From: Arenicella xantha
GTDB lineage: Bacteria; Pseudomonadota; Gammaproteobacteria; Arenicellales; Arenicellaceae
DNA: 64,000 bases
Reading direction: 5' to 3'
Assembly: GCF_003315245.1 (NCBI RefSeq)
Contig: NZ_QNRT01000002.1
Location: forward strand, 542,206-606,205
Shown here: positions 1 through 64,000 of the stretch, in pieces
How positions within the stretch are numbered: position 1 is the stretch's first letter
How the letters are laid out: each line of letters starts with the position of its first letter
Notes under the pieces: generated by a model
Told to the model about the DNA's origin: nothing
Databases searched by the model: none
Seen by the model: the letters and a program-made list of their open reading frames with translations, nothing else
Translations under genes and position numbers: made by a program

Positions 1-1830
1 AAAACTTGGTGCCGGAGCTACATAAGCCTCATCATCAAAGCCAGCAACAGAGCCACGCTCAAATGGCGTAACCGCGAGCATTGCCGCTGGCAACAGATCG
101 TCAGTGAACGCTACGAACTTGGCGTCGTCGGATCCATTTTCAGCAGCCTGAATAATCGACAAACCACGTGGTGCATCTGGACTATAAGCGGGAACTAAAG
201 TGGCTACAGTAACCAATAATAGTACGATACTACCGCCGGCCGCTGACACGCCCCATGCACGCTTCTCTTGATAGCCATCAGCTGGTAACACATGTGGAAC
301 AAATAGCAAAAAGCAGAATACTAAGAACACCGTAAACGGTGCAGCGTATTCTGGAAACAGCATCATTTCTGCCAACGCCGAGGTCGGCACCACCAGCAGC
401 GAGAATAGCAGCGCCGCCAACACCGACAGAATGCTAGCCAACCTTTGTTTATTTATCAGCACCAACAGCGCAGCGACCGTCATTGTCAGCAACGCGGGTA
501 CAAACAGAATTGCCGCGCCAGGGAAGAAGAAACTCAATACACCACCGAGCAGTGCTAGACAAAACCACGAAGACGCCAGCAATCGCCAAACAGCAATCGA
601 GCGACCTATCAGCATAAACGCTAACAGCGCCCCCAACAAAGCCGCCGCGTGTTGTGTCGCTCGCAGCGCCCATGGATGCGCCGCTGCATAATGTGATTCC
701 GGCCGCATTGCATCGACACTAAACGAGGCCGCAACCGCAAAGCTAACGCCAAGTAAAATAGCTAAAAACGGAAAGGCCAACGCACGCACCGGCGAGCCCG
801 CACCTTTAACCACGAACACGGCTAACGCCATTAGTCCGCCGAAGATAATCAGTGGCATGCCGACTACTTGTGGTAGCGAAATGATCGATAAACCCAAGAC
901 GTCAGCATAAATCCACTGTTGCTCGGGTTCATCACCTGATTGCGCCAACAGTGCTTCGACGGTATTCAAAGCACTGACGCCCATATGAAAAAACGAGCGT
1001 TGATCGAGCATCGCCAAATTGTCTCGTGGCGTGTGATAAAACTCTGGCGAACCGCCGATCGCAAAATTATTGGCATCTATACCGAGTTTTAAGAACTGCG
1101 TAACGTCGGTGCCATTCGGCATTCGTTGATACACATCCGCCGCCAGCGAATTGGTCGACGCCGTCTTAATATCAGACTGCATCGCAGCGATATCACGACC
1201 ATTTGGTGTGCTTGTTTGAAACATCGCAACTGGGCCACTCACTCCACGCGCTTCCATACTAACTACGGCACTGACCAGTTTAGCCACGGGGTCTTTTGCA
1301 ACGAACGAAGCCGCGCCCACCAAACCAATTTCTTCACCATCGGTGATCAGCACCAACACTGGCCGCGCTAACGCTCGACCTTTCAACAAGGAAGCAATTT
1401 CTAGGCTAGCGGCCACACCAGCGCCATCATCCCCAGCGCCCGGCCCTGCCGGCACCGAATCATAATGCGACGCAATCATCACCGCGTTTGGCCCAGCTTC
1501 ACCGACCCAAAACAGTATATTTTGCACTTGCGCGCATCGCATCGCTTGTCGGCCTTCACTGCAGTGGAAATCATCACGTACGATCGGGCTAAAACCCAAA
1601 GCCCGAATCTCAGTCAATAGACGCTCACGTACCGCATCATTCGAGACCGAGTCGACAGGATGTGGCGCTTCATCATCAAGCAAACGAACCAACCGTGAGA
1701 AAGCTTGGTCTGAGTTAAACGCATGCTCCGGATCAACCGACGGTGGACTAACCGTATACAATCGCAGGGTAAACACCAAGAACAACACAGCCGTCATAAC
1801 GACTAAGCGAAAGACCACATTCTTATGCAT
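1..1830 (-). CDS. M28-family zinc aminopeptidase with membrane tail (3' end outside window)
   Basis: The reading frame starts at 1830 (ATG preceded by AAGGAAG) and stays open to base 1, so the C-terminus is missing. An N-terminal hydrophobic segment (MTAVLFLVFTL) anchors or exports it. The peptidase core carries the M28 co-catalytic zinc motifs in order: SHYDSVPAGPG, GAGDDGAG, TDGEEIGL (catalytic Glu and ligand) and a late His in EFYHTPRDN. After the core come several hydrophobic stretches that look like transmembrane helices, as in Fxna/ERMP1-like and related bacterial M28 proteins. Likely role is hydrolysis of N-terminal residues from peptides in the periplasm. The family call is firm; the substrate is unknown. 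Confidence 0.9.
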   Translation of the reverse strand, partial: MHKNVVFRLVVMTAVLFLVFTLRLYTVSPPSVDPEHAFNSDQAFSRLVRLLDDEAPHPVDSVSNDAVRERLLTEIRALGFSPIVRDDFHCSEGRQAMRCAQVQNILFWVGEAGPNAVMIASHYDSVPAGPGAGDDGAGVAASLEIASLLKGRALARPVLVLITDGEEIGLVGAASFVAKDPVAKLVSAVVSMEARGVSGPVAMFQTSTPNGRDIAAMQSDIKTASTNSLAADVYQRMPNGTDVTQFLKLGIDANNFAIGGSPEFYHTPRDNLAMLDQRSFFHMGVSALNTVEALLAQSGDEPEQQWIYADVLGLSIISLPQVVGMPLIIFGGLMALAVFVVKGAGSPVRALAFPFLAILLGVSFAVAASFSVDAMRPESHYAAAHPWALRATQHAAALLGALLAFMLIGRSIAVWRLLASSWFCLALLGGVLSFFFPGAAILFVPALLTMTVAALLVLINKQRLASILSVLAALLFSLLVVPTSALAEMMLFPEYAAPFTVFLVFCFLLFVPHVLPADGYQEKRAWGVSAAGGSIVLLLVTVATLVPAYSPDAPRGLSIIQAAENGSDDAKFVAFTDDLLPAAMLAVTPFERGSVAGFDDEAYVAPAPSF

Positions 1831-2170
1831 ACACTCTTCCTTCACCAATCGACTGACGTTTAACTAACACGCCAACTAATCTCCAGTTAACAATAGCTTC
1901 AAACTATCACACTTCTACGCATATCGTGAAGCTGCGAAAAATACACCACGCATCTACAACCACGCAGACTGTGAACTAGACAAGTTCATTAGCTGAACCA
2001 CGCGAGAAGAGTTACCGTTGCTAGTGGCTAAGCGACTGTGACGTTTATCGCTACCTTGGTTTCAGTCGCTTCAATTTATCTTGCGAGACTTTCCTTGATC
2101 TAGAATCAAATGTTTGGTTATCATTCGCTGGATAAAAGACACGAGAATGTCGCAAAACAACGAGAACATT
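1831..2170. other. Intergenic region between divergent genes
   Basis: About 340 bases between the start of the M28 peptidase and the next plus-strand gene. It must hold promoters for both directions, but I see no convincing consensus promoter, operator palindrome or RNA gene. The upstream GTG/ATG codons at 2114 and 2147 extend the next frame but lack a ribosome-binding site. Confidence 0.4.
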
Positions 2171-2593
2171 ATGCAAAGCTGGCTAGGTTTATTAGTATTA
2201 TTATTGTCCCAAAGCACGTTAGCGGGCGAAATCCAAACGCACACAGACAATGGTGGACGCGCTCACTTTAGCTCCAAGCAAGCAACTGCAAGCAACGTGT
2301 CTTCCAACGATTCGTCGGCACTAAAAATCGACAGTCGTTTTATGCTCGGTCGCTGGCAAAGTGAAGAGTATTCGGCGTATGGAACAGTAATTCCGGCGCA
2401 AGTATATGTCTTCACAGCAACGACTCAGGGAGTTGAAGGAGTGTCGCAAACGTTGCCGGTAACGGCTTACTCAGTTAATGGCAAAGTAATTTCCGTAGAG
2501 GGCTCAATCAGTCAAAACTATACGGTTATTGACCGCAACACCGTAAGCTATGACACTGGTGTCGTGGGAACAAAGACATTGCGCCGACTGTAG
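2171..2593 (+). CDS. Small secreted protein, possibly DUF4124-like
   Basis: 140 aa from ATG 2171, chosen because GAGA lies just upstream and the protein then opens with a compact signal peptide (MQSWLGLLVLLLSQSTLA, cleavage near A/G). A longer start at 2147 is possible. The mature N-terminus (HTDNGGRAHFSSKQ) resembles the degenerate W-x-D-x-x-G-x-x-H-F/Y-S pattern of DUF4124 proteins, but the match is short. The rest is beta-rich with no catalytic motif. Stand-alone gene; function unknown. Confidence 0.65.
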   Translation: MQSWLGLLVLLLSQSTLAGEIQTHTDNGGRAHFSSKQATASNVSSNDSSALKIDSRFMLGRWQSEEYSAYGTVIPAQVYVFTATTQGVEGVSQTLPVTAYSVNGKVISVEGSISQNYTVIDRNTVSYDTGVVGTKTLRRL

Positions 2594-2810
2594 CTTTGTA
2601 TTACGCCATCCAGCCCACAGTGGTAACACGAGCGCGACGGCAATATTAGCCCTAGCCTGAGGCTTAGTGGCTCCCAACATTACACAAATTGCTTGATCAG
2701 CAAGCTACTCGACTTTGAATGATTGTCGTTGAGGCTTGCTTACTTACTGCCTTGCTCACCGAATCACTTGGCGGTCTACGGCAAACAAGATTCACTCAGC
2801 TTAGGCGACT

Positions 2811-2855
2811 ATGCTAATCCAAGAACATGCTAATCCAAGAACATGCTAATCCAAG
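2811..2855. repeat. 16-bp tandem repeat, 2.8 copies
   Basis: Unit ATGCTAATCCAAGAAC is present twice exactly (2811-2826, 2827-2842) followed by 13 bases of a third copy (2843-2855). The copies are identical, which suggests recent slippage. It lies in a convergent intergenic region with no coding overlap. Confidence 0.9.
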
Positions 2856-2913
2856 TCGCGGCACTGATTTAGTGAGCGTCGTCATAGCCATACCCCATCG
2901 CCTTCGTTCGGAG

Positions 2914-2957
2914 CAATGCACCAAGGCAACGGTGTTCTATACCGTTGCCCCGCATTG
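2914..2957. terminator. Nested hairpin, possible bidirectional terminator
   Basis: Outer arms CAATGC (2914-2919) and GCATTG (2952-2957) enclose inner arms GGCAACGGT (2925-2933) and ACCGTTGCC (2941-2949) with a 7-base loop. It lies between convergent genes, fitting transcription termination, but neither side has a strong T-run, so the role is uncertain. Confidence 0.45.
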
Positions 2958-3000
2958 TTAATTAAAAAAGATCGCCTTGTGCGCTTTAATTAAAAATTTT

Positions 3001-3555
3001 CTAGAACCGTTCGGCGGGCATTTCAATAATATTCTCTTTATCTTTCGGTGCGTTCTTGTGCTCTACCTGCGGTTTTGGCATGCCAACTTGGATTGGTACC
3101 GAGAAGCTGCGACCCATCAATCCCTTACCGTGAATATCGAACTCTCGCACCGACACATTCAAGTAGTACAAGCCATTAGTTGGAGTGCCTAGCACAACGT
3201 CGACATTACTGCTTGGAGTCGTCGGCAAGTTTAGGCTGAAGCTCTGCGAATTTAACAGCACCATACCTTCGTCCGCATTTAGCTTGACCTGCAATTGGCC
3301 CTGAGTCTTTTGCGCCGAAAATGCCAAGTTGACGTTGATTGTTTCGCCCGCGCTGATGGTCTCAGGAACTTGGTAGGTTAACGCAACCGACGCACCCGGT
3401 TTGCCGTGTTGCGGATTGATCGTGTGTGTCACTAACGGTTTCGTGTCAGCAAGTTGCGCCGACATATCATTCGCGGATGCCGTGTTACTCACACTAATCA
3501 GTGTGCTGAACATGACTGTAATAGCAGCAATTGGAATAAAAATTGATTTTTGCAT
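3001..3555 (-). CDS. Secreted beta-rich protein partnered with the metalloprotease
   Basis: 184 aa with a clear Sec signal peptide (IAAITVMFSTLISVSNTASA, cleavage near residue 28). The mature part is beta-strand-rich (GKPGASVALTYQVPE, SAGETINVNLAFSA, GLYYLNVSVREF), suggesting one Ig-like or fibronectin-like sandwich. No catalytic motif. It starts 11 bases after the stop of the upstream HEWGH protease on the same strand, so the two are almost certainly co-transcribed. A chaperone, inhibitor or surface partner of the protease is possible but inferred only from position. Confidence 0.8.
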   Translation of the reverse strand: MQKSIFIPIAAITVMFSTLISVSNTASANDMSAQLADTKPLVTHTINPQHGKPGASVALTYQVPETISAGETINVNLAFSAQKTQGQLQVKLNADEGMVLLNSQSFSLNLPTTPSSNVDVVLGTPTNGLYYLNVSVREFDIHGKGLMGRSFSVPIQVGMPKPQVEHKNAPKDKENIIEMPAERF

Positions 3556-3566
3556 GATGCTCTCGT

Positions 3567-5546
3567 TCAGTTAGGTGAGGAAAAAATTGAGATGTCGAAA
3601 CAGGCAACACCGCTCGCGCCGTTCTCGATGTTGTAGTCATTGATCGACATAACATGGTCACCACTCGTTAGCGCACCAGTTGCTTGTTCAAAATCCACGT
3701 CGGTCGAATTACCTTTAAATTTTGATACGCCGTTGTGCACGATATCCAACTCTGGGTCTGTGTCCATTCCTTGGTTGGTGGAAGGCGTTTTACTTGCCTC
3801 CACAGTGTAGTTGCCGTCGAATGGCACATTAAATGTCAAGAAGCGATAGTTGGAAAGCTTGTTACCGTCGCTGCCACTATTGAATTGCGTAATAGTACAC
3901 ACATTGACGGCGCTGCCGCCGACAGTAATCGAGGTATACACCGGTAGCACGTTATTCGCCACATCGGCATTGTTGGTTTCGGTAGAGCCGGTTGCATCAA
4001 TCGTAGACCCAACAATAGACTGGCCATCAACTATTGCACTGATACCCGCAGCTTGAGCAGCGTTGTTGGCTTTCAACGCACTAATGAAGGAGAAGATGCT
4101 GGTGTAGACTGGACTATTCTTTTGCTCGTTAACCAACACGTTGTAGATTGGTGCGAGACCCAGTGACACGGTGTCAGGGCCATCGTCAGCGCTGTCATAC
4201 AGATCGTAGAGAATCGATTGAACGCTGCCTTCACTGTACCAGCCGGGATTAGTCCAGCTATTCTGTTCAACATCAATAATGAATCCGCTGGCTTGCTCGC
4301 TGCCAGATGTGTCTACGTAGATCGGATCGTCGGTGATGATGCCTGATAGCGCATTGCCAAAGCCTTCGCCAAATGCAACGCGCATATCAACACGATCAGC
4401 ATCGCCATGATCACCGCCGGGGCTATCTGAACGTGACAGCTTGTCTTCGAAATAGTGTCCCCACTCGTGCAAAATGATGTGGTCATCAAACTCATCGGTG
4501 TCACTGTTTTCTTTACCTAAGATATAGAGTTTACCGTCACCATAGAACGAAGTGCCAATCGCACCAGCAGCTAAATTCTGTGGCGAAGTGGGGGCGTTGT
4601 TCACACTCCAGTTAACTACCAAAGGTGGAAACACTACGCTCGGATCGACGTTCACGATGTCGCTTATTGCTTCATAAATGGAATCCAAGATCGCGAACGG
4701 TGCGGCCGCACGAACACCCGTGTATGAGCTTTGTCCCCAGCCAGCGTTGGCATTAAGGTTTCTAGTCCCGGTTGCACTAATTAGACTTGGCGACGTTTCG
4801 GCTAAAGTGTAAAGCGCATCGGCACTCGTGTTATCAACCACTTTGACATCGTATTGGGCGCCGGAGGTTTTTAGTAGTTCTGCTCGAACACGTAACCTAA
4901 CTGGTTGATTTTGCGGAATGTCAAAGAGGTACTCGCCGTTTGCCAGAGTTTCTTTAGTTTGCAATACAGTGTTAGCACTATCTAACAGTTCAATGGTCGC
5001 GCCGCGCACAGGCTGCTGTGTGATGTTGGCGTAATCAAGAGCGGTTGACGGCGTAGATATCGCGGCTATACGGTCATACGTGATGAAGCCATGTAGAATA
5101 GCCGGACCGTTAAAAATGATTAATGAGACGGTCGTCAGATCGCTACCAACGGCATTGGTTGCGGTGATAGTGAATTCGGTTTCAGGATGCGTTGTTCCCG
5201 GTGTTCCGACAATTTCGCAGGTCTTTGCATCCGCAGATATTTGAATACTCAAACCCTGCGGTAGCGCCGGTGATACTGAGCAATCAGTTATATCAGGTCC
5301 ACCAGTATTACCAACCGATAGGGTTATCGGTCCATCAGTTGTATAAAAAATGGGTTCGGGGAAGCTTTGTAAATTAGGGGCAGTAGGGCCGTCAAATAAC
5401 AAAAGGCTAATTACGGCAGTCAGAGCACGTGTATCTTGCTGGCCAAAAGCTGAGGTGCTAAAGCTCAATGTCGTTGCTAGCAGCAGGCTTATAAGCAGCC
5501 CAACACGTTTTGTTGACCCATTTTTATAGGTAGACGAGTAGTTCAT
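3567..5546 (-). CDS. Secreted zinc metalloprotease-like protein (HEWGH) with Ig-like domain
   Basis: 659 aa with an N-terminal signal peptide (GLLISLLLATTLSFSTSAFG). Around residues 60-140 there is a putative-Ig-type segment (TVSLIIFNGP region), then a carboxypeptidase-regulatory-like stretch (RGATIELLDSANTVL), then the catalytic region with HEWGH, a zinc-binding HExxH, followed about 30 residues later by VAFGEGFGNAL, whose Glu is a plausible third ligand as in gluzincins. The C-terminal part (VPFDGNYTVEAS, DHVMSINDYN) resembles a pre-peptidase C-terminal beta-sandwich. Likely an extracellular protease; exact peptidase family not assigned. First gene of a two-gene unit. Confidence 0.82.
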   Translation of the reverse strand: MNYSSTYKNGSTKRVGLLISLLLATTLSFSTSAFGQQDTRALTAVISLLLFDGPTAPNLQSFPEPIFYTTDGPITLSVGNTGGPDITDCSVSPALPQGLSIQISADAKTCEIVGTPGTTHPETEFTITATNAVGSDLTTVSLIIFNGPAILHGFITYDRIAAISTPSTALDYANITQQPVRGATIELLDSANTVLQTKETLANGEYLFDIPQNQPVRLRVRAELLKTSGAQYDVKVVDNTSADALYTLAETSPSLISATGTRNLNANAGWGQSSYTGVRAAAPFAILDSIYEAISDIVNVDPSVVFPPLVVNWSVNNAPTSPQNLAAGAIGTSFYGDGKLYILGKENSDTDEFDDHIILHEWGHYFEDKLSRSDSPGGDHGDADRVDMRVAFGEGFGNALSGIITDDPIYVDTSGSEQASGFIIDVEQNSWTNPGWYSEGSVQSILYDLYDSADDGPDTVSLGLAPIYNVLVNEQKNSPVYTSIFSFISALKANNAAQAAGISAIVDGQSIVGSTIDATGSTETNNADVANNVLPVYTSITVGGSAVNVCTITQFNSGSDGNKLSNYRFLTFNVPFDGNYTVEASKTPSTNQGMDTDPELDIVHNGVSKFKGNSTDVDFEQATGALTSGDHVMSINDYNIENGASGVACFDISIFSSPN

Positions 5547-6011
5547 TATTTGTGAGGCCTGAGGTTATTCGAATTTGAATCGCGAATAGGCTATTCGATA
5601 GAGTCATTTCACGCAACAAATTATGCCTACGATCGGCAAAAAAATCAGATAACAAGAACGATGTCAATTAACATCATTGTAATGAACAGCATCATTTAAT
5701 CACCCAAGCGACCACGCACTTTGCACATGTTGAGCTAATGCTAAAGAGTGCGTAAAGTGTGACCTTAAATATTTTGAGCATTCACAGCGACGGTACTTCT
5801 AGCCCAACTCGCGATGTAGTCAAGCTAGTTAATCCGCACCGTTGCCCAACGGAGGTTCAATGCGCGCCTTAAAATCTTAGCTAAATTCGAAACGCGTTTT
5901 TTTGCTAAGATAAACACAACATAAAGCGTATACGAAACAACACTTGTTCACGGACATTCAATAGTAAGCCGCAATAGACATACATACGGATCTTTCAGGT
6001 GGGGTCGCAAA
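5547..6011. other. Divergent intergenic region
   Basis: About 465 bases upstream of both the metalloprotease (minus) and the phosphatase lipoprotein (plus). AT-rich around 5630-5700 and 5880-5945, consistent with promoters, but no hexamer pair or operator is strong enough to call. AGGTGGGG at 5997-6004 is the ribosome-binding site for the gene at 6012. Confidence 0.45.
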
Positions 6012-6554
6012 ATGAGAATGAGGCAGATCGTCATGTATCACAAAACAATATATTGCGCCCTATTGCTGACGCTGGCATTTACCGCTGGTTGTGCCAATGA
6101 TCCTTACACAACAATTACCATCGTACGCCACGCCGAAAAAATAGCCGATGGAAGCAAGGACCCCTCATTAACGAATCAAGGCAACGCAAGAGCACTCGCG
6201 TTACGAGATAAGTATACAAACACACCAATTTCAGCGGTGTATTCGACCAGCACCAATCGTACTAAGCAAACCGCTATGCCGCTTGCTATCGCTAACGGTC
6301 TTACTGTCACGAGCTACAGCACGCCCGAGGAAGTTGCCACAGCGATAATCAGCAAGCACGCTGGTGAGCACGTGGCAGTAGTTGGGCATAGTAATACGGT
6401 AGGCGACATTATTTTGGCACTTGGTGCACAAATACCCGAAGGCTTAACCCACCCTATGGATGAAAGTGATTACGATAATTTGGTCATTGTTTTAATCAAT
6501 AACAACGGGCTGGCGACCGCCACACACTCCACATACGGCAAGGTCTCACCATAG
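6012..6554 (+). CDS. Histidine phosphatase (phosphoglycerate mutase-like) lipoprotein
   Basis: 180 aa. A signal with lipobox (LAFTAGC) is followed by the branch-1 histidine phosphatase signature IVRHAEK, whose His is the phosphorylated nucleophile, and later VVGHSNTVGD carrying the second catalytic His. TSTNRTKQTA supplies the usual middle Arg. SixA/GpmB-sized domain. It should be tethered to the outer membrane facing the periplasm and hydrolyse a phosphoester; the substrate is unknown. Start at 6012 is supported by AGGTGGGG upstream; ATG 6018 is an alternative. Confidence 0.88.
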   Translation: MRMRQIVMYHKTIYCALLLTLAFTAGCANDPYTTITIVRHAEKIADGSKDPSLTNQGNARALALRDKYTNTPISAVYSTSTNRTKQTAMPLAIANGLTVTSYSTPEEVATAIISKHAGEHVAVVGHSNTVGDIILALGAQIPEGLTHPMDESDYDNLVIVLINNNGLATATHSTYGKVSP

Positions 6555-6742
6555 AAATGGCTCCTCTCGGCCAAACTCGACAACTGTCGTTTGACCCTAA
6601 CGATGCTAGGCCAAACGCAGCATGCAACAACCGTATCTCCGATTCCAGTTTCCTGTTAGCTCACACCAACCTCCGCCAGCGCGACAAACAGCTGTGACAG
6701 CATCAATTTTTTGTTACTAACGCATCGCACTCAGTAAAGAGT

Positions 6743-6768
6743 CAGCGAACAGCAATAGCTGTTCGCTG
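6743..6768. terminator. Perfect 11-bp hairpin between convergent genes
   Basis: CAGCGAACAGC (6743-6753), loop AATA, GCTGTTCGCTG (6758-6768). It sits between the converging phosphatase and beta-helix genes, so it could end both transcripts. There is no long T-run, making the terminator call moderate. Confidence 0.5.
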
Positions 6769-6793
6769 TTCGCTGTTAAAACAATCAGTGCGT

Positions 6794-8302
6794 TTATTGA
6801 ACCTCGTAAGCACCAATATCGCAGCGATTAAGCACTCGCACATACCCTCGTTGATCACGGCTCAATGGTGAACCGCTGATCGCGCTGACACAGTTGTTAG
6901 CGCCTGAGTCTACGGCATTACTTGCCGAAGAAATCGCGTGCGTCTGGGTAAATCCTCCATTATTGCTTAAATTTGAATCTAAACCTGACACGCTGCCAAG
7001 GCTAAACGGCAACGCAAACCCGTATGGCCCAGAGTTGGCTCCATTATTCGGGTCGCAGGACAATGTATCAGTCAGGTTATGCTCTCCAACAATGAAGCCA
7101 TTCGCGCCATTAAAGTCACACTCCACTCCGGTGTTTTTAGAAAAAATGGAATTTGATATCACTTTATCACCGGTATTTAACAAAGTATGAAAGCTTAGAA
7201 CCGAGCCGTTAGCTCGGTCTTTGCTGTGGTTCGCAAAGAATGTGCTGTTGGCAATACCGGCAAGGTCGTAGGCCGACCGAAACTCGATAGCTGAGCCTTG
7301 TTGTAATGCCGAATTTTGGCTAAAGGTTGAGTTATCCACAGACAGTGACTCAACACTAAGAGCACCTCCTTCAGTCGCGCTGTTTCCATAAAATGTCGAG
7401 CGTCGAATATCTAAGATATTTGTACCAATATCGTATAACGCACCACCGGCAAGCTCGGCGTTATTCTTGAAAAAAGTTTCATTAGTTAGCTTGGCATGCA
7501 GCGAGGGCGAGCCAAACGTCGAAAGAGCTATAGCGCCGCCCTCTCCAACCGCCGAATTTCCCGTATAGGTATTTTGATTCGCGCTGATATTATTGGTTTG
7601 CCACGCGAATATAGCCCCGCCGCTCCAAGACGTACCCGACCCAACCGGCTGCGCTTTATTTTGGTCAAAGGTATTTCGAAATATCTCTATGCCATCGCAA
7701 TAACCACAAGCTATCGCTCCACCGCCGCCATCGTTGTTGATTGGCAAGCTAGACAATACTTTATTCTGGCTAAATTCACTCTTACCAATCAACAAGTTGC
7801 TGTATGCACTAAGCGAGCTATTGTCACGCCCCGCTAAATAGATTGCACCACCGTAGCGCCCTGCGGTATTTCGCACGAAGGATACTTGCCAAATCTTGAG
7901 ATGAACCGCCAGAGCACAAAGCGAACCACCTTCGCGATATGCGGACGAACCACAAAGTGGCGCAACGAGGGAGTTACCATTGGTTAGCGTCAAGTCTTGT
8001 AAACCAACGCTGTCAGCGGATTCAAGTATATTAAAATGTCGTCCATCCTCGGTTGCATCAACAATGGTGTTTTGCTGACTCTCCCCAACAATTGTTAGTC
8101 GCTTATCGATGACTATGTCGTGTTCAAGATAGGTGCCGTTTCGTACGTATATTTGATCTCCAGCGCTGGCGGCAAAAACCGCACCGGCTATTGTTTGGTA
8201 TTGGCATCCACTAGTGCACACTTGCAACGTGGCGGCCTCACTCTGCTGACTATAATTTGCCGCCAGCAACAGCCCTAGACTCAGTATTATTTTATTTTTC
8301 AT
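6794..8302 (-). CDS. Secreted right-handed beta-helix protein, choice-of-anchor Q type
   Basis: 502 aa with a signal peptide (IILSLGLLLAANYSQQSEA). The opening ATLQVCTSGCQYQTI followed by IYVRNGTY is the usual first turn of parallel beta-helix (pectate-lyase fold) proteins; repeated N/G-rich turns (NTFDQNKAQPVG, GGAIALS, STFYGNSA, SIFSKNTG) fill the middle. It ends with RDQRGYVRVLNRCDIGAYEV, the typical choice-of-anchor Q terminus. No lyase catalytic residues are evident; glycan binding or degradation is possible. Start 8302 has AAGGAA upstream. It is clearly paralogous to the protein at 61513-63165. Confidence 0.88.
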   Translation of the reverse strand: MKNKIILSLGLLLAANYSQQSEAATLQVCTSGCQYQTIAGAVFAASAGDQIYVRNGTYLEHDIVIDKRLTIVGESQQNTIVDATEDGRHFNILESADSVGLQDLTLTNGNSLVAPLCGSSAYREGGSLCALAVHLKIWQVSFVRNTAGRYGGAIYLAGRDNSSLSAYSNLLIGKSEFSQNKVLSSLPINNDGGGGAIACGYCDGIEIFRNTFDQNKAQPVGSGTSWSGGAIFAWQTNNISANQNTYTGNSAVGEGGAIALSTFGSPSLHAKLTNETFFKNNAELAGGALYDIGTNILDIRRSTFYGNSATEGGALSVESLSVDNSTFSQNSALQQGSAIEFRSAYDLAGIANSTFFANHSKDRANGSVLSFHTLLNTGDKVISNSIFSKNTGVECDFNGANGFIVGEHNLTDTLSCDPNNGANSGPYGFALPFSLGSVSGLDSNLSNNGGFTQTHAISSASNAVDSGANNCVSAISGSPLSRDQRGYVRVLNRCDIGAYEVQ

Positions 8303-8979
8303 ATTGGTTTCCTTAAAGGTTGATATTCACGAAAATGTGCAGAACTTAGCGCATACAAAGGCTTGGTTCCCCACGACACTTGGGCATCCGTATGGAATGG
8401 CGGTGAGCAAAATGCACAACGCGCTCCACGATATTAAAAATGGCTACCACCGGCCTTCCGATAGGGTATTCAGGTGGATTGAATGAAAGCCACTATTGAT
8501 GGACTTTGCTGCCTCCTTCGTTTGCAGCATTTTTTGCTTCACTTAGATAGCCCCACCCCTTTCGAATAAACGTCTCTACCGGCAATTAACTACAGCCTCG
8601 TAGCGGTATAAATACACGCTAGCACACGCGGATTAATGGTCGTTACGGGCCAAATGGCCAGTTTTAGCCAAGCAAGTACCCGCTCGCCTCGGAAACCAGA
8701 TGCGCAAGCACCAACGTTGACTAGTCAATATTGATGAGTGCGGTTTCTCCGCCGCACTTAACCGTCAACTTCTCACATCAATCCAAACGTTGGTTTTCGT
8801 AAAACCGGCGACTAGGCTGCCGGTCGTTATGGTTGCCCAGACCTATCCTCATCTGTTCAAGCCGTGACGAGCACATTTTCCCGCAGACCAGTTAGACAAT
8901 TGACGCACACAATTAATCGGGATAGCCTTGCGCTCCCGGCACATAAAATTTTGATTAAAAAAGGATTAGGAGAACGTAA
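8303..8979. other. Long intergenic region, no convincing gene
   Basis: About 680 bases between divergent genes. Short plus-strand frames exist (for example 8304-8486) but lack a ribosome-binding site and have no recognisable features. No repeat, tRNA or clear operator seen. TAGGAGAA at 8968-8975 is the strong Shine-Dalgarno site for the gene at 8980. Confidence 0.45.
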
Positions 8980-10950
8980 ATGGGAGTCCACTCTGAATGT
9001 ATCAGCTCGACCGTCGCCATTGATGCGAAGCAAGTTGATAAAGCCCTCAAGACTTTAAAGAGACAAGTCTTGGACATGAGCTTTATGCGCGATATCAACA
9101 TCGAGCTCTGTCACAGTCTGCCCGAGGCGCTAGATAAACTAGGTTTTGAGTGTGAACTGACTAAGACCGGTGTCAATAAGATTCAGTTTGTTGGTGGCAA
9201 GGGCGATAATTCAAGTTTGATTTGGCCAATCCTCGCGCCATATGTGAAGGAAGGCAGCGAGATCATAATGGAGCATGATGGGGAGCGTGAGATCACGATT
9301 TTTACGGACGGCGAGTGCTACACCCAGTGTGATGATGAAGAAGACTATCAAGATGAAGAGGAAGACGACGAACCTAGCGATGCTGTTTACGACTTATTAG
9401 AAAAGCTCGAGCAAGATGAACTTAACGAGCAAGACATCCGATCACACGTCACCACTCATGGTGTCGCTGGCCCAGTCGATTACAGCGGTAACTCTCTATT
9501 GATGGTGTTGCTTGAAAAGTACTGCGAGTATGACCAAGACGACACCTCCCAAGAACAAACCCTGGATTCAGAGATCAGCAATTTGGTGCAGGTGTTATTA
9601 GACGTCAAAATCGATCTCAACAAGGTGAATGATGAAAGTGAAACAGCGTTATACATTGCCTTGCGGGGAACCTATCTCGAGCTAGCAAAGACACTAATTG
9701 AGCATGGTGCCAAGTTAGCACCAAAGGGCAGCGCTAGTTTGTTTGATATGGCGGCTGAATACTTAAATCTCAATGCATTAGAATTTTTGCTCGAGCATGA
9801 CGTTGATTTTTCCAAGCACGGCAAGACGACATTGATCACCGCCTGCACCGCTGATCATGACAACCCAGCCAAACTGCCATTCGTGCGCCACCTGATCGAC
9901 GAGCTAAATGCCGATGTGAATGCCGCTAGTAAGAAAAAGATATATGCATGGCATGGGGAATTAAGTAAGCGAGCGACTCCATTAATAGCAGCTGCCTATG
10001 CCGATGATTTTTCACTACTCGAGCTACTTATTGATAAAGGCGCAGACACTTCTACTCCGGATGCGGCTGGCAACACAGCGCTGCATTATTGCAGTGGGCA
10101 AACATGGCCATCAGGCGATGGCTCTGTTTGTTGGCGGGCAGGCAAAGACAACCTATCGGTCGTAAAATTGTTAAGTGCTGATGCGAGCACAATTGGCGTC
10201 CGCAACAACGTCGGCAAAACACCATACATGCTTGCAAGAGAAGATAATCTACCGGCTCTCGAATGGTTCCGCGCCCAGCTAACTGCGAGTGGCCGACAAG
10301 TCCCAGTCGAACTCACTGCTGACTTAGAGGGTACCGTGTCTTATTCATCCGACACTGGGCTCGGTTATGCACTCTCATTTAAACAAGGCAAACTGCACGG
10401 TCAACAAAAGTTCTTTACTAAGAACGGCGCGCCATTTGTAGAACTCACCTACGTGGAGGGCTTAGCACATGGCGCTTACAACGCTTGGTACGAAGATGGT
10501 CAGCCAATGCTGGAAGCATCCTTACAACAAGGGAAATGGCATGACGAGGTCAAACTATTTCACCCATCTGGCTTATTGATCAAACACCTCAGCTATTTAG
10601 AGGGTAGACGCCATGGTACGCAATTTATCTTTCAGGAAGATGGAGAGCCCATGATCGAAGCACACTATAAGCAAGGTAAAAAGCACGGACGATTTAATTT
10701 CACTAAGCCCGACGGTGAAGTAGTCGTCGACGAAATATTTGTTGAGGGCGTTGCAGAAAGTAGCGCTGAAGAAACTGATACCGAAAAACCAAAGGGCTTA
10801 TTGTCGGCTCTATTTGGTTCCATCTCCAAGGCCAGCGTGGCAGCCGAATTAGTTGAGGACAAGTTAGCGCCAAGTGAAAAACTATTCTTCCACGATCCAA
10901 AGAAAGTGCTCGCCATTTTCGAAAAGACGCAAGCGCAACTGTGTTGTTGA
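8980..10950 (+). CDS. Ankyrin-repeat plus YwqK/MORN-variant-repeat protein
   Basis: 656 aa, no signal peptide, so probably cytoplasmic. Residues 1-115 form an unassigned N-terminal domain; 116-133 is an acidic run. Roughly 165-430 carry ankyrin-like repeats (ESETALYIALRGTYLELAKTL, ATPLIAAAYADDFSLLELL, GNTALHYC, GKTPYMLARED). Roughly 450-595 are YwqK-type repeats: KLHGQQKFFTKNG, LAHGAYNAWYEDGQPM, RRHGTQFIFQEDGEPM, KKHGRFNFTKPDGE. YwqK repeats occur in putative antitoxin/immunity proteins and ankyrins mediate protein binding, so a protein-interaction or immunity role is possible; no toxin is adjacent. It ends unusually in Cys-Cys. Confidence 0.85.
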   Translation: MGVHSECISSTVAIDAKQVDKALKTLKRQVLDMSFMRDINIELCHSLPEALDKLGFECELTKTGVNKIQFVGGKGDNSSLIWPILAPYVKEGSEIIMEHDGEREITIFTDGECYTQCDDEEDYQDEEEDDEPSDAVYDLLEKLEQDELNEQDIRSHVTTHGVAGPVDYSGNSLLMVLLEKYCEYDQDDTSQEQTLDSEISNLVQVLLDVKIDLNKVNDESETALYIALRGTYLELAKTLIEHGAKLAPKGSASLFDMAAEYLNLNALEFLLEHDVDFSKHGKTTLITACTADHDNPAKLPFVRHLIDELNADVNAASKKKIYAWHGELSKRATPLIAAAYADDFSLLELLIDKGADTSTPDAAGNTALHYCSGQTWPSGDGSVCWRAGKDNLSVVKLLSADASTIGVRNNVGKTPYMLAREDNLPALEWFRAQLTASGRQVPVELTADLEGTVSYSSDTGLGYALSFKQGKLHGQQKFFTKNGAPFVELTYVEGLAHGAYNAWYEDGQPMLEASLQQGKWHDEVKLFHPSGLLIKHLSYLEGRRHGTQFIFQEDGEPMIEAHYKQGKKHGRFNFTKPDGEVVVDEIFVEGVAESSAEETDTEKPKGLLSALFGSISKASVAAELVEDKLAPSEKLFFHDPKKVLAIFEKTQAQLCC

Positions 10951-11017
10951 TTTGTGCGAGTAACTAAGCAAGAAGTTTATCAGCATCCTCCTAGTTGAGT
11001 CTCTCGTCTGCTAAATT

Positions 11018-11052
11018 GCGAAAGTGAACTGCAAACCGCAGTTTACTTTTGC
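11018..11052 (+). terminator. 15-bp hairpin after the ankyrin gene
   Basis: GCGAAAGTGAACTGC (11018-11032), loop AAACC, GCAGTTTACTTTTGC (11038-11052); all 15 positions pair if two G-U wobbles are allowed. It lies 67 bases after the ankyrin-gene stop. T-rich right arm but no separate T-run. Confidence 0.55.
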
Positions 11053-11197
11053 ATATCGTACCAAATGGATACAAAGGTACTTATAGCCGCAAGCTACCTC
11101 TCCATAACTTGATCGATTGAAACAGCACATAGTGCCGCAAACACCTTTTAATCGGCAGCATTGCGACTCCCAAAACTAACTGGTAATTCGTCTAGAT

Positions 11198-12211
11198 ATG
11201 CTTAAAACCATTGCGACATACTTTTTCATTTTGTTTGCCTCAATACTAGCGACATGTGTGCTCATTGAGAGCTTATTGCGTTATACGGCGTGGTTAGATC
11301 AACTCAATAACCCACAACCATCTTATATTCCGGCGTATCTGTATGAGCAATATCAAGAGGTCGATAAAGATGGGTATGTCGATCTATTTGGCTTTCGAAC
11401 AACCTTCGCGACCAACAATCTAATCGAGACACTAAAACAAACTGATGGATGTCGGGTCGTAGTATTAGGTGACAGCTTTGTTTGGGGTAGTGGTCTTTCC
11501 GTACAACAGTCGTGGCCAAGTCAACTACAAAAACTGACTCCCTGCACCGTATTCCCCTTTGGCAAACCGGGTTGGTCTAGCTATCAATATCTAAATCTAT
11601 ACCAAACTCATTTGCGCGAGCTTGAATTTGACTATTTAATCATTGGTATCGTAGCTAACGACCCCCACCCGCTCGGAAAGTTAGATACTCTGAACTTTTC
11701 ACCAGAGTTGTATCAGCGGCACTCCGTTAAACTGATTAACCATAATGGCCAACGCCAGTACTTAGACTCACTAACATTCGACGACTATATTAACTCGGTG
11801 CTTGGAGGGTTTGCCGAAAGCAGCAAATCTAGCCAAGGTAGCATGGATCGGCCTCCGATTATTTCATGGGGCTACTATAATTGGCGAAAGCGCCTTTACG
11901 AATCAGACGTTTATACTGCTTGGGAAAACGCATTAGTAAAAACCGTCGAATCAGCCAAACACCCAACCTGCTTGCTTCTGACACCTACCAGCAATTCTGC
12001 CGATGAAATTGCGATTTTTGACCAGATCGAAACGACGCTCGCTAATCATGGTTTGAATTATCTCAACATGATGCCAAAACTCGATGCGTTGTTTGAATCA
12101 AGCATTAGACCTAGAGATGCTTGGGCAAATCCTGCTGACGGCCACCCGGGTACAAAACAAACCGCCTTATACGCGAAAGGCGCCAGTGAATTGCTGTTAG
12201 CTTGCGATTGA
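11198..12211 (+). CDS. SGNH/GDSL-like hydrolase, membrane-anchored
   Basis: 337 aa. An N-terminal hydrophobic helix (TYFFILFASILATCVLIESLL) anchors or exports it. VVVLGDSFVWGSGL is SGNH block I with the nucleophile Ser; IIGIVANDPH contains the block III Asn; NPADGHPG near the end provides block V Asp-x-x-His. This arrangement resembles SGNH domains acting on acyl groups of polysaccharides or lipids in the periplasm. Monocistronic by appearance; followed by a hairpin at 12235-12277. Substrate unknown. Confidence 0.85.
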   Translation: MLKTIATYFFILFASILATCVLIESLLRYTAWLDQLNNPQPSYIPAYLYEQYQEVDKDGYVDLFGFRTTFATNNLIETLKQTDGCRVVVLGDSFVWGSGLSVQQSWPSQLQKLTPCTVFPFGKPGWSSYQYLNLYQTHLRELEFDYLIIGIVANDPHPLGKLDTLNFSPELYQRHSVKLINHNGQRQYLDSLTFDDYINSVLGGFAESSKSSQGSMDRPPIISWGYYNWRKRLYESDVYTAWENALVKTVESAKHPTCLLLTPTSNSADEIAIFDQIETTLANHGLNYLNMMPKLDALFESSIRPRDAWANPADGHPGTKQTALYAKGASELLLACD

Positions 12212-12234
12212 AATGAGCTGGCTCATCAAGATAA

Positions 12235-12277
12235 AGATGGGTTTAGCTTCACATTGATGCAGAAGCTGCACCCATCT
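12235..12277 (+). terminator. Hairpin downstream of the SGNH gene
   Basis: AGATGGGT (12235-12242) pairs with ACCCATCT (12270-12277), and GCTTC (12246-12250) with GAAGC (12262-12266), separated by a 3x3 internal loop. It begins 24 bases after the SGNH stop. The following CTAAAGCC has no T-run, so this may be factor-assisted or structural. Confidence 0.5.
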
Positions 12278-12462
12278 AAAGCCAAATATGACCACCGAAT
12301 CAAACCCTCCGTTATAACTAACACACGAGTTTGATGGCGATTATTCCTAGCTATACTGCTTGGTAATAAGAATCGGAAAATTATTTTACAATTAATACAT
12401 CCAAAGCACTCATTAGCTGCATCAAAGAGGAAACAACAAAAACCTTCTTATAGAGGCAGCCA

Positions 12463-12597
12463 ATGAAATACTTTTTTCTTATGCTGATGCTAGCGATGCA
12501 AAGCACCTTCGCATCAACTAACATCGACTCCAATCTCTTTAAAGATCTCGAACAGATGGATGCATTGTTATTTGAGCGCGATTTTTATCGAAGGTAA
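12463..12597 (+). CDS. Short secreted peptide (44 aa), unknown
   Basis: ATG at 12463 has AGAGG six bases upstream. The peptide opens with a good signal sequence (YFFLMLMLAMQSTFA) and ends FKDLEQMDALLFERDFYRR. Immediately after its stop a second frame (+1) starts at ATG 12599 and encodes about 26 aa with a hydrophobic segment (GGGCLALILSVFLAQQ), ending 12679. Either two tiny overlapping-style genes or the broken start of a longer gene (LEQMDALLFER resembles the opening of DUF4440-like proteins). Low certainty. Confidence 0.42.
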   Translation: MKYFFLMLMLAMQSTFASTNIDSNLFKDLEQMDALLFERDFYRR

Positions 12598-12890
12598 TAT
12601 GGTCGCGCTAACCATCGGTGGCGGTTGTTTAGCCCTAATTCTCAGCGTGTTCTTAGCGCAGCAAATAGATGATGACTAGTGGCGGGTTAAGCTCTCACAA
12701 CCATAAACTCAATACCGAATATACCACCGCGCTCTGATTGAGCTTGTAACGTGTCGCCGCTCCTTCGACCCTTTCAATCAACACTGGTTAATTCAATTAC
12801 GTCACCTAGCGCTATTAAATTCAGCGAATCTGAGCCCGAAAATTCATGATAATATCTTTGCTTAAATTAAAAACTTAAGGTCAAAGGGTT

Positions 12891-13952
12891 ATGAAAAAGA
12901 ACGACTCAATAGATAAGTCGCGGCGCGTGGTGATTAAGAGTTTAGCGGTCGGTGCTACTGGTATTACGTTCGCCAAGTTAGTGCCAGCGCAGGCTGCCGG
13001 AGAAAAAACAATTCCGGCTGTTGTGAACCTTTTAATGGACGACACTAAAGTCTGCGCTGCACTTGGAGAACCCTTAACCTTAGGCCCTACCTCACCAAAC
13101 GCTGCACAAAATGTTTGTATTCCTGAAGGTGCCATTCGAGCAGTTGTTAGCCTAAATGGCGCAGGCGGCGGAAGCGCGAATGCGGCTGGCAGCTCTTTAG
13201 CTTTTAGCAGCGCACCTGGTGGTAATGGCGGTAACGTAATCGGTTCTTTAGATGTTAGCGGTATTGATGAATTAATCGTACATGTTGGCGAAGGCGGCAA
13301 ACCAGATGGTACGCCCGGTGAATTTGGCGGTGGCGCGGGCGGCACTACTCCGTTTGACGACATGACTACCTTTGGTTCTGTCGCTGGCGGCGGTGGTGGC
13401 GGTTACGCCGCAGTATTCGACAGTAACGATACCGTGCTTGCTCTGGCCGGTGGCGGTGGCGGAGGCGGTGGCGGTAACGATGCGCAGAGCTCCATAGGTG
13501 GTGCTGGTGGTACAGCGACCAATAATAATGAAGAAGGTGATGGCAGCAACGGCCAAGGATTGTACTCTTACTTAGGAGGGACATTCGGCAACGGCGCGAA
13601 TACGACTGGTGGCGCAGGCGCGAATGGAGGCGGCGATGGTACCGGAGGTAGCTTATTACAAGGTGGTACTGGCGGTAGCAACCTCATCACCACGGTAAAC
13701 AAAGGCGGTGCCGGCGGTGGCGGTGGCGGTGGCTTAACTGGTGGTGCCGGTGGAGGCGCCGGTGGTGGTGGTGAAGGAGATGACGGCGGCGGCGGTGGTG
13801 GTGGCGGTGGCGGCCTACAAGTACTCCCGTCCGTGGCTACTTCCGACACATCAGGCGGCGGACAAGGTGGTACGGGCGCTCTAGAAGGCAGCAGCGGCAA
13901 CGCAGGCCAAGCCGGCAGCGTGCAAATTACTTTTTATGATTCCGCTCCATAA
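12891..13952 (+). CDS. Tat-exported glycine-rich repeat protein
   Basis: 353 aa. The N-terminus has a twin-arginine motif (KSRRVVIKSLAVGATG) and a cleavage-like AQA, so it probably leaves the cytoplasm folded via Tat. After an unassigned segment with Cys residues (residues 45-90), residues about 95-340 are dominated by Gly with Ala, Ser, Asn and Asp, including runs of 7-11 Gly, before a C-terminal strand SVQITFYDSAP. It looks like a structural, adhesive or extracellular matrix protein. The gene is GC-rich relative to its flanks because of GGN codons, and its opposite strand gives spurious Pro-rich frames. Confidence 0.82.
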   Translation: MKKNDSIDKSRRVVIKSLAVGATGITFAKLVPAQAAGEKTIPAVVNLLMDDTKVCAALGEPLTLGPTSPNAAQNVCIPEGAIRAVVSLNGAGGGSANAAGSSLAFSSAPGGNGGNVIGSLDVSGIDELIVHVGEGGKPDGTPGEFGGGAGGTTPFDDMTTFGSVAGGGGGGYAAVFDSNDTVLALAGGGGGGGGGNDAQSSIGGAGGTATNNNEEGDGSNGQGLYSYLGGTFGNGANTTGGAGANGGGDGTGGSLLQGGTGGSNLITTVNKGGAGGGGGGGLTGGAGGGAGGGGEGDDGGGGGGGGGGLQVLPSVATSDTSGGGQGGTGALEGSSGNAGQAGSVQITFYDSAP

Positions 13953-14032
13953 TATTCTGTTTCGTATAGTCGAAACAGACATAGCCGCGTTAACCAAGTC
14001 GAGCTTAGTCATTTCGAATCAAAACTGAAAGT

Positions 14033-14063
14033 AAGCCTGAGCAGTTACAGCTCAGGCTTTTTA
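14033..14063 (+). terminator. Rho-independent terminator of the glycine-rich gene
   Basis: AAGCCTGAGC (14033-14042), 7-base loop, GCTCAGGCTT (14050-14059), then continuing T's to 14062. Perfect 10-bp GC-rich stem with a T-run, 80 bases after the stop codon: a textbook intrinsic terminator. Confidence 0.88.
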
Positions 14064-14233
14064 TTTAGCCGCTTCTGGTCTCCGACTCACACCACGCGTA
14101 AAAAAATCTAACGACCGAGTACTTGCCCGTTTAACTATCGAGCGTGAAAATCAAGCCGTTTATTTATCTCACTTAAATGCTAAAGTAATGTTGGGCTAGG
14201 CGCGGGGCATTAACTTAAAAGATTGAGCTAGAA

Positions 14234-15658
14234 ATGAAATCGAATCCAACACATCTGTTCCTGCTAACCGCGTGTGCGCTAATATATTTATCCGGACCAG
14301 GGGTCAGCCTAGCGGCTAACTTTTACATCGATCCGATTAATGGTGATAGTGAAAACTCAGGCACTCAGGCCGCACCATGGCGAACCCTGCAGCAAGTAAT
14401 AGAAGATGACTTGATAGAGTCGCACGCTTGGCGTCGCCCATATTACTCGTTTGGCGATACAGAACCTCGAAATCAAGGCGCACCGGTTAAAGCCGGCGAT
14501 ACCTTAATATTAATGTCTGGTTATCACGGCAAAGTTAATATTCACAAATACGTTAATACCAGCACCATCCACGTCAAAGCCGGTGCAGGTCAGACCCCAA
14601 CGTTGAGCCAACTGCATTTTCAAGCCTCGGCCAATTGGTCAGTTAGCGGCTTAACGATTAGCCCAATCTATGGCGACATCGATGAAAGCTCGTTGCTCCG
14701 AATCGAATCAAATAGTTTTAACGGTCCCAGCCACAACATCACGGTGCAAGACAATGAGCTGTTCAGCGCAACCGATGTCAGCAACTGGTCAGTTGCAAAC
14801 TGGCTAGAGCGACGCAAGAGCGGCATTTCGGTGGACGCAGATAATAGCCTGATCGCAAACAACACAATTCGCAACATTGCCTTTGGAATCACAGTCAGCT
14901 CTGACAACGTGACGGTACGCAATAATCGCGTAATCAATTTCTCTGGCGACGCGCTACGCGGGCTTGGTAACTACGGATTATTTGAATACAATTTTGTCGC
15001 CAATGCCTTCAAGGTTGACGGCAACCATGACGATGGTTTTCAAAGCTGGTCACGCGACGGCAAACCGGTGGTTGGTATGACCCTGCGAGGCAATGAATTT
15101 TACACCAACTACAATCATCCCAACCCTGCCCTACTATCGAATTTTCAGGGCATTGGCTGCTTCGATGGCTTCTACAATAATTGGCTTATCGAAAACAACT
15201 TGGTCGCAGTCAGCCACTGGCATGGCATTAGTGTGTATGGCGCGAACAATACACGCATCATTAATAACACGGTGGTCGATGATCCACGTCATACTGATGA
15301 CCCAATGGTGCCATGGATTCGTCTGACCACGCATAAAAATAATACCCACGGCATTAACAACGTAGTGCGCAATAATATCGGCAAACTTGCCTCAACCACT
15401 CTCGGTGTTACGCTGGACCATAATTTTGATCCAGGTGTCGCTGCCGACGATCATAGTAATTACCTTAGCTACTTCCGCAGCCCGTTAAACTTCGACTATA
15501 GATTAAAGCGCACTGCCCCACCGGTTGGCGCTGGGAGTGAAATATTGGCTCCCAACATCGACATTACCGGTCGCCTGAGAAACAAACCATTCGACGTCGG
15601 TGCGTACGCATTTCAGCTAATTGTGTTGCCCTTCTTACCATTAATAATGGAAGACTGA
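14234..15658 (+). CDS. Secreted right-handed beta-helix protein (DUF1565-like start)
   Basis: 474 aa with signal peptide (LFLLTACALIYLSGPGVSLAA). NFYIDPINGDSENSGTQAAPWRTL matches the typical opening of pectate-lyase-fold proteins (glycine/asparagine-rich PG-D-x-N-x-G-T pattern), followed by many N-N-T turns (NSLIANNTIRNI, DNVTVRNNRVINF, NTRIINNTVVDD). Family members include polysaccharide lyases, mannuronan epimerases and glycan-binding proteins; no clear active site can be chosen. The C-terminus ends with hydrophobic LIVLPFLPLIMED. GAG lies upstream of ATG 14234. Confidence 0.85.
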   Translation: MKSNPTHLFLLTACALIYLSGPGVSLAANFYIDPINGDSENSGTQAAPWRTLQQVIEDDLIESHAWRRPYYSFGDTEPRNQGAPVKAGDTLILMSGYHGKVNIHKYVNTSTIHVKAGAGQTPTLSQLHFQASANWSVSGLTISPIYGDIDESSLLRIESNSFNGPSHNITVQDNELFSATDVSNWSVANWLERRKSGISVDADNSLIANNTIRNIAFGITVSSDNVTVRNNRVINFSGDALRGLGNYGLFEYNFVANAFKVDGNHDDGFQSWSRDGKPVVGMTLRGNEFYTNYNHPNPALLSNFQGIGCFDGFYNNWLIENNLVAVSHWHGISVYGANNTRIINNTVVDDPRHTDDPMVPWIRLTTHKNNTHGINNVVRNNIGKLASTTLGVTLDHNFDPGVAADDHSNYLSYFRSPLNFDYRLKRTAPPVGAGSEILAPNIDITGRLRNKPFDVGAYAFQLIVLPFLPLIMED

Positions 15659-15843
15659 TTTTTCGCCATATATGCCACACCCGCAACAATCTGAGTAGCG
15701 AGAACTCTGAGGTTGTAGCTAACATCCGGCGCCCGTTCAGCGTTTAGTACGCGTAAAGGAATCGGGCGCGTGACTGTTTAACAGCGTTCACATCGCCAGA
15801 ATGCGCTCTAGACACACATACATAAAAATTACGATAGATAATC

Positions 15844-17175
15844 ATGATCAAACGAATTGGCAAAGCTTTACTAATCATCATTGGTGTATTTGCGCTAGCA
15901 ACAACGGCACTCAACTACCTCGGAGTTGCTCTCGACGAGAAGCCTCTCGATTACACGGGTCTGTATCCAATTGCCGATGTTTCGTCAAACAACAATGGTT
16001 TTGATGATCTACAGGAATTCCTTTCTGAAGCCGATGAAGAAAGCTCAGCCGAAGTAGAAGAGGCTCTTGAAAACGCTTTCAACAAAGCCCGTACTGACGC
16101 TTTGTTAGCCCAGCACGAACACAGACTCTTACTAATCGAGCAAGCGTTAGAAAAGCCCTCGTTTAAATCTCACCCGATTGACTTCGATAGTCCCTTTCCA
16201 AACTATGGTGGCTATGGCGACCTACTAAATATCGTTTTATTAAAGGCAAGGAGCGAGCTACAAGCACAGAATTTTCCAGCCGCGATTACTCATATCGAAC
16301 TAGCGGTTAAATTAACGCAACAAATAAAAACCGATCAGTCGGCGACCCTTATTACTTATCTGGTGGGCGTTAGTTATCAAGAAAAAGTTATGAATTGGTT
16401 ACATCAGTTTGTTTCATCACAGCAATTGTCTGAATCGGAACTTAGTCAGCTTATGGCGGTTATCGATGTGATTCCCGATTACCATAATGATCAGTTCAAC
16501 ATGGTATTTAGTGGGGAGTTTGCTTACATGCAATCATTTCCAGAAGAAGTTTCGAACCCGTCAATTGGCGCTCGCATTTCAGCACTTCTCGATTCTGATT
16601 CAGACGCCAACCTATGGTGGACAGTGTGGCAAGACAATACGGCGGTAAACTTGCTGTCGATTCCAAGCTATAACTATTTTTACCAGAAAAATCGAACCAA
16701 AAACAAGCTGTACAAACACCTCCAATACTTGCAAAAACAAACTACTACAAACTACTGCACAAAAATAGACTATCAGACTATACCCTCTGGGCAGCCAAGC
16801 TTCTGGACGTCGCTAGGCATGAACGCTCTTAGTATTGTTAATCACGACACCTGGAGCACTTACATAAACCGACGCTGTTTTAGTAACTTTCACACGCAGG
16901 CAATCAAAACCATTGTTGCGCTAAAACAATACTCATTGACGTACAACAAACCGGTTAAAACGCTCGAACAACTTGTGCCAGAATATCTAGATAGCGTTCC
17001 AATCGATGCATTTACTGGCGAGCCTATTTTATACAACCGATCAGCCCAAACTCTTTACTCGAGGGGCATCGACGCAACGGCTGGCAACGGCGAGGTTGCC
17101 AACTTTGTTGCTCGGTGCTTCGCAGACATCTCCTGTAAAAACGACCCGACTATTTCAATCGAGTTTGATCAATAA
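15844..17175 (+). CDS. Membrane-anchored protein of unknown function
   Basis: 443 aa. One N-terminal transmembrane helix (ALLIIIGVFALATTALNYLGV), then a mostly helical soluble part (residues 50-330) likely periplasmic. Near the C-terminus LEQLVPEYLDSVPIDAFTGEPILYN resembles a motif at the end of many pilin-like/DUF bacterial proteins where a Pro-Asp-x-F-x-G-x-P-L-x-Y stretch forms a beta-hairpin. No catalytic motif. The next gene is convergent. Function not recognised. Confidence 0.75.
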   Translation: MIKRIGKALLIIIGVFALATTALNYLGVALDEKPLDYTGLYPIADVSSNNNGFDDLQEFLSEADEESSAEVEEALENAFNKARTDALLAQHEHRLLLIEQALEKPSFKSHPIDFDSPFPNYGGYGDLLNIVLLKARSELQAQNFPAAITHIELAVKLTQQIKTDQSATLITYLVGVSYQEKVMNWLHQFVSSQQLSESELSQLMAVIDVIPDYHNDQFNMVFSGEFAYMQSFPEEVSNPSIGARISALLDSDSDANLWWTVWQDNTAVNLLSIPSYNYFYQKNRTKNKLYKHLQYLQKQTTTNYCTKIDYQTIPSGQPSFWTSLGMNALSIVNHDTWSTYINRRCFSNFHTQAIKTIVALKQYSLTYNKPVKTLEQLVPEYLDSVPIDAFTGEPILYNRSAQTLYSRGIDATAGNGEVANFVARCFADISCKNDPTISIEFDQ

Positions 17176-17184
17176 GGGTAGGCA

Positions 17185-17718
17185 TCACTGTGGCAGAGCC
17201 AAACACATACAGTGCGCTTGAAGAGAATTGTCGGAACCACCACTTTCGTCATGATAGAAGTAGCATCCACTAAGATTTTGTTTCACGTAGCAGCCCATTA
17301 CATCTTCTTCACTGGCGTTTGATTTAAAGGTACCACACGAGATAGCGACTTCCCCTGCATTGCAATCCACCGATGTGTAGCCATTTGTTACGGGCGTAGC
17401 CGAACGACGGGTCAAATTGAAAGATGCTAGACCAGCCGGGCCCTGCGGGCCAGGTTCGCCTCTCGCTGCAACCAATCCCCAATGAGACGCAGCTGGGGGA
17501 CGATTGCTCTCAGTAGCGTCGTGCGAAACCAATGCTAGGTAACTATTACCATCATTTGATGCCACGTCGCCCTTGCTGTAAGTTTGACCAACCAACCACT
17601 CACCGCGCCAGTTACTTTCTTCGCCACCCAGTGGAATGACCACTACTTTATTATGGGCAGAAGTCGTTCCAGACCACAGCACGGCGATTACTAAAGATAC
17701 TAAAACTAGCTTATACAC
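17185..17718 (-). CDS. Secreted protein: KVVVIPL motif, CBM5/12-like module, collagen-like triplets
   Basis: 177 aa from GTG 17718, chosen over GTG 17727 because GGAG then sits 8 bases upstream. Signal peptide ends TTSA/HN; the mature protein begins NKVVVIPLGGEE, a motif shared with the proteins at 28561 and 55617. Next, WLVGQTYSKGDVASNDGNSYLALVSH followed by SHWGLVA is the carbohydrate-binding module 5/12 (chitin-binding-like) pattern of aromatic residues. Then GEPGPQGPAG gives three collagen-like triplets. The C-terminal 80 residues contain several Cys (SVDCNAGEVAISCGTF, GCYVKQNLSGCYF), likely disulfide-bonded. Probably an extracellular binding protein. Confidence 0.8.
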   Translation of the reverse strand: MYKLVLVSLVIAVLWSGTTSAHNKVVVIPLGGEESNWRGEWLVGQTYSKGDVASNDGNSYLALVSHDATESNRPPAASHWGLVAARGEPGPQGPAGLASFNLTRRSATPVTNGYTSVDCNAGEVAISCGTFKSNASEEDVMGCYVKQNLSGCYFYHDESGGSDNSLQAHCMCLALPQ

Positions 17719-18268
17719 GCTTGGCACTCCATTGAGTAAAAGGTTAGAAACCTTGTTTTTGAACTAAGCAGGGGCAATCAAACCGAGACGATAAACACTG
17801 TTTCACTATTCGCCATGTGTTTGTCGAGACCACAAACACCTACAAGAAAATTTTAGCTAACCGGCATTGCCAAAATTTACCTAACGCTTGGCTTCGCGCA
17901 AACATTGCAGCGCATATTTTTGACCCAACTAAATTCTGTTATCCCACACGAGCGCCAACCGGTCAAAGGACCATATGGCCCTCCGCAGAGATTCTGCAAC
18001 AAGCTAAAAATGTATATCTAACAAAATCACGCAGTTCTCGTGTACTAACGAGGATCAAAAGTTGAGTAGTCCATGACTCCCATGCTAAGTCCTTGGTTGC
18101 TTCGCTGGCTAGTTATTGAATTGCCTTCTAGACCTCAGTCTACTTCCTAAGCTCAGTAAAAATATATAGAGTATCCCCGCGTATGTAATGAGCCTATTGG
18201 GAACCACTTACTAGTTCATGCTGATTGATTTTGGCGGTCATTTACTGCGCACGTTATCTAACTATTTA
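17719..18268. other. Intergenic region with inverted repeat
   Basis: About 550 bases without a convincing gene. GTGTTTGT (17817-17824) and ACAAACAC (17832-17839) form a perfect 8-bp inverted repeat about 100 bases upstream of the gene starting at 17718, a possible operator. A GTG-initiated 82-residue frame (17817-18065) begins inside that repeat and lacks a ribosome-binding site; I regard it as chance. Confidence 0.4.
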
Positions 18269-18985
18269 TTAGATCGACCGCAAAACAAACTGCGGTGCGG
18301 ATGCTAACTTTTTAGCAACGATACTTATTGGCTTGCGAAGCGCCTGGCTGGTGCTCGGCGCCACACCAATTCGATCGGCTTCGAGTGCTGCTTTAAGTTT
18401 CTTGCGTGCATGAAACAGACGGGTCTTTACTGTGTTAGCAGGAATATCCACGATTTGAGCAATTTCAGAAGTACTATAACCATGAAAATACGCTAGTTCA
18501 GTAACAATGCGATGTGCTTCGGAAAGTTCGAGTAAGGCCGCATGTAACGATTCATTGACGTCGGCTTGCGCCTCAGTACCTTCGCCTGATATCACACTGT
18601 CGACAAGCTCGTCAGAGCTAACATGGTTATGACGACGCTCTTTACGCGAATGGGCAAGACCTGTACGGTAGGCAATACCAAATAACCAGGTCGATACTTT
18701 GGACTCACCTCGAAAACCAGCAGCCTTATTCCACACCGTTAATATCACGTCATTGTAAGCTTCTTCGACCAACGTGGTTGAAAACATCTGGCGCTGTAAA
18801 AAACGGGTAATGGGTAATTGAAATCGGTGATAGAGTTCGCTTAAAGCCGCACGATCGCGACTCGTGCCTATAAGCATAAGAAGTTTATCATCAGCGAACT
18901 CGCTATAACGCTCGCGGAGCTTGGCATGCTCTTTGACTATGCAATGAGGCATAACAGTTGTTACAACTGGTTTGTTAGTTCCCAT
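18269..18985 (-). CDS. ECF-type RNA polymerase sigma factor
   Basis: 238 aa from ATG 18985, chosen because GGAGAG lies 6 bases upstream; the longer frame to 19048 lacks this. Region 2 is visible around LYHRFQLPITRFLQRQ, VEEAYNDVILTVWNKAAGFRGESKVSTWLFGIAYR, matching the -10-recognition helix of group IV sigma-70 factors. Region 4 follows (LSEAHRIVTELAYFHGYSTSEIAQIV, TVKTRLFHARKKL), the -35-binding helix-turn-helix. A basic tail of about 35 residues follows. No anti-sigma factor is next to it; the divergent neighbour is a SARP-hydrolase fusion, which may be co-regulated. Confidence 0.92.
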   Translation of the reverse strand: MGTNKPVVTTVMPHCIVKEHAKLRERYSEFADDKLLMLIGTSRDRAALSELYHRFQLPITRFLQRQMFSTTLVEEAYNDVILTVWNKAAGFRGESKVSTWLFGIAYRTGLAHSRKERRHNHVSSDELVDSVISGEGTEAQADVNESLHAALLELSEAHRIVTELAYFHGYSTSEIAQIVDIPANTVKTRLFHARKKLKAALEADRIGVAPSTSQALRKPISIVAKKLASAPQFVLRSI

Positions 18986-19173
18986 TGGCTCTCCATAAAA
19001 TTGATCGCGTGTTGTGGTGACAAAGGTAACTGCCAATACAGTAAGCATGATGTTCGCGCGCCGTATCGATAGTCGTTATCTTGTTGATTGGAATTTATCG
19101 GTAGAGCGTTGTAACGAGCGTGGTAATTTCAGGGAAAGACCACGGTATTTTTTAGAATTCAGGTGATTTAGGT

Positions 19174-20778
19174 TTGAATAAAGCAATATTTATTAAAACG
19201 TTGGGGTCTTTAACGCTATCTCGGGACGGTCAAGAACTGCCGCTGCCTGCGTCTAAAAAGACACGCGCCTTGTTGGCTTTTTTGGCAATAAGCGCACGCC
19301 CCCATCGGCGCGAACGTCTGTGCGAGCTATTTTGGGAAGCGCCTGATGACCCGCGTGGCGCCTTACGTTGGTCGCTGAGTAAATTGCGAGGAGTGTTAAA
19401 ATCAACAACCGAGATGGGGCCAATAATAGCCGACCGAGAACGCGCGCAGCTTAATCTCGAAGGCATTGACATTGATTTCTCCACGATCAGAAAAACCCTG
19501 TTTGATCAGCATGCCGTGTTGCCCTTGGCCGAGTTAAGGAGTATCGCTGCAATGCTTGAACAGCCACTATTAGACGGGCTCGACTTGCCCAATCAACCGG
19601 GCTTTCAATCGTGGTTAGTCGCCGAGCGAGAAGATGCTCGTTTACTTAGAGTGAACGTAATGCGACGCCTTACGCTACACCCCGAAATTGAACATCAAGA
19701 AGCATGCAATTGGGCGCGTCGCTGGCTTGAGCTAGACCCGTTCAGCGACGGTGCCGCCGAAGCTCGCGTCATGACTCTGCGTCGACTTGGTCAATTGGCC
19801 GAAGCTCAACAAGTCATCGACCACTTTACGTCGTCACTTCAAAGCGCTGGGCTAACCATCAATGCCAAATTTGAAACTAGTCTGCAAGAGTATGATCGAA
19901 AAGATCAGGAAGAACCCAACCGAACATTGCTACGGCAGCAGAATATTAGCTTCTGTAAAACCGCGGATAATGTTCGGATTGCTTATGCAACCGTAGGGTC
20001 GGGACGCCCCATTGTCAAAGCGGCGAATTGGTTAAATCATTTGGAGCTTGATTGGGACAGCCCGATATGGGGCGACTTATTTCATGCACTTGCTAAAGAC
20101 CGAACCTTTATTCGCTATGATGAGCGTGGCAACGGTTTATCAGATTGGGACGTAGACGAAATAAACCAAGCGGTCTTTGTCAACGACCTTGAGACCGTGG
20201 TGGATCAACTTGAACTAAAAAAGTTTCCGCTCTTAGGTATCTCACAAGGCTGTGCGGTATCGATTGAATACGCTGTACGTCATCCAGAGCGAGTGTCCGC
20301 ACTGATTCTTATCTCCGGTTATGCAAGCGGCTGGCGCATCGGCGCAAGTGTCGAGGAACAAGCAAAACGTGAAGCAGTGATGACGCTAACCCAACACGGA
20401 TGGGGCGGCAAAAACCCGGCCTATCGACACATCTTCACCCAAACGTTTATGCCCGACGCCAAGCCCGAAGAGCTTGACTGGTTCGACGAATTTCAACGAC
20501 AAACCACGTCGCCTGAGAATGCGGTTCGGTTTCAACAAGCCTTTGCCGATATCGATGTGCGTGCGCTCCTGAGTCAAGTTAATGTACCGACCATCGTCTT
20601 CCACTCACGACATGACCAGCGGATATCCCTAGAACAAGGCCGAGAAGTAGCCAACGGCATACCGAACGCTCGCTTTGTAGCGCTTGAAAGCAACAACCAT
20701 ATTTTACTTGGACACGAACCCGCGTGGCAGGTAGTGATGGATGAGACTGAGCGTTTCCTCGCCGAACATAAACTCTAA
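19174..20778 (+). CDS. SARP/BTAD-type transcriptional activator fused to alpha/beta hydrolase
   Basis: 534 aa starting at TTG 19174, with AGGTGA 7 bases upstream. Residues about 4-95 form an OmpR/SARP-like winged-helix domain (TLGSLTLSRDGQELPL, TRALLAFLAISARPHRRERLCELFW); 95-245 match the bacterial transcriptional activator domain of SARP proteins. Residues about 265-534 are an alpha/beta hydrolase with nucleophile elbow LLGISQGCAVSIEYA, acid in HSRHDQRI and His in SNNHILLGHEP, so the catalytic triad looks intact. A ligand-hydrolysing or ligand-sensing regulator is the simplest reading. Divergent from the ECF sigma gene with 188 bases between them. Confidence 0.87.
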   Translation: MNKAIFIKTLGSLTLSRDGQELPLPASKKTRALLAFLAISARPHRRERLCELFWEAPDDPRGALRWSLSKLRGVLKSTTEMGPIIADRERAQLNLEGIDIDFSTIRKTLFDQHAVLPLAELRSIAAMLEQPLLDGLDLPNQPGFQSWLVAEREDARLLRVNVMRRLTLHPEIEHQEACNWARRWLELDPFSDGAAEARVMTLRRLGQLAEAQQVIDHFTSSLQSAGLTINAKFETSLQEYDRKDQEEPNRTLLRQQNISFCKTADNVRIAYATVGSGRPIVKAANWLNHLELDWDSPIWGDLFHALAKDRTFIRYDERGNGLSDWDVDEINQAVFVNDLETVVDQLELKKFPLLGISQGCAVSIEYAVRHPERVSALILISGYASGWRIGASVEEQAKREAVMTLTQHGWGGKNPAYRHIFTQTFMPDAKPEELDWFDEFQRQTTSPENAVRFQQAFADIDVRALLSQVNVPTIVFHSRHDQRISLEQGREVANGIPNARFVALESNNHILLGHEPAWQVVMDETERFLAEHKL

Positions 20779-21172
20779 TTCGGAAGCGCGCCCAGATTAA
20801 GATATCTTTCAAGTCTACTAACTAAGCGCAACTCGGCATGAGGACATATTCACTTATCATGCCCTATCCAATCACTCGCATAGGCTTGCCTTTTCGACCC
20901 TATTTTTCCACTTGATTAGGAAGATTAGCACTCTTTACAAGTGTTAAAGCGACCAATCTAACGATAATCGTTATTGCAGCCCCAGAAAGATGAAATGGAT
21001 CAATCGCTAAGTCTTCAGCAACCTCTAACCCTCAAGCGGCTAGCAAATGGTTTTAAATTTTTGTTTCAAAAAGTAGTCGTATCAAACTATGCTACCGCTA
21101 GACAAACGTAAGCACCAAGAATGCAAGCCTGCGAAAAATAATTATAACTATAAAAAATAAGGTAATACGGCA
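20779..21172. other. Intergenic region, nothing recognised
   Basis: About 390 bases between two plus-strand genes. AT-rich from 21050 onward, likely holding the promoter of the DegV gene; AAGG at 21160-21163 is its probable ribosome-binding site. No repeat, hairpin with T-run or open frame stands out. Confidence 0.4.
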
Positions 21173-22117
21173 ATGAGCTATACGATTATTATTGATTCGA
21201 GTGCGCAACTTCCAGAATCATACATAAAAGACAGACCAATCACAGTTTTACCCCTGCATATATCGCTCAATGGAAACGTTTTTTCAGACCGTATTAGTGA
21301 AAACAAACTAATAGATATTTATAACAGCGGTGAGATCACGGTCGATGCACAGATAAGTAGCGAACCCATTACCACGGGCGAGCTTATCGAGTTTATGGTT
21401 GAGAAAATAATACCGAACTATGACACAGCAATCTGCCAGACCATTGCCAAGGCACACAGCGCTACTTATGATAATTACACCAATGCGATTAACTCAATAT
21501 TAATTGAGTCCCGAAGACTGCGCGCTGCGCAGGATTTACCACGCCCATTTCGCATGACCTATATGAGCACTGGCAACACCTCTACGGGGCAAGGCTTAGT
21601 CGCGGCATATGCCGACGCCCTGGTCAGCAGAGGCTATGAATTTAATAAATACAAATCACAAATCGAAAAATTTAAAGTCTTTGCTAAGTCATACACAACC
21701 ATCAAGGACATGGTTTATGGTCGACACAAATCCAAACAGCGCGGCGTTAGCTCTGTGTCGTACCCAACAGCCGTGATTATGAATAAAACCGGCGTGGTGC
21801 CGATTGTCTGCAATAACAACGAGAAAATGTGGGTAATTGGGCTTCAACCTAAGTTTGAAAAAGCGGTCAATAGAATATTCAGATATGCCATCGAAAGAAT
21901 CAAAGAAGGGCTGTATTTTAATACGATCATAGTCAGCATTGCCGACGATACAGGTCGGTTAGATAACTTTTCTGAATACTCAAAACTAATCAGTGTTGCA
22001 CAACAAGCCGGGGTACAGGTGTTAGTAAACGTTATGACCCTGACCATCGCGTCCAACTATGGCCCCGGCTCTTTTTCGTTGGGTATTGCACCTAAGAACA
22101 GCAAAGTAGAACCGTGA
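21173..22117 (+). CDS. DegV family fatty-acid-binding protein
   Basis: 314 aa, cytoplasmic. IIIDSSAQLPESYI and ITVLPLHISLNG, then SSEPITTGELIEF, follow the DegV N-terminal pattern (D-S-x-x-x-L-P, V-V-P-L, T-S-x-P). DegV/FakB proteins bind a fatty acid in a deep tunnel and, in Firmicutes, present it to the kinase FakA. RMTYMSTGNTSTGQGLVAAYA corresponds to the central conserved D-S-x-x-x-S-x-G-x-G region, somewhat diverged. No FakA-like kinase is near, so the partner is unknown. The following gene starts 121 bases downstream. Confidence 0.85.
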   Translation: MSYTIIIDSSAQLPESYIKDRPITVLPLHISLNGNVFSDRISENKLIDIYNSGEITVDAQISSEPITTGELIEFMVEKIIPNYDTAICQTIAKAHSATYDNYTNAINSILIESRRLRAAQDLPRPFRMTYMSTGNTSTGQGLVAAYADALVSRGYEFNKYKSQIEKFKVFAKSYTTIKDMVYGRHKSKQRGVSSVSYPTAVIMNKTGVVPIVCNNNEKMWVIGLQPKFEKAVNRIFRYAIERIKEGLYFNTIIVSIADDTGRLDNFSEYSKLISVAQQAGVQVLVNVMTLTIASNYGPGSFSLGIAPKNSKVEP

Positions 22118-22172
22118 TTTCGATATCAGAAAACACCTAGTCTCACCAACTCAAAATATTAAACTCATCTGA

Positions 22173-25436
<3,264 letters not shown>

Positions 25437-25470
25437 TCATGATTGGCCTGAGGGAGGCGGGAATGACATA

Positions 25471-25502
25471 CAGCCGCTTGGGTAACATGTATTAGGCGGC
25501 TG
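25471..25502 (+). terminator. Hairpin after the beta-galactosidase gene
   Basis: CAGCCGC (25471-25477) and GCGGCTG (25496-25502), 18-base loop, starting 35 bases after the stop. No T-run; possible terminator or 3' stabilising structure. Confidence 0.4.
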
Positions 25503-26138
25503 AAGTGAGAATCATCAGCGAAGTTGAGGCAAACTATTATCTAAGAGTATATCCGTAAACATGCTCAGTATCCCCTAGAGCGGTGACTAAAACGCTAACA
25601 CCACATAAAACTATTAGCCTTTGAACTCAGTAGGTACTCGTCCAAATTGGCTCGCCTAGTACTTTAGTACAATTGTCTAACTATAGACTCTTGTCGTACA
25701 CTAGCTATATGACGCAGAGAGATACTTATTAGTACCCTGTTCTCCTGCAACAACCTAGCATTTTTTTACTAGATAGTTTGATAGCTCCAACAGCGAGAGC
25801 TAACGTTAGATAGTTTATCTAGTGCTAAGTAACCGAATATAAGTTGGCAGTACTTTCTCGGGTAGATATGTCTCATGCTCTATCCCCTGAATGGCCATGA
25901 GATATGTCGATAGAAACCGACAGTACTGCCAGCTTATTCATCACTAGAAACTAAAACGAGTAGTTAAAGTCGCATCGCAACCTTGCTTGGCGGCACGATT
26001 GAGTTCGTTCCTTCCAATACCTTAAATAGACAAGCTCTAGACACACAAGCTGTGCTTTGCCCATTTTTGCTTGGTAACGCCCACCTTATAGTGTAATCTA
26101 CGCAGCGTTTTGACTCAGATTTATCGCCTCTTCCTATT
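25503..26138. other. Long AT-rich intergenic region with stacked inverted repeats
   Basis: About 640 bases with no plausible gene. It contains a hairpin at 25768-25823, immediately followed by a long imperfect inverted repeat at 25839-25935 (listed separately), and recurrent TAGATAGTTT words (25770, 25806). It lies between two plus-strand genes with no transposase or terminal direct repeat that I can see. Confidence 0.55.
25768..25935. ncRNA. Candidate structured RNA or palindromic element
   Basis: Hairpin 1: ACTAGATA (25768-25775)/TATCTAGT (25816-25823) with inner TAGCTC/GAGCTA. Hairpin 2: outer arms around GGCAGTACT (25846-25854)/AGTACTGCC (25922-25930) extended by ATAAG on the left against CTTAT on the right, and inner arms GATATGTCTCATG (25865-25877)/CATGAGATATGTC (25896-25908). 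Differences between the arms in those stems are G-U compatible, as expected if the RNA fold is maintained. Strand and function unknown; a decayed palindromic mobile element is the alternative. Confidence 0.4.
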
Positions 26139-26762
26139 ATGTCTTTCGCATTTAATCGCTCTTCGCTTCTGGTTCTCGCCAGTGTTTTCCTAATCGCCTG
26201 TGGAGGCGGTAATTCTGACAGTGGTGGTGGTCAGGTGCCACCCGAACCTACCGCTGAAAAAACCACCGTCATTGCCATTGGTGACAGTATTGGCAACGGC
26301 TTTGGCATTGCGACCCCGTGGCCCACCATTTTAAGTGGCAAAATTAGCCGAGAAATGGTTAATACTTCTGTCACCAATGAACGAACCGACTTTGGCGTAC
26401 GCAACATCGAGATACTCGTCAATGAGCATAACCCTAGCCATGTTTTCATCTTGCTGGGCACCAATGAGGCCCTAAGAGACGAATCTATATCCAACGCAAT
26501 TAGTAACTTACAAAGCATGGTTGACTTCGCGCGTTCAAGAGACGTTGTTCCAGTAGTCGGAACGCTTCCACCGATTACCGCTGATTCAGCTCAAAATCGT
26601 CGTGCAGACGAGATAAGTCGAGGTATACGACGCCTCAACAATGCGGTAGTCGCCGAGGTGCGCGGCGCACTTGGCAGTGGCGAGACGATTATCGATGGGG
26701 TACATCCAAACCAAGAAGGACAAGAAATTATAGCCAATGCCTTTGCTAGTGTATTCCCATAG
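26139..26762 (+). CDS. SGNH/GDSL hydrolase lipoprotein (TesA-like)
   Basis: 207 aa. Lipoprotein signal with lipobox FLIACGGG, a flexible Ser/Gly linker, then VIAIGDSIGNGFG (block I, nucleophile Ser), VFILLGTNEALRD (block III G-x-N), and IDGVHPNQEGQ (block V Asp-x-x-His). This is the compact arylesterase/TesA arrangement, active on esters or acyl chains, exposed in the periplasm or at the cell surface. No good ribosome-binding site is visible before 26139, but the lipobox position fixes this region of the start. Monocistronic. Confidence 0.9.
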   Translation: MSFAFNRSSLLVLASVFLIACGGGNSDSGGGQVPPEPTAEKTTVIAIGDSIGNGFGIATPWPTILSGKISREMVNTSVTNERTDFGVRNIEILVNEHNPSHVFILLGTNEALRDESISNAISNLQSMVDFARSRDVVPVVGTLPPITADSAQNRRADEISRGIRRLNNAVVAEVRGALGSGETIIDGVHPNQEGQEIIANAFASVFP

Positions 26763-26939
26763 CATCGACCTGCTGCGGCATAAACGGAACCACCAGACAT
26801 AGAACCATTACTTAAACAGCGCATTTTTAGCGTTAGATTGATAACCGTTAGGCAGCTTTCTAAACCAGCTTTGAGTAATTGCCAACTCAGAGCTAGTTTC
26901 ATGCCGAACATCTAGGCTTACTTATGCTGGCTCTCGCTT

Positions 26940-27845
26940 CTAAGATCCCAAATGCGAGTCGCCAGCAAAGCGATCCGCCATAAAATCCACAAACGTTCGG
27001 ATTTTTTGCGCAACATACTTTGCCTGCGGATACACCACGTACAGTGACTGAGGAGTGGGTTGGAAGTCTGGTAAGGTTTGCACTAACGTGCCACTCGCCA
27101 GCTCTTGACTGACAATAAAGGTAGGAATAAGACTGATGCCAACGCCAGTGGTTAGCGCATCACGCAGAGCAAGACTGTTGTTGACAATTAGCGGTCCAGT
27201 TACGTCAACTGATTGAATCTCGCCAGCTTTGCTGAACAACCAGGTTTTTGGTGACGACGACAGACTGTAGACCAAACAACGATGCCTATGTAAGTCGATC
27301 GGCGCCTGCGGGCGTCCAAACCTTTCGAAGTACTCTGGAGCCCCACATAAAACCCGCTCTACCGATGACAAATGCCGTGAAACAAGCGTTGAGTCTTGGA
27401 GAGCGCTGCCAACACGAAGACCGACATCGAAGTCCCCTTCAATTAAATCGACAACATGATCGTCAAGCACCAGTTCGACTTCAATATCTTGATACTGAAA
27501 CAGGAACTCAGAAACTAGCGGTGCCACATGCAGCAGCCCGAACGACATCGGCGCGTTTACCCGTAAGCGGCCACGCGGCTCGCAAGAATTAGACGCTGCA
27601 GTGAGATCCGCTTCCTCTAAATCTTGAAGAATGGCAACACAGCGCCGATAGTACGCATCCCCGACTTCAGTAACGCTGAGACGCCGAGTGGTTCGCACCA
27701 GAAGCTGTGCACCAAGGTGTGCTTCTAAGTCACTGACATTTTTACTAATGGCGGCATTCGATATTCCAAGTTCACGCGCGGCAGCTGAAAAACCGTTGAG
27801 CTCGACAACTCGCCTGAATACCCGCATTGCATTTAACTGATTCAT
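26940..27845 (-). CDS. LysR-family transcriptional regulator
   Basis: 301 aa. The N-terminal winged helix-turn-helix (MRVFRRVVELNGFSAAARELGISNAAISKNVSDLEAHLGAQLLVRTTRRL) is standard LysR; residues about 90-295 are the periplasmic-binding-protein-like effector domain (RGRLRVNAPMSFG, DFDVGLRVGS, GVGISLIPTFI). Closest in feel to the DsdC/AaeR-like subgroup with short C-terminus. Divergent from the DUF1772-like gene at 27921, its likely target, with about 75 bases of AT-rich sequence between. Confidence 0.93.
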   Translation of the reverse strand: MNQLNAMRVFRRVVELNGFSAAARELGISNAAISKNVSDLEAHLGAQLLVRTTRRLSVTEVGDAYYRRCVAILQDLEEADLTAASNSCEPRGRLRVNAPMSFGLLHVAPLVSEFLFQYQDIEVELVLDDHVVDLIEGDFDVGLRVGSALQDSTLVSRHLSSVERVLCGAPEYFERFGRPQAPIDLHRHRCLVYSLSSSPKTWLFSKAGEIQSVDVTGPLIVNNSLALRDALTTGVGISLIPTFIVSQELASGTLVQTLPDFQPTPQSLYVVYPQAKYVAQKIRTFVDFMADRFAGDSHLGS

Positions 27846-27920
27846 TGTTAACTTTTATAGAACTATATTTCAATAAAATCAAATATTATCAACCATTCAC
27901 GAACTATGTATTATTGGCAC

Positions 27921-28391
27921 ATGAATTCGATAACTACATTTTTTAGCATTGTGAGCCTCGCATCGGCAACGGCGTCGGGAATATTAGCTGGCGCGCTTTT
28001 GACCGAGGCCAACGTACTTGTTCCATATTGGCGAAAGATGAAACCAAAGGAATTCCTTGGTTTGCACCATCAAATGGGGCCGTCACTATTCCGCTTCTTC
28101 GCACCTCTTACAATTGCGGGCACCATGCTGCCGCTTATTACGCTAATTGGCGCCTATATCGTTGGCTCACAAGCCCTGTACTGGTGGGCAATATCGGCTG
28201 CACTGGGGCTGCTTATGCTAGGCATCTATTTTGCTTACTTCAAATCGGCTAATAAACGCTTTGAAACCTCCTCGATAAGCGAAGACGAATTACCGGCCGA
28301 ACTCTCAAGATGGGCTTATTGGCATAATTTACGTTGCGTATTAGCGGTTGCCAGCTTAATAGCCGCACTACTCGCGATTCGAATCCAGTAG
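27921..28391 (+). CDS. DUF1772-like four-helix membrane protein
   Basis: 156 aa. Four hydrophobic segments (FFSIVSLASATASGILAGALL, FAPLTIAGTMLPLITLIGAYI, ALYWWAISAALGLLMLGIYFAYF, LRCVLAVASLIAALLAI) with a conserved-looking WAYWHNLRC before the last, typical of DUF1772/anthrone-oxygenase-like integral membrane proteins. ATG 27921 and 27906 are both possible; neither has a strong ribosome-binding site. It is divergent from the LysR gene and probably under its control. Substrate unknown. Confidence 0.8.
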   Translation: MNSITTFFSIVSLASATASGILAGALLTEANVLVPYWRKMKPKEFLGLHHQMGPSLFRFFAPLTIAGTMLPLITLIGAYIVGSQALYWWAISAALGLLMLGIYFAYFKSANKRFETSSISEDELPAELSRWAYWHNLRCVLAVASLIAALLAIRIQ

Positions 28392-28560
28392 AGAAGAACC
28401 ATAGCTTCAACCCGAAAACCAAACGCTTAAAGAAAATCAATTAAAAATAGGTATATACACTCATGAACTAAGCTGCCGAATTCTCCAGAATACAATTCAG
28501 TTTACGGCCGCAATAAAAAGTAGCTGAATATGAATATCCTATCGATTTGGAGTTTTTACG

Positions 28561-29091
28561 ATGCACCGAAGCCTATGTACAAGCGCCCTACTGTTGTTGC
28601 TCAGCACAACTCAGTCGGTGGCACAAAATAAAGTTGTGGTAGTGCCATTACTGGGCGATGAAGACCAGCCGTCCACTTACCAACAAAGCGGCGACTTGAA
28701 CAATGCGCTTTACGATATCTTCAGCCACAGCAGCCATCCCTTTGGCACGCCGATAGGCCCTTCGGTAATATTCAATAAACAAAGTGACGATACTGCATTA
28801 GAAGCCTTTCTGTTCAGCCATATTAGAATCCGCGGTCTCTCAGCTGAAGTAAGTGCGCCGTTTTGTCAGTTTACCCTGCTTGCCAATGGTAGTGAGCCCA
28901 GTTATTACAACCGCGCTGGACTAGACAACGACCGTAGAGAGGATGAGGTTTCACTCTGGTCGGTATATCAAAATCTACCTAAGGGCGTCTACGAGTTTCG
29001 TGTTTACGCATGGACAAACTCTATCGCACTCGACGTTGGGCTAGACCCCAACGGCTATGGCGGTCGGATAATCGTGAAAGAAACGAGATAA
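28561..29091 (+). CDS. Secreted protein with KVVVVPL mature N-terminus
   Basis: 176 aa; GGAG 9 bases upstream of ATG 28561. Signal peptide ends TQSVAQ and the mature chain starts NKVVVVPLLGDED, nearly the same motif as at 17185-17718 and 55617-56177. The remainder is predicted beta-rich (SHIRIRGLSAEVSAPFCQFTLLANG, KGVYEFRVYAWTNS), perhaps a jelly-roll; no catalytic residues. Stand-alone gene followed by the convergent RecQ gene. Not a family I can name. Confidence 0.78.
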   Translation: MHRSLCTSALLLLLSTTQSVAQNKVVVVPLLGDEDQPSTYQQSGDLNNALYDIFSHSSHPFGTPIGPSVIFNKQSDDTALEAFLFSHIRIRGLSAEVSAPFCQFTLLANGSEPSYYNRAGLDNDRREDEVSLWSVYQNLPKGVYEFRVYAWTNSIALDVGLDPNGYGGRIIVKETR

Positions 29092-29127
29092 ACCCAAAGT
29101 GCGGTTTACCATCCGCGTAAAAGATGC

Positions 29128-31074
29128 TCACATCAAGCTTTGAACTTTACTGCGAATATCGGCGTATCTAAAGTTCTCACATACTGCAAAACCACCAAGC
29201 TGCCTAACTTTATGGCGCGCGAAGATAGGCACACTTAACCCCGCAAGAAACCGGCAAAACAACTCTTCTGACAATTCGGAAAGAGGCGCAGCGAGTTTGT
29301 CTGTAAGGTGGCTTTGTAACGTGGATAAAGCCTGCCGTAACGATTCATCGCTGGGCCAATCTAGTTGCTGTGAATAGCTCAGCGTTGCAACTTGACCTCG
29401 ACATACCGAGCAATGCCCACATTGTTGCGGAGCTTGCTGGTCATCAAAATATCGTGACAAGTTGTGGCTCAAACAAACATCCAACTCAAAGAAACGTATC
29501 AGTGCAGCAATGCGTTTAATCTCTTTTTGCTCTTTTTCGATGAAATACCGATACAATGTTTGGGCTAGATTAACATCCGCTAAAGCATCGGAATTGACGG
29601 CAAACACCTCGGTCATGCGTTTGCTCTCCAACTCAATGCATTGCGTTTCTTGTAAGTATTCCAGCGCCCGAATCACTCGCCCACGATCACAAGAATAGTT
29701 GCTATACAGGGCGTCGAAATCCGGTTGGCCCCATACTTTCTTCATATGTGTGTGCTTAAAAATTGCATCGATAAAGCTACGTCTCTCGCCGTCAAAGCGA
29801 GCTAGTATTTGATCACGCGATTTTATGAATTTGTAATTAATGTCTGCAAAATAGGCATACTTTGGGCGTACGACTCCCAATAACTCCAACTGTACTAACA
29901 AGGTTTTTAGCGGTAGCTGCCGTACATTACTAGCATTGGAAAGGCTCACTAACAACAACTCCCAGTTACCGTCCTGTTGCTCGCTTCGAATATTGTCTAA
30001 TACAAAGTTGATCGAGGCTAACTCAGGTGTATCACCGTAGACGAAATTCTCAACAGTGTTCAAGCCATCTAAATTGGCCAAGGTGATACACCGCGAAGGC
30101 AAACCATCTCGCCCGGCTCGTCCAATTTCTTGACTGTAGTTCTCAATAGATTTAGGGAGATCATAATGCACTACGAAGCGTATATCTGATTTATCAATAC
30201 CCATACCAAACGCGATGGTAGCCACCACGATTTGGATACCCCCAGCCATAAACTGCTCTTGTATCTGCTGCCGCTTTTGGTTGTCGAAGCCGGCATGGTA
30301 GGCCGCCGCATTGAGGTTATTTTGACATAAAAAATCGGCAACTTTTTCTGCCGAGTGTTGCAGCGTGACATACACAATGCCAGCACCCTGAATTGATGAC
30401 GCGTACTCGAGTAGCGCGACGTTTTTGTCTGCCGTCGTTACCGGCACCACGGCCAAATCGAGATTGGGTCGATAGAACCCGGTTTGCACAATATTTTGTT
30501 CAACGATAGCAAATTTGTGCGCCATATCACGTTTGACCGCTTTGGTAGCGGTTGCCGTTAACAAGAGCACCAATGGAATATTTAAGTCATCACAATATGC
30601 CGGTAGCTTTAAGTAGTCAGGCCTAAAATTATGGCCCCATTCTGAAATACAATGCGCCTCATCAACCACTAACATGGATATCGGCACACTACCGATAAAT
30701 TCGCGAAAGCGTTCATTTTTGAAACGCTCAACTGACACCATCAATATCTTCAAATCACCAGCACGCACGCGCGCCATCACCTGCTGATTTTCAGACGGGG
30801 TTAAGGTGGAATCAATGCTAGCCGCAGAAATACCTTTGCTTGCTAAAAAAGCAAGCTGATCCTTCATCAAGGCCAACAATGGCGAAACGACCAACGTAAG
30901 GTGAGGCAAATGCAAGGCGGCAAACTGATAACACAATGATTTACCTGACCCGGTTGGAAAAATCGCTAACGACGAATGACCCGCCAATAGTTGCGTAATT
31001 GTTTGCTCTTGCCCTTCGCGAAACTGATCAAAGCCGAACGTCTGTTTTAGTGCATTGTGAATATCTAGTTTCAT
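29128..31074 (-). CDS. recQ: ATP-dependent DNA helicase RecQ-type
   Basis: 648 aa from ATG 31074 (MKLDIHNALKQTFGF); the longer GTG start at 31119 lacks proper spacing. RecQ motif 0 (FGFDQFREGQEQTI), Walker A (FPTGSGKSLCYQ, residues 39-50), DEAH box (VVDEAHCISEWGHNFRP), motif VI (YSQEIGRAGRDG) and the zinc-binding Cys set (CLSHNLSRYF, CGHCSVC). The C-terminus lacks an obvious HRDC domain. It unwinds DNA 3'-5' in recombination and repair. Last gene of the unit RNase HI - 56-aa protein - RecQ. Shorter-tailed than E. coli RecQ, so it may be a paralogous RecQ. Confidence 0.9.
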   Translation of the reverse strand: MKLDIHNALKQTFGFDQFREGQEQTITQLLAGHSSLAIFPTGSGKSLCYQFAALHLPHLTLVVSPLLALMKDQLAFLASKGISAASIDSTLTPSENQQVMARVRAGDLKILMVSVERFKNERFREFIGSVPISMLVVDEAHCISEWGHNFRPDYLKLPAYCDDLNIPLVLLLTATATKAVKRDMAHKFAIVEQNIVQTGFYRPNLDLAVVPVTTADKNVALLEYASSIQGAGIVYVTLQHSAEKVADFLCQNNLNAAAYHAGFDNQKRQQIQEQFMAGGIQIVVATIAFGMGIDKSDIRFVVHYDLPKSIENYSQEIGRAGRDGLPSRCITLANLDGLNTVENFVYGDTPELASINFVLDNIRSEQQDGNWELLLVSLSNASNVRQLPLKTLLVQLELLGVVRPKYAYFADINYKFIKSRDQILARFDGERRSFIDAIFKHTHMKKVWGQPDFDALYSNYSCDRGRVIRALEYLQETQCIELESKRMTEVFAVNSDALADVNLAQTLYRYFIEKEQKEIKRIAALIRFFELDVCLSHNLSRYFDDQQAPQQCGHCSVCRGQVATLSYSQQLDWPSDESLRQALSTLQSHLTDKLAAPLSELSEELFCRFLAGLSVPIFARHKVRQLGGFAVCENFRYADIRSKVQSLM

Positions 31075-31164
31075 ATTTTTGGTCAAAGCAATACAGTGAA
31101 TCCTTGGTTGCTTAAACACTCCTTTGTGGTTGCCGGTGAGCTGTAAACCAAGCTTGCAGCTACA

Positions 31165-31335
31165 TTAGTCTTTTTTAGCAATGGTGATTTCTAGCGTTTC
31201 AGCGTCACCAGCAAACCATTTCTGCACATACAAAGTGCCAATTATTGGAGCCTTACCTGCTTCCGGTTGCTCTTTATAACGCACACTATTTTTGGTTTCT
31301 TTTTCTATACTAAATTTTACCGTGATTTGTGACAT
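31165..31335 (-). CDS. Small conserved-looking protein (56 aa)
   Basis: ATG 31335 to TAA 31165. Sequence begins MSQITVKFSIEKETKNSVRY and continues with EAGKAPIIGTLYVQKWF and AETLEITIAKKD, a compact beta-rich protein with no signal. It sits between RNase HI and RecQ on the same strand, with 83 and 90 bases of spacing, so it probably belongs to that unit. I have a sense that similar short proteins occur in many proteobacteria but cannot name the family. Its amino-acid pattern is coding-like. Confidence 0.7.
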   Translation of the reverse strand: MSQITVKFSIEKETKNSVRYKEQPEAGKAPIIGTLYVQKWFAGDAETLEITIAKKD

Positions 31336-31402
31336 ACAAATTCCTGCGTTTTTAGTTTACGTGATTGTTTGACTTTGGTTACATCTAAGATGCATCGACG
31401 GA

Positions 31403-31414
31403 GTTACCGGTAAC
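31403..31414. promoter_or_regulatory. 12-bp perfect palindrome
   Basis: GTTACCGGTAAC lies 4 bases beyond the RNase H stop and about 70 bases upstream of the 56-aa gene. It could be an operator for the downstream genes or a processing site; no evidence decides. Confidence 0.3.
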
Positions 31415-31418
31415 AACA

Positions 31419-32210
31419 TTATCCGGCTCGCATTGCCAATAAGCCATTGACGTCAAGTTCGCCGGTGTACCGAGTAAAGCTTGGGTCTTTGGCTTTAATT
31501 GCCAGAATTGACATGCGATCCGCCAACTCGTTACCCTCAACACCAACGTGACCATTCACATGCAACACCTGTACCTTGTCCTTTAGCTGTTGATGGAGGG
31601 GAAACATTTCTTTGATTAGCTCAAGGTTTTTAATCTCACCGCCATTTTTTTTCCACCCCTTTTTCTGCCAATTCACCGCCCATTGGGTAACACATTGAAT
31701 GGAATACTTTGAATCACAAAGTATTGCGACAGACCTATCATGCTCAATTTCGTCTTTTGCCATGATTAATGCTTGATGCAAGGCATGCAACTCGGCCGTG
31801 TTGTTGGTGCCATTGGGGCTGTACAAACCGTACCAGAGCTCATCAACTGCGTTGTTGCGATATATCGCTATGCCCGAGCCCGCTTCTCCTGGATTGGGCT
31901 CACAACCTCCATCCGTGAAGATTTTGGTATCCAGTGACAGCGCCGCGACTTCGTCGGCAGTATAGGTTTTTACTGTCTGTCTAGACGAGCTCTTTTTGAC
32001 CGGCGACCCTCCTGACTTACCTGCCCCAAAGCTTACGGCAGCTTTTGCGGCACCAGCATTGCCGGTATAAGCCGCTTCGGCTTCAGCCCGAGTTTTGAAC
32101 GATTTATATTTCGCTCCAGGGAATGCGTCGACTTGCTTTTTACAGGTATTCCAATCGGTAAAAATACCTGTTTCTCTGCCCTTCCAGACCACATAAAATT
32201 TTTTTATCAC
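31419..32210 (-). CDS. Ribonuclease HI with N-terminal viroplasmin (Cauli_VI) domain
   Basis: 263 aa. Residues 1-45 (KKFYVVWKGRETGIFTDW, YKSFKTRAEAEAAY) are the double-strand/RNA-hybrid-binding domain found at the N-terminus of RNase H1. After a Ser/Gly/Lys linker, the catalytic domain carries the D-E-D-D set: IFTDGGCEPNPGEAGSG, NNTAELHAL, AILCDSKYS and GNELADRM. It cleaves RNA in RNA-DNA hybrids. Domain layout is like eukaryotic-type RNase H1 rather than E. coli RnhA. First gene of a unit leading to RecQ; a GTTACCGGTAAC palindrome (31403-31414) lies just past its stop. Confidence 0.92.
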   Translation of the reverse strand: MIKKFYVVWKGRETGIFTDWNTCKKQVDAFPGAKYKSFKTRAEAEAAYTGNAGAAKAAVSFGAGKSGGSPVKKSSSRQTVKTYTADEVAALSLDTKIFTDGGCEPNPGEAGSGIAIYRNNAVDELWYGLYSPNGTNNTAELHALHQALIMAKDEIEHDRSVAILCDSKYSIQCVTQWAVNWQKKGWKKNGGEIKNLELIKEMFPLHQQLKDKVQVLHVNGHVGVEGNELADRMSILAIKAKDPSFTRYTGELDVNGLLAMRAG

Positions 32211-32610
32211 AGCTGCTTCTTAATAGTTTTAATAGACCTAGTATTTTAACAAGATCATTAGGAAAGTCTTAAGGTATCTAGCTACGTATGTAGCTCGCTT
32301 TTTGAGGCTTCGACCAATTACTCCTACCATCCAAATTTTCTTCTCATATTAGAATCTGCAAGCTGCTTATGGAAAAACCACCACGAGGGATCGGCTTATT
32401 GAGTTTATCGTGTTGACACTAAACACATAGGCAATTGAAACTGAGGGTATTATTAATAGATAATTACTAATGAGCTACGCGAAACATCAAATATCACCGT
32501 CAAGATAAACATAGCCCGCTGCTTTAGCACTTTGCAGTTATTCATGTTGTAAGCTAAAACTAAAGAGTGAGCAACCAGCTCCTCAGCCGCCGCGCGCAAG
32601 CAATCACTGG
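32211..32610. other. Intergenic region between Lnt and RNase H
   Basis: About 400 bases, AT-rich. A 79-residue minus-strand frame (32453-32692) overlaps the end of the Lnt gene in another frame; it has no ribosome-binding site or recognisable domain and is not called as a gene. Promoter of the RNase H unit is expected near 32215-32280, where AT content is high, but no clear hexamers. Confidence 0.4.
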
Positions 32611-34119
32611 TTATGATTTTATGGTACTCAATCCAGTTGTTCGCCTCACCATTATTGTCATGACTAAAGCAATGGTCAAAACTAAAATACAAAAGACTAT
32701 AAAAATATCACCGATGTAAAAATAGATGGTGCGAGTGCTTCGCAGCCGAACATCTGCTATTACAGTACTCGGCTCAAATATCTCATCGGACATCGCCAAA
32801 ACTCGACCATTAGAATCTATAATTTGGCTGGGGCCAGTATTTGATGATATTACCAAAGGCAACCCGTTTTCAATTGCTCTAAAAACAGAAATGTTGTTGT
32901 GCTGATATGGTGCAGGTGTGTTGCCAAACCAATTATCATTAACTATATCAATAATGATATTTGACTCCTTAGATAAGGATTTTTTAACAAAACCTGCAAA
33001 TAAATTTTCCCAGCAAATAATGGGCACTGCATGAATATCACCGGCACTCATTGGAGTAGACTTAACACCGGGGGTTAAAAACATATCATTCGGCACCAAC
33101 CATCTTGGCCATACAATAATGCCTTCTAAGGGTAACCTCTCTGAAAATGGCATTAATAGCATCTTGTGATAAATGGTTAGCTCCTTATCTGAATCAATCA
33201 AGATTGCTGCATTAAATTGTTCTTTAGAATCGACCTGACTGGAGTACTTATCATCCCGCATGTAACCAAGCACGATAGGTATCTGATTTCTTTTAGCAAA
33301 AGCCCGTAGTCTCGCCAGATTAATATCGTAAGCGACACCATTACCATGAAGTGTTCCTTCAGGAAAAACCAATATATCAGGTGATTCGGCAAGGCTGTCC
33401 TCAGCCATAGATAAAACCCTTTGTAGCCGGCGCGCTGGATCCACATTTTCAGCAGTTCTAACTCGTAAAAAATTCGTTTGAAAGGAAGCCACTCTGACCG
33501 GTTTACCTGTTTGATCATTGTTGAAGTAATAATCCAATGCGCCGCTTAGATAGAAAATCACAACAAACAAAGCGCTTACTCTGATTTCTCGTTTACTAAA
33601 CGTTTTGTGAGCATAGAATATATAGTTAACAGCGATTATGAAAAACGCAATAACATACTCACCAAAAACAGCCGACCATTGAATTAGCCAAAGGTTTGAG
33701 GTCTGCGACTGGGCTAGTGTGTTCCATGGAAACGCCAGAAATCCCATATTCGCCATACCGTACTCAAGCAGCACCCAAACCGATGCAACACTTAGCATCT
33801 TCAAAGTTTGCGACAATTTACTCCGTAGTATCCAGCTAGTGCATGCGCCCCAAATCGACCAATATAGGGCAAAATAAACTCCAAGTAACAATCCATGTAC
33901 CGGCGTAAAAACTTCGAGTTTATATATCCAAATGAAGATGATATTTTCGACAATCAAGCCTACGCACATCAGTATCGCAAAACTTTGAAATGCAGAGTGC
34001 TTTGAGCACACTATCATCAATGGAACAAACGCAATAAACGCTAAAGGCCATATCGAAGTAGGTGGAAATATCGAAGCAAGCAATATTATGGAAACAAACG
34101 CACAGAATGATGTCTTCAT
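32611..34119 (-). CDS. lnt: Apolipoprotein N-acyltransferase
   Basis: 502 aa from ATG 34119 (an upstream TTG at 34176 only adds 19 poor residues). About six N-terminal membrane helices (SIILLASIFPPTSIWPLAFIAFVPLMIV onward), then the nitrilase-like periplasmic domain, then a final helix. The catalytic triad can be read: Glu254 in FPEGTLHG, Lys319 in YHKMLLMPF, Cys369 in PIICWENLF; E. coli uses Glu267, Lys335, Cys387. It N-acylates the lipid-modified Cys of outer-membrane lipoproteins. The usual CYE is CWE here. Not next to corC/ybeX as in many gammaproteobacteria. Confidence 0.9.
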   Translation of the reverse strand: MKTSFCAFVSIILLASIFPPTSIWPLAFIAFVPLMIVCSKHSAFQSFAILMCVGLIVENIIFIWIYKLEVFTPVHGLLLGVYFALYWSIWGACTSWILRSKLSQTLKMLSVASVWVLLEYGMANMGFLAFPWNTLAQSQTSNLWLIQWSAVFGEYVIAFFIIAVNYIFYAHKTFSKREIRVSALFVVIFYLSGALDYYFNNDQTGKPVRVASFQTNFLRVRTAENVDPARRLQRVLSMAEDSLAESPDILVFPEGTLHGNGVAYDINLARLRAFAKRNQIPIVLGYMRDDKYSSQVDSKEQFNAAILIDSDKELTIYHKMLLMPFSERLPLEGIIVWPRWLVPNDMFLTPGVKSTPMSAGDIHAVPIICWENLFAGFVKKSLSKESNIIIDIVNDNWFGNTPAPYQHNNISVFRAIENGLPLVISSNTGPSQIIDSNGRVLAMSDEIFEPSTVIADVRLRSTRTIYFYIGDIFIVFCILVLTIALVMTIMVRRTTGLSTIKS

Positions 34120-34327
34120 TGCAAACCTAAAACCCGCCCCATTTTTGCTAGATGAAATTTGCACATGCGCCTTCAAGCCGCAACCAAAGCTATTAAACCT
34201 GAATAGGTCAATTTATTATATAGGTAACAATAGCAAACCCGCATTCGACCAAATCAATGTTATATTAGACTAATTCTAGTCCCAATATAGCTAGTGCATT
34301 TCAGATCAAAAGTTGAGCATATTTAAA

Positions 34328-35131
34328 CTATTGCTGTATAGCTGCTCGTATCTCCGCAATGACCGCAGGGTCATTCAAATCAAGTTGATTTTCCGGCAAC
34401 TTAGTCGAACGATCACTAACATAACCTTGGTATGAAATTTGCCCGTTTTTCTCAACCTGCTTCAGTCTTGTGTCTGGAAATTGTGTAGAAAGAGCAATAA
34501 GCATGCGATTTTCAGCTTCAAATAGCTCTTCTTCCGAAAACTTGCCGCCATTATTGCTAGTAAATGAGATATCAACCTTACAAACACCTGCTTTGCACGT
34601 CGCTTCATTGACTTGAGTTGTAGCGATACTCTGTAATTTTGAATCCGATATTGATTCACTAATAAATGCTTGAGACTCGGCACTCCAACTAGGGTCTATA
34701 TCGGACAGTTGAGAGAAATATAGATCCGTTTCTTTATCAGAGTTTAATTGATGCCTATCCAAGTACGGAGCAATTTTCATTGCTACTGAATCAGGGTCAT
34801 CCATATATTGTTGAAATAACTCAGCAAGGCCAACAGTATTTGAATCGGCATCGTTATTGCCTGAGTTTGATGAATCACCCCCACTATGCTGAAGCTCGCT
34901 TACTGCCACCTTCATCGTATCCAAGTCGGACCTAATTTTGACAATCTCTTTGTATAAATCGGATAAAGTGAAATCATCTCCCCCAGAAGACTTTTCGATC
35001 GAATCACCATTTCTCGAATCACTTAAACTAATGGATTCATGAGAAGGAGGCTGATTTAATGACCAAGCAAGAATAACCGCCGAGGACAACACAACAAATA
35101 ATGCGCTAATTATAGTAGTTTGTTTTGACAT
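34328..35131 (-). CDS. Membrane-anchored periplasmic protein of unknown function
   Basis: 267 aa from ATG 35131 (GTG 35143 also possible). An N-terminal transmembrane helix (TTIISALFVVLSSAVILAWSL) is followed by a Ser/Asp-rich linker, a short coiled-coil-like stretch (LYKEIVKIRSDLDTMKVAVSEL), another Ser/Gly/Asn linker, and a folded C-terminal half (residues 105-265) with paired Cys (NEATCKAGVCKVDISF). No catalytic motif recognised. Set in an AT-rich block with other unknown secreted genes. Confidence 0.72.
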   Translation of the reverse strand: MSKQTTIISALFVVLSSAVILAWSLNQPPSHESISLSDSRNGDSIEKSSGGDDFTLSDLYKEIVKIRSDLDTMKVAVSELQHSGGDSSNSGNNDADSNTVGLAELFQQYMDDPDSVAMKIAPYLDRHQLNSDKETDLYFSQLSDIDPSWSAESQAFISESISDSKLQSIATTQVNEATCKAGVCKVDISFTSNNGGKFSEEELFEAENRMLIALSTQFPDTRLKQVEKNGQISYQGYVSDRSTKLPENQLDLNDPAVIAEIRAAIQQ

Positions 35132-35331
35132 TGTTTTGAGCACGTAAACTGAGCAAGAAAAATTCGAGATAAGCTCGCCTGAACTTAACCAAGGTTACAA
35201 AGGTGAAGCACAATTGCCCACCAACATTCCATTTCTGAGTCATCACGAGCGATCCACGACCGTACCCAGAAATGAAATGAAGGTGAGACTTGCCTAACCG
35301 GCATTGATCCACTAAGAATCTAGCGCATCGA

Positions 35332-35913
35332 TTATGACGAAGGAAGAGTCTGATTCGCCCAATAAGCATTGATTCCGACACCAGGATCTAAAGCGCAGGT
35401 CATGGTATAAGTACGTGTGGTAGACGCAGAACCACCAATTCCAATGTTAATACCAAAACTTAGACCAGCGCCAGAACTGAAGCTGCCTCGAGCAGTATTG
35501 GCGGCTGCAGCATCGCCATTGACAACCGTTACAACTGAAGTATCAGCGCCAGCATTTCCAGTGCTTCCAGAGCTCATTTCGCGAAAAATACAAGCGGCTT
35601 CAGCCGAACCACTCGCGTCAGCGTGAAAATATGCCTCAACACCGCCTGACTCGACGGAAGTGATCTGCAACGACGGGTCCATATCCATATACTTTGGCCC
35701 AGTAGAAATCGTGCAAGTAACAAATCTCGTATTCGGGTTAGTCGCGGGGTTTAGTACACGCGCCTGGTTCCATTGGAGTTCGAAAGCTTGATTCAAATTC
35801 GCGGCAACACAAGCATTACCATTAATTACATCATAAGCATGGACAGCCCCACCGGTAAACCCAGCACTGACTAGCGCTACAAATGAGAACAGCTTTATCA
35901 TATTTTTCTTCAT
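35332..35913 (-). CDS. Secreted protein of unknown function
   Basis: 193 aa from ATG 35913 (MKKNMIKLFSFVALVSAGF); the frame extends upstream to 36015 but that part is AT-rich and lacks a ribosome-binding site. Signal peptide ends AVHA/YD. The mature protein has four or five Cys (NGNACVAANL, FVTCTISTG, EAACIFREM, YTMTCALDPG), suggesting two disulfides, and a Ala/Gly/Ser-rich middle. No domain recognised. Confidence 0.72.
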   Translation of the reverse strand: MKKNMIKLFSFVALVSAGFTGGAVHAYDVINGNACVAANLNQAFELQWNQARVLNPATNPNTRFVTCTISTGPKYMDMDPSLQITSVESGGVEAYFHADASGSAEAACIFREMSSGSTGNAGADTSVVTVVNGDAAAANTARGSFSSGAGLSFGINIGIGGSASTTRTYTMTCALDPGVGINAYWANQTLPSS

Positions 35914-36198
35914 AATAATTAACCCGTTTTTATAGTTAACTTTGCTTAAGGTAAGCACAATATAGATGCACTTACTCATAACAAAGAGTTGAACAAGGAA
36001 AATCAGTATAACCAAAAGATTTTTTAGGTAAATCCCTCATATGGATGATTCTCTACTCATTTTTGGTGCTTACTACTCAGTTTTAACTAATTTTTGAGCA
36101 AAACTGATCTTGATTAAGGCTCAATGGCGTTGGTCATCAATCAATGAACCAACAGTATTTCACTATTCACACATTTTCAAAACTTAGCTTTTAGCGCA

Positions 36199-36560
36199 AT
36201 ACCGATATGAAGTTTTATCAGCAAAGAGATACCTAAATCACCGAAGATAAGCAGAAAATAGCGGAGAACATTATCGAGGTTTATGAGAAGACATTACGTC
36301 AGCGTGGACTTCTAGAAGAAGGCCTCAGTGTCGTTTTACATTGGTGGTGCGGCTCAGAATAATTTCGTACAAATATGAATTGACCTCATAGCCTGCGACC
36401 GTTCTGGTGACCTGGAGCGCTCGGGTTATCATTATCGCTGCCACCGTTATTATACCTTGCGTTAAGGATCGAAACTTTGATTCGGAATTTCACATATGCG
36501 AAACTCAATTCAAGAAGGCTACTTTTCACCTCTTGAAGACGCCAAAGACAAATCGCTCAG
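36199..36560 (+). pseudogene. Decayed tautomerase gene, relative of the one at 38026
   Basis: The plus strand can be aligned piecewise to the intact tautomerase gene. The start codon is ATA (36199); KFYQQRDT, stop, then EDKQKIAENIIEVYEK matches NFYHPTDAY..DDKQAIAESITAIYAQ; IGGAAQNNFVQI, stop (TGG changed to TGA), IDLIACD matches IGGVARNNFIRIWIDHIARD; then a frame-shifted GTTAAGGATCGAAACTTTGA matches the KDRGFD codons, and GAAGACGCC a late segment. At least two stops, a lost start and indels make it non-functional. The exact 3' limit is uncertain because it runs into the truncated GFA frame. Confidence 0.8.
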
Positions 36561-36811
36561 AATAAAGCATCGCCGCGATCACGACAAAATGCTTTAGAAA
36601 ATTCACGTGTAGGATGTTCATATTGTTTAACTTTTTGCTGACCATACTCCCAAATAATATTGCCGCTAACAGTAAAAAAGTTTGACGCAAATGCGGTGCC
36701 GGTTAGTTGCTGACATTGTCTACAATGACATTGATAGAACGCCTTGAAGTCGTCTCTTAGTGAATACACTACACCACCACAAAGACAACCACCCTTTATC
36801 TTGTTGTGCAT
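36557..36811 (-). pseudogene. Truncated GFA/CENP-V-like zinc protein
   Basis: 84 aa from ATG 36811, with AAGGAG ideally placed upstream. KGGCLCGGVVYSL and YQCHCRQCQQLTGTAFASNFF are the GFA-domain zinc motifs (C-x-C and C-x-C-x-x-C). Family members are about 120-140 aa; here the third motif reads AFCRDRGDALF then stop, so the usual second Cys of F-C-x-x-C-G is Arg and the last third is missing. The truncation falls where the decayed tautomerase begins. GFA proteins were first described as glutathione-formaldehyde adduct enzymes. Probably non-functional. Confidence 0.7.
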
Positions 36812-36930
36812 TTTGCTACTCCTTGAATGCCTAGCATTACCAGAAAAAATTGAGATAAATCGTGTCATTAACTCAGCCGTTTTACAAGATCAAGCGTTAG
36901 CTTACTAGCGGCAACATCAAACTTGCTAGG

Positions 36931-37878
36931 CTATTCATTACCCAAGAAATTATTCACATCAACTGAGAACCGACTCGCATATTGAAATAAGAATGCATGG
37001 CCTGCATCCGGATAAATCACTAGTTTACTATCAGGTATTTCGCGATGAAGTACGATTGAGTTAATCACCGGAAAGGCTAAATCGGAATCACCATTAGCGA
37101 TCAAAACTGGGCGCTCAATATGTGTAAGCCGTTGGTACCAATTCCCCCGATTATCAATAAAGCCACGCGCGGCAATAGCTTGGGGCATAATTATCGAAGC
37201 GCTCGTTTTAGTCCTTACCCCACGTTCATAAAGTCTTTCAAACCTTTGTTGTGATTCAAGCGCGGCCCTTAATCCTGAATCAGTCGTGGTATAGAAAAGG
37301 TAAGCCATATCCGCTGCTGAATTCTCTGGCTTGGTAGCAATGGAGGTCCACTCATCCGGTGCAAATTGCACCTCGTCACTTCCAGCTGGTGGAGTAGTAC
37401 CGGCCAGTATGAGCTTTTCTACCCGGTCAGGATGCTTAATCGCCAATACTTGTGCCGTCATTCCACCTAAAGACCAACCCAACACATTTGCCCGTTGAAT
37501 TTTGAGTGCGTCCATAAAGGCAACAACAAAATCGGCGGCACCTTCAAGCGTTTCGGGAATCTGTCCTTCACTGTCTGCAACCCCAATGCTATCAAAAGTG
37601 ATTACACGGTTCGAAACAGACAATGCCGTCAAAAGTTCTGGGTCCCAGTCGTTTAGACTGCCACGAAACCTCTGCAATAGCAGCAGCGGCGCCCCTGTGC
37701 CGAACGACCTGTAACTGATTTTTTCTCCATTTACCTCAACAACTTCAGTTTTAGAGTGCATCACATTATCAGTCATACCAAGTCTGTTCTTAGGAGCTAT
37801 ACAGCCTGATACTGTTACGCACAACATCAATGCGAAACCTAACAGGACTGTTCTCTTACAATAATCTATTGTCTTCAT
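36931..37878 (-). CDS. Alpha/beta hydrolase, lipoprotein
   Basis: 315 aa from ATG 37878, with GGAGG just upstream. Lipobox LCVTVSGC puts it in the envelope. Core: SYRSFGTGAPLLLLQRF (oxyanion region, with Gln-Arg instead of the common His-Gly), VITFDSIGVADSEG, nucleophile elbow VLGWSLGGMTAQVLA, acid in IANGDSDLAFP, and His in YPDAGHAFLFQ. Substrate not predictable. It is divergent from the tautomerase/SDR/TetR block (147 bases), which may share regulation. Confidence 0.87.
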   Translation of the reverse strand: MKTIDYCKRTVLLGFALMLCVTVSGCIAPKNRLGMTDNVMHSKTEVVEVNGEKISYRSFGTGAPLLLLQRFRGSLNDWDPELLTALSVSNRVITFDSIGVADSEGQIPETLEGAADFVVAFMDALKIQRANVLGWSLGGMTAQVLAIKHPDRVEKLILAGTTPPAGSDEVQFAPDEWTSIATKPENSAADMAYLFYTTTDSGLRAALESQQRFERLYERGVRTKTSASIIMPQAIAARGFIDNRGNWYQRLTHIERPVLIANGDSDLAFPVINSIVLHREIPDSKLVIYPDAGHAFLFQYASRFSVDVNNFLGNE

Positions 37879-38025
37879 TTGGCCTCCGACGGCAGTAGTA
37901 ATAAACAACAAGCCCATAGTATTTCAGTCGTAATGCTATTGCAATCCGCAATCGAGGTATTTATATTGCACTTGTAATATTTATTAAAAAATTTCTTTAT
38001 AACTAACTATTCGAGGATTTATACG

Positions 38026-38454
38026 ATGCCACTTTGGAACTTTTATCACCCGACAGATGCCTACAACGCAGACGATAAGCAAGCAATAGCTGAGAGCATC
38101 ACTGCAATATATGCTCAATTTATGCCAAAATTTTATGTCGGCGTGGTTTTTCAACCCATTGAATCCGAGTCATTTTATATCGGAGGCGTGGCTAGAAATA
38201 ATTTCATAAGAATTTGGATTGATCACATCGCCCGCGACTTTCCCGATGAACAATCAAGTGTTCGGTTTATCAATGCGGTTAACAAGGTAATTGCGCCTTG
38301 GGTTAAAGATCGAGGCTTTGACTGGGAATTTCACGTCGACGAAACCCCATTCTCGATGTGGTCAATACAAGGCCACTTCCCTCCACGCGAAGGCACCGAA
38401 GACGAAGCTCGCTGGATTGCTCAGAACAAGGCTTCTCCGCGTACACACGCATAG
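38026..38454 (+). CDS. Tautomerase-superfamily enzyme (tautomerase_3-like)
   Basis: 142 aa; GAGG 9 bases before the ATG. The N-terminus is MPLWNFYHP, so after Met removal Pro is residue 1, the catalytic base of the tautomerase superfamily. DDKQAIAESITAIYAQFMP and FYVGVVFQPIE followed by IGGVARNNFIRIWIDHIARDF match the long cis-CaaD/tautomerase_3-type chain rather than the short 4-OT subunit. The reaction may be keto-enol tautomerisation or dehalogenation/hydration of a small unsaturated acid. Followed by SDR (47-base gap) and TetR in the same direction. A broken copy lies at 36199. Confidence 0.85.
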   Translation: MPLWNFYHPTDAYNADDKQAIAESITAIYAQFMPKFYVGVVFQPIESESFYIGGVARNNFIRIWIDHIARDFPDEQSSVRFINAVNKVIAPWVKDRGFDWEFHVDETPFSMWSIQGHFPPREGTEDEARWIAQNKASPRTHA

Positions 38455-38501
38455 TTCACATCTAATCCAACACAAAAACCTTTGTATAAAAGGAAAATTT
38501 C

Positions 38502-39293
38502 ATGACTAATTCAAATCAAAAAGGGCTCGCCATTATCACTGGTGCATCGTCCGGTATTGGCGCTATTTATGCTGATAGACTCGCAGCACAGGGGCATCCG
38601 CTACTTATTGTTGCAAGAAGGAAAGATCGTTTACAACAACTAGCAACACAACTCAAAAAGCGGTATACGGTAAATGTGGAAACACTGTCATTAGATCTAG
38701 CAAATCCAAGCGACTTGTTAACTTTAGAGACAAAACTCAAATCAGATCCAGTCGATATTTTGGTAAATAATGCCGGTAGCGGTGGCCTCGGCCCCTTATC
38801 CTCGACTACTGCAGATAAAACAGAAGCACTGGTTCGTCTAAATATAATCGCAGTCACTCGCCTTTCGCAGGCTGCTCTTGACGGTTTTCGTGATCGCGGC
38901 AAAGGCACGCTAATAAACCTTGGTTCCATTATTGCTTTTTGGCCAAGTGCCGCCGCGGCAGTTTATAGTGGCACTAAAAGCTATGTAGTCAATTTTACTC
39001 GAAGCATCGCGATGGAGTTTGAAGGCACGGATATTCGAATTCAAGTCGTGATGCCAGGCCCAGTGCGAACAGAGTTTTTTTCCTCACAAGGAATGAGCGA
39101 CTCGGTGTTTCCAGACGACTACTATATCACCGCAGATGAATTAGTTGATGCCGCACTGAGCGGCCTTGAACAAGGTGAAATTGTGACCAACCCGACAATG
39201 GCTGAGCCAAAAGTATGGGAAGATATGGAAAACACACGTACTACATACTTTGCTGCTGTTAGCTCAGGAAAAGTCGCACCACGCTACTTATAG
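38502..39293 (+). CDS. Short-chain dehydrogenase/reductase
   Basis: 263 aa. Rossmann motif TGASSGIG (residues 13-20), VARRKDRL (cofactor-binding Arg pair suggests NADP), LSLDLANPSDL, NNAGSGGLGP, catalytic Ser in GSIIAFWPSAAAAVYSGTKSY with Tyr-x-x-x-Lys, and MPGPVRTEF. A classical SDR oxidising or reducing an alcohol/carbonyl. Middle gene of tautomerase-SDR-TetR; the order suggests a small catabolic or detoxifying unit with its own repressor. Confidence 0.92.
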   Translation: MTNSNQKGLAIITGASSGIGAIYADRLAAQGHPLLIVARRKDRLQQLATQLKKRYTVNVETLSLDLANPSDLLTLETKLKSDPVDILVNNAGSGGLGPLSSTTADKTEALVRLNIIAVTRLSQAALDGFRDRGKGTLINLGSIIAFWPSAAAAVYSGTKSYVVNFTRSIAMEFEGTDIRIQVVMPGPVRTEFFSSQGMSDSVFPDDYYITADELVDAALSGLEQGEIVTNPTMAEPKVWEDMENTRTTYFAAVSSGKVAPRYL

Positions 39294-39333
39294 TTTTAGA
39301 ATAAAGGGGCTTCCAACCAACAAACCGAAATGT

Positions 39334-39927
39334 ATGAGATACCAGGAAACACATAAATCTGAGACACGGCGAAAGCTGATATCTCAAGCATCCATTCGTC
39401 TACGCCGTGACGGGCTTAATGCTGTTGGACTGCGAACTTTGGTCGCTGATGCAGGGGTAACCCACGGGGCATTTTATGCGCATTTCCCGTCTAAGGCTAA
39501 GCTCGTCGAAGCCGCAATAGAAGAGGCGCTAAGCCAAACCTATCAGAATCTGCTTGCCGTCGTTCAGCTCGCTGAGGCAAACGAACAATTAGAAGCATTT
39601 GTGTCGGCCTATCTAAGCCAACGGCATTGGGAGTCATTTGATAACGGTTGCATTATTGCTGCACTCGCCCCGGAAGTTAGCCGCGAGAGCCATGAGATGC
39701 GAGTAGCGCTTACCGAAGGAGCGAGACCTATTGTGTCATTATTAGCGCGCTTACTGCCTGACGGAGGAGGTTCACCAAACCGAGAAGCCCGCGCCACAAC
39801 AATTTTCGCTGGTATGGTAGGAGCCCTACAATTTGCACGGTTATATGATGACGTAACAGCCGTCAACGCGATGTTGGCGGCTGCACGTGTTAATGCCCTT
39901 ATTGCGGCACGTCAAGGCTGGAAGTGA
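39334..39927 (+). CDS. TetR-family transcriptional regulator
   Basis: 197 aa from ATG 39334, which lies after the SDR stop; the frame is open further upstream, overlapping the SDR end, but those residues are not conserved-looking. HTH: SETRRKLISQASIRLRRDGLNAVGL, GVTHGAFYAHFPSKAKLVEAAI, typical of TetR subgroups with a GAFYAHF recognition helix (ligands often lipophilic or aldehydes). C-terminal residues 60-197 form the ligand domain. Likely represses the tautomerase-SDR unit. Confidence 0.9.
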   Translation: MRYQETHKSETRRKLISQASIRLRRDGLNAVGLRTLVADAGVTHGAFYAHFPSKAKLVEAAIEEALSQTYQNLLAVVQLAEANEQLEAFVSAYLSQRHWESFDNGCIIAALAPEVSRESHEMRVALTEGARPIVSLLARLLPDGGGSPNREARATTIFAGMVGALQFARLYDDVTAVNAMLAAARVNALIAARQGWK

Positions 39928-39940
39928 TCAGGTGTTCGCT

Positions 39941-40273
39941 TTAGGCGACAAACTCTCTGTCAAACAGATGACACTTTCGCCCTCGAGTAATATGAGCCAT
40001 TAATTGATCGGCCAACATCCCATCACATTCGGTTAACGAACTCTCTATTTTATTGCTGAACTCGGCTCGAAGATGTAAATAAATCGAGCGCAAGCGCCGG
40101 TCTTTACTGCGCTTAGAATTACGCAACACTTGTATAACAGCGTCATCCAATTCTAAGTCAATTAGCTCGCCAGTATTGGCATGCCAAATTAATGCAAACT
40201 CAGACAAAAGAGCCAATGCTTTGTGAGAAAGCATGTCCTTTTTCAAGTCTCTATAACTAAATTCAATCCCCAT
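39941..40273 (-). CDS. Hypothetical cytoplasmic protein (110 aa)
   Basis: ATG 40273 follows GGGGGA by about ten bases. The protein is mixed alpha/charged (FSYRDLKKDMLSHKALALLS, RNSKRSKDRRLRSIYLHLR), no signal, no motif. It converges on the TetR gene with a 13-base gap. Composition is coding-like but I recognise no family; real-gene status is moderate. Confidence 0.5.
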   Translation of the reverse strand: MGIEFSYRDLKKDMLSHKALALLSEFALIWHANTGELIDLELDDAVIQVLRNSKRSKDRRLRSIYLHLRAEFSNKIESSLTECDGMLADQLMAHITRGRKCHLFDREFVA

Positions 40274-40736
40274 TTTCTACGTTCCCCCGAAGTAAGATAG
40301 GCAAATTTAATCATTCGGGTAGATACCGAGCAATGGACTAAAGGCCCGTCTGCATGCTGCCATTTATTGACATGCCTAGACACGCATAGAATAAGGCCGC
40401 GCGGCCCATGTCAGACAAAAAATGTCAGCCTGTTTTTTAGCTAATTTCGTTAGAGTTACATTTATGTAAGTGCCTATAAACAACGAATTTATTGGAATAA
40501 CATAAGAAGACTTCCTTTAACACTAAACAGTAGTGCAAAGTCAGTAGCACAAGGTCAGTAGCACAAGGTCAGTAGCACAAGGTCAGTAGTACAAAGTCGG
40601 GAACCAAGCTTCTTGAAATACCCCGACAACTGTCTGTTTGCGATTTGACAATGCTGCTTGAGTATCGAATGATCAAGTCTCGAAACCACACCCAAGAACT
40701 CGCCCTTGGTGAAGTCTAATTACTTAGCACCGACGC
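40274..40736. other. Divergent intergenic region with palindrome and tandem repeat
   Basis: About 460 bases. Contains a GC-only palindrome GGCCGCGCGGCC (40395-40406), a direct repeat ATGTCAG at 40408 and 40422, and a 14-bp tandem repeat (40528-40597, listed separately). No gene. Any of these could affect the AraC gene at 40737 or the 110-aa gene. Confidence 0.5.
40528..40597. repeat. 14-bp tandem repeat, five copies
   Basis: Units: CAGTAGTGCAAAGT, then three exact CAGTAGCACAAGGT, then CAGTAGTACAAAGT. The 14-bp phase is not a multiple of 3 and it lies 140 bases upstream of the AraC-type gene. Outer copies differ from the inner ones as expected for slippage expansion. Confidence 0.92.
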
Positions 40737-41555
40737 ATGCGAACAAACAGTCAATACACTCATTATAGAATCGATGTCCCGGATGAATTTTCAGCTGTAT
40801 TTTCTCACTTCTATTTCGCACAAAATAATTCCGAGAAAACGATTCGCCGAACGTTATTGCCTTCGTTTCAGACTATTCTGATTTTTAGCTTCAAAGCTAG
40901 AACCATCCTAGGCAGCCAGACAAGTGGGCAAATCAGCGTAGACAAATGCTTGATACTTGGTCCGATAAAACAAGCCTTTGACTATGCCCTACCAGCAAAC
41001 TCAGAAATTCTAGTCGCTAACTTTAAGGACGATGCATTCTTTCGTTTCTTTGGACTCGTCGCTATTCAAGAAAATCGTCAAACCAGCCCAGATGAATTGT
41101 TAAGTGATAATTGTTTCACAGCATTGTGGCATGACCTCAATCGAATCGATTCCGCTTATAACCGCGTGGACTTTATTCTAGAGTTTTGTCGGCCATACTT
41201 AAAAACCCGCAATGAACTCGCCGCGCAATTAGTTCATGCTAAAGGGCAATCACCAGAACCAATAAACACCGTTGCCCATTCTAGCAACAAGTCACAACGC
41301 ACCATTCAAACGCATTTCAAAAGGTATTTTGGCTACACCGCGAAGCAAGTCAACCGATATCAACGCTTTCTAAAAGCCATTGAATTGGTCCATCATTTAA
41401 ACGATCAGGATAAATGCATCGATTGGTTCGACGTACTCTCAGAATGCGGTTACTACGACCAAAGTCACCTAATTCATGACTTCAAGCATTATCTTAATTT
41501 GAGCCCATCGCAGTACCTCAAGTTCCAGCAAACCATTTGCAACCCAGTCAGCTGA
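40737..41555 (+). CDS. AraC-family transcriptional regulator
   Basis: 272 aa. The C-terminal 100 residues hold the two-helix-turn-helix AraC domain: VAHSSNKSQRTIQTHFKRYFGYTAKQVNRYQRFLKAI then LSECGYYDQSHLIHDFKHYLNLSPSQYL. The N-terminal portion is a cupin-like sensor (RRTLLPSFQTILIFSFKA, CLILGPIKQAFDYALP). It probably controls the quinone reductase that begins 78 bases downstream. Confidence 0.92.
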   Translation: MRTNSQYTHYRIDVPDEFSAVFSHFYFAQNNSEKTIRRTLLPSFQTILIFSFKARTILGSQTSGQISVDKCLILGPIKQAFDYALPANSEILVANFKDDAFFRFFGLVAIQENRQTSPDELLSDNCFTALWHDLNRIDSAYNRVDFILEFCRPYLKTRNELAAQLVHAKGQSPEPINTVAHSSNKSQRTIQTHFKRYFGYTAKQVNRYQRFLKAIELVHHLNDQDKCIDWFDVLSECGYYDQSHLIHDFKHYLNLSPSQYLKFQQTICNPVS

Positions 41556-41633
41556 ACTTCGTTTTCTTACAATCATCGATCACGCCAAGCTTCTATTCTT
41601 GAGTTAACGCAACCAACAATTTAAGCCCTAGCC

Positions 41634-42206
41634 ATGAATCATCTAATCGTGTTCGCTCATCCTAATAACGAGAGTCTAAATTCGACATTGCTATACGCAC
41701 TCGAAATGCATCTTAAACGGCAAGACCATACGGTTAAAACCCGAAATTTATACGAACTAAAATTTGACCCTGTTTTGTCATTATCCGATATGCAAGGCCA
41801 GCGAATTGGCCAGGTCGCCGAAGAAGTCGCGCTAGAGCAAGACTTTATCCGCTGGGCCGATTGCATCACGTTTATTCACCCGATTTGGTGGACCGGCTTA
41901 CCAGCAATATTCAAAGGCTATATCGATCGAGTATTTAGTTATGGTTTTGCGTATTGCTACGAGGCCGGTAAGCAACATGGCCTATTGTCTGGCAAACAAG
42001 CTGTGGTCATTAATACCCACGGAAAGTCACAACCCGAATACCAAGCTATCGGTATGGATAAAGCACTAGCACTAACTAGCGATGTTGGCATTTATAATTA
42101 CTGCGGTATGGCGCTCAAACGACATCTCTATTTTGATAATGCCGACCGAGCAACGCGTGACACAATAGAGCAATGGATCAATCATATCGAGTCAGTGTTT
42201 GCCTGA
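41634..42206 (+). CDS. Flavodoxin-fold NAD(P)H:quinone oxidoreductase (KefF/MdaB/NQO-like)
   Basis: 190 aa. HLIVFAHPNNESLNSTLL is the FMN/FAD phosphate-binding loop of the flavodoxin_2 family; ITFIHPIWWTGLPAIFKGYIDRVFSYGFAY is the diagnostic core (P-x-W-W-x-x-x-P-A-x-L-K-G-W). It transfers hydride from NAD(P)H to quinones in two-electron steps, a detoxifying role. Same direction as the AraC gene, a common regulator-target layout. Confidence 0.9.
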   Translation: MNHLIVFAHPNNESLNSTLLYALEMHLKRQDHTVKTRNLYELKFDPVLSLSDMQGQRIGQVAEEVALEQDFIRWADCITFIHPIWWTGLPAIFKGYIDRVFSYGFAYCYEAGKQHGLLSGKQAVVINTHGKSQPEYQAIGMDKALALTSDVGIYNYCGMALKRHLYFDNADRATRDTIEQWINHIESVFA

Positions 42207-42384
42207 CTGATACTTAGGAGTTGAAGCATCATTGGGGCAAGCGTCAATATACCAGCGCAGCGCTGGTTTACCGCTGCCCCGCTATTTACCCGTTCAACAA
42301 TTACCCTTTCCACGGTCGAACGACTACAATGCTGTTATTCCATTTTCTATCATCGGTAGCGCTTCAAACGCTACCCATTTGCCG

Positions 42385-43218
42385 ATGTTTAGTTTTCTAA
42401 ATCAGCTGTTCTCTTCACTGTTTTTCAGCACACCGGTACCGGCCAAACTGAATCAGCAACACCGTGCTTTTCTCACCTCCACGGTCTCGTTTTACGCCGC
42501 CTTAAACGCGTCAGAGCGCCTCGAGTTCGAGTCTCGTTGTGTATCCTTTATTCAAAGCACCGTGTTTATTGGTCATCAACTAGAAGTATCAGATGAAGAC
42601 AAACTGCTCGTGGCCGCTGGATCTGTAATATTGGCGTGGGGATTTCCTCAATGGCATTACGTTAAAGTCGGCACAGTTTATCTGGTCGCCACAACTATCG
42701 GTCAAGAGGTCACACAAGATAGCGGCTCAGCGATTACCGGCATGGTCGGGACCCAGCACTTATCAAATAAGCTATTTTTAAGCCAACCGGCCTTGCACCA
42801 AGGGTTCAGCAACGATCGTGATAAACGTAATGTAGCGATCCACGAATTTGCTCATCTTATCGACTTAGCCGATGGCGACATCGACGGACTTCCGCAACAA
42901 CTCACCGAACATTCGTTTGCACTGCCTTGGTTAGACTTAGTCAAACAAAAAATTAGCGACATTAATCAACGTAAAAGCGACATACGAGACTATGGAGCGA
43001 CCAATAATGCGGAGTTTTTTGCGGTAATTAGCGAGTATTTTTTCGAACGTCCTAAATTATTGAAACGTAAACACCCTGAAATCTATCAGGCTCTACAAAA
43101 GTTCTATCGTCAGGACCGAGCTGCTGTACAACAGACCCTTAGAATTCGTAAAAAGGCGCCCTGCCCTTGTGGTAGCGGAAAACGTTTCAAACGCTGTTGT
43201 ATGCTATCAGAAACGTAG
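42385..43218 (+). CDS. MtfA-like zinc peptidase with C-terminal SEC-C motif
   Basis: 277 aa from ATG 42385 (TTG 42232 would add 51 unlikely residues). Residues 20-230 match the MtfA/Mlc-titration-factor-like metallopeptidase: HEFAHLIDLADGDIDGLP has the HExxH zinc site (153-157). The last 20 residues, KKAPCPCGSGKRFKRCC, are a SEC-C zinc knuckle as in SecA and other proteins. E. coli MtfA binds the repressor Mlc and has aminopeptidase activity; it lacks this tail. The extra zinc knuckle may add a protein contact. Confidence 0.87.
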   Translation: MFSFLNQLFSSLFFSTPVPAKLNQQHRAFLTSTVSFYAALNASERLEFESRCVSFIQSTVFIGHQLEVSDEDKLLVAAGSVILAWGFPQWHYVKVGTVYLVATTIGQEVTQDSGSAITGMVGTQHLSNKLFLSQPALHQGFSNDRDKRNVAIHEFAHLIDLADGDIDGLPQQLTEHSFALPWLDLVKQKISDINQRKSDIRDYGATNNAEFFAVISEYFFERPKLLKRKHPEIYQALQKFYRQDRAAVQQTLRIRKKAPCPCGSGKRFKRCCMLSET

Positions 43219-43377
43219 AATTCAAAAGCATCCAACAGCAGCCTTTCTCGAGGTCAACCGTCGCGCACCGATGTAAACTGACGCCGCAACATTCACTTAA
43301 TATGTGATAAAAATCAGGGCGTAAATTGTCATGTGTATTAGGCAACAACCCCACACACTCAGGTTTCACAAAACACA

Positions 43378-43974
43378 ATGCAAAGCCCCGTTGATAGCTT
43401 CCCTGAACTCTATAAATTCCTCAAAACATTCCATGACATTCCCGAGTCGCTGCTGTCAGTGGCAGGACTATCGATCAATAAAGTGTTGCTAAAAAAAGGC
43501 GAGCACCTGTTGAAGGTAGGTCAACCTTCTGGCAAGGCAGGCTTTGTGGTAAACGGCTTATGCCGACAGTATTACCTCGCTGAAGATGGCAAAGAATTCA
43601 CCAAGTACTTTCAACCACCGGGGCTCGTCGCGATCGCGTTTGCAGAAGTCATCCGAGGCGTGCCAGCGCGCTGCTGCATCCAAGCGGTAACCGATACCGA
43701 ATTGTACGTAATGACGCATCCTGATTTTTGGAGTTTATTCGATATAGACCTCGATACTAATATTCTCGGAAAAAAGATAGCGGAACGATTCTTTGTCGAG
43801 AAAGACCAACGCGAATACGAATTCTTGCATTTCGATGCCGCTCAACGTTATCGTGCTTTTCAGCAAAAATACGGCGAATTTGAACACCTGATACCGAAAT
43901 ATCAAATCGCCTCGTATATCGGTATCACAGCCGTAAGCCTTAGCCGTCTACTTACCAAACCAAGCACTGAATAG
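43378..43974 (+). CDS. Crp/Fnr-like regulator (cyclic nucleotide-binding fold)
   Basis: 198 aa. Residues 25-135 show the cNMP-binding beta-roll (LKKGEHLLKVGQPSGKAGFVVNGLCRQYYLAEDGKEFTKYFQPPG). The C-terminus is a shortened Crp-type winged helix (IPKYQIASYIGITAVSLSRLL) with the recognition helix. This short form, with a single-domain roll and minimal HTH, is common in Bacteroidetes and proteobacteria and usually does not bind cAMP. No Cys set for an Fe-S cluster. Target unknown. Confidence 0.88.
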   Translation: MQSPVDSFPELYKFLKTFHDIPESLLSVAGLSINKVLLKKGEHLLKVGQPSGKAGFVVNGLCRQYYLAEDGKEFTKYFQPPGLVAIAFAEVIRGVPARCCIQAVTDTELYVMTHPDFWSLFDIDLDTNILGKKIAERFFVEKDQREYEFLHFDAAQRYRAFQQKYGEFEHLIPKYQIASYIGITAVSLSRLLTKPSTE

Positions 43975-44063
43975 CTAGCATCTAGAGTTAACCAATCCTC
44001 TACTTAGATAGGGTATATTCGGTTTCTATATCCACCTCAAAAAATATTGATGTTTTGCAAATA

Positions 44064-44822
44064 ATGAAGCAGGTAAAGCTGATTGAGTCCTTAGACGACT
44101 TAGACAGCGTCTGGAAAGCGTTCGTTCCACTTGCGAGAGAACTTGGGTTTGACTACGTCGTCTACACCATTTCAAATCACAATAACGATGAGTTTTTTTA
44201 CTACGACAATTTTGGTCTGCATTCAGATAATGAGGCGGACTTTTATGATCCCTTCCTAGAGTTTTGCTGTCACAGCTACGACACCATGTTTACTGGATTG
44301 GAGTTCTCAGAGTTTAACGCTGGTTACAATTTACCGCCTAAGGCCATTGAACTCATAGAACTCGGCGCTAAGCTCGGTATGATTTCAGGGCTCGCTATTC
44401 CACTGCGCCTTGCTGGGTCCAATCGCTACGGCGGATTCAATTTAGGTACCGGATTAAAACGTAAAGCGCATCAGGCCTTATGTGCCGAAGTTGAGGGGGC
44501 TGCCCAGGTGGCGTGCATGTTGGTGCACCGACACATTGAAAAAATACTCGACCGAAAAAATATAATGGTTGCCCCTAACACGGTGAAGGATTCTTCCGCG
44601 AATGCAGATACTAATGGACTTGAGAATTTAACGCCGAAAGAAAACCGCGTGCTAAAAAAAATTGCCAACGGCTACTCACGAAAAAAGTGTGCTGAAGCCT
44701 TGTGCGTATCCGAAAGTACGGTTTCCACTCACATGAAGAATATCTATCGCAAGCTTGGCGTGCATAACCGAGTACAAGCGACTAAAATTATCGTTGAACA
44801 CGAGTTAAGTATCAGCAATTAG
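44064..44822 (+). CDS. LuxR-type regulator with autoinducer-binding domain, no adjacent synthase
   Basis: 252 aa from ATG 44064 (TTG 44055 is an alternative). Residues 10-165 resemble the autoinducer-binding domain (LARELGFDYVVYTISNH, GLAIPLRLAGSNRYGGFNLGT). Residues about 185-250 are the LuxR/GerE HTH: LTPKENRVLKKIANGYSRKKCAEALCVSESTVSTHMKNIYRKLGV. No luxI-type acyl-homoserine-lactone synthase is in the window, so it may be a LuxR solo. It lies upstream, in the same direction, of an MFS transporter 465 bases away. Confidence 0.87.
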   Translation: MKQVKLIESLDDLDSVWKAFVPLARELGFDYVVYTISNHNNDEFFYYDNFGLHSDNEADFYDPFLEFCCHSYDTMFTGLEFSEFNAGYNLPPKAIELIELGAKLGMISGLAIPLRLAGSNRYGGFNLGTGLKRKAHQALCAEVEGAAQVACMLVHRHIEKILDRKNIMVAPNTVKDSSANADTNGLENLTPKENRVLKKIANGYSRKKCAEALCVSESTVSTHMKNIYRKLGVHNRVQATKIIVEHELSISN

Positions 44823-44873
44823 CCGTTTAGCCAAGTGTGTTTATTAGAGCTTCGATGAATGGAACTGCGGTAT

Positions 44874-45062
44874 TTAGTTTACTCTACACGCCCTGAATCG
44901 GCTGTCCAACCGGTGTTGTACCTGCCTCCAACGCGCCAAACACCTCTCATCGCGGCCTAATAACAATACATTAAGGCCCGATTCCCCTTGTACATTAATA
45001 GTGAATTTTGACTGAGCTCTAAATTGCTCCAACATGCTCTGCTTAGCGTTAGCCATCCACAT
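44874..45062 (-). CDS. Possible small protein (62 aa), doubtful
   Basis: A frame opening MWMANAKQSMLEQFRAQSKF and ending in Arg-rich RWRQVQHRLDSRFRACRVN. No ribosome-binding site, signal or motif. Listed only because it occupies an otherwise empty interval and has coding-like composition; it may be chance. Confidence 0.28.
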   Translation of the reverse strand: MWMANAKQSMLEQFRAQSKFTINVQGESGLNVLLLGRDERCLARWRQVQHRLDSRFRACRVN

Positions 45063-45142
45063 ATACTTCGTGAATACAATAATGATGGTAAAACTAAACG
45101 CTAGTCAGACGGCCAATAAATTTTAGCTATTGATACGATGAA

Positions 45143-45160
45143 TTCTGAATATTTTCAGAA
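45143..45160. promoter_or_regulatory. Inverted repeat upstream of MFS gene
   Basis: TTCTGAA-N4-TTCAGAA (45143-45149, 45154-45160) is a perfect 7-bp inverted repeat 128 bases upstream of the MFS start and just upstream of a TATACT -10-like hexamer at 45191. This looks like a dimeric-regulator operator; which regulator binds is unknown. Confidence 0.45.
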
Positions 45161-45287
45161 ATGCTTCTGAGTCAATCAAAAAGATATGGGTATACTGGAC
45201 GGAAGAACTATAAAACCTTAACGGCAGCTCCATTCGCTTAATAAGGTAATAATAAAAATTTTAATAAACATCAAAGGAAACTGCTAA

Positions 45288-46607
45288 ATGACCGACCCAA
45301 AATCCTCTAGCAAACAATATCGTGCACTTGTACTGGTTTTACTCACTGTAGTTTATGGATTTAATTTTATCGATCGGCAAATAGTTGGCATTCTAGCGCC
45401 ATTTATACAAAAGGATTTAGGGCTGACAAACACGCAGCTTGGCCTGTTGATTGGCCTAGCCTTCGCCGCTTTTTACACCGGTGTCGCGATTCCGATCGCC
45501 TGGCTGGCAGACCGCTATAACCGCGTTAACATACTGTCAATTTCATTAGCCATGTGGAGTGGTTTTACTGCGCTAACCGGCTTAGCAGGAAACTTTTTCC
45601 AAATCGGTATGGCACGTATGGGCGTGGGTATTGGCGAAGCCGGTGGCAGCCCACCGTCACATTCCATTATTTCGGATCTCTACGGCAAGGAAGAACGGGC
45701 TAGCGCACTCGGTGTTTACTCAATGGGTATTCCGCTTGGAATCATGTCAGCGTATTTCGCTACAGCGTTTCTGATGGGATCATCAGGTGAAGATGTCGAT
45801 TGGCGACGAATTTTTGTGTTCCTTGGTTTGACTGGTGTCGCATTAGCGGTTGTTGTTCGTTTGGTGCTCCGTGAGCCAATCCGCGGCGCGATGGAATTCA
45901 AAAATCACGCAAGCATAAAGCAACCGCCGTTTAAAGAGTCTCTTAAGAGCCTACTCAAGATTCCTGCTTGGTGGGCAATGTGCTTTGGAATTGCTTTTGG
46001 TTCGTTCGTGTCATACGGATTTTCGGCCTTTCAAACGAAGTATTTGCGCCTTCTTGACCCCAGCTTCGACTTTCAAACCTTGGTCATCGTACTGGGTATT
46101 ATCAACGGTACAACCTACGCCGGTGGCGCCTTTCTAGGTGCGAAAGTTGCTGACAAATGGGGCAGCAAAAATATTCGTGCCTACGGTTGGCTACCTGCGA
46201 TTGCGATTGCTATCTGCCTCCCTGTCGCCATTATGGGGTTCTGGGTTTCGTCAGTATGGGTTCACTTGGGCTTTACGACCTTTTTACTGTTCTTCTTAGG
46301 CATCTACCTAGGTCCTAGCTTTGCTATCGCGCAGACTTTAGCACCGATTAATATGCGCGCTATGTCTACCGCCCTATTTTTCTTTATTCTCAATATGGTG
46401 GCATTAGGCGGTGGACCGACTTTCGCCGGCTGGTTAATAGATGTATTTAAACAAAGCAATGGTGATTTGATGTCAATGCGATACGCAATGACGGTAACTT
46501 GCTTAATGTTTATACCTTCGATTATAAGCTTTCTAATCGTTTCTAAAGTATTGCCTAAAGATTGGGATGCTGCAGAAAAAAGAAATATTAAGTTAGCCGA
46601 GGGATAA
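45288..46607 (+). CDS. MFS transporter, Spinster-like
   Basis: 439 aa with 12 predicted membrane helices. YGFNFIDRQIVGILAPFIQKDLGLTNTQLGLL is the usual opening of Spinster-type MFS proteins; LADRYNRVNILSISL is the loop 2-3 motif, and GIGEAGGSPPSHSIISDLYGKEERASALGVYSMGIPLG the helix 4-5 signature. The Spinster group moves lipids or small organic acids; the substrate here is unclear. AAGGAAA upstream of ATG 45288. A hairpin follows (46617-46657). Confidence 0.9.
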   Translation: MTDPKSSSKQYRALVLVLLTVVYGFNFIDRQIVGILAPFIQKDLGLTNTQLGLLIGLAFAAFYTGVAIPIAWLADRYNRVNILSISLAMWSGFTALTGLAGNFFQIGMARMGVGIGEAGGSPPSHSIISDLYGKEERASALGVYSMGIPLGIMSAYFATAFLMGSSGEDVDWRRIFVFLGLTGVALAVVVRLVLREPIRGAMEFKNHASIKQPPFKESLKSLLKIPAWWAMCFGIAFGSFVSYGFSAFQTKYLRLLDPSFDFQTLVIVLGIINGTTYAGGAFLGAKVADKWGSKNIRAYGWLPAIAIAICLPVAIMGFWVSSVWVHLGFTTFLLFFLGIYLGPSFAIAQTLAPINMRAMSTALFFFILNMVALGGGPTFAGWLIDVFKQSNGDLMSMRYAMTVTCLMFIPSIISFLIVSKVLPKDWDAAEKRNIKLAEG

Positions 46608-46616
46608 GGCCAAACG

Positions 46617-46657
46617 GAGGAGTCGACGCACACCAGTTGAACGTGCGTCTGGCTCCA
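46617..46657 (+). terminator. Hairpin after MFS gene
   Basis: GACGCAC (46625-46631), 11-base loop, GTGCGTC (46643-46649), with outer GGAG/CTCC able to extend the stem. It begins 10 bases after the stop. No T-run; moderate confidence as a terminator. Confidence 0.45.
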
Positions 46658-46894
46658 CTATTGTTTAGTGAGCGGCACACTCTTCATCTATCAAAAAAGC
46701 TTGGTGCAGATCGATGACCAAACCTTGACCGGCTAAGTCATAACAGCTCACACATTGTTCAAATAAGACCAAATAGAATCAAGCTGAGTGTCAGCCAATG
46801 ATTGTGGAACGAGAACTCGTCCTTGTAAGCTCGAACTTCCTTTATCTCTCTAATGCTGCTCGCCAACTTTGGCACTACTCAGCGCTTAACAAAA

Positions 46895-47410
46895 TTAATT
46901 AGCCGCATTCAGGTACTTACGCAAACTTAGTTCAACATTTTCCTTAATCTTCAAAACACCAGTTTTGGGAATGAAATTGATACTCAGTTTAAAGTTACTC
47001 TCATAGTATCGGTTTATGATTGTTCTAAACCGGTCTAACGATGAAATCATGGTAATCGGTGTATCTGGTAACTCTTCAGTCACAATATCCACTGCCTTGT
47101 GCTGCCCAGTTATAACATGATTGGTCTTTACCAGCTGGTCGTGAGCTTCACCACCTTTAGAATCCGGTGAATTACAATCCAATACAGCGAGTATCACGTT
47201 CTTATGCATGGACGCAGCCGTTTGTAATGACTTGATATTACTCACTTTTATAATCCGAATTCGCTTCAATTTCTGCCGCTGCGCTTCGTTAATACTCTTA
47301 TCATTCATGAGCTCTTTGATCTCTGTTAACGTGAAATCAACCAACAACTCCATTTGGTCAAGGTCGTCTTCAAGGATAAGAATATTCGGATCGGTTTCAG
47401 GGCTTGGCAT
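46895..47410 (-). CDS. Stand-alone receiver-domain protein with insertion
   Basis: 171 aa, single domain. NILILEDDLDQMELL gives the acidic pair Asp15/Asp16, VILAVLDCNSPD the phospho-acceptor Asp78, ITMISSLDRF the Ser/Thr (Ser123), and NFIPKTG the Lys149: the full CheY/response-regulator set. Between beta1 and beta3 it is longer than CheY, about 15-20 extra residues (NDKSINEAQRQKLKRIR and HDQLVKTNHVITGQHKAVDIVTEEL). No output domain and no kinase adjacent, so it may act as a phosphate sink or relay through an unlinked kinase. Confidence 0.75.
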   Translation of the reverse strand: MPSPETDPNILILEDDLDQMELLVDFTLTEIKELMNDKSINEAQRQKLKRIRIIKVSNIKSLQTAASMHKNVILAVLDCNSPDSKGGEAHDQLVKTNHVITGQHKAVDIVTEELPDTPITMISSLDRFRTIINRYYESNFKLSINFIPKTGVLKIKENVELSLRKYLNAAN

Positions 47411-47655
47411 TTTATGAGGCGCTATTTAATCGAATTAACTAGAATGAGGACAAGCCAATTGATTAGGCCACTAGTACTAGCTAATCAGGCTGAGGTAAGC
47501 TATTCATTAAAGTACTAGATAGCTATTTATGCAAGGAATACTTTCAAATACATGAATACGAGAAAATAGCTGGTTTAGAGTATTTTTTAGTTTTACGCGG
47601 CGAATTGGCTACAAATAACCCAACTGAACGAGTAATACAAAACTCAAATTACTGG

Positions 47656-48345
47656 CTAGTAAACTATCAATTCTTGATAGAGTTCATTCAGTGAGCTAAT
47701 CGTCAATGTTGGCTCCATACCCCAAGGGTCAAACACTGCGGCACTTGACCTTTGAACCCATACCGCTTGCATGCCGGCCGACATTGCACCAATCACATCG
47801 AATGGATTGCTTGAAACCAACCATGCACTGCTAACCGATGCCTTACTGGTAGTCAAAAAGTGCGTGTAAACATCAGGATTTGGTTTAAAAGACATCACGT
47901 CATCACAGCTGACAGTATCGAGAAATAGATCGCGAATACCCGCGTTATGCAATAATTCTTGAACCGCGTTTGTACTGCCATTGGAGAAGGCATATAGATT
48001 AACCTTAGCATTAACTAACAAAGTCAACCCGGCGCGTACATCGTTGAATGCTGGAAGGTTCCGATAGCTATCAAATAAGCGCTGTTTTTGCATCGCGGAC
48101 AAGGACACGCCATGCTGCTGACACGCAAAGTCAAGCGCATGGCTGGTGCATGTGGCGAAGTCTACGTAACGTCGCATCAAACCTCGGCGAAATGAATATT
48201 CCAATTGTTTACTACGCCATGTTTCTGACAATAACCCAGCTCGGTCGCCAACCACCGCCTCCAAGCTAGCTAGCACGCCTTGGGTATCGATCAGCGTGCC
48301 ATACACATCGAAGGCAATAGTGAGAGTTTGGCTAGATTGAGTCAT
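47656..48345 (-). CDS. Haloacid dehalogenase, type II
   Basis: 229 aa. AFDVYGTLID (Asp13 nucleophile), YAFSNGSTNAVQELL (motif II Ser-Asn), VMSFKPNPDVY (motif III Lys) and VSSNPFDVIGAMSAGM (the S-S-N-x-x-D of L-2-haloacid dehalogenases) all occur in order. This set is typical of enzymes that hydrolyse L-2-haloacids to D-2-hydroxyacids, though many members have other substrates. The membrane-protein gene upstream (48368-48844) is on the same strand with 22 bases between, so the two are probably co-transcribed. Confidence 0.9.
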   Translation of the reverse strand: MTQSSQTLTIAFDVYGTLIDTQGVLASLEAVVGDRAGLLSETWRSKQLEYSFRRGLMRRYVDFATCTSHALDFACQQHGVSLSAMQKQRLFDSYRNLPAFNDVRAGLTLLVNAKVNLYAFSNGSTNAVQELLHNAGIRDLFLDTVSCDDVMSFKPNPDVYTHFLTTSKASVSSAWLVSSNPFDVIGAMSAGMQAVWVQRSSAAVFDPWGMEPTLTISSLNELYQELIVY

Positions 48346-48367
48346 GCTAAATTACTCCATGCTTACA

Positions 48368-48844
48368 TCAAAGTTGTGTTGAAATGCGCTGATAGCTCCA
48401 CAGTGATATAGCAATAACGGCAAAGAAAATAAGATGCAACACAAGCTTAGCATCGAAGGCAAAATTCAATGCCGGCAACGTGCTAATAGCTGGCAACGAT
48501 TGAGTACCAATTAGCTTAACCAAAAAAGCATTCGCTGGCGGCGCAATCACGGTGGTAATCCAACCAAGAAACACTATTTGTAGCGTATAGGGCAATGCGT
48601 TGCGACTAATCAATAATGCGATCGCCGATGCAATTCCGTAACAAGCCGAAATGAATAGATGAACAAACCACGCGGATACTAGCGCTGTGCTTTCACTCAT
48701 GGAGCCCAATTTCATATAACCTTCGGCATGGCGCTGAGTAAGCGCGGACATACCAAATAAGGGTTGTACAAAAATAAAGATAACGCCCACCAGCAACCCG
48801 ATGACTACCGATGAAATTAATAATGTGATGGTTTTTTTTGTCAT
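48368..48844 (-). CDS. Four-helix membrane protein of unknown function
   Basis: 158 aa from ATG 48844; codons further upstream to 48868 have no ribosome-binding site. Hydrophobic helices: TLLISSVVIGLLVGVIFIFV, LFISACYGIASAIALLI, LQIVFLGWITTVIAPPANAFL, LVLHLIFFAVIAISLWSY. A Met/His/Glu-bearing loop follows helix 1 (SALTQRHAEGYMKLGSM). No family recognised. It precedes the haloacid dehalogenase gene and likely shares its promoter. Confidence 0.72.
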   Translation of the reverse strand: MTKKTITLLISSVVIGLLVGVIFIFVQPLFGMSALTQRHAEGYMKLGSMSESTALVSAWFVHLFISACYGIASAIALLISRNALPYTLQIVFLGWITTVIAPPANAFLVKLIGTQSLPAISTLPALNFAFDAKLVLHLIFFAVIAISLWSYQRISTQL

Positions 48845-48978
48845 TTTTTGTTCATGTGCTTTGTACAATTGCGATTAGCAAAGAGAGTTACAGACCAGCA
48901 ATTGATACCGAAAATTACGCACAGACTACCTATCGAGTGTCATAAACCTTGCAACAAGCTAAGCGATGCTAGCTTGTT

Positions 48979-49008
48979 ACTTTCTCAGGGTAGACTTTCT
49001 CAGGTTAG
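48979..49008. repeat. 15-bp tandem duplication
   Basis: ACTTTCTCAGGGTAG (48979-48993) followed directly by ACTTTCTCAGGTTAG (48994-49008), one mismatch. Lies in the intergenic region between the membrane-protein gene and the CMD-like gene. Confidence 0.85.
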
Positions 49009-49098
49009 CATGGCAATAAGCTTTAGTGCTAAGTGCAAGACGGCTGTTTCGCAACCGCCTTGCTCATTAGGTACTATTACGCGCCCCTTATAGGACAG

Positions 49099-49653
49099 TT
49101 AAACAACCTTATTCCACTCGTACTTTTGAAATACCGCGTCGACCGGTGTTTGCGCAAAGTGATTGGTATAGTTCGACATAATTTTCTGCGACAGGCCAAG
49201 AATGACCTCGAGTACTTGGCGCTTGGTGAAACCAGCATCTAAAAATGCCTGAACAGATGCGTCTTCAACCACACCACGATTTCTAACCACATCAAGCGTA
49301 AAATTTCGCAATTCCTCTAAACGTGCATTGGGTAATGGTGTTTCATTGCGCAAAGCTTCAGTAATGGCATCGTCCACCTTCATGCTTTTAGCGATCCCGG
49401 TATGCGCAGGAACGCAATAATGACATTCATGTTCTACGTTAATGGTTTGCCACACCACCGTAAGTTCGTCTTTATCAAAGCTTGAATTCATAAACTGCTC
49501 ATGCACCGCACCATAAGCAGCAAACAAGCCTGGCGCCTCGGCCATAACGGCATGCAAGCCAGGAATTCTGCCGTTAGTCTTTTTCGACTTAGCGAGTAGC
49601 TCTTTGCTCTCGTCGGGGGCGGTTTCTTCAGTGTGTAGAGTAAAGTTAATCAT
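49099..49653 (-). CDS. Carboxymuconolactone decarboxylase / AhpD-like protein
   Basis: 184 aa from ATG 49653 with AGGAAA 10 bases upstream; the long N-terminal extension to 49890 overlaps the promoter region and is rejected. The motif E-x-E-C-H-Y-C-V-P-A-H (Glu76, Cys77, Cys80, His84) is the AhpD-type redox/proton-relay site. Family members act in peroxide or quinone stress or as lactone decarboxylases. It is divergent from a TetR regulator (49905) with repeated operator-like sites between, so it is probably induced when that repressor senses its ligand. Confidence 0.88.
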   Translation of the reverse strand: MINFTLHTEETAPDESKELLAKSKKTNGRIPGLHAVMAEAPGLFAAYGAVHEQFMNSSFDKDELTVVWQTINVEHECHYCVPAHTGIAKSMKVDDAITEALRNETPLPNARLEELRNFTLDVVRNRGVVEDASVQAFLDAGFTKRQVLEVILGLSQKIMSNYTNHFAQTPVDAVFQKYEWNKVV

Positions 49654-49682
49654 AGTGTTTCCTAACAGGTATTGGGTTTGTT

Positions 49683-49856
49683 TATACTGATCGGTATAGA
49701 CTATCTTGATTTGTACCGATAGGTCAACACAAACCTCTAACGTTTTACATCTATGCATAGCACTAATTCTTATGAAGCACTCGCATGCCCGCTCTAATAA
49801 GGGCGCATGGCATATTGAATCAATGCCTGGCCTATCGTTATTTGTACCAAACGGTA
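49683..49856. promoter_or_regulatory. Repeated TetR-operator-like sites
   Basis: TACTGATCGGTA (49685-49696, flanked by TA on each side, making a 16-bp near-palindrome) and TACCAAACGGTA (49845-49856) agree with TAC(C/T)(A/G)A(A/T)CGGTA; a weaker third copy TACCGATAGGTC is at 49714-49725. The first two are palindromic (TAC...GTA arms) and lie close to the starts of the CMD-like gene and the TetR gene respectively, the layout of an autoregulated TetR repressor with a divergent target. Confidence 0.6.
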
Positions 49857-49904
49857 TATATATGATATAAACGTGAGTGTCTAAATCCAACTAAAGACTC
49901 TGCC

Positions 49905-50483
49905 ATGCCGTGGGAAAAATCATTTAACGAACAAGAAGTACTCGACAACGCAACGCAAGTGTTTTGGCAGAAAGGTTATGAGTCGACCTCTATCGCTGAT
50001 CTGTTAGATCGAACTGGTCTTAATCGTGGCAGCCTTTACAACGCCTATGGTGGAAAGCAGGCGTTATTCATAAAAACCTTACTGAACTATGACCAGACTC
50101 GGCTTGAAATGCTGGCTGCATTAGAAGCGTTAGATGAACCAGTAAAAGCGATTACCAAATTTTTTGATGATGTTGTTTCAAGCACCTTGGCCGACACCGA
50201 ACACAAGGGATGCTTTTTGTTTAACACCGCGTTGCAAATCCACGCTCATGATCGACAGGTCAATGAGATAGTCACGAATGGGATCAACCAAATAGAAGCG
50301 TTTTTTCGTCGTAGTATCGAAGTCGGTCAAGCACGCGGCGATATTCGCAAAGAACTAGATCCAGCCGAAACAGCTAAAACGCTAATAGCGTTAACCGTAG
50401 CGATTCGCGTATTAGGTCGCGGTGTGTTTAATAAATCAGCGTTACAGACTATTGCCAATCAGGCCAAGAAGATCATTCTCTAG
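49905..50483 (+). CDS. TetR/AcrR-family transcriptional regulator
   Basis: 192 aa. N-terminal HTH: FNEQEVLDNATQVFWQKGYESTSIADLLDRTGLNRGSLYNAYGGKQALF. This NRGSLYNAYGGK recognition helix is typical of the subgroup related to AcnR/NemR/YxaF-type repressors. The C-terminal ligand domain (residues 60-190) has a Cys-containing GCFLFNTAL. Divergent from the CMD/AhpD-like gene; it is the obvious candidate to bind the TACC-N4-GGTA-type sites between them. Confidence 0.92.
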   Translation: MPWEKSFNEQEVLDNATQVFWQKGYESTSIADLLDRTGLNRGSLYNAYGGKQALFIKTLLNYDQTRLEMLAALEALDEPVKAITKFFDDVVSSTLADTEHKGCFLFNTALQIHAHDRQVNEIVTNGINQIEAFFRRSIEVGQARGDIRKELDPAETAKTLIALTVAIRVLGRGVFNKSALQTIANQAKKIIL

Positions 50484-51205
50484 GAATTAGCGTCAGGCGC
50501 ACAATTACTGAGTCCAACGCACCGAATACTGAACGCCAAGTTGAGAACATAAACAAACAGCAATTAAAGATCGCTACCCCTTGCCGAGTATAGGTAGCAA
50601 CACTCATGTGACAAGCAAGCCAGACCACCGCATTCAATCTAGCGCCACCTGAAAACGACGCCCTTGCTTTCCGACAATAGCGAGTAATGGAAAATTGGCG
50701 CCTATCTGCATATAACGGCAGGCCGTACAATTAATATTTGAATGACCTTTAAGCACATCACGGCGTACGCCAGCCACATCGATATCAAACCGCAATGTGG
50801 CTGGACTACACGTCTGAAGCATAATTAACATCGCCCCCGGCCATGCTAATTTCGACTTAGTGCTTTCATTAGCCTACCGGCATCGAACTGGTAGCAACAC
50901 GCTCAATCGTGATCGGCGTTAACTAAACCCAGCAGAATCCGACAAAATTAAAAAGAGAATAACCAAAAAGATCAATCGCTTACATATAGTCTATTTGACT
51001 AATTTATTTATTGAGCTTACCATACGCGCCCCACGGAATCGATTAAGCACGGCTGCAGACTAGTTGACAACTATTCAGCCTTGCGGTTTCGGCCGTTACC
51101 CTATAAGCAATAACACCAGCTTGCTAACCGGCTTTCAGACAAGTTGCATACTCACCATTCGCTTCATTGCTGAAGCAAACAACAAGATACCCCCTACTCT
51201 ATCCC
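50484..51205. other. Intergenic region, mostly without genes
   Basis: About 720 bases. A minus frame at 50634-50831 (65 aa) is the only one worth listing. The stretch 50935-51020 is AT-rich and may contain the promoter of the beta-helix gene at 51206. No repeat or hairpin recognised. Confidence 0.4.
50634..50831 (-). CDS. Possible small protein (65 aa), doubtful
   Basis: Opens MLIMLQTCSPATLRFDIDV and ends KQGRRFQVALD, with GGGGGC ahead of the ATG acting as a weak ribosome-binding site. Three Cys but no recognised motif. Protein-like composition; no independent support. Confidence 0.3.
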   Translation of the reverse strand: MLIMLQTCSPATLRFDIDVAGVRRDVLKGHSNINCTACRYMQIGANFPLLAIVGKQGRRFQVALD

Positions 51206-53359
51206 ATGAACCTAAATAAACTTATTAGCCTGATCTGCATCACCGCATCATGCAGTCATTTAGTACAGGCGCAATCCATTTCAGTAGAAAACCAAATCAA
51301 CCGAATCGTGCCGATCGTTACCTATATGCTGCTCGCTGACTCGCCTTGCATAACCGAGTTATCCAGCGTTACAGAAAACCAATGCGTATTGATCGAGGAA
51401 CACCTAAATCTAAACGGTGAAACGATAGACTTGCCGTCTAACGTCACCTTGAAATTTGCCGATGGTTCGCTCACCAATGGCAGCATTAACTTTAATGGTG
51501 GCTCGATTGATGGCGAGTTGCTAAACGCCTACTTAAATATTACTGGAACAGTCCAACTAAGCAACCCGATGGTCGAATTCGTTACTTCACGCTGGGATGT
51601 GGTTGAAGGTGAAGTCACTGATTTACGCGCCACACAAAACACCGAGGGCATGAATGAAGCTATTCAAAAAGTTCATAGCTTGGGCGGCACAACCTTGAAA
51701 ATCGGCACACTTGACGCTTACTTTTACGGACGTGGCGGTTTAAATGGTCGTCACATTTATTACAGTAAAGAAGGCGCTTTGGAAAATGCCATCTTGATGC
51801 CGTCAAACTTCCACTTCATGATGAGTAAAACCACCATGCTGCGGGTACAACCATCCAATAACCCGGCCGACAGATTACTCGCAATAGTGAATGAGAGTAA
51901 CGTTACGATTAGCGGTGGCAATCTGATTGGTGACCGATTCGAACACGATTATGCTTGCGTCGAAGACGTAGACGGGCTGCGACGAACAACACATGAATAT
52001 GGAGCACTCATTGCCCTGTACGGTGCACACGACAGTCTAATAGACAATGTGATTATGGACAAATCAACGGGCGATGGAATATCAGCTCTTGGAACTGGTC
52101 TACGCGCGGCATCTGGCGAGTTACAAGGCAACAACCGTGAAAACTTTAGAGTCACTATTAATAAATCGACTATCAATCGGTCTCGCCGAAATAATATAAG
52201 CTTGACTGATGGTCGCACAATTATATTAACTGAAAACACCTTCAGCAACGCTGGCCATGGAGAGCAAATACCACAACGCCAATACAAAAGAGCCTTGGCG
52301 CCCGGTGAAGTGACTAAGGATCCGGTTGGCGGCCGTGGCTGCGCTTTTGAATTAGACCAGAACGGCCAAAAGATTCCCTTGTTTATCGATAATGGCGTGA
52401 TCTCTGAAACGGGTACTAATCCGTATTTTTTCGCTACTCCGAATACCGCGGGCACCCTGCCTCGCTCTGGAATCGACTTAGAATCCTTTAGGGGGCGCGC
52501 AGCGGATGGCACTTTGATACAGTACGAACGAATTAGTGATGTACACCTAAGTAGAAACACATTTACCGGCAACACCACCGATTTGGTTCTGTTTTCCACA
52601 GATCATGTATACATTGATCGGAACTACTTTACCGATGGAATTAATGCCACTCAAGCAGCGGATCAAGTTTGGATCACCAATAACACCTTCATGCGTGGCG
52701 ACGCTGAAACAAACCCCTATGTGCTAGCCAACCGCGCAATTTCGGTTAACTCAGTGATCAAGAAAGTTCAAGGAGTCGACACACAGTTAGTGCACGATTT
52801 TGAGATATCCGGCAACACGATCGTCGGCTATGACGCTGGCATGATTTTACGCGGCAACAATCTTGAGGTTCACCACAATTACATCAAGGATTCATTAACT
52901 GGTTTTACTTTCGAAAAGCAAGGTGAGAACATTCACCTGTACGACAACACCATCTACAGTAGAAAGAAGCTCTACAATGACCAAGGCCAAGCAACTCGAT
53001 CTAGCACTGGCTACCATTTCTTCGCTGCGCCAAAAATGAAAAATGTGGTTATCGAAAATATCGAATATAACGTCGCTGGCAGCCCGCAATATTTTGATGA
53101 CGGAACTGAAAAAGGCAGTACTGATATTGGTTATCGTCCTCTAGATATGGATCGATTCAATGCCGGATTACCATTCGGGCCGGAGCCGCAACTCACGATC
53201 GACAAAGCTATTTTTAAATCATCGGTCTTCGCTGGGCAGATCTACTCGTCGAATTCGCAGGGCGTGGTAATTAAGAACAGTCGAATCGGTGACAATATTG
53301 AAAACAAATTCATCAACGGGTCGACCGTCACCTTGGAAAATAATACCGGACTAGATTAA
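51206..53359 (+). CDS. Large secreted right-handed beta-helix protein
   Basis: 717 aa from ATG 51206. Signal peptide (LNKLISLICITASCSHLVQA), then a post-signal hydrophobic stretch (RIVPIVTYMLLADS). DLPSNVTLKFADGSLTNGSINFNGGSID begins the first helix; residues 130-700 contain rungs (NVTISGGNLIGDRF, SLIDNVIMDKSTGDGISALG, NNISLTDGRTIILTENTFSNAG, DVHLSRNTFTGNTTDLVLFSTDHVYIDRNYF). Pectate-lyase/pectin-esterase-fold size, possibly a polysaccharide lyase or hydrolase; no catalytic triad is certain. Two inverted repeats follow the stop. Confidence 0.85.
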   Translation: MNLNKLISLICITASCSHLVQAQSISVENQINRIVPIVTYMLLADSPCITELSSVTENQCVLIEEHLNLNGETIDLPSNVTLKFADGSLTNGSINFNGGSIDGELLNAYLNITGTVQLSNPMVEFVTSRWDVVEGEVTDLRATQNTEGMNEAIQKVHSLGGTTLKIGTLDAYFYGRGGLNGRHIYYSKEGALENAILMPSNFHFMMSKTTMLRVQPSNNPADRLLAIVNESNVTISGGNLIGDRFEHDYACVEDVDGLRRTTHEYGALIALYGAHDSLIDNVIMDKSTGDGISALGTGLRAASGELQGNNRENFRVTINKSTINRSRRNNISLTDGRTIILTENTFSNAGHGEQIPQRQYKRALAPGEVTKDPVGGRGCAFELDQNGQKIPLFIDNGVISETGTNPYFFATPNTAGTLPRSGIDLESFRGRAADGTLIQYERISDVHLSRNTFTGNTTDLVLFSTDHVYIDRNYFTDGINATQAADQVWITNNTFMRGDAETNPYVLANRAISVNSVIKKVQGVDTQLVHDFEISGNTIVGYDAGMILRGNNLEVHHNYIKDSLTGFTFEKQGENIHLYDNTIYSRKKLYNDQGQATRSSTGYHFFAAPKMKNVVIENIEYNVAGSPQYFDDGTEKGSTDIGYRPLDMDRFNAGLPFGPEPQLTIDKAIFKSSVFAGQIYSSNSQGVVIKNSRIGDNIENKFINGSTVTLENNTGLD

Positions 53360-53370
53360 CCACCGCTGTC

Positions 53371-53403
53371 GCTTAGCGAAAAATTCTAAATTTATCGCTA
53401 AGC
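53371..53403 (+). terminator. Hairpin downstream of beta-helix gene
   Basis: GCTTAGCGA (53371-53379) and TCGCTAAGC (53395-53403) form a perfect 9-bp stem 11 bases after the stop, followed by AAATTT. Probably an intrinsic terminator without a strong T-run. Confidence 0.55.
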
Positions 53404-53419
53404 AAATTTCCATCACCAA

Positions 53420-53454
53420 CTAACGGCGCCTGTGCATTTTCACGGCGTCGTTAG
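53420..53454. terminator. Second hairpin, 11-bp stem
   Basis: CTAACGGCGCC (53420-53430) and GGCGTCGTTAG (53444-53454) pair fully with one G-U. It follows the first hairpin by 17 bases; tandem hairpins here suggest strong termination or a processed 3' end. Confidence 0.45.
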
Positions 53455-53879
53455 TCTATCGAGTTTCCACTTTCACCGAATTCGCTATATGACAGCCCGT
53501 ATAACTGCCCATTCGTAGACATCAACCCATCATAATTTGACGGCAAGGAACCAAAGGCTGACCCAGCTGCGATGCGACTAGGTCAGTCTTAAAACGCGAT
53601 GCTCATGTAGCAATGCAACCGAACATTTGCTAGATCAAATCAATTAGTACCTACGAATAATATATCCCTAAGAGCAAACTAATTTGGTACGTCAAATGTC
53701 GTCCGTATTCCCCTTCTCTTTACTCTAGCCCAATAACCTCCCACGCTAATTACCGGTTCACCTAACATCGAAAATTTGGAGACTAGCCAGTCAAGAACAT
53801 TTTGACAATAAAGATTGACATACGACAAGCACTGTATAAACATACAGCCTTCAATAATCACACAAAGAGGCTAAGCATC

Positions 53880-54269
53880 ATGATTGGTTACGTAACACTG
53901 GGCACTAACGACTTTCCACGAGCGGTTGGATTTTACGATAGCTTATTCGGTTCGTTAGGAATTAAGCGCTTCATGGAAGAGGAAAATTATTTCGTTGCTT
54001 GGGCAGCAGCGCCGGACCAACCCTCCGTGGCGGTATCGGTTCCGTTCAACAAAGAAGCGGCTAGCGTCGGTAACGGCACGATGGTCGCCTTGGTAATGGA
54101 CTCCCCAGAAAAAGTGGATGCGCTATACAACAAGGCAATGGAGCTGGGCGCAACAGACGAAGGACAACCCGGCTTTCGACCGACCGACGCGACGAGTGGC
54201 TTTTATGCTGGATACTTCCGAGACTTAGACGGTAATAAACTGAATGCTTTTTGCATCGTTGAGGGGTAA
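53880..54269 (+). CDS. VOC-superfamily (glyoxalase/dioxygenase-fold) protein
   Basis: 129 aa from ATG 53880. MIGYVTLGTNDFPRAVGFYDSLFGSLGIKRF is the first beta-alpha-beta-beta-beta unit and YAGYFRDLDGNKLNAFC the last, with the final Glu replaced by Asn-Ala in the usual GNxIE position. VOC proteins bind a metal between two units and act in glyoxal detoxification, antibiotic resistance or ring cleavage; with some ligands missing, metal dependence is unsure. Terminates at the bidirectional hairpin 54281. Confidence 0.85.
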   Translation: MIGYVTLGTNDFPRAVGFYDSLFGSLGIKRFMEEENYFVAWAAAPDQPSVAVSVPFNKEAASVGNGTMVALVMDSPEKVDALYNKAMELGATDEGQPGFRPTDATSGFYAGYFRDLDGNKLNAFCIVEG

Positions 54270-54280
54270 ACCTTGGCTGC

Positions 54281-54314
54281 AAGCCGAATCTGAGTAATTA
54301 ACAGATTCGGCTTT
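54281..54314. terminator. Bidirectional intrinsic terminator
   Basis: AAGCCGAATCTG (54281-54292), 9-base loop, CAGATTCGGCTT (54302-54313) followed by T: a perfect 12-bp stem between the convergent VOC and beta-helix genes. Flanking A's and T's suit both directions. Confidence 0.8.
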
Positions 54315-54339
54315 CAAACCTTCCCAGGAATATCAACAC

Positions 54340-55329
54340 TTACTGACCAGGAATTAACCCACCACTGTGTTCGAAGGTATTTCCTGAAACAATCTTGTCG
54401 CTACTATTAATTAGAATATGGCCGAATCTAACTTCTTTATCGTCATTTTCATCCGCGTTAATACGGCCAAATTTATTATCGCGCACTACAATATCAGTCA
54501 TGCCTTCGCCAATAGGCAAACTCCAATTACCACCGATCAGCCAATTATTCTCGATAACGATTCCATCGATACCGCTATCGGGAGCATCGTCGTGTTGGTG
54601 TAGAAAAATTGTAGCATTGGATTTATAGGGATCTACCAGTTCATTTACCGCCATATCAAAAAAGTTATTGCGATAAACGTGATTTTCCCAACGGCCGGAA
54701 GTAATGGTACCTTGCACACCATCAGCATGCGCTCCGCTCTTTGCGCCTAAATCATATACCCAACAGTTTTCCATAGTAAAATTACTGCCCTGTACCTTAA
54801 CCCCATCACCACCACTTTCGTGAATTTCTAATCGACGCAAAGTTACGCCGTTTCGGACAATCACCGGGGCACTGGTATTGTTTCGCCCACCTTTAATTTC
54901 ACCATCCTCAATCAGGACATTTTCTACCCCATCATAGTTAGTTTGCAATAAATACAAACCATCTGCTGACACTCGAAAATTTCGAACGATGACATTAGGC
55001 GCTTCAATTTTAAGTGATCCAGCGATGTCTAGATTTTCGACGATAAATGGGTCTTCAACCGTACCAGCACCACCACCAGCCCAATTCGCACGCACCCTCA
55101 CACTACCGCTAGCCACCAGCAGGCTTTCATTCGTCGGCCCAGTATTTTGCGGCCCTGGTTTATCTGATGGAGTTGGGACCGGTGGCGTAACCGGATCGGT
55201 TGGCTCAGCGGTGGTATCGCTATTCAGCACCAGGTCAATGACTGGTGGAATAGTGGAAGCCTGAGCCGACAAAATTGCAGTAAACAATAGTGGAAATAGA
55301 AGTGGTTTTATTATCGCAGACGCTCTCAT
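54340..55329 (-). CDS. Secreted right-handed beta-helix protein, pectate-lyase-like
   Basis: 329 aa. Signal peptide (IIKPLLFPLLFTAILSAQA), then a Pro/Thr-rich linker (PTDPVTPPVPTPSDKPGP), then a beta-helix from residue about 80: SLKIEAPNVIVRNFRVSADG, VENVLIEDGEIKGGRNNT, RRLEIHESGGDGVKVQGSNFTMENCWVYDLG, GIVIENNWLIGG. GAHADGVQG is an H-x-D-G-x-Q pattern seen in polysaccharide lyases and binding proteins of this fold. Likely acts on or binds extracellular glycans. Confidence 0.85.
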   Translation of the reverse strand: MRASAIIKPLLFPLLFTAILSAQASTIPPVIDLVLNSDTTAEPTDPVTPPVPTPSDKPGPQNTGPTNESLLVASGSVRVRANWAGGGAGTVEDPFIVENLDIAGSLKIEAPNVIVRNFRVSADGLYLLQTNYDGVENVLIEDGEIKGGRNNTSAPVIVRNGVTLRRLEIHESGGDGVKVQGSNFTMENCWVYDLGAKSGAHADGVQGTITSGRWENHVYRNNFFDMAVNELVDPYKSNATIFLHQHDDAPDSGIDGIVIENNWLIGGNWSLPIGEGMTDIVVRDNKFGRINADENDDKEVRFGHILINSSDKIVSGNTFEHSGGLIPGQ

Positions 55330-55616
55330 TTATAGCACTTAAGTATTTGATAATTATAGATCGATGGCATTCTACACAACAATTAGTGATAGCGCTGATT
55401 TACGATTCTTCAACCTGCAGAATATACCTATTGTGAGTTCAGTCACGAAAAACAAACCGACAAGGATCAAACACTAAATTCCTATAATATTACCAAGCGC
55501 CGACTCGCTAAGTGGCCATTCTGCCCGTTGCGCTTAGCCGATTGAGTAGCGTAAATTGCCGTCAAACAAAGTACTTCATGCCCTTATTCCAAACCCAATC
55601 AAACAGGCAATTTCGT

Positions 55617-56177
55617 ATGAGAAAATATTTTCCGCAACTACTTATGGCTTCTTTCGCGCTACTTATTTCAGTACAACACAATACCGTTTTGGCACAGTCT
55701 CAAGCGCCGAAAGTTGTGGTGATACCGTTAGGCAGTGAATCCAAAACTATTCATGAGCCCGGCGTTGCACAGAGTCTAAATTTTTCGAATACCGCCCTAG
55801 AGACAAACACCACAACACTCGACGAAGTGCAGCTAAACGCACCAGCTGCGGGTTATGCCCAAGTTATGGCTACTTTTACCGTACTCATCTTCCATGTATC
55901 AGGAGGATTCGACACTCTGGCCTACTTTAACCTTCAAGAATCTCAAGGCAATGTCGCCACCGGGGTTGCATGGATCGAGAGTGTTGACGCAAACGCCCCG
56001 ACAGGACTGTATCGACGCATTGTTACGGTACAGAAGATATTGGAGATTGACGAGGCCGGCCCTATAACTTATTACCTAACCGGTCAGAAAGGCAACGGTG
56101 GTGGCGATGTGCGTTTTGATCAAGTGTATTTGTCGGCTATCTATTTTGCTAAAACGTATGGAGCCAGCACTGAATAA
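55617..56177 (+). CDS. Secreted protein with KVVVIPL mature N-terminus
   Basis: 186 aa from ATG 55617, chosen because the chain then opens with a signal peptide (KYFPQLLMASFALLISVQHNTVLA). The mature part begins QSQAPKVVVIPLGSES, sharing KVVV[IV]PL with the proteins at 17185 and 28561. The remainder is beta-rich (YAQVMATFTVLIFHVSGG, LYRRIVTVQKILEID, GDVRFDQVYLSAIYFAK), no Cys, perhaps a jelly-roll. No catalytic motif. Single gene. Confidence 0.78.
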   Translation: MRKYFPQLLMASFALLISVQHNTVLAQSQAPKVVVIPLGSESKTIHEPGVAQSLNFSNTALETNTTTLDEVQLNAPAAGYAQVMATFTVLIFHVSGGFDTLAYFNLQESQGNVATGVAWIESVDANAPTGLYRRIVTVQKILEIDEAGPITYYLTGQKGNGGGDVRFDQVYLSAIYFAKTYGASTE

Positions 56178-56251
56178 ACTAAAGGCATATACCTAAACCG
56201 CATTAGCATATTCTAAACAATTACTGCGCCCCACGTATCATTCTGGCTATG

Positions 56252-56263
56252 GGGCCGCGGCCC
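56252..56263. promoter_or_regulatory. GC-only 12-bp palindrome
   Basis: GGGCCGCGGCCC, in an otherwise AT-rich interval between the convergent secreted-protein and ybiT genes. Similar in character to GGCCGCGCGGCC at 40395. Function unknown; could be a protein-binding site. Confidence 0.3.
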
Positions 56264-56326
56264 ATATAGGTCTATAATTTGTGCAGCAGCAATACGCTTT
56301 AAGCTTGATCGAATCACCTAGTGATC

Positions 56327-57919
56327 TTAAACCCTAGATTTGCTGGCTTGATATTCGTCATAGGTTCCGTCATAAACGATCATATTTTTGTCTTTGATTT
56401 CAACGATGCGATCAGCGAGTGTGGAAACAAACTCTCGGTCATGGCTAACAAAGATCAGGGTGCCTTCATACACTTTTAGCGCATTATTTAGCGCTTCGAT
56501 TGCTTCCATGTCCATATGATTAGTCGGCTCATCCAGAATTAACACATTGCTGTCTTGCATCATTAGCTTACCAAACAACAAGCGATTCTTTTCACCACCA
56601 GAGCAGACCTTAGCTTTCTTGTTGAAGTCGTCTTCAGTAAACAGCAAATTCCCTAACAAGCCTCGAACCTTAAGATCATCGTGTTTAGGTGTGCGCCATT
56701 GCATCATCCAATCAAACAAAGTCATGTCATTATCAAAGTCACGGGTATTGTCTTGTGGACAATATCCGATGACCGCATTTTCAGACCACTTATAACTACC
56801 GCTATTCGGTTTAAGTTGATCCATAAGACACTTAAGAAACGTGGTTTTACCTGAACCATTCTCACCTAATATAGCTAGCCGCGATCCGGCTTCAAGGAAA
56901 AAATCATTGCTGGTGAATAAGGTATCGCCATTAAACCCATGCGAGAGTGTTTCTAACACTAAGGCATTACGATGCAATTTTTTATGCTGCTTAAATTTAA
57001 GTTTCGGAGTCATTCGACTCGAAGACTTAACTTCGTCTAGCTTAATTTTGTCGAGTTTTTTAGCGCGTGAACTTGCTTGTTTGGCCTTGGAGGCATTCGC
57101 ACCAAAGCGATTAACAAAGTCCTGTAATTCTTCAATTTCAGCACTTTTACGTGTATTACCCGCTAACAGCTGCTCGCGGATTAGGCTTGATGCAGCTTGG
57201 AAGTACTCATAATTACCCGGATAAATGCGCAGTTCCCCGTAGTCGATATCGGCCATATGCGTACACACAGAGTTCAGAAAGTGCCTATCGTGCGAGATAA
57301 TAACCATCGTGCAAGTACGCTTATTTAGTTCAATACTTAACCAGTTAATTGTATCGATATCGAGGTTATTAGTCGGTTCATCGAGTAGCAGAATGTCTGG
57401 GTTAGCGAATAACGCTTGGGCCAACAGCACTCGCAATTTGCGGCCCGGAGCAACCTCACTCATTAGACCAAAATGTAATGACTCCTCAATGCCCGCGTTC
57501 AGTAAAATATCTCCCGCTCGACTCTCTGCGCTATAACCATCCATCTCGGCAAACTCGGCTTCAAGATTACCCACCTTCATACCATCAGCTTCAGACATTT
57601 CTGGCAAGCTGTAGATACGATCGCGCTCTGCTTTAACTTTCCACAACTCCTTGTCCCCCATGATCACCGCATCAATGACACTATATTGCTCAAAAGCAAA
57701 TTGATCTTGACTCAAGGTCCCGAGTTTATCGCCAGGCGTAATCGATACGTTACCAGAGCTAGGCTCTAATTCACCGCTCATGATTTTCATCAACGTTGAC
57801 TTACCACAGCCATTCGCGCCGATTAATCCATACCGGTTACCTTTGTCGAATTTAGCCGATATATTTTCAAATAATGGCTCGGCGCCAAATTGCATAGTGA
57901 TGTTTGCAGTGGAGATCAA
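56327..57919 (-). CDS. ybiT: ABC-F ribosome-associated ATPase, YbiT type
   Basis: 530 aa, the same length as E. coli YbiT and very similar throughout ([62 protein letters not shown]). Two ABC domains: Walker A GANGCGKS (34-41) and GENGSGKT, each with an ABC signature ([23 protein letters not shown]) and DEPTN boxes, and no membrane segments. The linker between ([19 protein letters not shown]) is the P-site tRNA interaction motif. ABC-F proteins bind ribosomes and influence translation. Confidence 0.95.
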
Positions 57920-58357
57920 AACAGAGTCCGGAAGGGGATAAGAAATAAGGCTGCGGAGTCTACAGACTTATTGTTTTTGAGTATATGGCATCGCAGGCGC
58001 AAATCGCAATTATGACCTGCGCTTGCCCTGCATGCACTTACATTGTTAGCCGCAATAAGGCATTGCCACGCGGATTAAACCGAACAATTCGTGATTGATG
58101 ACGGCTGGTTCAAGTCGAACCTATGGCAAAAACCACGATGATTACGCTACTTACGCAACGCTGAATAATGACTAACGCCGATTCATGTTTTCGCCACCAA
58201 CATTAACTTAATTTCATAATCGAAATATTCTGAAACTAAAAAACCTTCTTCTGCATCTAAACCATAGTCGGCGCTTCTAAAACACAAAAGAAATGCGCCA
58301 TGAGTAAGCAAAGCCGCTAACTCAAACAAAAACTTAATGCCTAAGAGAGTAGTACTA
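57920..58357. other. Intergenic region with a Cys-rich relic
   Basis: About 440 bases between ybiT and the sulfotransferase-like gene, divergent. A short Cys-rich frame at 58012-58098 is listed separately. The stretch 58200-58260 is AT-rich and could hold the promoter for the downstream plus-strand genes; no clear hexamers. Confidence 0.4.
58012..58098 (+). pseudogene. Possible relic of a bacterial metallothionein
   Basis: A 28-aa frame starting MTCACPACTYIVSRNKALPRG. Bacterial metallothioneins typically open with C-A-C-x-x-C-x-C-x-V and a Lys-Ala-Leu/Val stretch followed by a Gly; here the fourth Cys is Tyr (TAC versus TGC, one base) and the remaining Cys-rich tail is absent, replaced by RTIRD and stop. 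No good ribosome-binding site. Either a truncated relic or a coincidence; the Cys spacing is the only evidence. Confidence 0.3.
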
Positions 58358-59428
58358 ATGACAGAGCACGCTGTTGCGCTTTTTGCCGCCGAAGAATCCT
58401 GGCACTCGATCCTTGAATCTCCTGCCTATTTCTTACATCGAATAGATCTGCAAAACCAGTCATTTGAGTTTATACACACAAATCGTGAAACGCTTAATTC
58501 CAATTCGTTTCTTGACGGCCGCACACCCCTTTCGCACACCGATAAATCTTACATACTGCCTATTAAAGACTCTTTGGAGTGGTACAACAAATCAATAGTG
58601 CCCTCTCATGTGAATCGGTTCATTTTTCATATGTCATTTTGCGGTTCGACATTAGTCGCGCGCGCGCTCGATAAACCCGGCACCGCAATCGGCTATAAAG
58701 AACCTCAAATTCTGTTGGAGCTGGCTGAGATCAAAGCGGCGAACATCGATTGGTTTCGCAATAAAGTGCAATGGCAAACATTAGTCGGGTTCGTCTTATC
58801 GCAACTGAATAAGCAATGGTCGCCTGGTGAGTCAGTAGTAATCAAGCCATCTAACTGGGCCAACTCAATGTTACCGCAGTTAATCGAAGATGGCGGTTTC
58901 TCTCGGGCGTTGTTCTTAAGTACATCACCGATCGATTTTCTGATATCGGTATTTCGTGGCGGCGGTGAACGGATCCAATTCACCTACTCCGTTCTAAAGC
59001 ACCTTCTAACGGCTTTTCCAGAATTTACAAAAATAGTAGCCAACGTAGAATCGCAAAAACTCACTACCGTAGAAATGTTTGCCCGCTTATCGCTTATTCT
59101 GCATGCCATTCAATGCAAAGCATTTGAGCGGGCAAAAGCCAACAGCCATTTGAAAACTCACGCAGAGTGCAGCTACCAAGACCTACAGAAAAATCCGGCC
59201 ACTTGCTTAGAACTAGCCGCGACTACACTCGACCTCAATTTCACCATGGAGCAACTGAATCATTCAATCAATAACACGTTTTCGCAGCATGCCAAGATCA
59301 CTCAAAGAAACTATAATACCCAAGACGCACAACACGTAGATCAGCAGGTTCTCGCGGTTTATGGCGACACATTTTCGCGCACTTTTACTTGGGCGGAAAA
59401 AAACCTTATCCCTTCGGACTTCTTCTAA
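58358..59428 (+). CDS. P-loop sulfotransferase-like protein
   Basis: 356 aa from ATG 58358; ATG 58337 is an alternative. FIFHMSFCGSTLVARALDKPG resembles the 5'-phosphosulfate-binding loop of sulfotransferases (T/S-x-R-S-G-S-T/S-L), with S-F-C-G-S-T-L. GESVVIKPSNWANSML would correspond to the 3'-phosphate side, and SRALFLSTSPIDFLISVFRGGGE follows the usual V-R-D-P-x-D pattern loosely. No signal peptide. First of three plus-strand genes: it ends at 59428 and the 2OG oxygenase starts at 59431, so translation is probably coupled. Activity is inferred; key residues are diverged. Confidence 0.72.
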   Translation: MTEHAVALFAAEESWHSILESPAYFLHRIDLQNQSFEFIHTNRETLNSNSFLDGRTPLSHTDKSYILPIKDSLEWYNKSIVPSHVNRFIFHMSFCGSTLVARALDKPGTAIGYKEPQILLELAEIKAANIDWFRNKVQWQTLVGFVLSQLNKQWSPGESVVIKPSNWANSMLPQLIEDGGFSRALFLSTSPIDFLISVFRGGGERIQFTYSVLKHLLTAFPEFTKIVANVESQKLTTVEMFARLSLILHAIQCKAFERAKANSHLKTHAECSYQDLQKNPATCLELAATTLDLNFTMEQLNHSINNTFSQHAKITQRNYNTQDAQHVDQQVLAVYGDTFSRTFTWAEKNLIPSDFF

Positions 59429-59430
59429 GC

Positions 59431-60153
59431 ATGAGCACAATGATAAAAATGGCCAAGCTCAACAGCTTGCAGCAAATCAGCCAGACCTATCAACGCAGCT
59501 CTCGCGTACAAATAGTTGATTTTTTGGAATCAGAGAGTGCGCAACATATCTATGATGCACTGAAATCACAAACGCAGTGGAACCTTGCGTGGAATTTGGA
59601 TGGCCAGCACCAAGACATGGATTACACCGCTGTGCAAAATTGGACACAAAAACAAAGAGAGCAGCTCGACGAGCTTATTTATGCACAAGCGTCGGATAGC
59701 TTTCAATATCGGTATGCGTCGGTTCCAATCTACGATATTTATCAGCAGAATCTATTACCAGGACACTTTTTCAACTCGATCTATGAGTTTTTCAATAGCG
59801 ATGAACTACTCACACTAGCACGCCAAGTAACCGGTTTTGAGCAGATCGACTTCGCAGACGTACAGGCGACACGTTACTCCAAAGGGCATTTTTTAACTGA
59901 GCACGACGATAATGTCGCCGGCAAAAACCGTCTGGCTGCCTTCGTACTAAACCTGACACCAAAATGGAAATTTGATTGGGGCGGTGGCTTAGTTTTTCCA
60001 GATAAAAACGATCAAGCCGAGACATGGTTTCCCAAGTTCAATGCATTGAACATTTTCACAGTTCCACAGAAACACGCAGTGACGGTAGTCAGCCCTTTTG
60101 CAACAGAGGAAAGATACGCCCTAACCGGCTGGTTCCGATCCCACCAAAGCTAG
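59431..60153 (+). CDS. 2-oxoglutarate/Fe(II) oxygenase, prolyl-hydroxylase-like
   Basis: 240 aa starting two bases after the sulfotransferase-like stop. The double-stranded beta-helix carries Fe ligands His158 and Asp160 (FLTEHDDNVAGKNRL), distal His215 (VPQKHAVTVVSPF) and the 2OG-binding Arg228 (EERYALTGWFRS), i.e. the H-x-D...H plus Arg pattern. KWKFDWGGGLVFP fits the Tpa1/Ofd1/prolyl-4-hydroxylase-like subgroup, which hydroxylates protein side chains or peptides. Together with the neighbours it suggests post-translational or small-peptide modification. Confidence 0.88.
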   Translation: MSTMIKMAKLNSLQQISQTYQRSSRVQIVDFLESESAQHIYDALKSQTQWNLAWNLDGQHQDMDYTAVQNWTQKQREQLDELIYAQASDSFQYRYASVPIYDIYQQNLLPGHFFNSIYEFFNSDELLTLARQVTGFEQIDFADVQATRYSKGHFLTEHDDNVAGKNRLAAFVLNLTPKWKFDWGGGLVFPDKNDQAETWFPKFNALNIFTVPQKHAVTVVSPFATEERYALTGWFRSHQS

Positions 60154-60301
60154 CGGCTACCTTTCCGAAACAACCTAAAGCTACATCCCAGAGTGCGTTG
60201 TTCTTTTCAGCGTTGCAACAAAGACCGCTACGATAACGCATTTTAGCTGCATACCGGGCTCGAGTGACACAATCGGCTTGACTGTTTAAAAGGTCAGAGG
60301 C

Positions 60302-61186
60302 ATGCTCGCGCGCATGGCAAAGCGATTCCACAAAGTTCATATCGAGATAAGCAATATTTGCAATCTGCAATGCAGCTTCTGCCCAGCCGTTATTCGTGAC
60401 AACAAGATGATGGACCTGGATCTATTTCGCGATATCGTAAAACAGGTGGCGCCCCTAACCGAACTTGTATGCCTTCACTTAATGGGCGACCCCTTAGTCC
60501 ATCCTAAGCTTGAGGCAATGATAGAGATATGCGACGAATATGACGCGAACCTATTTTTAGTCACCAACGGAGTTTTGCTGCGCCCCGAAAAATACACTCT
60601 AATGTTGCATCGGCGTTTTTACCAAATCAATTTTTCGCTACACAGCTTTTTCGATAATTTCCCGGACAAAGACCCAAGCAACTATCTGGAACGAATCTTT
60701 GCGTTCACCGAACGCGCGCTCATCGAACGACCCGACCTGTATTTGAATTTCCGTTTGTGGAACCTCAATGATCCGCTTGGCAGTCAAACCCCAAACACTG
60801 AGATGTTAGAGCGGATATGCCAGCGCTTTGATTTTAACGCACCAAGCGAGCTCGATGTACGCAAACGCAAAAGCATTAATATCAAGAATCGACTCTACCT
60901 ACATTTTGACACAGAGTTCATTTGGCCCAGCTTAGATCTCCCTGTGCTTGGCACTAGCGGAAAATGTTATGGCTTATCATCGCATTTTGGCGTACTCGTT
61001 GACGGTACTGTTGTGCCCTGCTGCCTCGACAAAGAAGCAGCAATACCTTTAGGTAAAGTGCAAGACGCATCCATTCTAGATATTTTAGGGTCACGTCGAG
61101 CGCAAGATATCGTCAAAGGTTTTAAACAAAAGCAGCTAGTCGAAAAACTGTGCCAGCGTTGCCAGTACATTGAGCGTTTTAATTAA
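60302..61186 (+). CDS. Radical SAM protein with SPASM-like C-terminal Cys motif
   Basis: 294 aa. EISNICNLQCSFCPAVI has the CX3CX2C cluster (Cys20, Cys24, Cys27) that binds the 4Fe-4S used to cleave S-adenosylmethionine; LHLMGDPLVHPKLEAM and FLVTNGVLL are the GGE-like and Thr-Asn-Gly motifs. The C-terminus (FGVLVDGTVVPCCLDKEAAIPLGKV, LCQRCQYIERF) is SPASM/Twitch-like, for auxiliary clusters as in peptide-modifying enzymes. AAGG lies 9 bases before the ATG. It follows the 2OG oxygenase by 148 bases. Confidence 0.9.
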   Translation: MLARMAKRFHKVHIEISNICNLQCSFCPAVIRDNKMMDLDLFRDIVKQVAPLTELVCLHLMGDPLVHPKLEAMIEICDEYDANLFLVTNGVLLRPEKYTLMLHRRFYQINFSLHSFFDNFPDKDPSNYLERIFAFTERALIERPDLYLNFRLWNLNDPLGSQTPNTEMLERICQRFDFNAPSELDVRKRKSINIKNRLYLHFDTEFIWPSLDLPVLGTSGKCYGLSSHFGVLVDGTVVPCCLDKEAAIPLGKVQDASILDILGSRRAQDIVKGFKQKQLVEKLCQRCQYIERFN

Positions 61187-61512
61187 ACCAACTTAGGTCG
61201 ACCTGCACGATAGTTAGTCTCGCATGCCATTTCTTGGTTAATGACTAACGGTGCGACGCTTTTTTTACCGCGTGCTGGACACTCTAACCTAAACCCAAGA
61301 TGGCCATTTGGCTAGTTGTGCCTGGCACTTACCCATTGTTCAATAACGATACTGAAATTTTGTCCAAGCAGTCAATTACCAGCTTAAGCTACTTAGGCTT
61401 TAGGCTCATTCGCCTATTTCCACATTGCTTAAAAAGCAGGTCACTTGGAAAAGCAGACAAATTCTTTTTGATAATATTTTTATTCAACTAGCGTCGTACT
61501 TGGAGTTGGTCT
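61187..61512. other. Intergenic region after the radical SAM gene
   Basis: About 325 bases. GTTAGTC (61213-61219) and GACTAAC (61243-61249) can pair, with a T7 run at 61260-61266 shortly after, giving a possible terminator for the cassette. A 63-residue frame (61300-61491) lacks a ribosome-binding site and is not called. TTGGAG before 61513 is the next gene's Shine-Dalgarno. Confidence 0.45.
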
Positions 61513-63165
61513 ATGCGTCAATTTATCCTATTCTCATTTGTAATTCTTATTTGCTCAACAGTCCCGGCAACATCAGCAACTTTAGAGGTCTGTAGTGCCT
61601 GTCAGTACAACTCAATTTCCGATGCACTGTTGAATGCAGAGCCAAATGATACCGTGTATGTGCATGACGGTACCTACAATGAGTTCAATCTAAACATCTT
61701 CGCCGACGATATAACTATTACAGGTCAGAGCCGAGACGGCACCATTATCGATGCGGACGGTCTCGGGCGACATTTCAACTTTACCTCTGCTGGTTCGAAA
61801 ACAACCATTCAAAACCTGACTCTGAAAAATGGTGTTGGCTCTCCGGGAGTGTGCTCAGTCCAAGGTCAAGGTGGCTCGATTTGCGCAAGAAATGTGGCAC
61901 TCAACATCGACGCGGTAACATTTCAAAATAATATTGGAGTGGCAGCTGGGGGCGCAATACATTTGGACGGCGACCCTTCGATACCTCGATCGCTGTCGAT
62001 CAAAAATTCAACGTTCAGTGATAACCATTTAATTGAAGCGCCCAGCTTACTGCTCGCTCAGGGATTTGGCGGTGCAATCGCGTGTGTCAGCTGTGATAGG
62101 TTGTCGATAGACTCTTCAATTTTCCAAAAAAATAGTAGCCATATAGAACTAGTCGGGCCCGATAATGCCGGCATCGGTGGGGCTATCTGGATGGCTCAAT
62201 CGGCCTTTAACCCAAACTCAATACAGTTTACCAGCACAAATAATACGTTTGACTCAAATCGCTCGCTTAAGGAAGGTGGCGCCATTGCCCTCTATGCGCC
62301 GCGTTCAAGTCATAACGATCTCTCGAGCTATACGATCAGTGAAACAGCATTTATTAACAACTACGCAGGCACAAAAGGGGGCGCGATATTTTTTGGGAAT
62401 TTATCGTCCTTGGGCGATCCTGCCTTGGTAGCGCTAAATATTGAGCGTTCGTTGTTTCACAAAAATCGCGCCGCAAACGGCGGCGCACTAGCGTCAGTTA
62501 ATATGTCCGTGCTAAGCGAAGATTCAACATTTTCAATGAATACCGCATCTATTACTGGGGGCGCTGTTGAACTATATCGAAACAATATTGTTGAGTCACA
62601 GAGTCATCACTTTGCAAATGTCAGCTTTATTGCAAATAGAGTCCTTGATCAAAACGGCGCCGCAGTATTCGCCTTCTCGATCAACCCAACATTGTACCTA
62701 ACCTCAAACACTCTGTTTCTCGGAGAGCTACAGCTTTTCAACTCGATCGTGCATAACAGTAACGGAGTCGAATGCGTATTTTCTGGTGGGCAACAGGTGA
62801 TCGTCGGGGAACATAACTTCACTAACGACGACAGCTGTGAACCGTCACCGAGCGCTAACCTCAGCGTGCTCGGTTCAGCAGAGCCATTTAGCCTTGGGAG
62901 CGTAAATGGTATAGATACACGACTCGCCGCAAATGGCGGCCCTACCCTAACCTACGCATTACTAAAGGGTAGTAATGCAATCAACGCAAGTACAAACAAT
63001 TGCCCCAGCGTGATACGCCCATCATCTCGCAAACGCTTCGATCAACGTGGAGAAAACCGTAGCGCGCGCTCTCCATTCAGCCTCTCAACTCTAGTGTGTG
63101 ACGTTGGCGCGTATGAATATATAGAAAGGAGCGTTAATGTAGGCCGCAACACAGTAACGAAATAG
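61513..63165 (+). CDS. Secreted right-handed beta-helix protein, choice-of-anchor Q type (paralogue)
   Basis: 550 aa; signal peptide (FILFSFVILICSTVPATSA), then ATLEVCSACQYNSISDALLNAE and VYVHDGTYNEFNL. It matches the protein at 6794-8302 in order and wording: DGRHFN/LGRHFN, LQDLTLTNG/IQNLTLKNG, GGAIACGYCDGIEIF/GGAIACVSCDRLSID, and the Q-type C-terminus (DQRGENRSARSP...CDVGAYEY). It ends with a basic tail. The two genes are about 53 kb apart in opposite orientation. Possibly a glycan-binding or degrading surface protein; no active site assigned. Confidence 0.87.
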   Translation: MRQFILFSFVILICSTVPATSATLEVCSACQYNSISDALLNAEPNDTVYVHDGTYNEFNLNIFADDITITGQSRDGTIIDADGLGRHFNFTSAGSKTTIQNLTLKNGVGSPGVCSVQGQGGSICARNVALNIDAVTFQNNIGVAAGGAIHLDGDPSIPRSLSIKNSTFSDNHLIEAPSLLLAQGFGGAIACVSCDRLSIDSSIFQKNSSHIELVGPDNAGIGGAIWMAQSAFNPNSIQFTSTNNTFDSNRSLKEGGAIALYAPRSSHNDLSSYTISETAFINNYAGTKGGAIFFGNLSSLGDPALVALNIERSLFHKNRAANGGALASVNMSVLSEDSTFSMNTASITGGAVELYRNNIVESQSHHFANVSFIANRVLDQNGAAVFAFSINPTLYLTSNTLFLGELQLFNSIVHNSNGVECVFSGGQQVIVGEHNFTNDDSCEPSPSANLSVLGSAEPFSLGSVNGIDTRLAANGGPTLTYALLKGSNAINASTNNCPSVIRPSSRKRFDQRGENRSARSPFSLSTLVCDVGAYEYIERSVNVGRNTVTK

Positions 63166-63297
63166 TCGTCTATATGTAAAAAGGCTCCAGCACTTAAGAT
63201 GGTAATAAGCATCGTGCTTAGCAGTGCACATGCAACCGCCAATTCGACCACCCGCTATATTGCTAGGTGGTCGAACTGCGAGCAATCACTCTTGGCA

Positions 63298-64000
63298 TTA
63301 ACGTTTAAGTCGCATTGCAACGCCAAGTAAACTGAGCAAAATGATTAAGGAGAGAATCACTACGACGAGCATGTCTCGCCAAAACCGCCCCATCAATGGT
63401 GTGAGGAAATTCCACTTGTGTAAAAAGCCAAATGAGTAAGCTTCATATCGATCCTTATTCACTAGGCGATCAACCAACATGCCAGTAGTCGGATCAATAA
63501 ACACCTTATCGCCGACATCACTATCGACATCAATCTGCCAAACCGGTAAGCGCTTATTGCGAAAATCATAATGCAGTCCGAAGCGCGTGATTAGTGTCGA
63601 ACTGGTGATTTGACTGTTATCAAGCTGCAAGTACTGACTTGCGAGTGCCTGCGCCAACTGCTCATCATTAAGATCACTTTGCTGCCCCGTTTTTGCCGCA
63701 AAGTATAGGCCGGCATGTTCAGTTGGCTGCCCTTTAAACCGCGCTGTGCGACTTGCCACATCACTCGACATATCGTGATGTGCGTGCTCACCGCCTGACG
63801 ACACAGACGCCGGCTTAACATTAGCTCGCGCCATAGCCGGAAAGCCGAGTCGATAGTAAAGTTGGTCATTATATGAGACCACAGATACCTGATTAAGCGG
63901 CACATCCGGTAAGTCAGCCAAACTCACGTTTTCGTTTAGGCTAGCTAATAACATCGGCTCACCAAGCTTGAGACCGCGATTGGTTTCGTTAAACCCATAG
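63298..64000 (-). CDS. PepSY-domain membrane protein (5' end outside window)
   Basis: The frame is open through the right edge (YGFNETNRGLKLGEPM just before an internal ATG at 63954), so the N-terminus is missing. Visible part: LADLPDVPLNQVSVVSYNDQLYYRLGF, a His-rich linker (GGEHAHHDM), and HYDFRNKRLPVWQIDVDSDVGDKVFIDPTTGMLVDRLVNKDRYEAYSFGFLHKWNFLTPL, characteristic of PepSY and PepSY-associated proteins, with a C-terminal transmembrane helix (MLVVVILSLIILLSLLGVAM). PepSY proteins often act with iron/metal reduction or protease inhibition; the upstream context is not visible. Confidence 0.82.
   Translation of the reverse strand, partial: YGFNETNRGLKLGEPMLLASLNENVSLADLPDVPLNQVSVVSYNDQLYYRLGFPAMARANVKPASVSSGGEHAHHDMSSDVASRTARFKGQPTEHAGLYFAAKTGQQSDLNDEQLAQALASQYLQLDNSQITSSTLITRFGLHYDFRNKRLPVWQIDVDSDVGDKVFIDPTTGMLVDRLVNKDRYEAYSFGFLHKWNFLTPLMGRFWRDMLVVVILSLIILLSLLGVAMRLKR

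Follow-up and report, generated by a model that had tools for sequence, protein, structure and literature searches.

Our results indicate that gene A, which encodes a predicted sulfotransferase-fold protein, and gene B, which encodes a 2-oxoglutarate (2OG)-Fe(II) oxygenase, are a genuine two-gene unit, and that the radical SAM gene downstream, gene C, is unrelated to the pair and lies beside it in this lineage only. We consider it probable that A and B constitute a two-enzyme module related to a set of modification genes linked to TonB-dependent receptors, in which B would hydroxylate a protein or peptide, A would act on the hydroxyl, and C would have no part. This explanation rests on gene content, linkage, phylogeny, predicted fold, and motifs.

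The genes are situated in the window, the whole 64-kb stretch of DNA that was analyzed (Table 1). As the preliminary description of this DNA stated, all three are open reading frames with the same direction.

Table 1. Features of the A-B unit and its downstream neighbor
Feature	Position	Strand	Basis or remark
Gene A, predicted sulfotransferase-fold protein	58337..59428	+	ORF, fold, profile; family without a Pfam or NCBIfam model
A-B intergenic gap, 2 bases	59429..59430	+	Same length in congener G004 (locus L043)
Gene B, single-domain 2OG-Fe(II) oxygenase, 240 aa	59431..60153	+	ORF, Pfam, PDB profile
Gene C, radical SAM/SPASM-twitch protein	60302..61186	+	Judged to be outside the A-B unit; relocated neighbor

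Sampling of homologous loci

One search for gene A identified 10 places, all of which were fetched with wide flanks, and one search for gene B identified 22, of which 13 were used first, 3 were used later, and 6 weak ones were left out. In a draw of the class, gene A gave 24 places, of which the 13 with E ≤ 1e-30 were kept, and gene B gave 25, of which the 12 with E ≤ 1e-50 were kept; the remaining 11 and 13 places, respectively, were weaker and were discarded. The non-own places were used from a draw of the phylum for both A and B; the two draws overlap, with genome G120, for example, being present in both. Loci L001 and L002 were added, together with L120 and L121, which are 2 of 9 plasmid records. 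Motif counts and trees are based on 25 A rows and 40 B rows. The 3 later B genes are included only in the neighborhood count of 43 B genes, and the neighborhood counts omit A matches below 690 bases and B matches below 540 bases.

Genes A and B form a two-gene unit

The 2-base distance between the stop of A and the start of B had already been pointed out, and both this gap and the A-B order are the same in congener G004, where identity is 62% for A and 73% for B and the neighbors are different. Some kind of 2OG oxygenase is present within 10 kb of 19 of the 25 A genes, and in one A clade (L060, L061, L087, and L153) a TauD-type oxygenase lies less than 150 bases away in 4/4 cases. The clade of the window A consists of 5 of the 25 tree rows (100/100). 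A B gene from the same clade as the window B is also present in four of these five genomes, and in the fifth (G588), A abuts a different B. The clade of the window B consists of 7 of the 40 rows (100/99), with two members in A-B pairs and five in the receptor-linked cassette loci described below (L045, L055, L056, L157, and L159). Among these, L056 is a short contig with a β-hydroxylase, a sulfotransferase, and a methyltransferase, and with no receptor in view.

The co-occurrence statistics proposed in the preliminary description indicate that A and B occur in one genome more often than expected by chance (3/7 A genomes outside the genus in the class draw, P = 4e-5; 3/6 in the phylum draw, P = 6e-4), with thresholds picked after the lists were known and genomes treated as independent. 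A and B are apart, on different contigs or distant, in three of the six A-plus-B genomes of the two draws (G366, G772, and G711). We conclude that the pairing of A and B is beyond chance and that the A-B-C trio is not.

Gene A represents a candidate new sulfotransferase-like family

The likely start of gene A is the previously indicated ATG at 58358, which fits the homologs better than 58337. Residues are numbered here from 58337, and the Met encoded at 58358 is residue 8. The comparison with Pfam gave only two matches, both below the cutoff and at chance level, and those with NCBIfam and PHROGs gave no match. Judged by predicted fold and profile, gene A is sulfotransferase-like, as had been proposed. 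All 50 matches listed by Foldseek for its predicted fold belong to the sulfotransferase superfamily (best E value, 6.1e-5), including retinol dehydratase, which we take to be a member. The polyketide CurM domain ranks first, TPST structures also stand high in the list, and TM-scores against sulfotransferases are modest (0.26 to 0.42 by query length). In the profile search of the PDB, 1 of 17 matches was below 0.001, and hhalign gave probabilities of 84 and 87 against sulfotransferases, compared to 0.1 for the unrelated B family as a control. On the basis of these profile, fold, and hhalign results we reject an unrelated P-loop family for gene A, the possibility that would have spoken against the preliminary description.

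PAPS sulfotransferases harbor an Arg in the loop that binds the 5'-phosphosulfate, an Arg...Ser motif that binds the 3'-phosphate, and a catalytic Glu/His and Lys. Gene A is predicted to share the fold of these enzymes, including tyrosylprotein sulfotransferases and bacterial TPR-Sulfotransfer_3 proteins. Where these bind the phosphosulfate it likewise has a Ser/Thr loop, and its E122 aligns with the Glu that is invariant in the TPR-sulfotransferases. In contrast, position 101, aligned with the loop Arg, is F in 12, H in 8, Y in 4, and L in 1 of the 25 homologs, whereas the eight TPR-sulfotransferases displayed have an RSG[ST]T loop. Position 196, aligned with the 3'-phosphate Arg, is Arg in 0/25, and position 204, corresponding to the Ser of that motif, is Ser in 12/25. 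Gene A also differs from the TPR-Sulfotransfer_3 proteins in lacking TPR repeats and any Pfam or NCBIfam match. As the PAPS-site Arg is never found at the aligned positions, sulfonation by A is not assured. Residues S104, T105, E122, P123, K170, and K320 are invariant in all 25 homologs. K170, although invariant, was not equated with the sulfotransferase Lys because hhalign places the two residues two columns apart. Gene A therefore appears, from sequence comparison, to belong to a new family that is unnamed in Pfam, NCBIfam, and PHROGs and does not have the usual cofactor arginines.

Gene B resembles the catalytic part of prolyl hydroxylases

Gene B matches 2OG-FeII_Oxy_4 of Pfam above the cutoff (2.3e-20) and contains the HxD...H triad and 2OG-binding Arg of the Fe(II)/2OG dioxygenases PF13661/PF13640. 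The site described earlier as intact is conserved, with H158, D160, and H215 in 40/40 homologs and R228 in 39/40. The nearest sequences in the PDB profile search are the prolyl hydroxylases OGFOD1 and TPA1 (2e-14 and 5.8e-10), which have the same type of site and 2OG-binding Arg. OGFOD1 and TPA1 are two-domain proteins with solved chains of 562 to 647 residues, whereas gene B has one domain and matches only the catalytic part, residues 154 to 259 and 94 to 226 in chains that are 562 and 633 residues long. Plasmid records contained no gene A relatives; gene B relatives were present in nine, four with at least 80% query coverage.

Gene C is a neighbor by accident

For gene C, the homologs agree better with a start at the internal ATG at 60314 than with one at 60302. 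Its product matches Radical_SAM (2.6e-12) and SPASM (3.8e-12) of Pfam, both above the cutoff, and the cysteines recognized previously are invariant in 9/9 sequences (C20-X3-C24-X2-C27 and the C-terminal C222, C240, C241, C284, and C287). A full SPASM domain has more cysteines than these five. The best match is BtrN by both sequence (5.3e-8) and predicted fold (1.3e-10), and the fold also resembles the peptide-modifying radical SAM enzymes SuiB, EpeE, and SkfB. The confidence of the model is middling (pLDDT 71, with several stretches under 50), and the fold matches are therefore merely indicative. Unlike BtrN and other SPASM/twitch enzymes, close copies of gene C were found solely in this order (9/109 genomes); in the class draw, 2/229 genomes had copies at E ≤ 1e-40, both from the window's own genus.

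Gene C starts 148 bases past the end of B, so coupling to B is not tight. In five of the nine genomes it is positioned downstream of argS and a SPOR gene, and the window genome has its own argS block without gene C. It adjoins A or B only in the window (1/25 A genes, 1/43 B genes, and 1/9 C loci), and in congener G004 it is on a different contig from the A-B pair. No cassette marker (see below) is found within 10 kb of any of the nine C loci. The genome neighborhoods thus lead us to reject the proposed three-gene modification cassette: the A-B part stands, with its order and gap retained in G004, and the membership of C does not.

A-B relatives are found in receptor-linked modification loci

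Related loci harbor a gene set consisting of a TonB-dependent receptor (TBDR), a TPR plus 2OG-FeII_Oxy_5 oxygenase (OG5), a methyltransferase (MT), an Asp/Asn beta-hydroxylase (AspH), one or more TPR-sulfotransferases (ST), and one or two oxygenases of the B type; a protein of the A type is often present as well. At least one of the five markers (ST, AspH, TBDR, OG5, and MT) is present within 10 kb of 28/43 B genes and 14/25 A genes; the fetched 10 kb is free of markers for 15/43 B and 11/25 A genes, some at contig ends and others with full neighborhoods. None of these cassette genes was found elsewhere in the 64-kb window, and the A-B pair is outside the receptor set in both the window and congener G004. 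Close relatives of the window A and B are inside receptor loci or in the same genome as one. This suggests that A-B is a satellite of the receptor-linked enzyme set. The earlier remark that no transporter is nearby is valid for the window and does not extend to related loci, which include the receptor and, beside one B relative, a C39-peptidase ABC exporter.

An operon with DUF3450, two MotA_ExbB genes, and ExbD is found beside the cassettes of L157 and L159, with TonB_C in L159, and L169 has genes similar to it by BLAST. The operon resembles Vibrio-type TonB2 systems (TtpC, ExbB2, ExbD2, TonB2, and accessory proteins), and the receptor loci differ from these by the added sulfotransferase, oxygenase, and methyltransferase genes. 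PMC6957404 names TtpB2 and TtpD2 as TonB2-system proteins, and one of these may be the DUF3450 protein. The titles and abstract openings retrieved in a literature search contained no link of such enzyme genes with TonB2 and nothing on receptor-linked sulfotransferases and hydroxylases. The receptor-linked set is apparently undescribed, and A-B, as previously noted, cannot be assigned to a described pathway.

Small open reading frames

The view that no obvious precursor peptide is nearby agrees with our searches, as a regex search found no leader-like ORF in the window and no small ORF was common to the window and L043. Precursor-like peptides are encoded on a Blastomonas plasmid, where two leader-like 60-aa ORFs flank a B relative and the locus also encodes a C39-peptidase ABC exporter, HlyD, and an outer-membrane protein. 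Only here were precursor-like peptides and an exporter found next to such an enzyme. This B relative is close in the tree to the B of L120, which is beside two receptors, and to that of L155, which is paired with an A. The three isolated regex matches in other A/B loci (L089, L125, and L163) look like chance. Beyond L121, no tblastn match of the Blastomonas peptides had an E value below 0.017.

Possible function of the A-B pair

In the mechanism that we favor, B would hydroxylate a protein or peptide residue using Fe(II) and 2OG in the manner of OGFOD1/TPA1, and A would then act on the hydroxyl made by B, for example by sulfonation. The substrate may be the TonB-dependent receptor itself or a connected peptide. 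A bolder form of this proposal, which we offer with considerable doubt, is that A founds a new sulfotransferase-fold enzyme family whose members do not bind PAPS in the customary manner and act jointly with partner 2OG-Fe(II) hydroxylases of the B, TauD, or Asp/Asn type. The oxygenase would place a hydroxyl on the receptor or an accompanying peptide, and A would cap or activate this hydroxyl, possibly turning it into a leaving group for a dehydration. If so, this would be an unrecognized system for post-translational modification of outer-membrane uptake.

The missing arginines in all 25 A proteins, together with the different kinds of 2OG oxygenase that accompany A (B, AspH, and TauD), would also be explained if A were a non-catalytic partner that holds the substrate or serves as an adaptor, with the chemistry carried out by B alone. 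The six invariant residues resemble an active site, however, and we regard this as unlikely. A small molecule or glycan, such as a ligand imported by the receptor, would be compatible with the receptor linkage, with the small-molecule enzymes known in both families, and with CurM as the best fold match of A. The proximity of B to protein hydroxylases, the TPST structures among the fold matches, and the peptides flanking a B relative argue against this, and we doubt that it is the case.

The Blastomonas locus, with its peptides, export genes, and B close to receptor-associated and A-paired relatives, raises the possibility that A-B tailors an unlinked RiPP and that the receptor link reflects peptide import or sensing. 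This seems improbable, as our searches of the window and L043 gave no peptide of this kind and those of the other loci gave only the isolated matches. By far the least credible is cooperation of A, B, and C in this lineage despite the young arrangement; the single strand, the B-C distance of less than 150 bases, and the likeness of C to peptide-modifying enzymes would fit, but neither A nor B is near eight of the nine close C genes, and five genomes (G002, G007, G010, G017, and G024) have C and no A or B match.

With regard to the receptor-linked module, several classes of one phylum keep genes for protein- or peptide-modifying enzymes beside TonB-dependent receptors, and the conserved gene set makes the modification idea directly testable on one receptor by mass spectrometry. 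A partly comparable run is found in the available portion of a table for Pontixanthobacter, in which neighboring cluster numbers belong to two sulfotransferases and an aspartyl beta-hydroxylase, near lasso-peptide entries (PMC10040529). This run differs in also including lasso B2, PqqD-family, and asparagine-synthase-related entries, and that portion reports co-occurrence only, with no pathway given (PMC10040529).

A rough P value for sulfotransferase enrichment (5/9), on which we place no weight, takes its baseline from the density in the window's own genome, with 11 sulfotransferase matches, and applies it to other genomes.

Genes A and B form a unit that gene C adjoins in the window only

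The preliminary description had proposed that three genes of the window, encoding a sulfotransferase-like protein (A), a 2OG-Fe(II) oxygenase (B), and a radical SAM/SPASM protein (C), constitute one modification cassette. All three open reading frames and the motifs named for them are found in the sequence, and the ATG of B begins 2 bases past the end of the A stop codon. The three-gene claim itself is not borne out, as the order-wide search and the fetched loci show C beside A-B in the window only. When each protein was searched against 109 genomes of the order (E ≤ 1e-3), A was present in 6 genomes, B in 11, and C in 22. Close copies of C (78-100% identity) occur in 9 of the 109 genomes, including Arenicella xantha, and the next match has 34% identity over part of the length only. 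At E ≤ 1e-40, C was present in 2 of 229 genomes of the class draw (A. xantha and G017). The congener G004 carries A and B adjacent on contig C12 and C on contig C323, and in G016 the three genes lie on separate contigs. Five of the nine close C loci display the order argS-SPOR gene-C (gene clusters, with Pfam checked for one); the remaining four (window, G002, G009, and G024) have differing surroundings. This distribution, together with the loci, indicates that C belongs to this lineage and is next to A-B in the window only. The A-B pair forms a real unit, related to a set of modification genes linked to a receptor.

The argS of A. xantha lies in the same block, whose genes are ~52-89% identical to those of the congeners. 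This block harbors neither C, nor the LMW-phosphatase gene located slightly past C in argS-block congeners, nor the PALP-type gene present in four of five of these. As the latter two are absent along with C, the difference may concern a whole segment, by loss in A. xantha or gain in the congeners. Upstream of the window C, a stretch of about 25 bases is similar to the DNA preceding C in two other loci (L048 and L050).

Features of the window and of related loci (L numbers); residue numbers of A count from position 58337
Feature	Coordinates	Direction	Remarks
A	58337-59428	same as B, C	start ATG 58358 favored by homologs
B	59431-60153	same as A, C	PF13661 at 2.3e-20
C	60302-61186	same as A, B	Radical_SAM 2.6e-12, SPASM 3.8e-12
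Window-type A alone	L044:9882-10919, L151:9975-11027		G016, G772
A + TauD-type dioxygenase	L060:6534-8517, L061:1868-3863, L087:8077-10185, L153:9499-11440	divergent	four genomes
Core and following operon	L157:347-15927, L159:235-15823	same strand	
Putative RiPP locus	L121:1334-3698		two precursor-like peptides, B-type oxygenase, C39 ABC exporter
argS block of A. xantha	L127:7924-7982		
24-residue ORF	L051:2780-2854 (+), L054:15510-15584 (-)		
Small secreted proteins	17185-17727 (-), 28561-29091 (+), 55512-56177 (+), L044:17986-18537		
Beta-helix type proteins	51167-53359 (+), 54340-55329 (-), 61513-63165 (+), 6794-8302 (-)		

A is predicted to have a sulfotransferase fold with an altered cofactor site

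A gave just two Pfam matches, both below the cutoff (E 0.054 and 0.089), and zero in NCBIfam. Ten homologs of A were aligned. Its AlphaFold2 model was good (pLDDT 83.4, pTM 0.84), and a Foldseek search of the PDB yielded 18 matches at E ≤ 0.001. The 50 matches listed were all from the sulfotransferase superfamily, counting retinol dehydratase, which we take to belong there; the top ones among them were the curacin CurM domain (6.1e-5) and human TPST1 (1.7e-4), and TM-scores to sulfotransferases were 0.26-0.42 by query length. A PDB sequence search was weaker, with 17 matches at E ≤ 10, mostly sulfotransferases; the sole match below 0.001 (2zq5, 1.9e-5) is named only "uncharacterized protein," and GCN4 and peptide deformylase appeared at chance level. 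Profile comparison by hhalign agreed with the initial view of A as sulfotransferase-like, with probabilities of 84 and 87 to TPR-sulfotransferases and 0.1 to the B family.

Among 25 homologs of A, S104, T105, E122, P123, K170, and K320 are invariant. E122 aligns with an invariant Glu of TPR-sulfotransferases, which is the catalytic base in TPST. The two Arg residues that hold PAPS in sulfotransferases are replaced: the position of the loop Arg is occupied by F (12), H (8), Y (4), or L (1), and that of the 3'-phosphate Arg is Arg in 0 of 25. Judging from the fold, the invariant residues, and the absent Arg, A perhaps keeps part of the sulfotransferase active site and represents a sulfotransferase-fold family in which the usual PAPS anchors are missing and the cofactor site is altered.

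B has 240 amino acids in one domain. The nearest PDB sequences, searched from an alignment of fifteen homologs, were OGFOD1 (2e-14) and TPA1 (5.8e-10). H158, D160, and H215 are invariant in 40 homologs, and R228 is present in 39.

Relatives of A and B lie in receptor-linked loci

Paralogs of A and B in A. xantha (C1:785-805 kb, L051) and its congeners are found within a conserved locus comprising genes for an aspartyl-protease-like protein, a small protein (anti-sigma-like by position only), an ECF sigma factor, an EF-hand protein, one or two B-type oxygenases, an Asp/Asn beta-hydroxylase (AspH, PF05118), A-type protein(s), one or two TPR-Sulfotransfer_3 proteins (ST), a methyltransferase (MT), a TPR protein with 2OG-FeII_Oxy_5 (OG5), and a TonB-dependent receptor (TBDR). 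The set varies, and not all loci hold all genes; A-type proteins occur in four of six well-covered loci (L051-L054, and not L045 or L055). The same core, ordered TBDR-OG5-MT-AspH-ST-B-B, also occurs in a different family within the class (L157, L159), and part of it in further classes within the phylum (L152, L154, L161). In L157 and L159 the core is followed by a DUF3450-MotA_ExbB-ExbB-ExbD operon, with TonB_C shown in that of L159. This arrangement suggests a dedicated energy system. BLAST detected genes similar to this operon in L169. A 24-residue ORF near the receptor loci L051 and L054 is 96% identical between the two genomes concerned.

Linkage was counted in the fetched DNA up to 10 kb from each gene with the markers ST, AspH, TBDR, OG5, and MT, for 25 A genes (24 loci), 43 B genes (37 loci), and 9 C loci. 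At least one marker accompanied 14 of 25 A genes and 28 of 43 B genes (22 loci), some matches being weak (e.g., 32 bits for the L166 TBDR). No C locus had one (0/9 versus 22/37 B loci; Fisher's test, p 0.0016, with related loci non-independent). Some 2OG oxygenase lay near 19 of 25 A genes; a B lay near 10 of 25 A genes and an A near 11 of 43 B genes. Counting against a receptor link, however, no marker was present in 15 of the 37 B loci or in 11 of the 24 A loci. Part of these are short contigs and part full neighborhoods (L160, L162, L165, L090), and they include the bare A-B pairs of the window, L043, and L155.

In the trees, the window B clade (7 members, support 100/99) unites the A-B pairs of the window and L043 with cassette loci L045, L055, L056 (AspH, ST, and MT visible on a contig of 4.3 kb), L157, and L159. 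The window A clade (window, L043, L044, L151, L155) has support 100/100, and four of its five genomes encode a window-B clade-mate. In G016 and G772, window-type A stands alone and the clade-mate lies inside a receptor cassette elsewhere; in G588, the A gene faces a neighboring B, from another clade, in convergent orientation. A further clade of A proteins (L060, L061, L087, L153; 97/92) has a divergent TauD-type oxygenase less than 150 bases away in 4/4 loci. These clades and their neighbors indicate that A proteins tend to accompany some 2OG oxygenase whose type varies with the A clade. Five A loci (L044, L090, L093, L151, L156) had none of the scanned genes nearby.

A and B occur together in more genomes than expected by chance. 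In the class draw, B is present in 3 of the 7 A genomes outside the genus (p 4e-5), and in the phylum draw it is present in 3 of 6 (p 6e-4), at thresholds set after the lists were seen. Three of the six genomes with both (G366, G772, G711) have them far apart or on different contigs.

Possible substrates

Most likely, B would hydroxylate a residue in a protein or peptide, and A would modify the resulting hydroxyl through sulfonation or a similar transfer reaction; the substrate would be the receptor itself or an associated peptide. A plasmid of Blastomonas sp. RAC04 (pBSY18_3, NZ_CP016459.1; L121) carries a B relative flanked by two 60-amino-acid ORFs whose first 16 residues are similar and end in Ser-Gly-Ala-Gly, resembling a double-glycine-type leader. 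One has Lys-Gly-Ser repeats. Neighboring genes encode a C39-peptidase ABC transporter (Peptidase_C39 1.7e-33), HlyD, an outer-membrane efflux protein, and a 324-amino-acid protein with no match in Pfam or NCBIfam. In the tree, this B clusters (100/98) with that of L120, a Sphingomonas plasmid, which adjoins two TonB-dependent receptors, and that of L155, which is paired with A. From this context and grouping, it is credible that some members of the B family act on a ribosomal peptide. In other loci there were just three isolated regex matches. By the window pair, a search for leader-like peptides found none, as first reported.

Titles and abstract openings, from searches covering few subscription journals, held no description of the receptor-linked gene set, which is weak evidence that it is new to the literature. 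PMC10040529 includes a co-occurrence table.

Other secreted proteins around the pair

Three small secreted proteins of the window and one near the A gene of G016 (L044) share, by eye, a KVVVIPL-like segment after a signal-peptide-like start; the ORF at 55512 has no Pfam match. Secreted proteins of the parallel beta-helix type also surround the pair, with Beta_helix/NosD and Chlam_PMP repeats, and the ORF at 6794 resembles that at 61513, by eye only.
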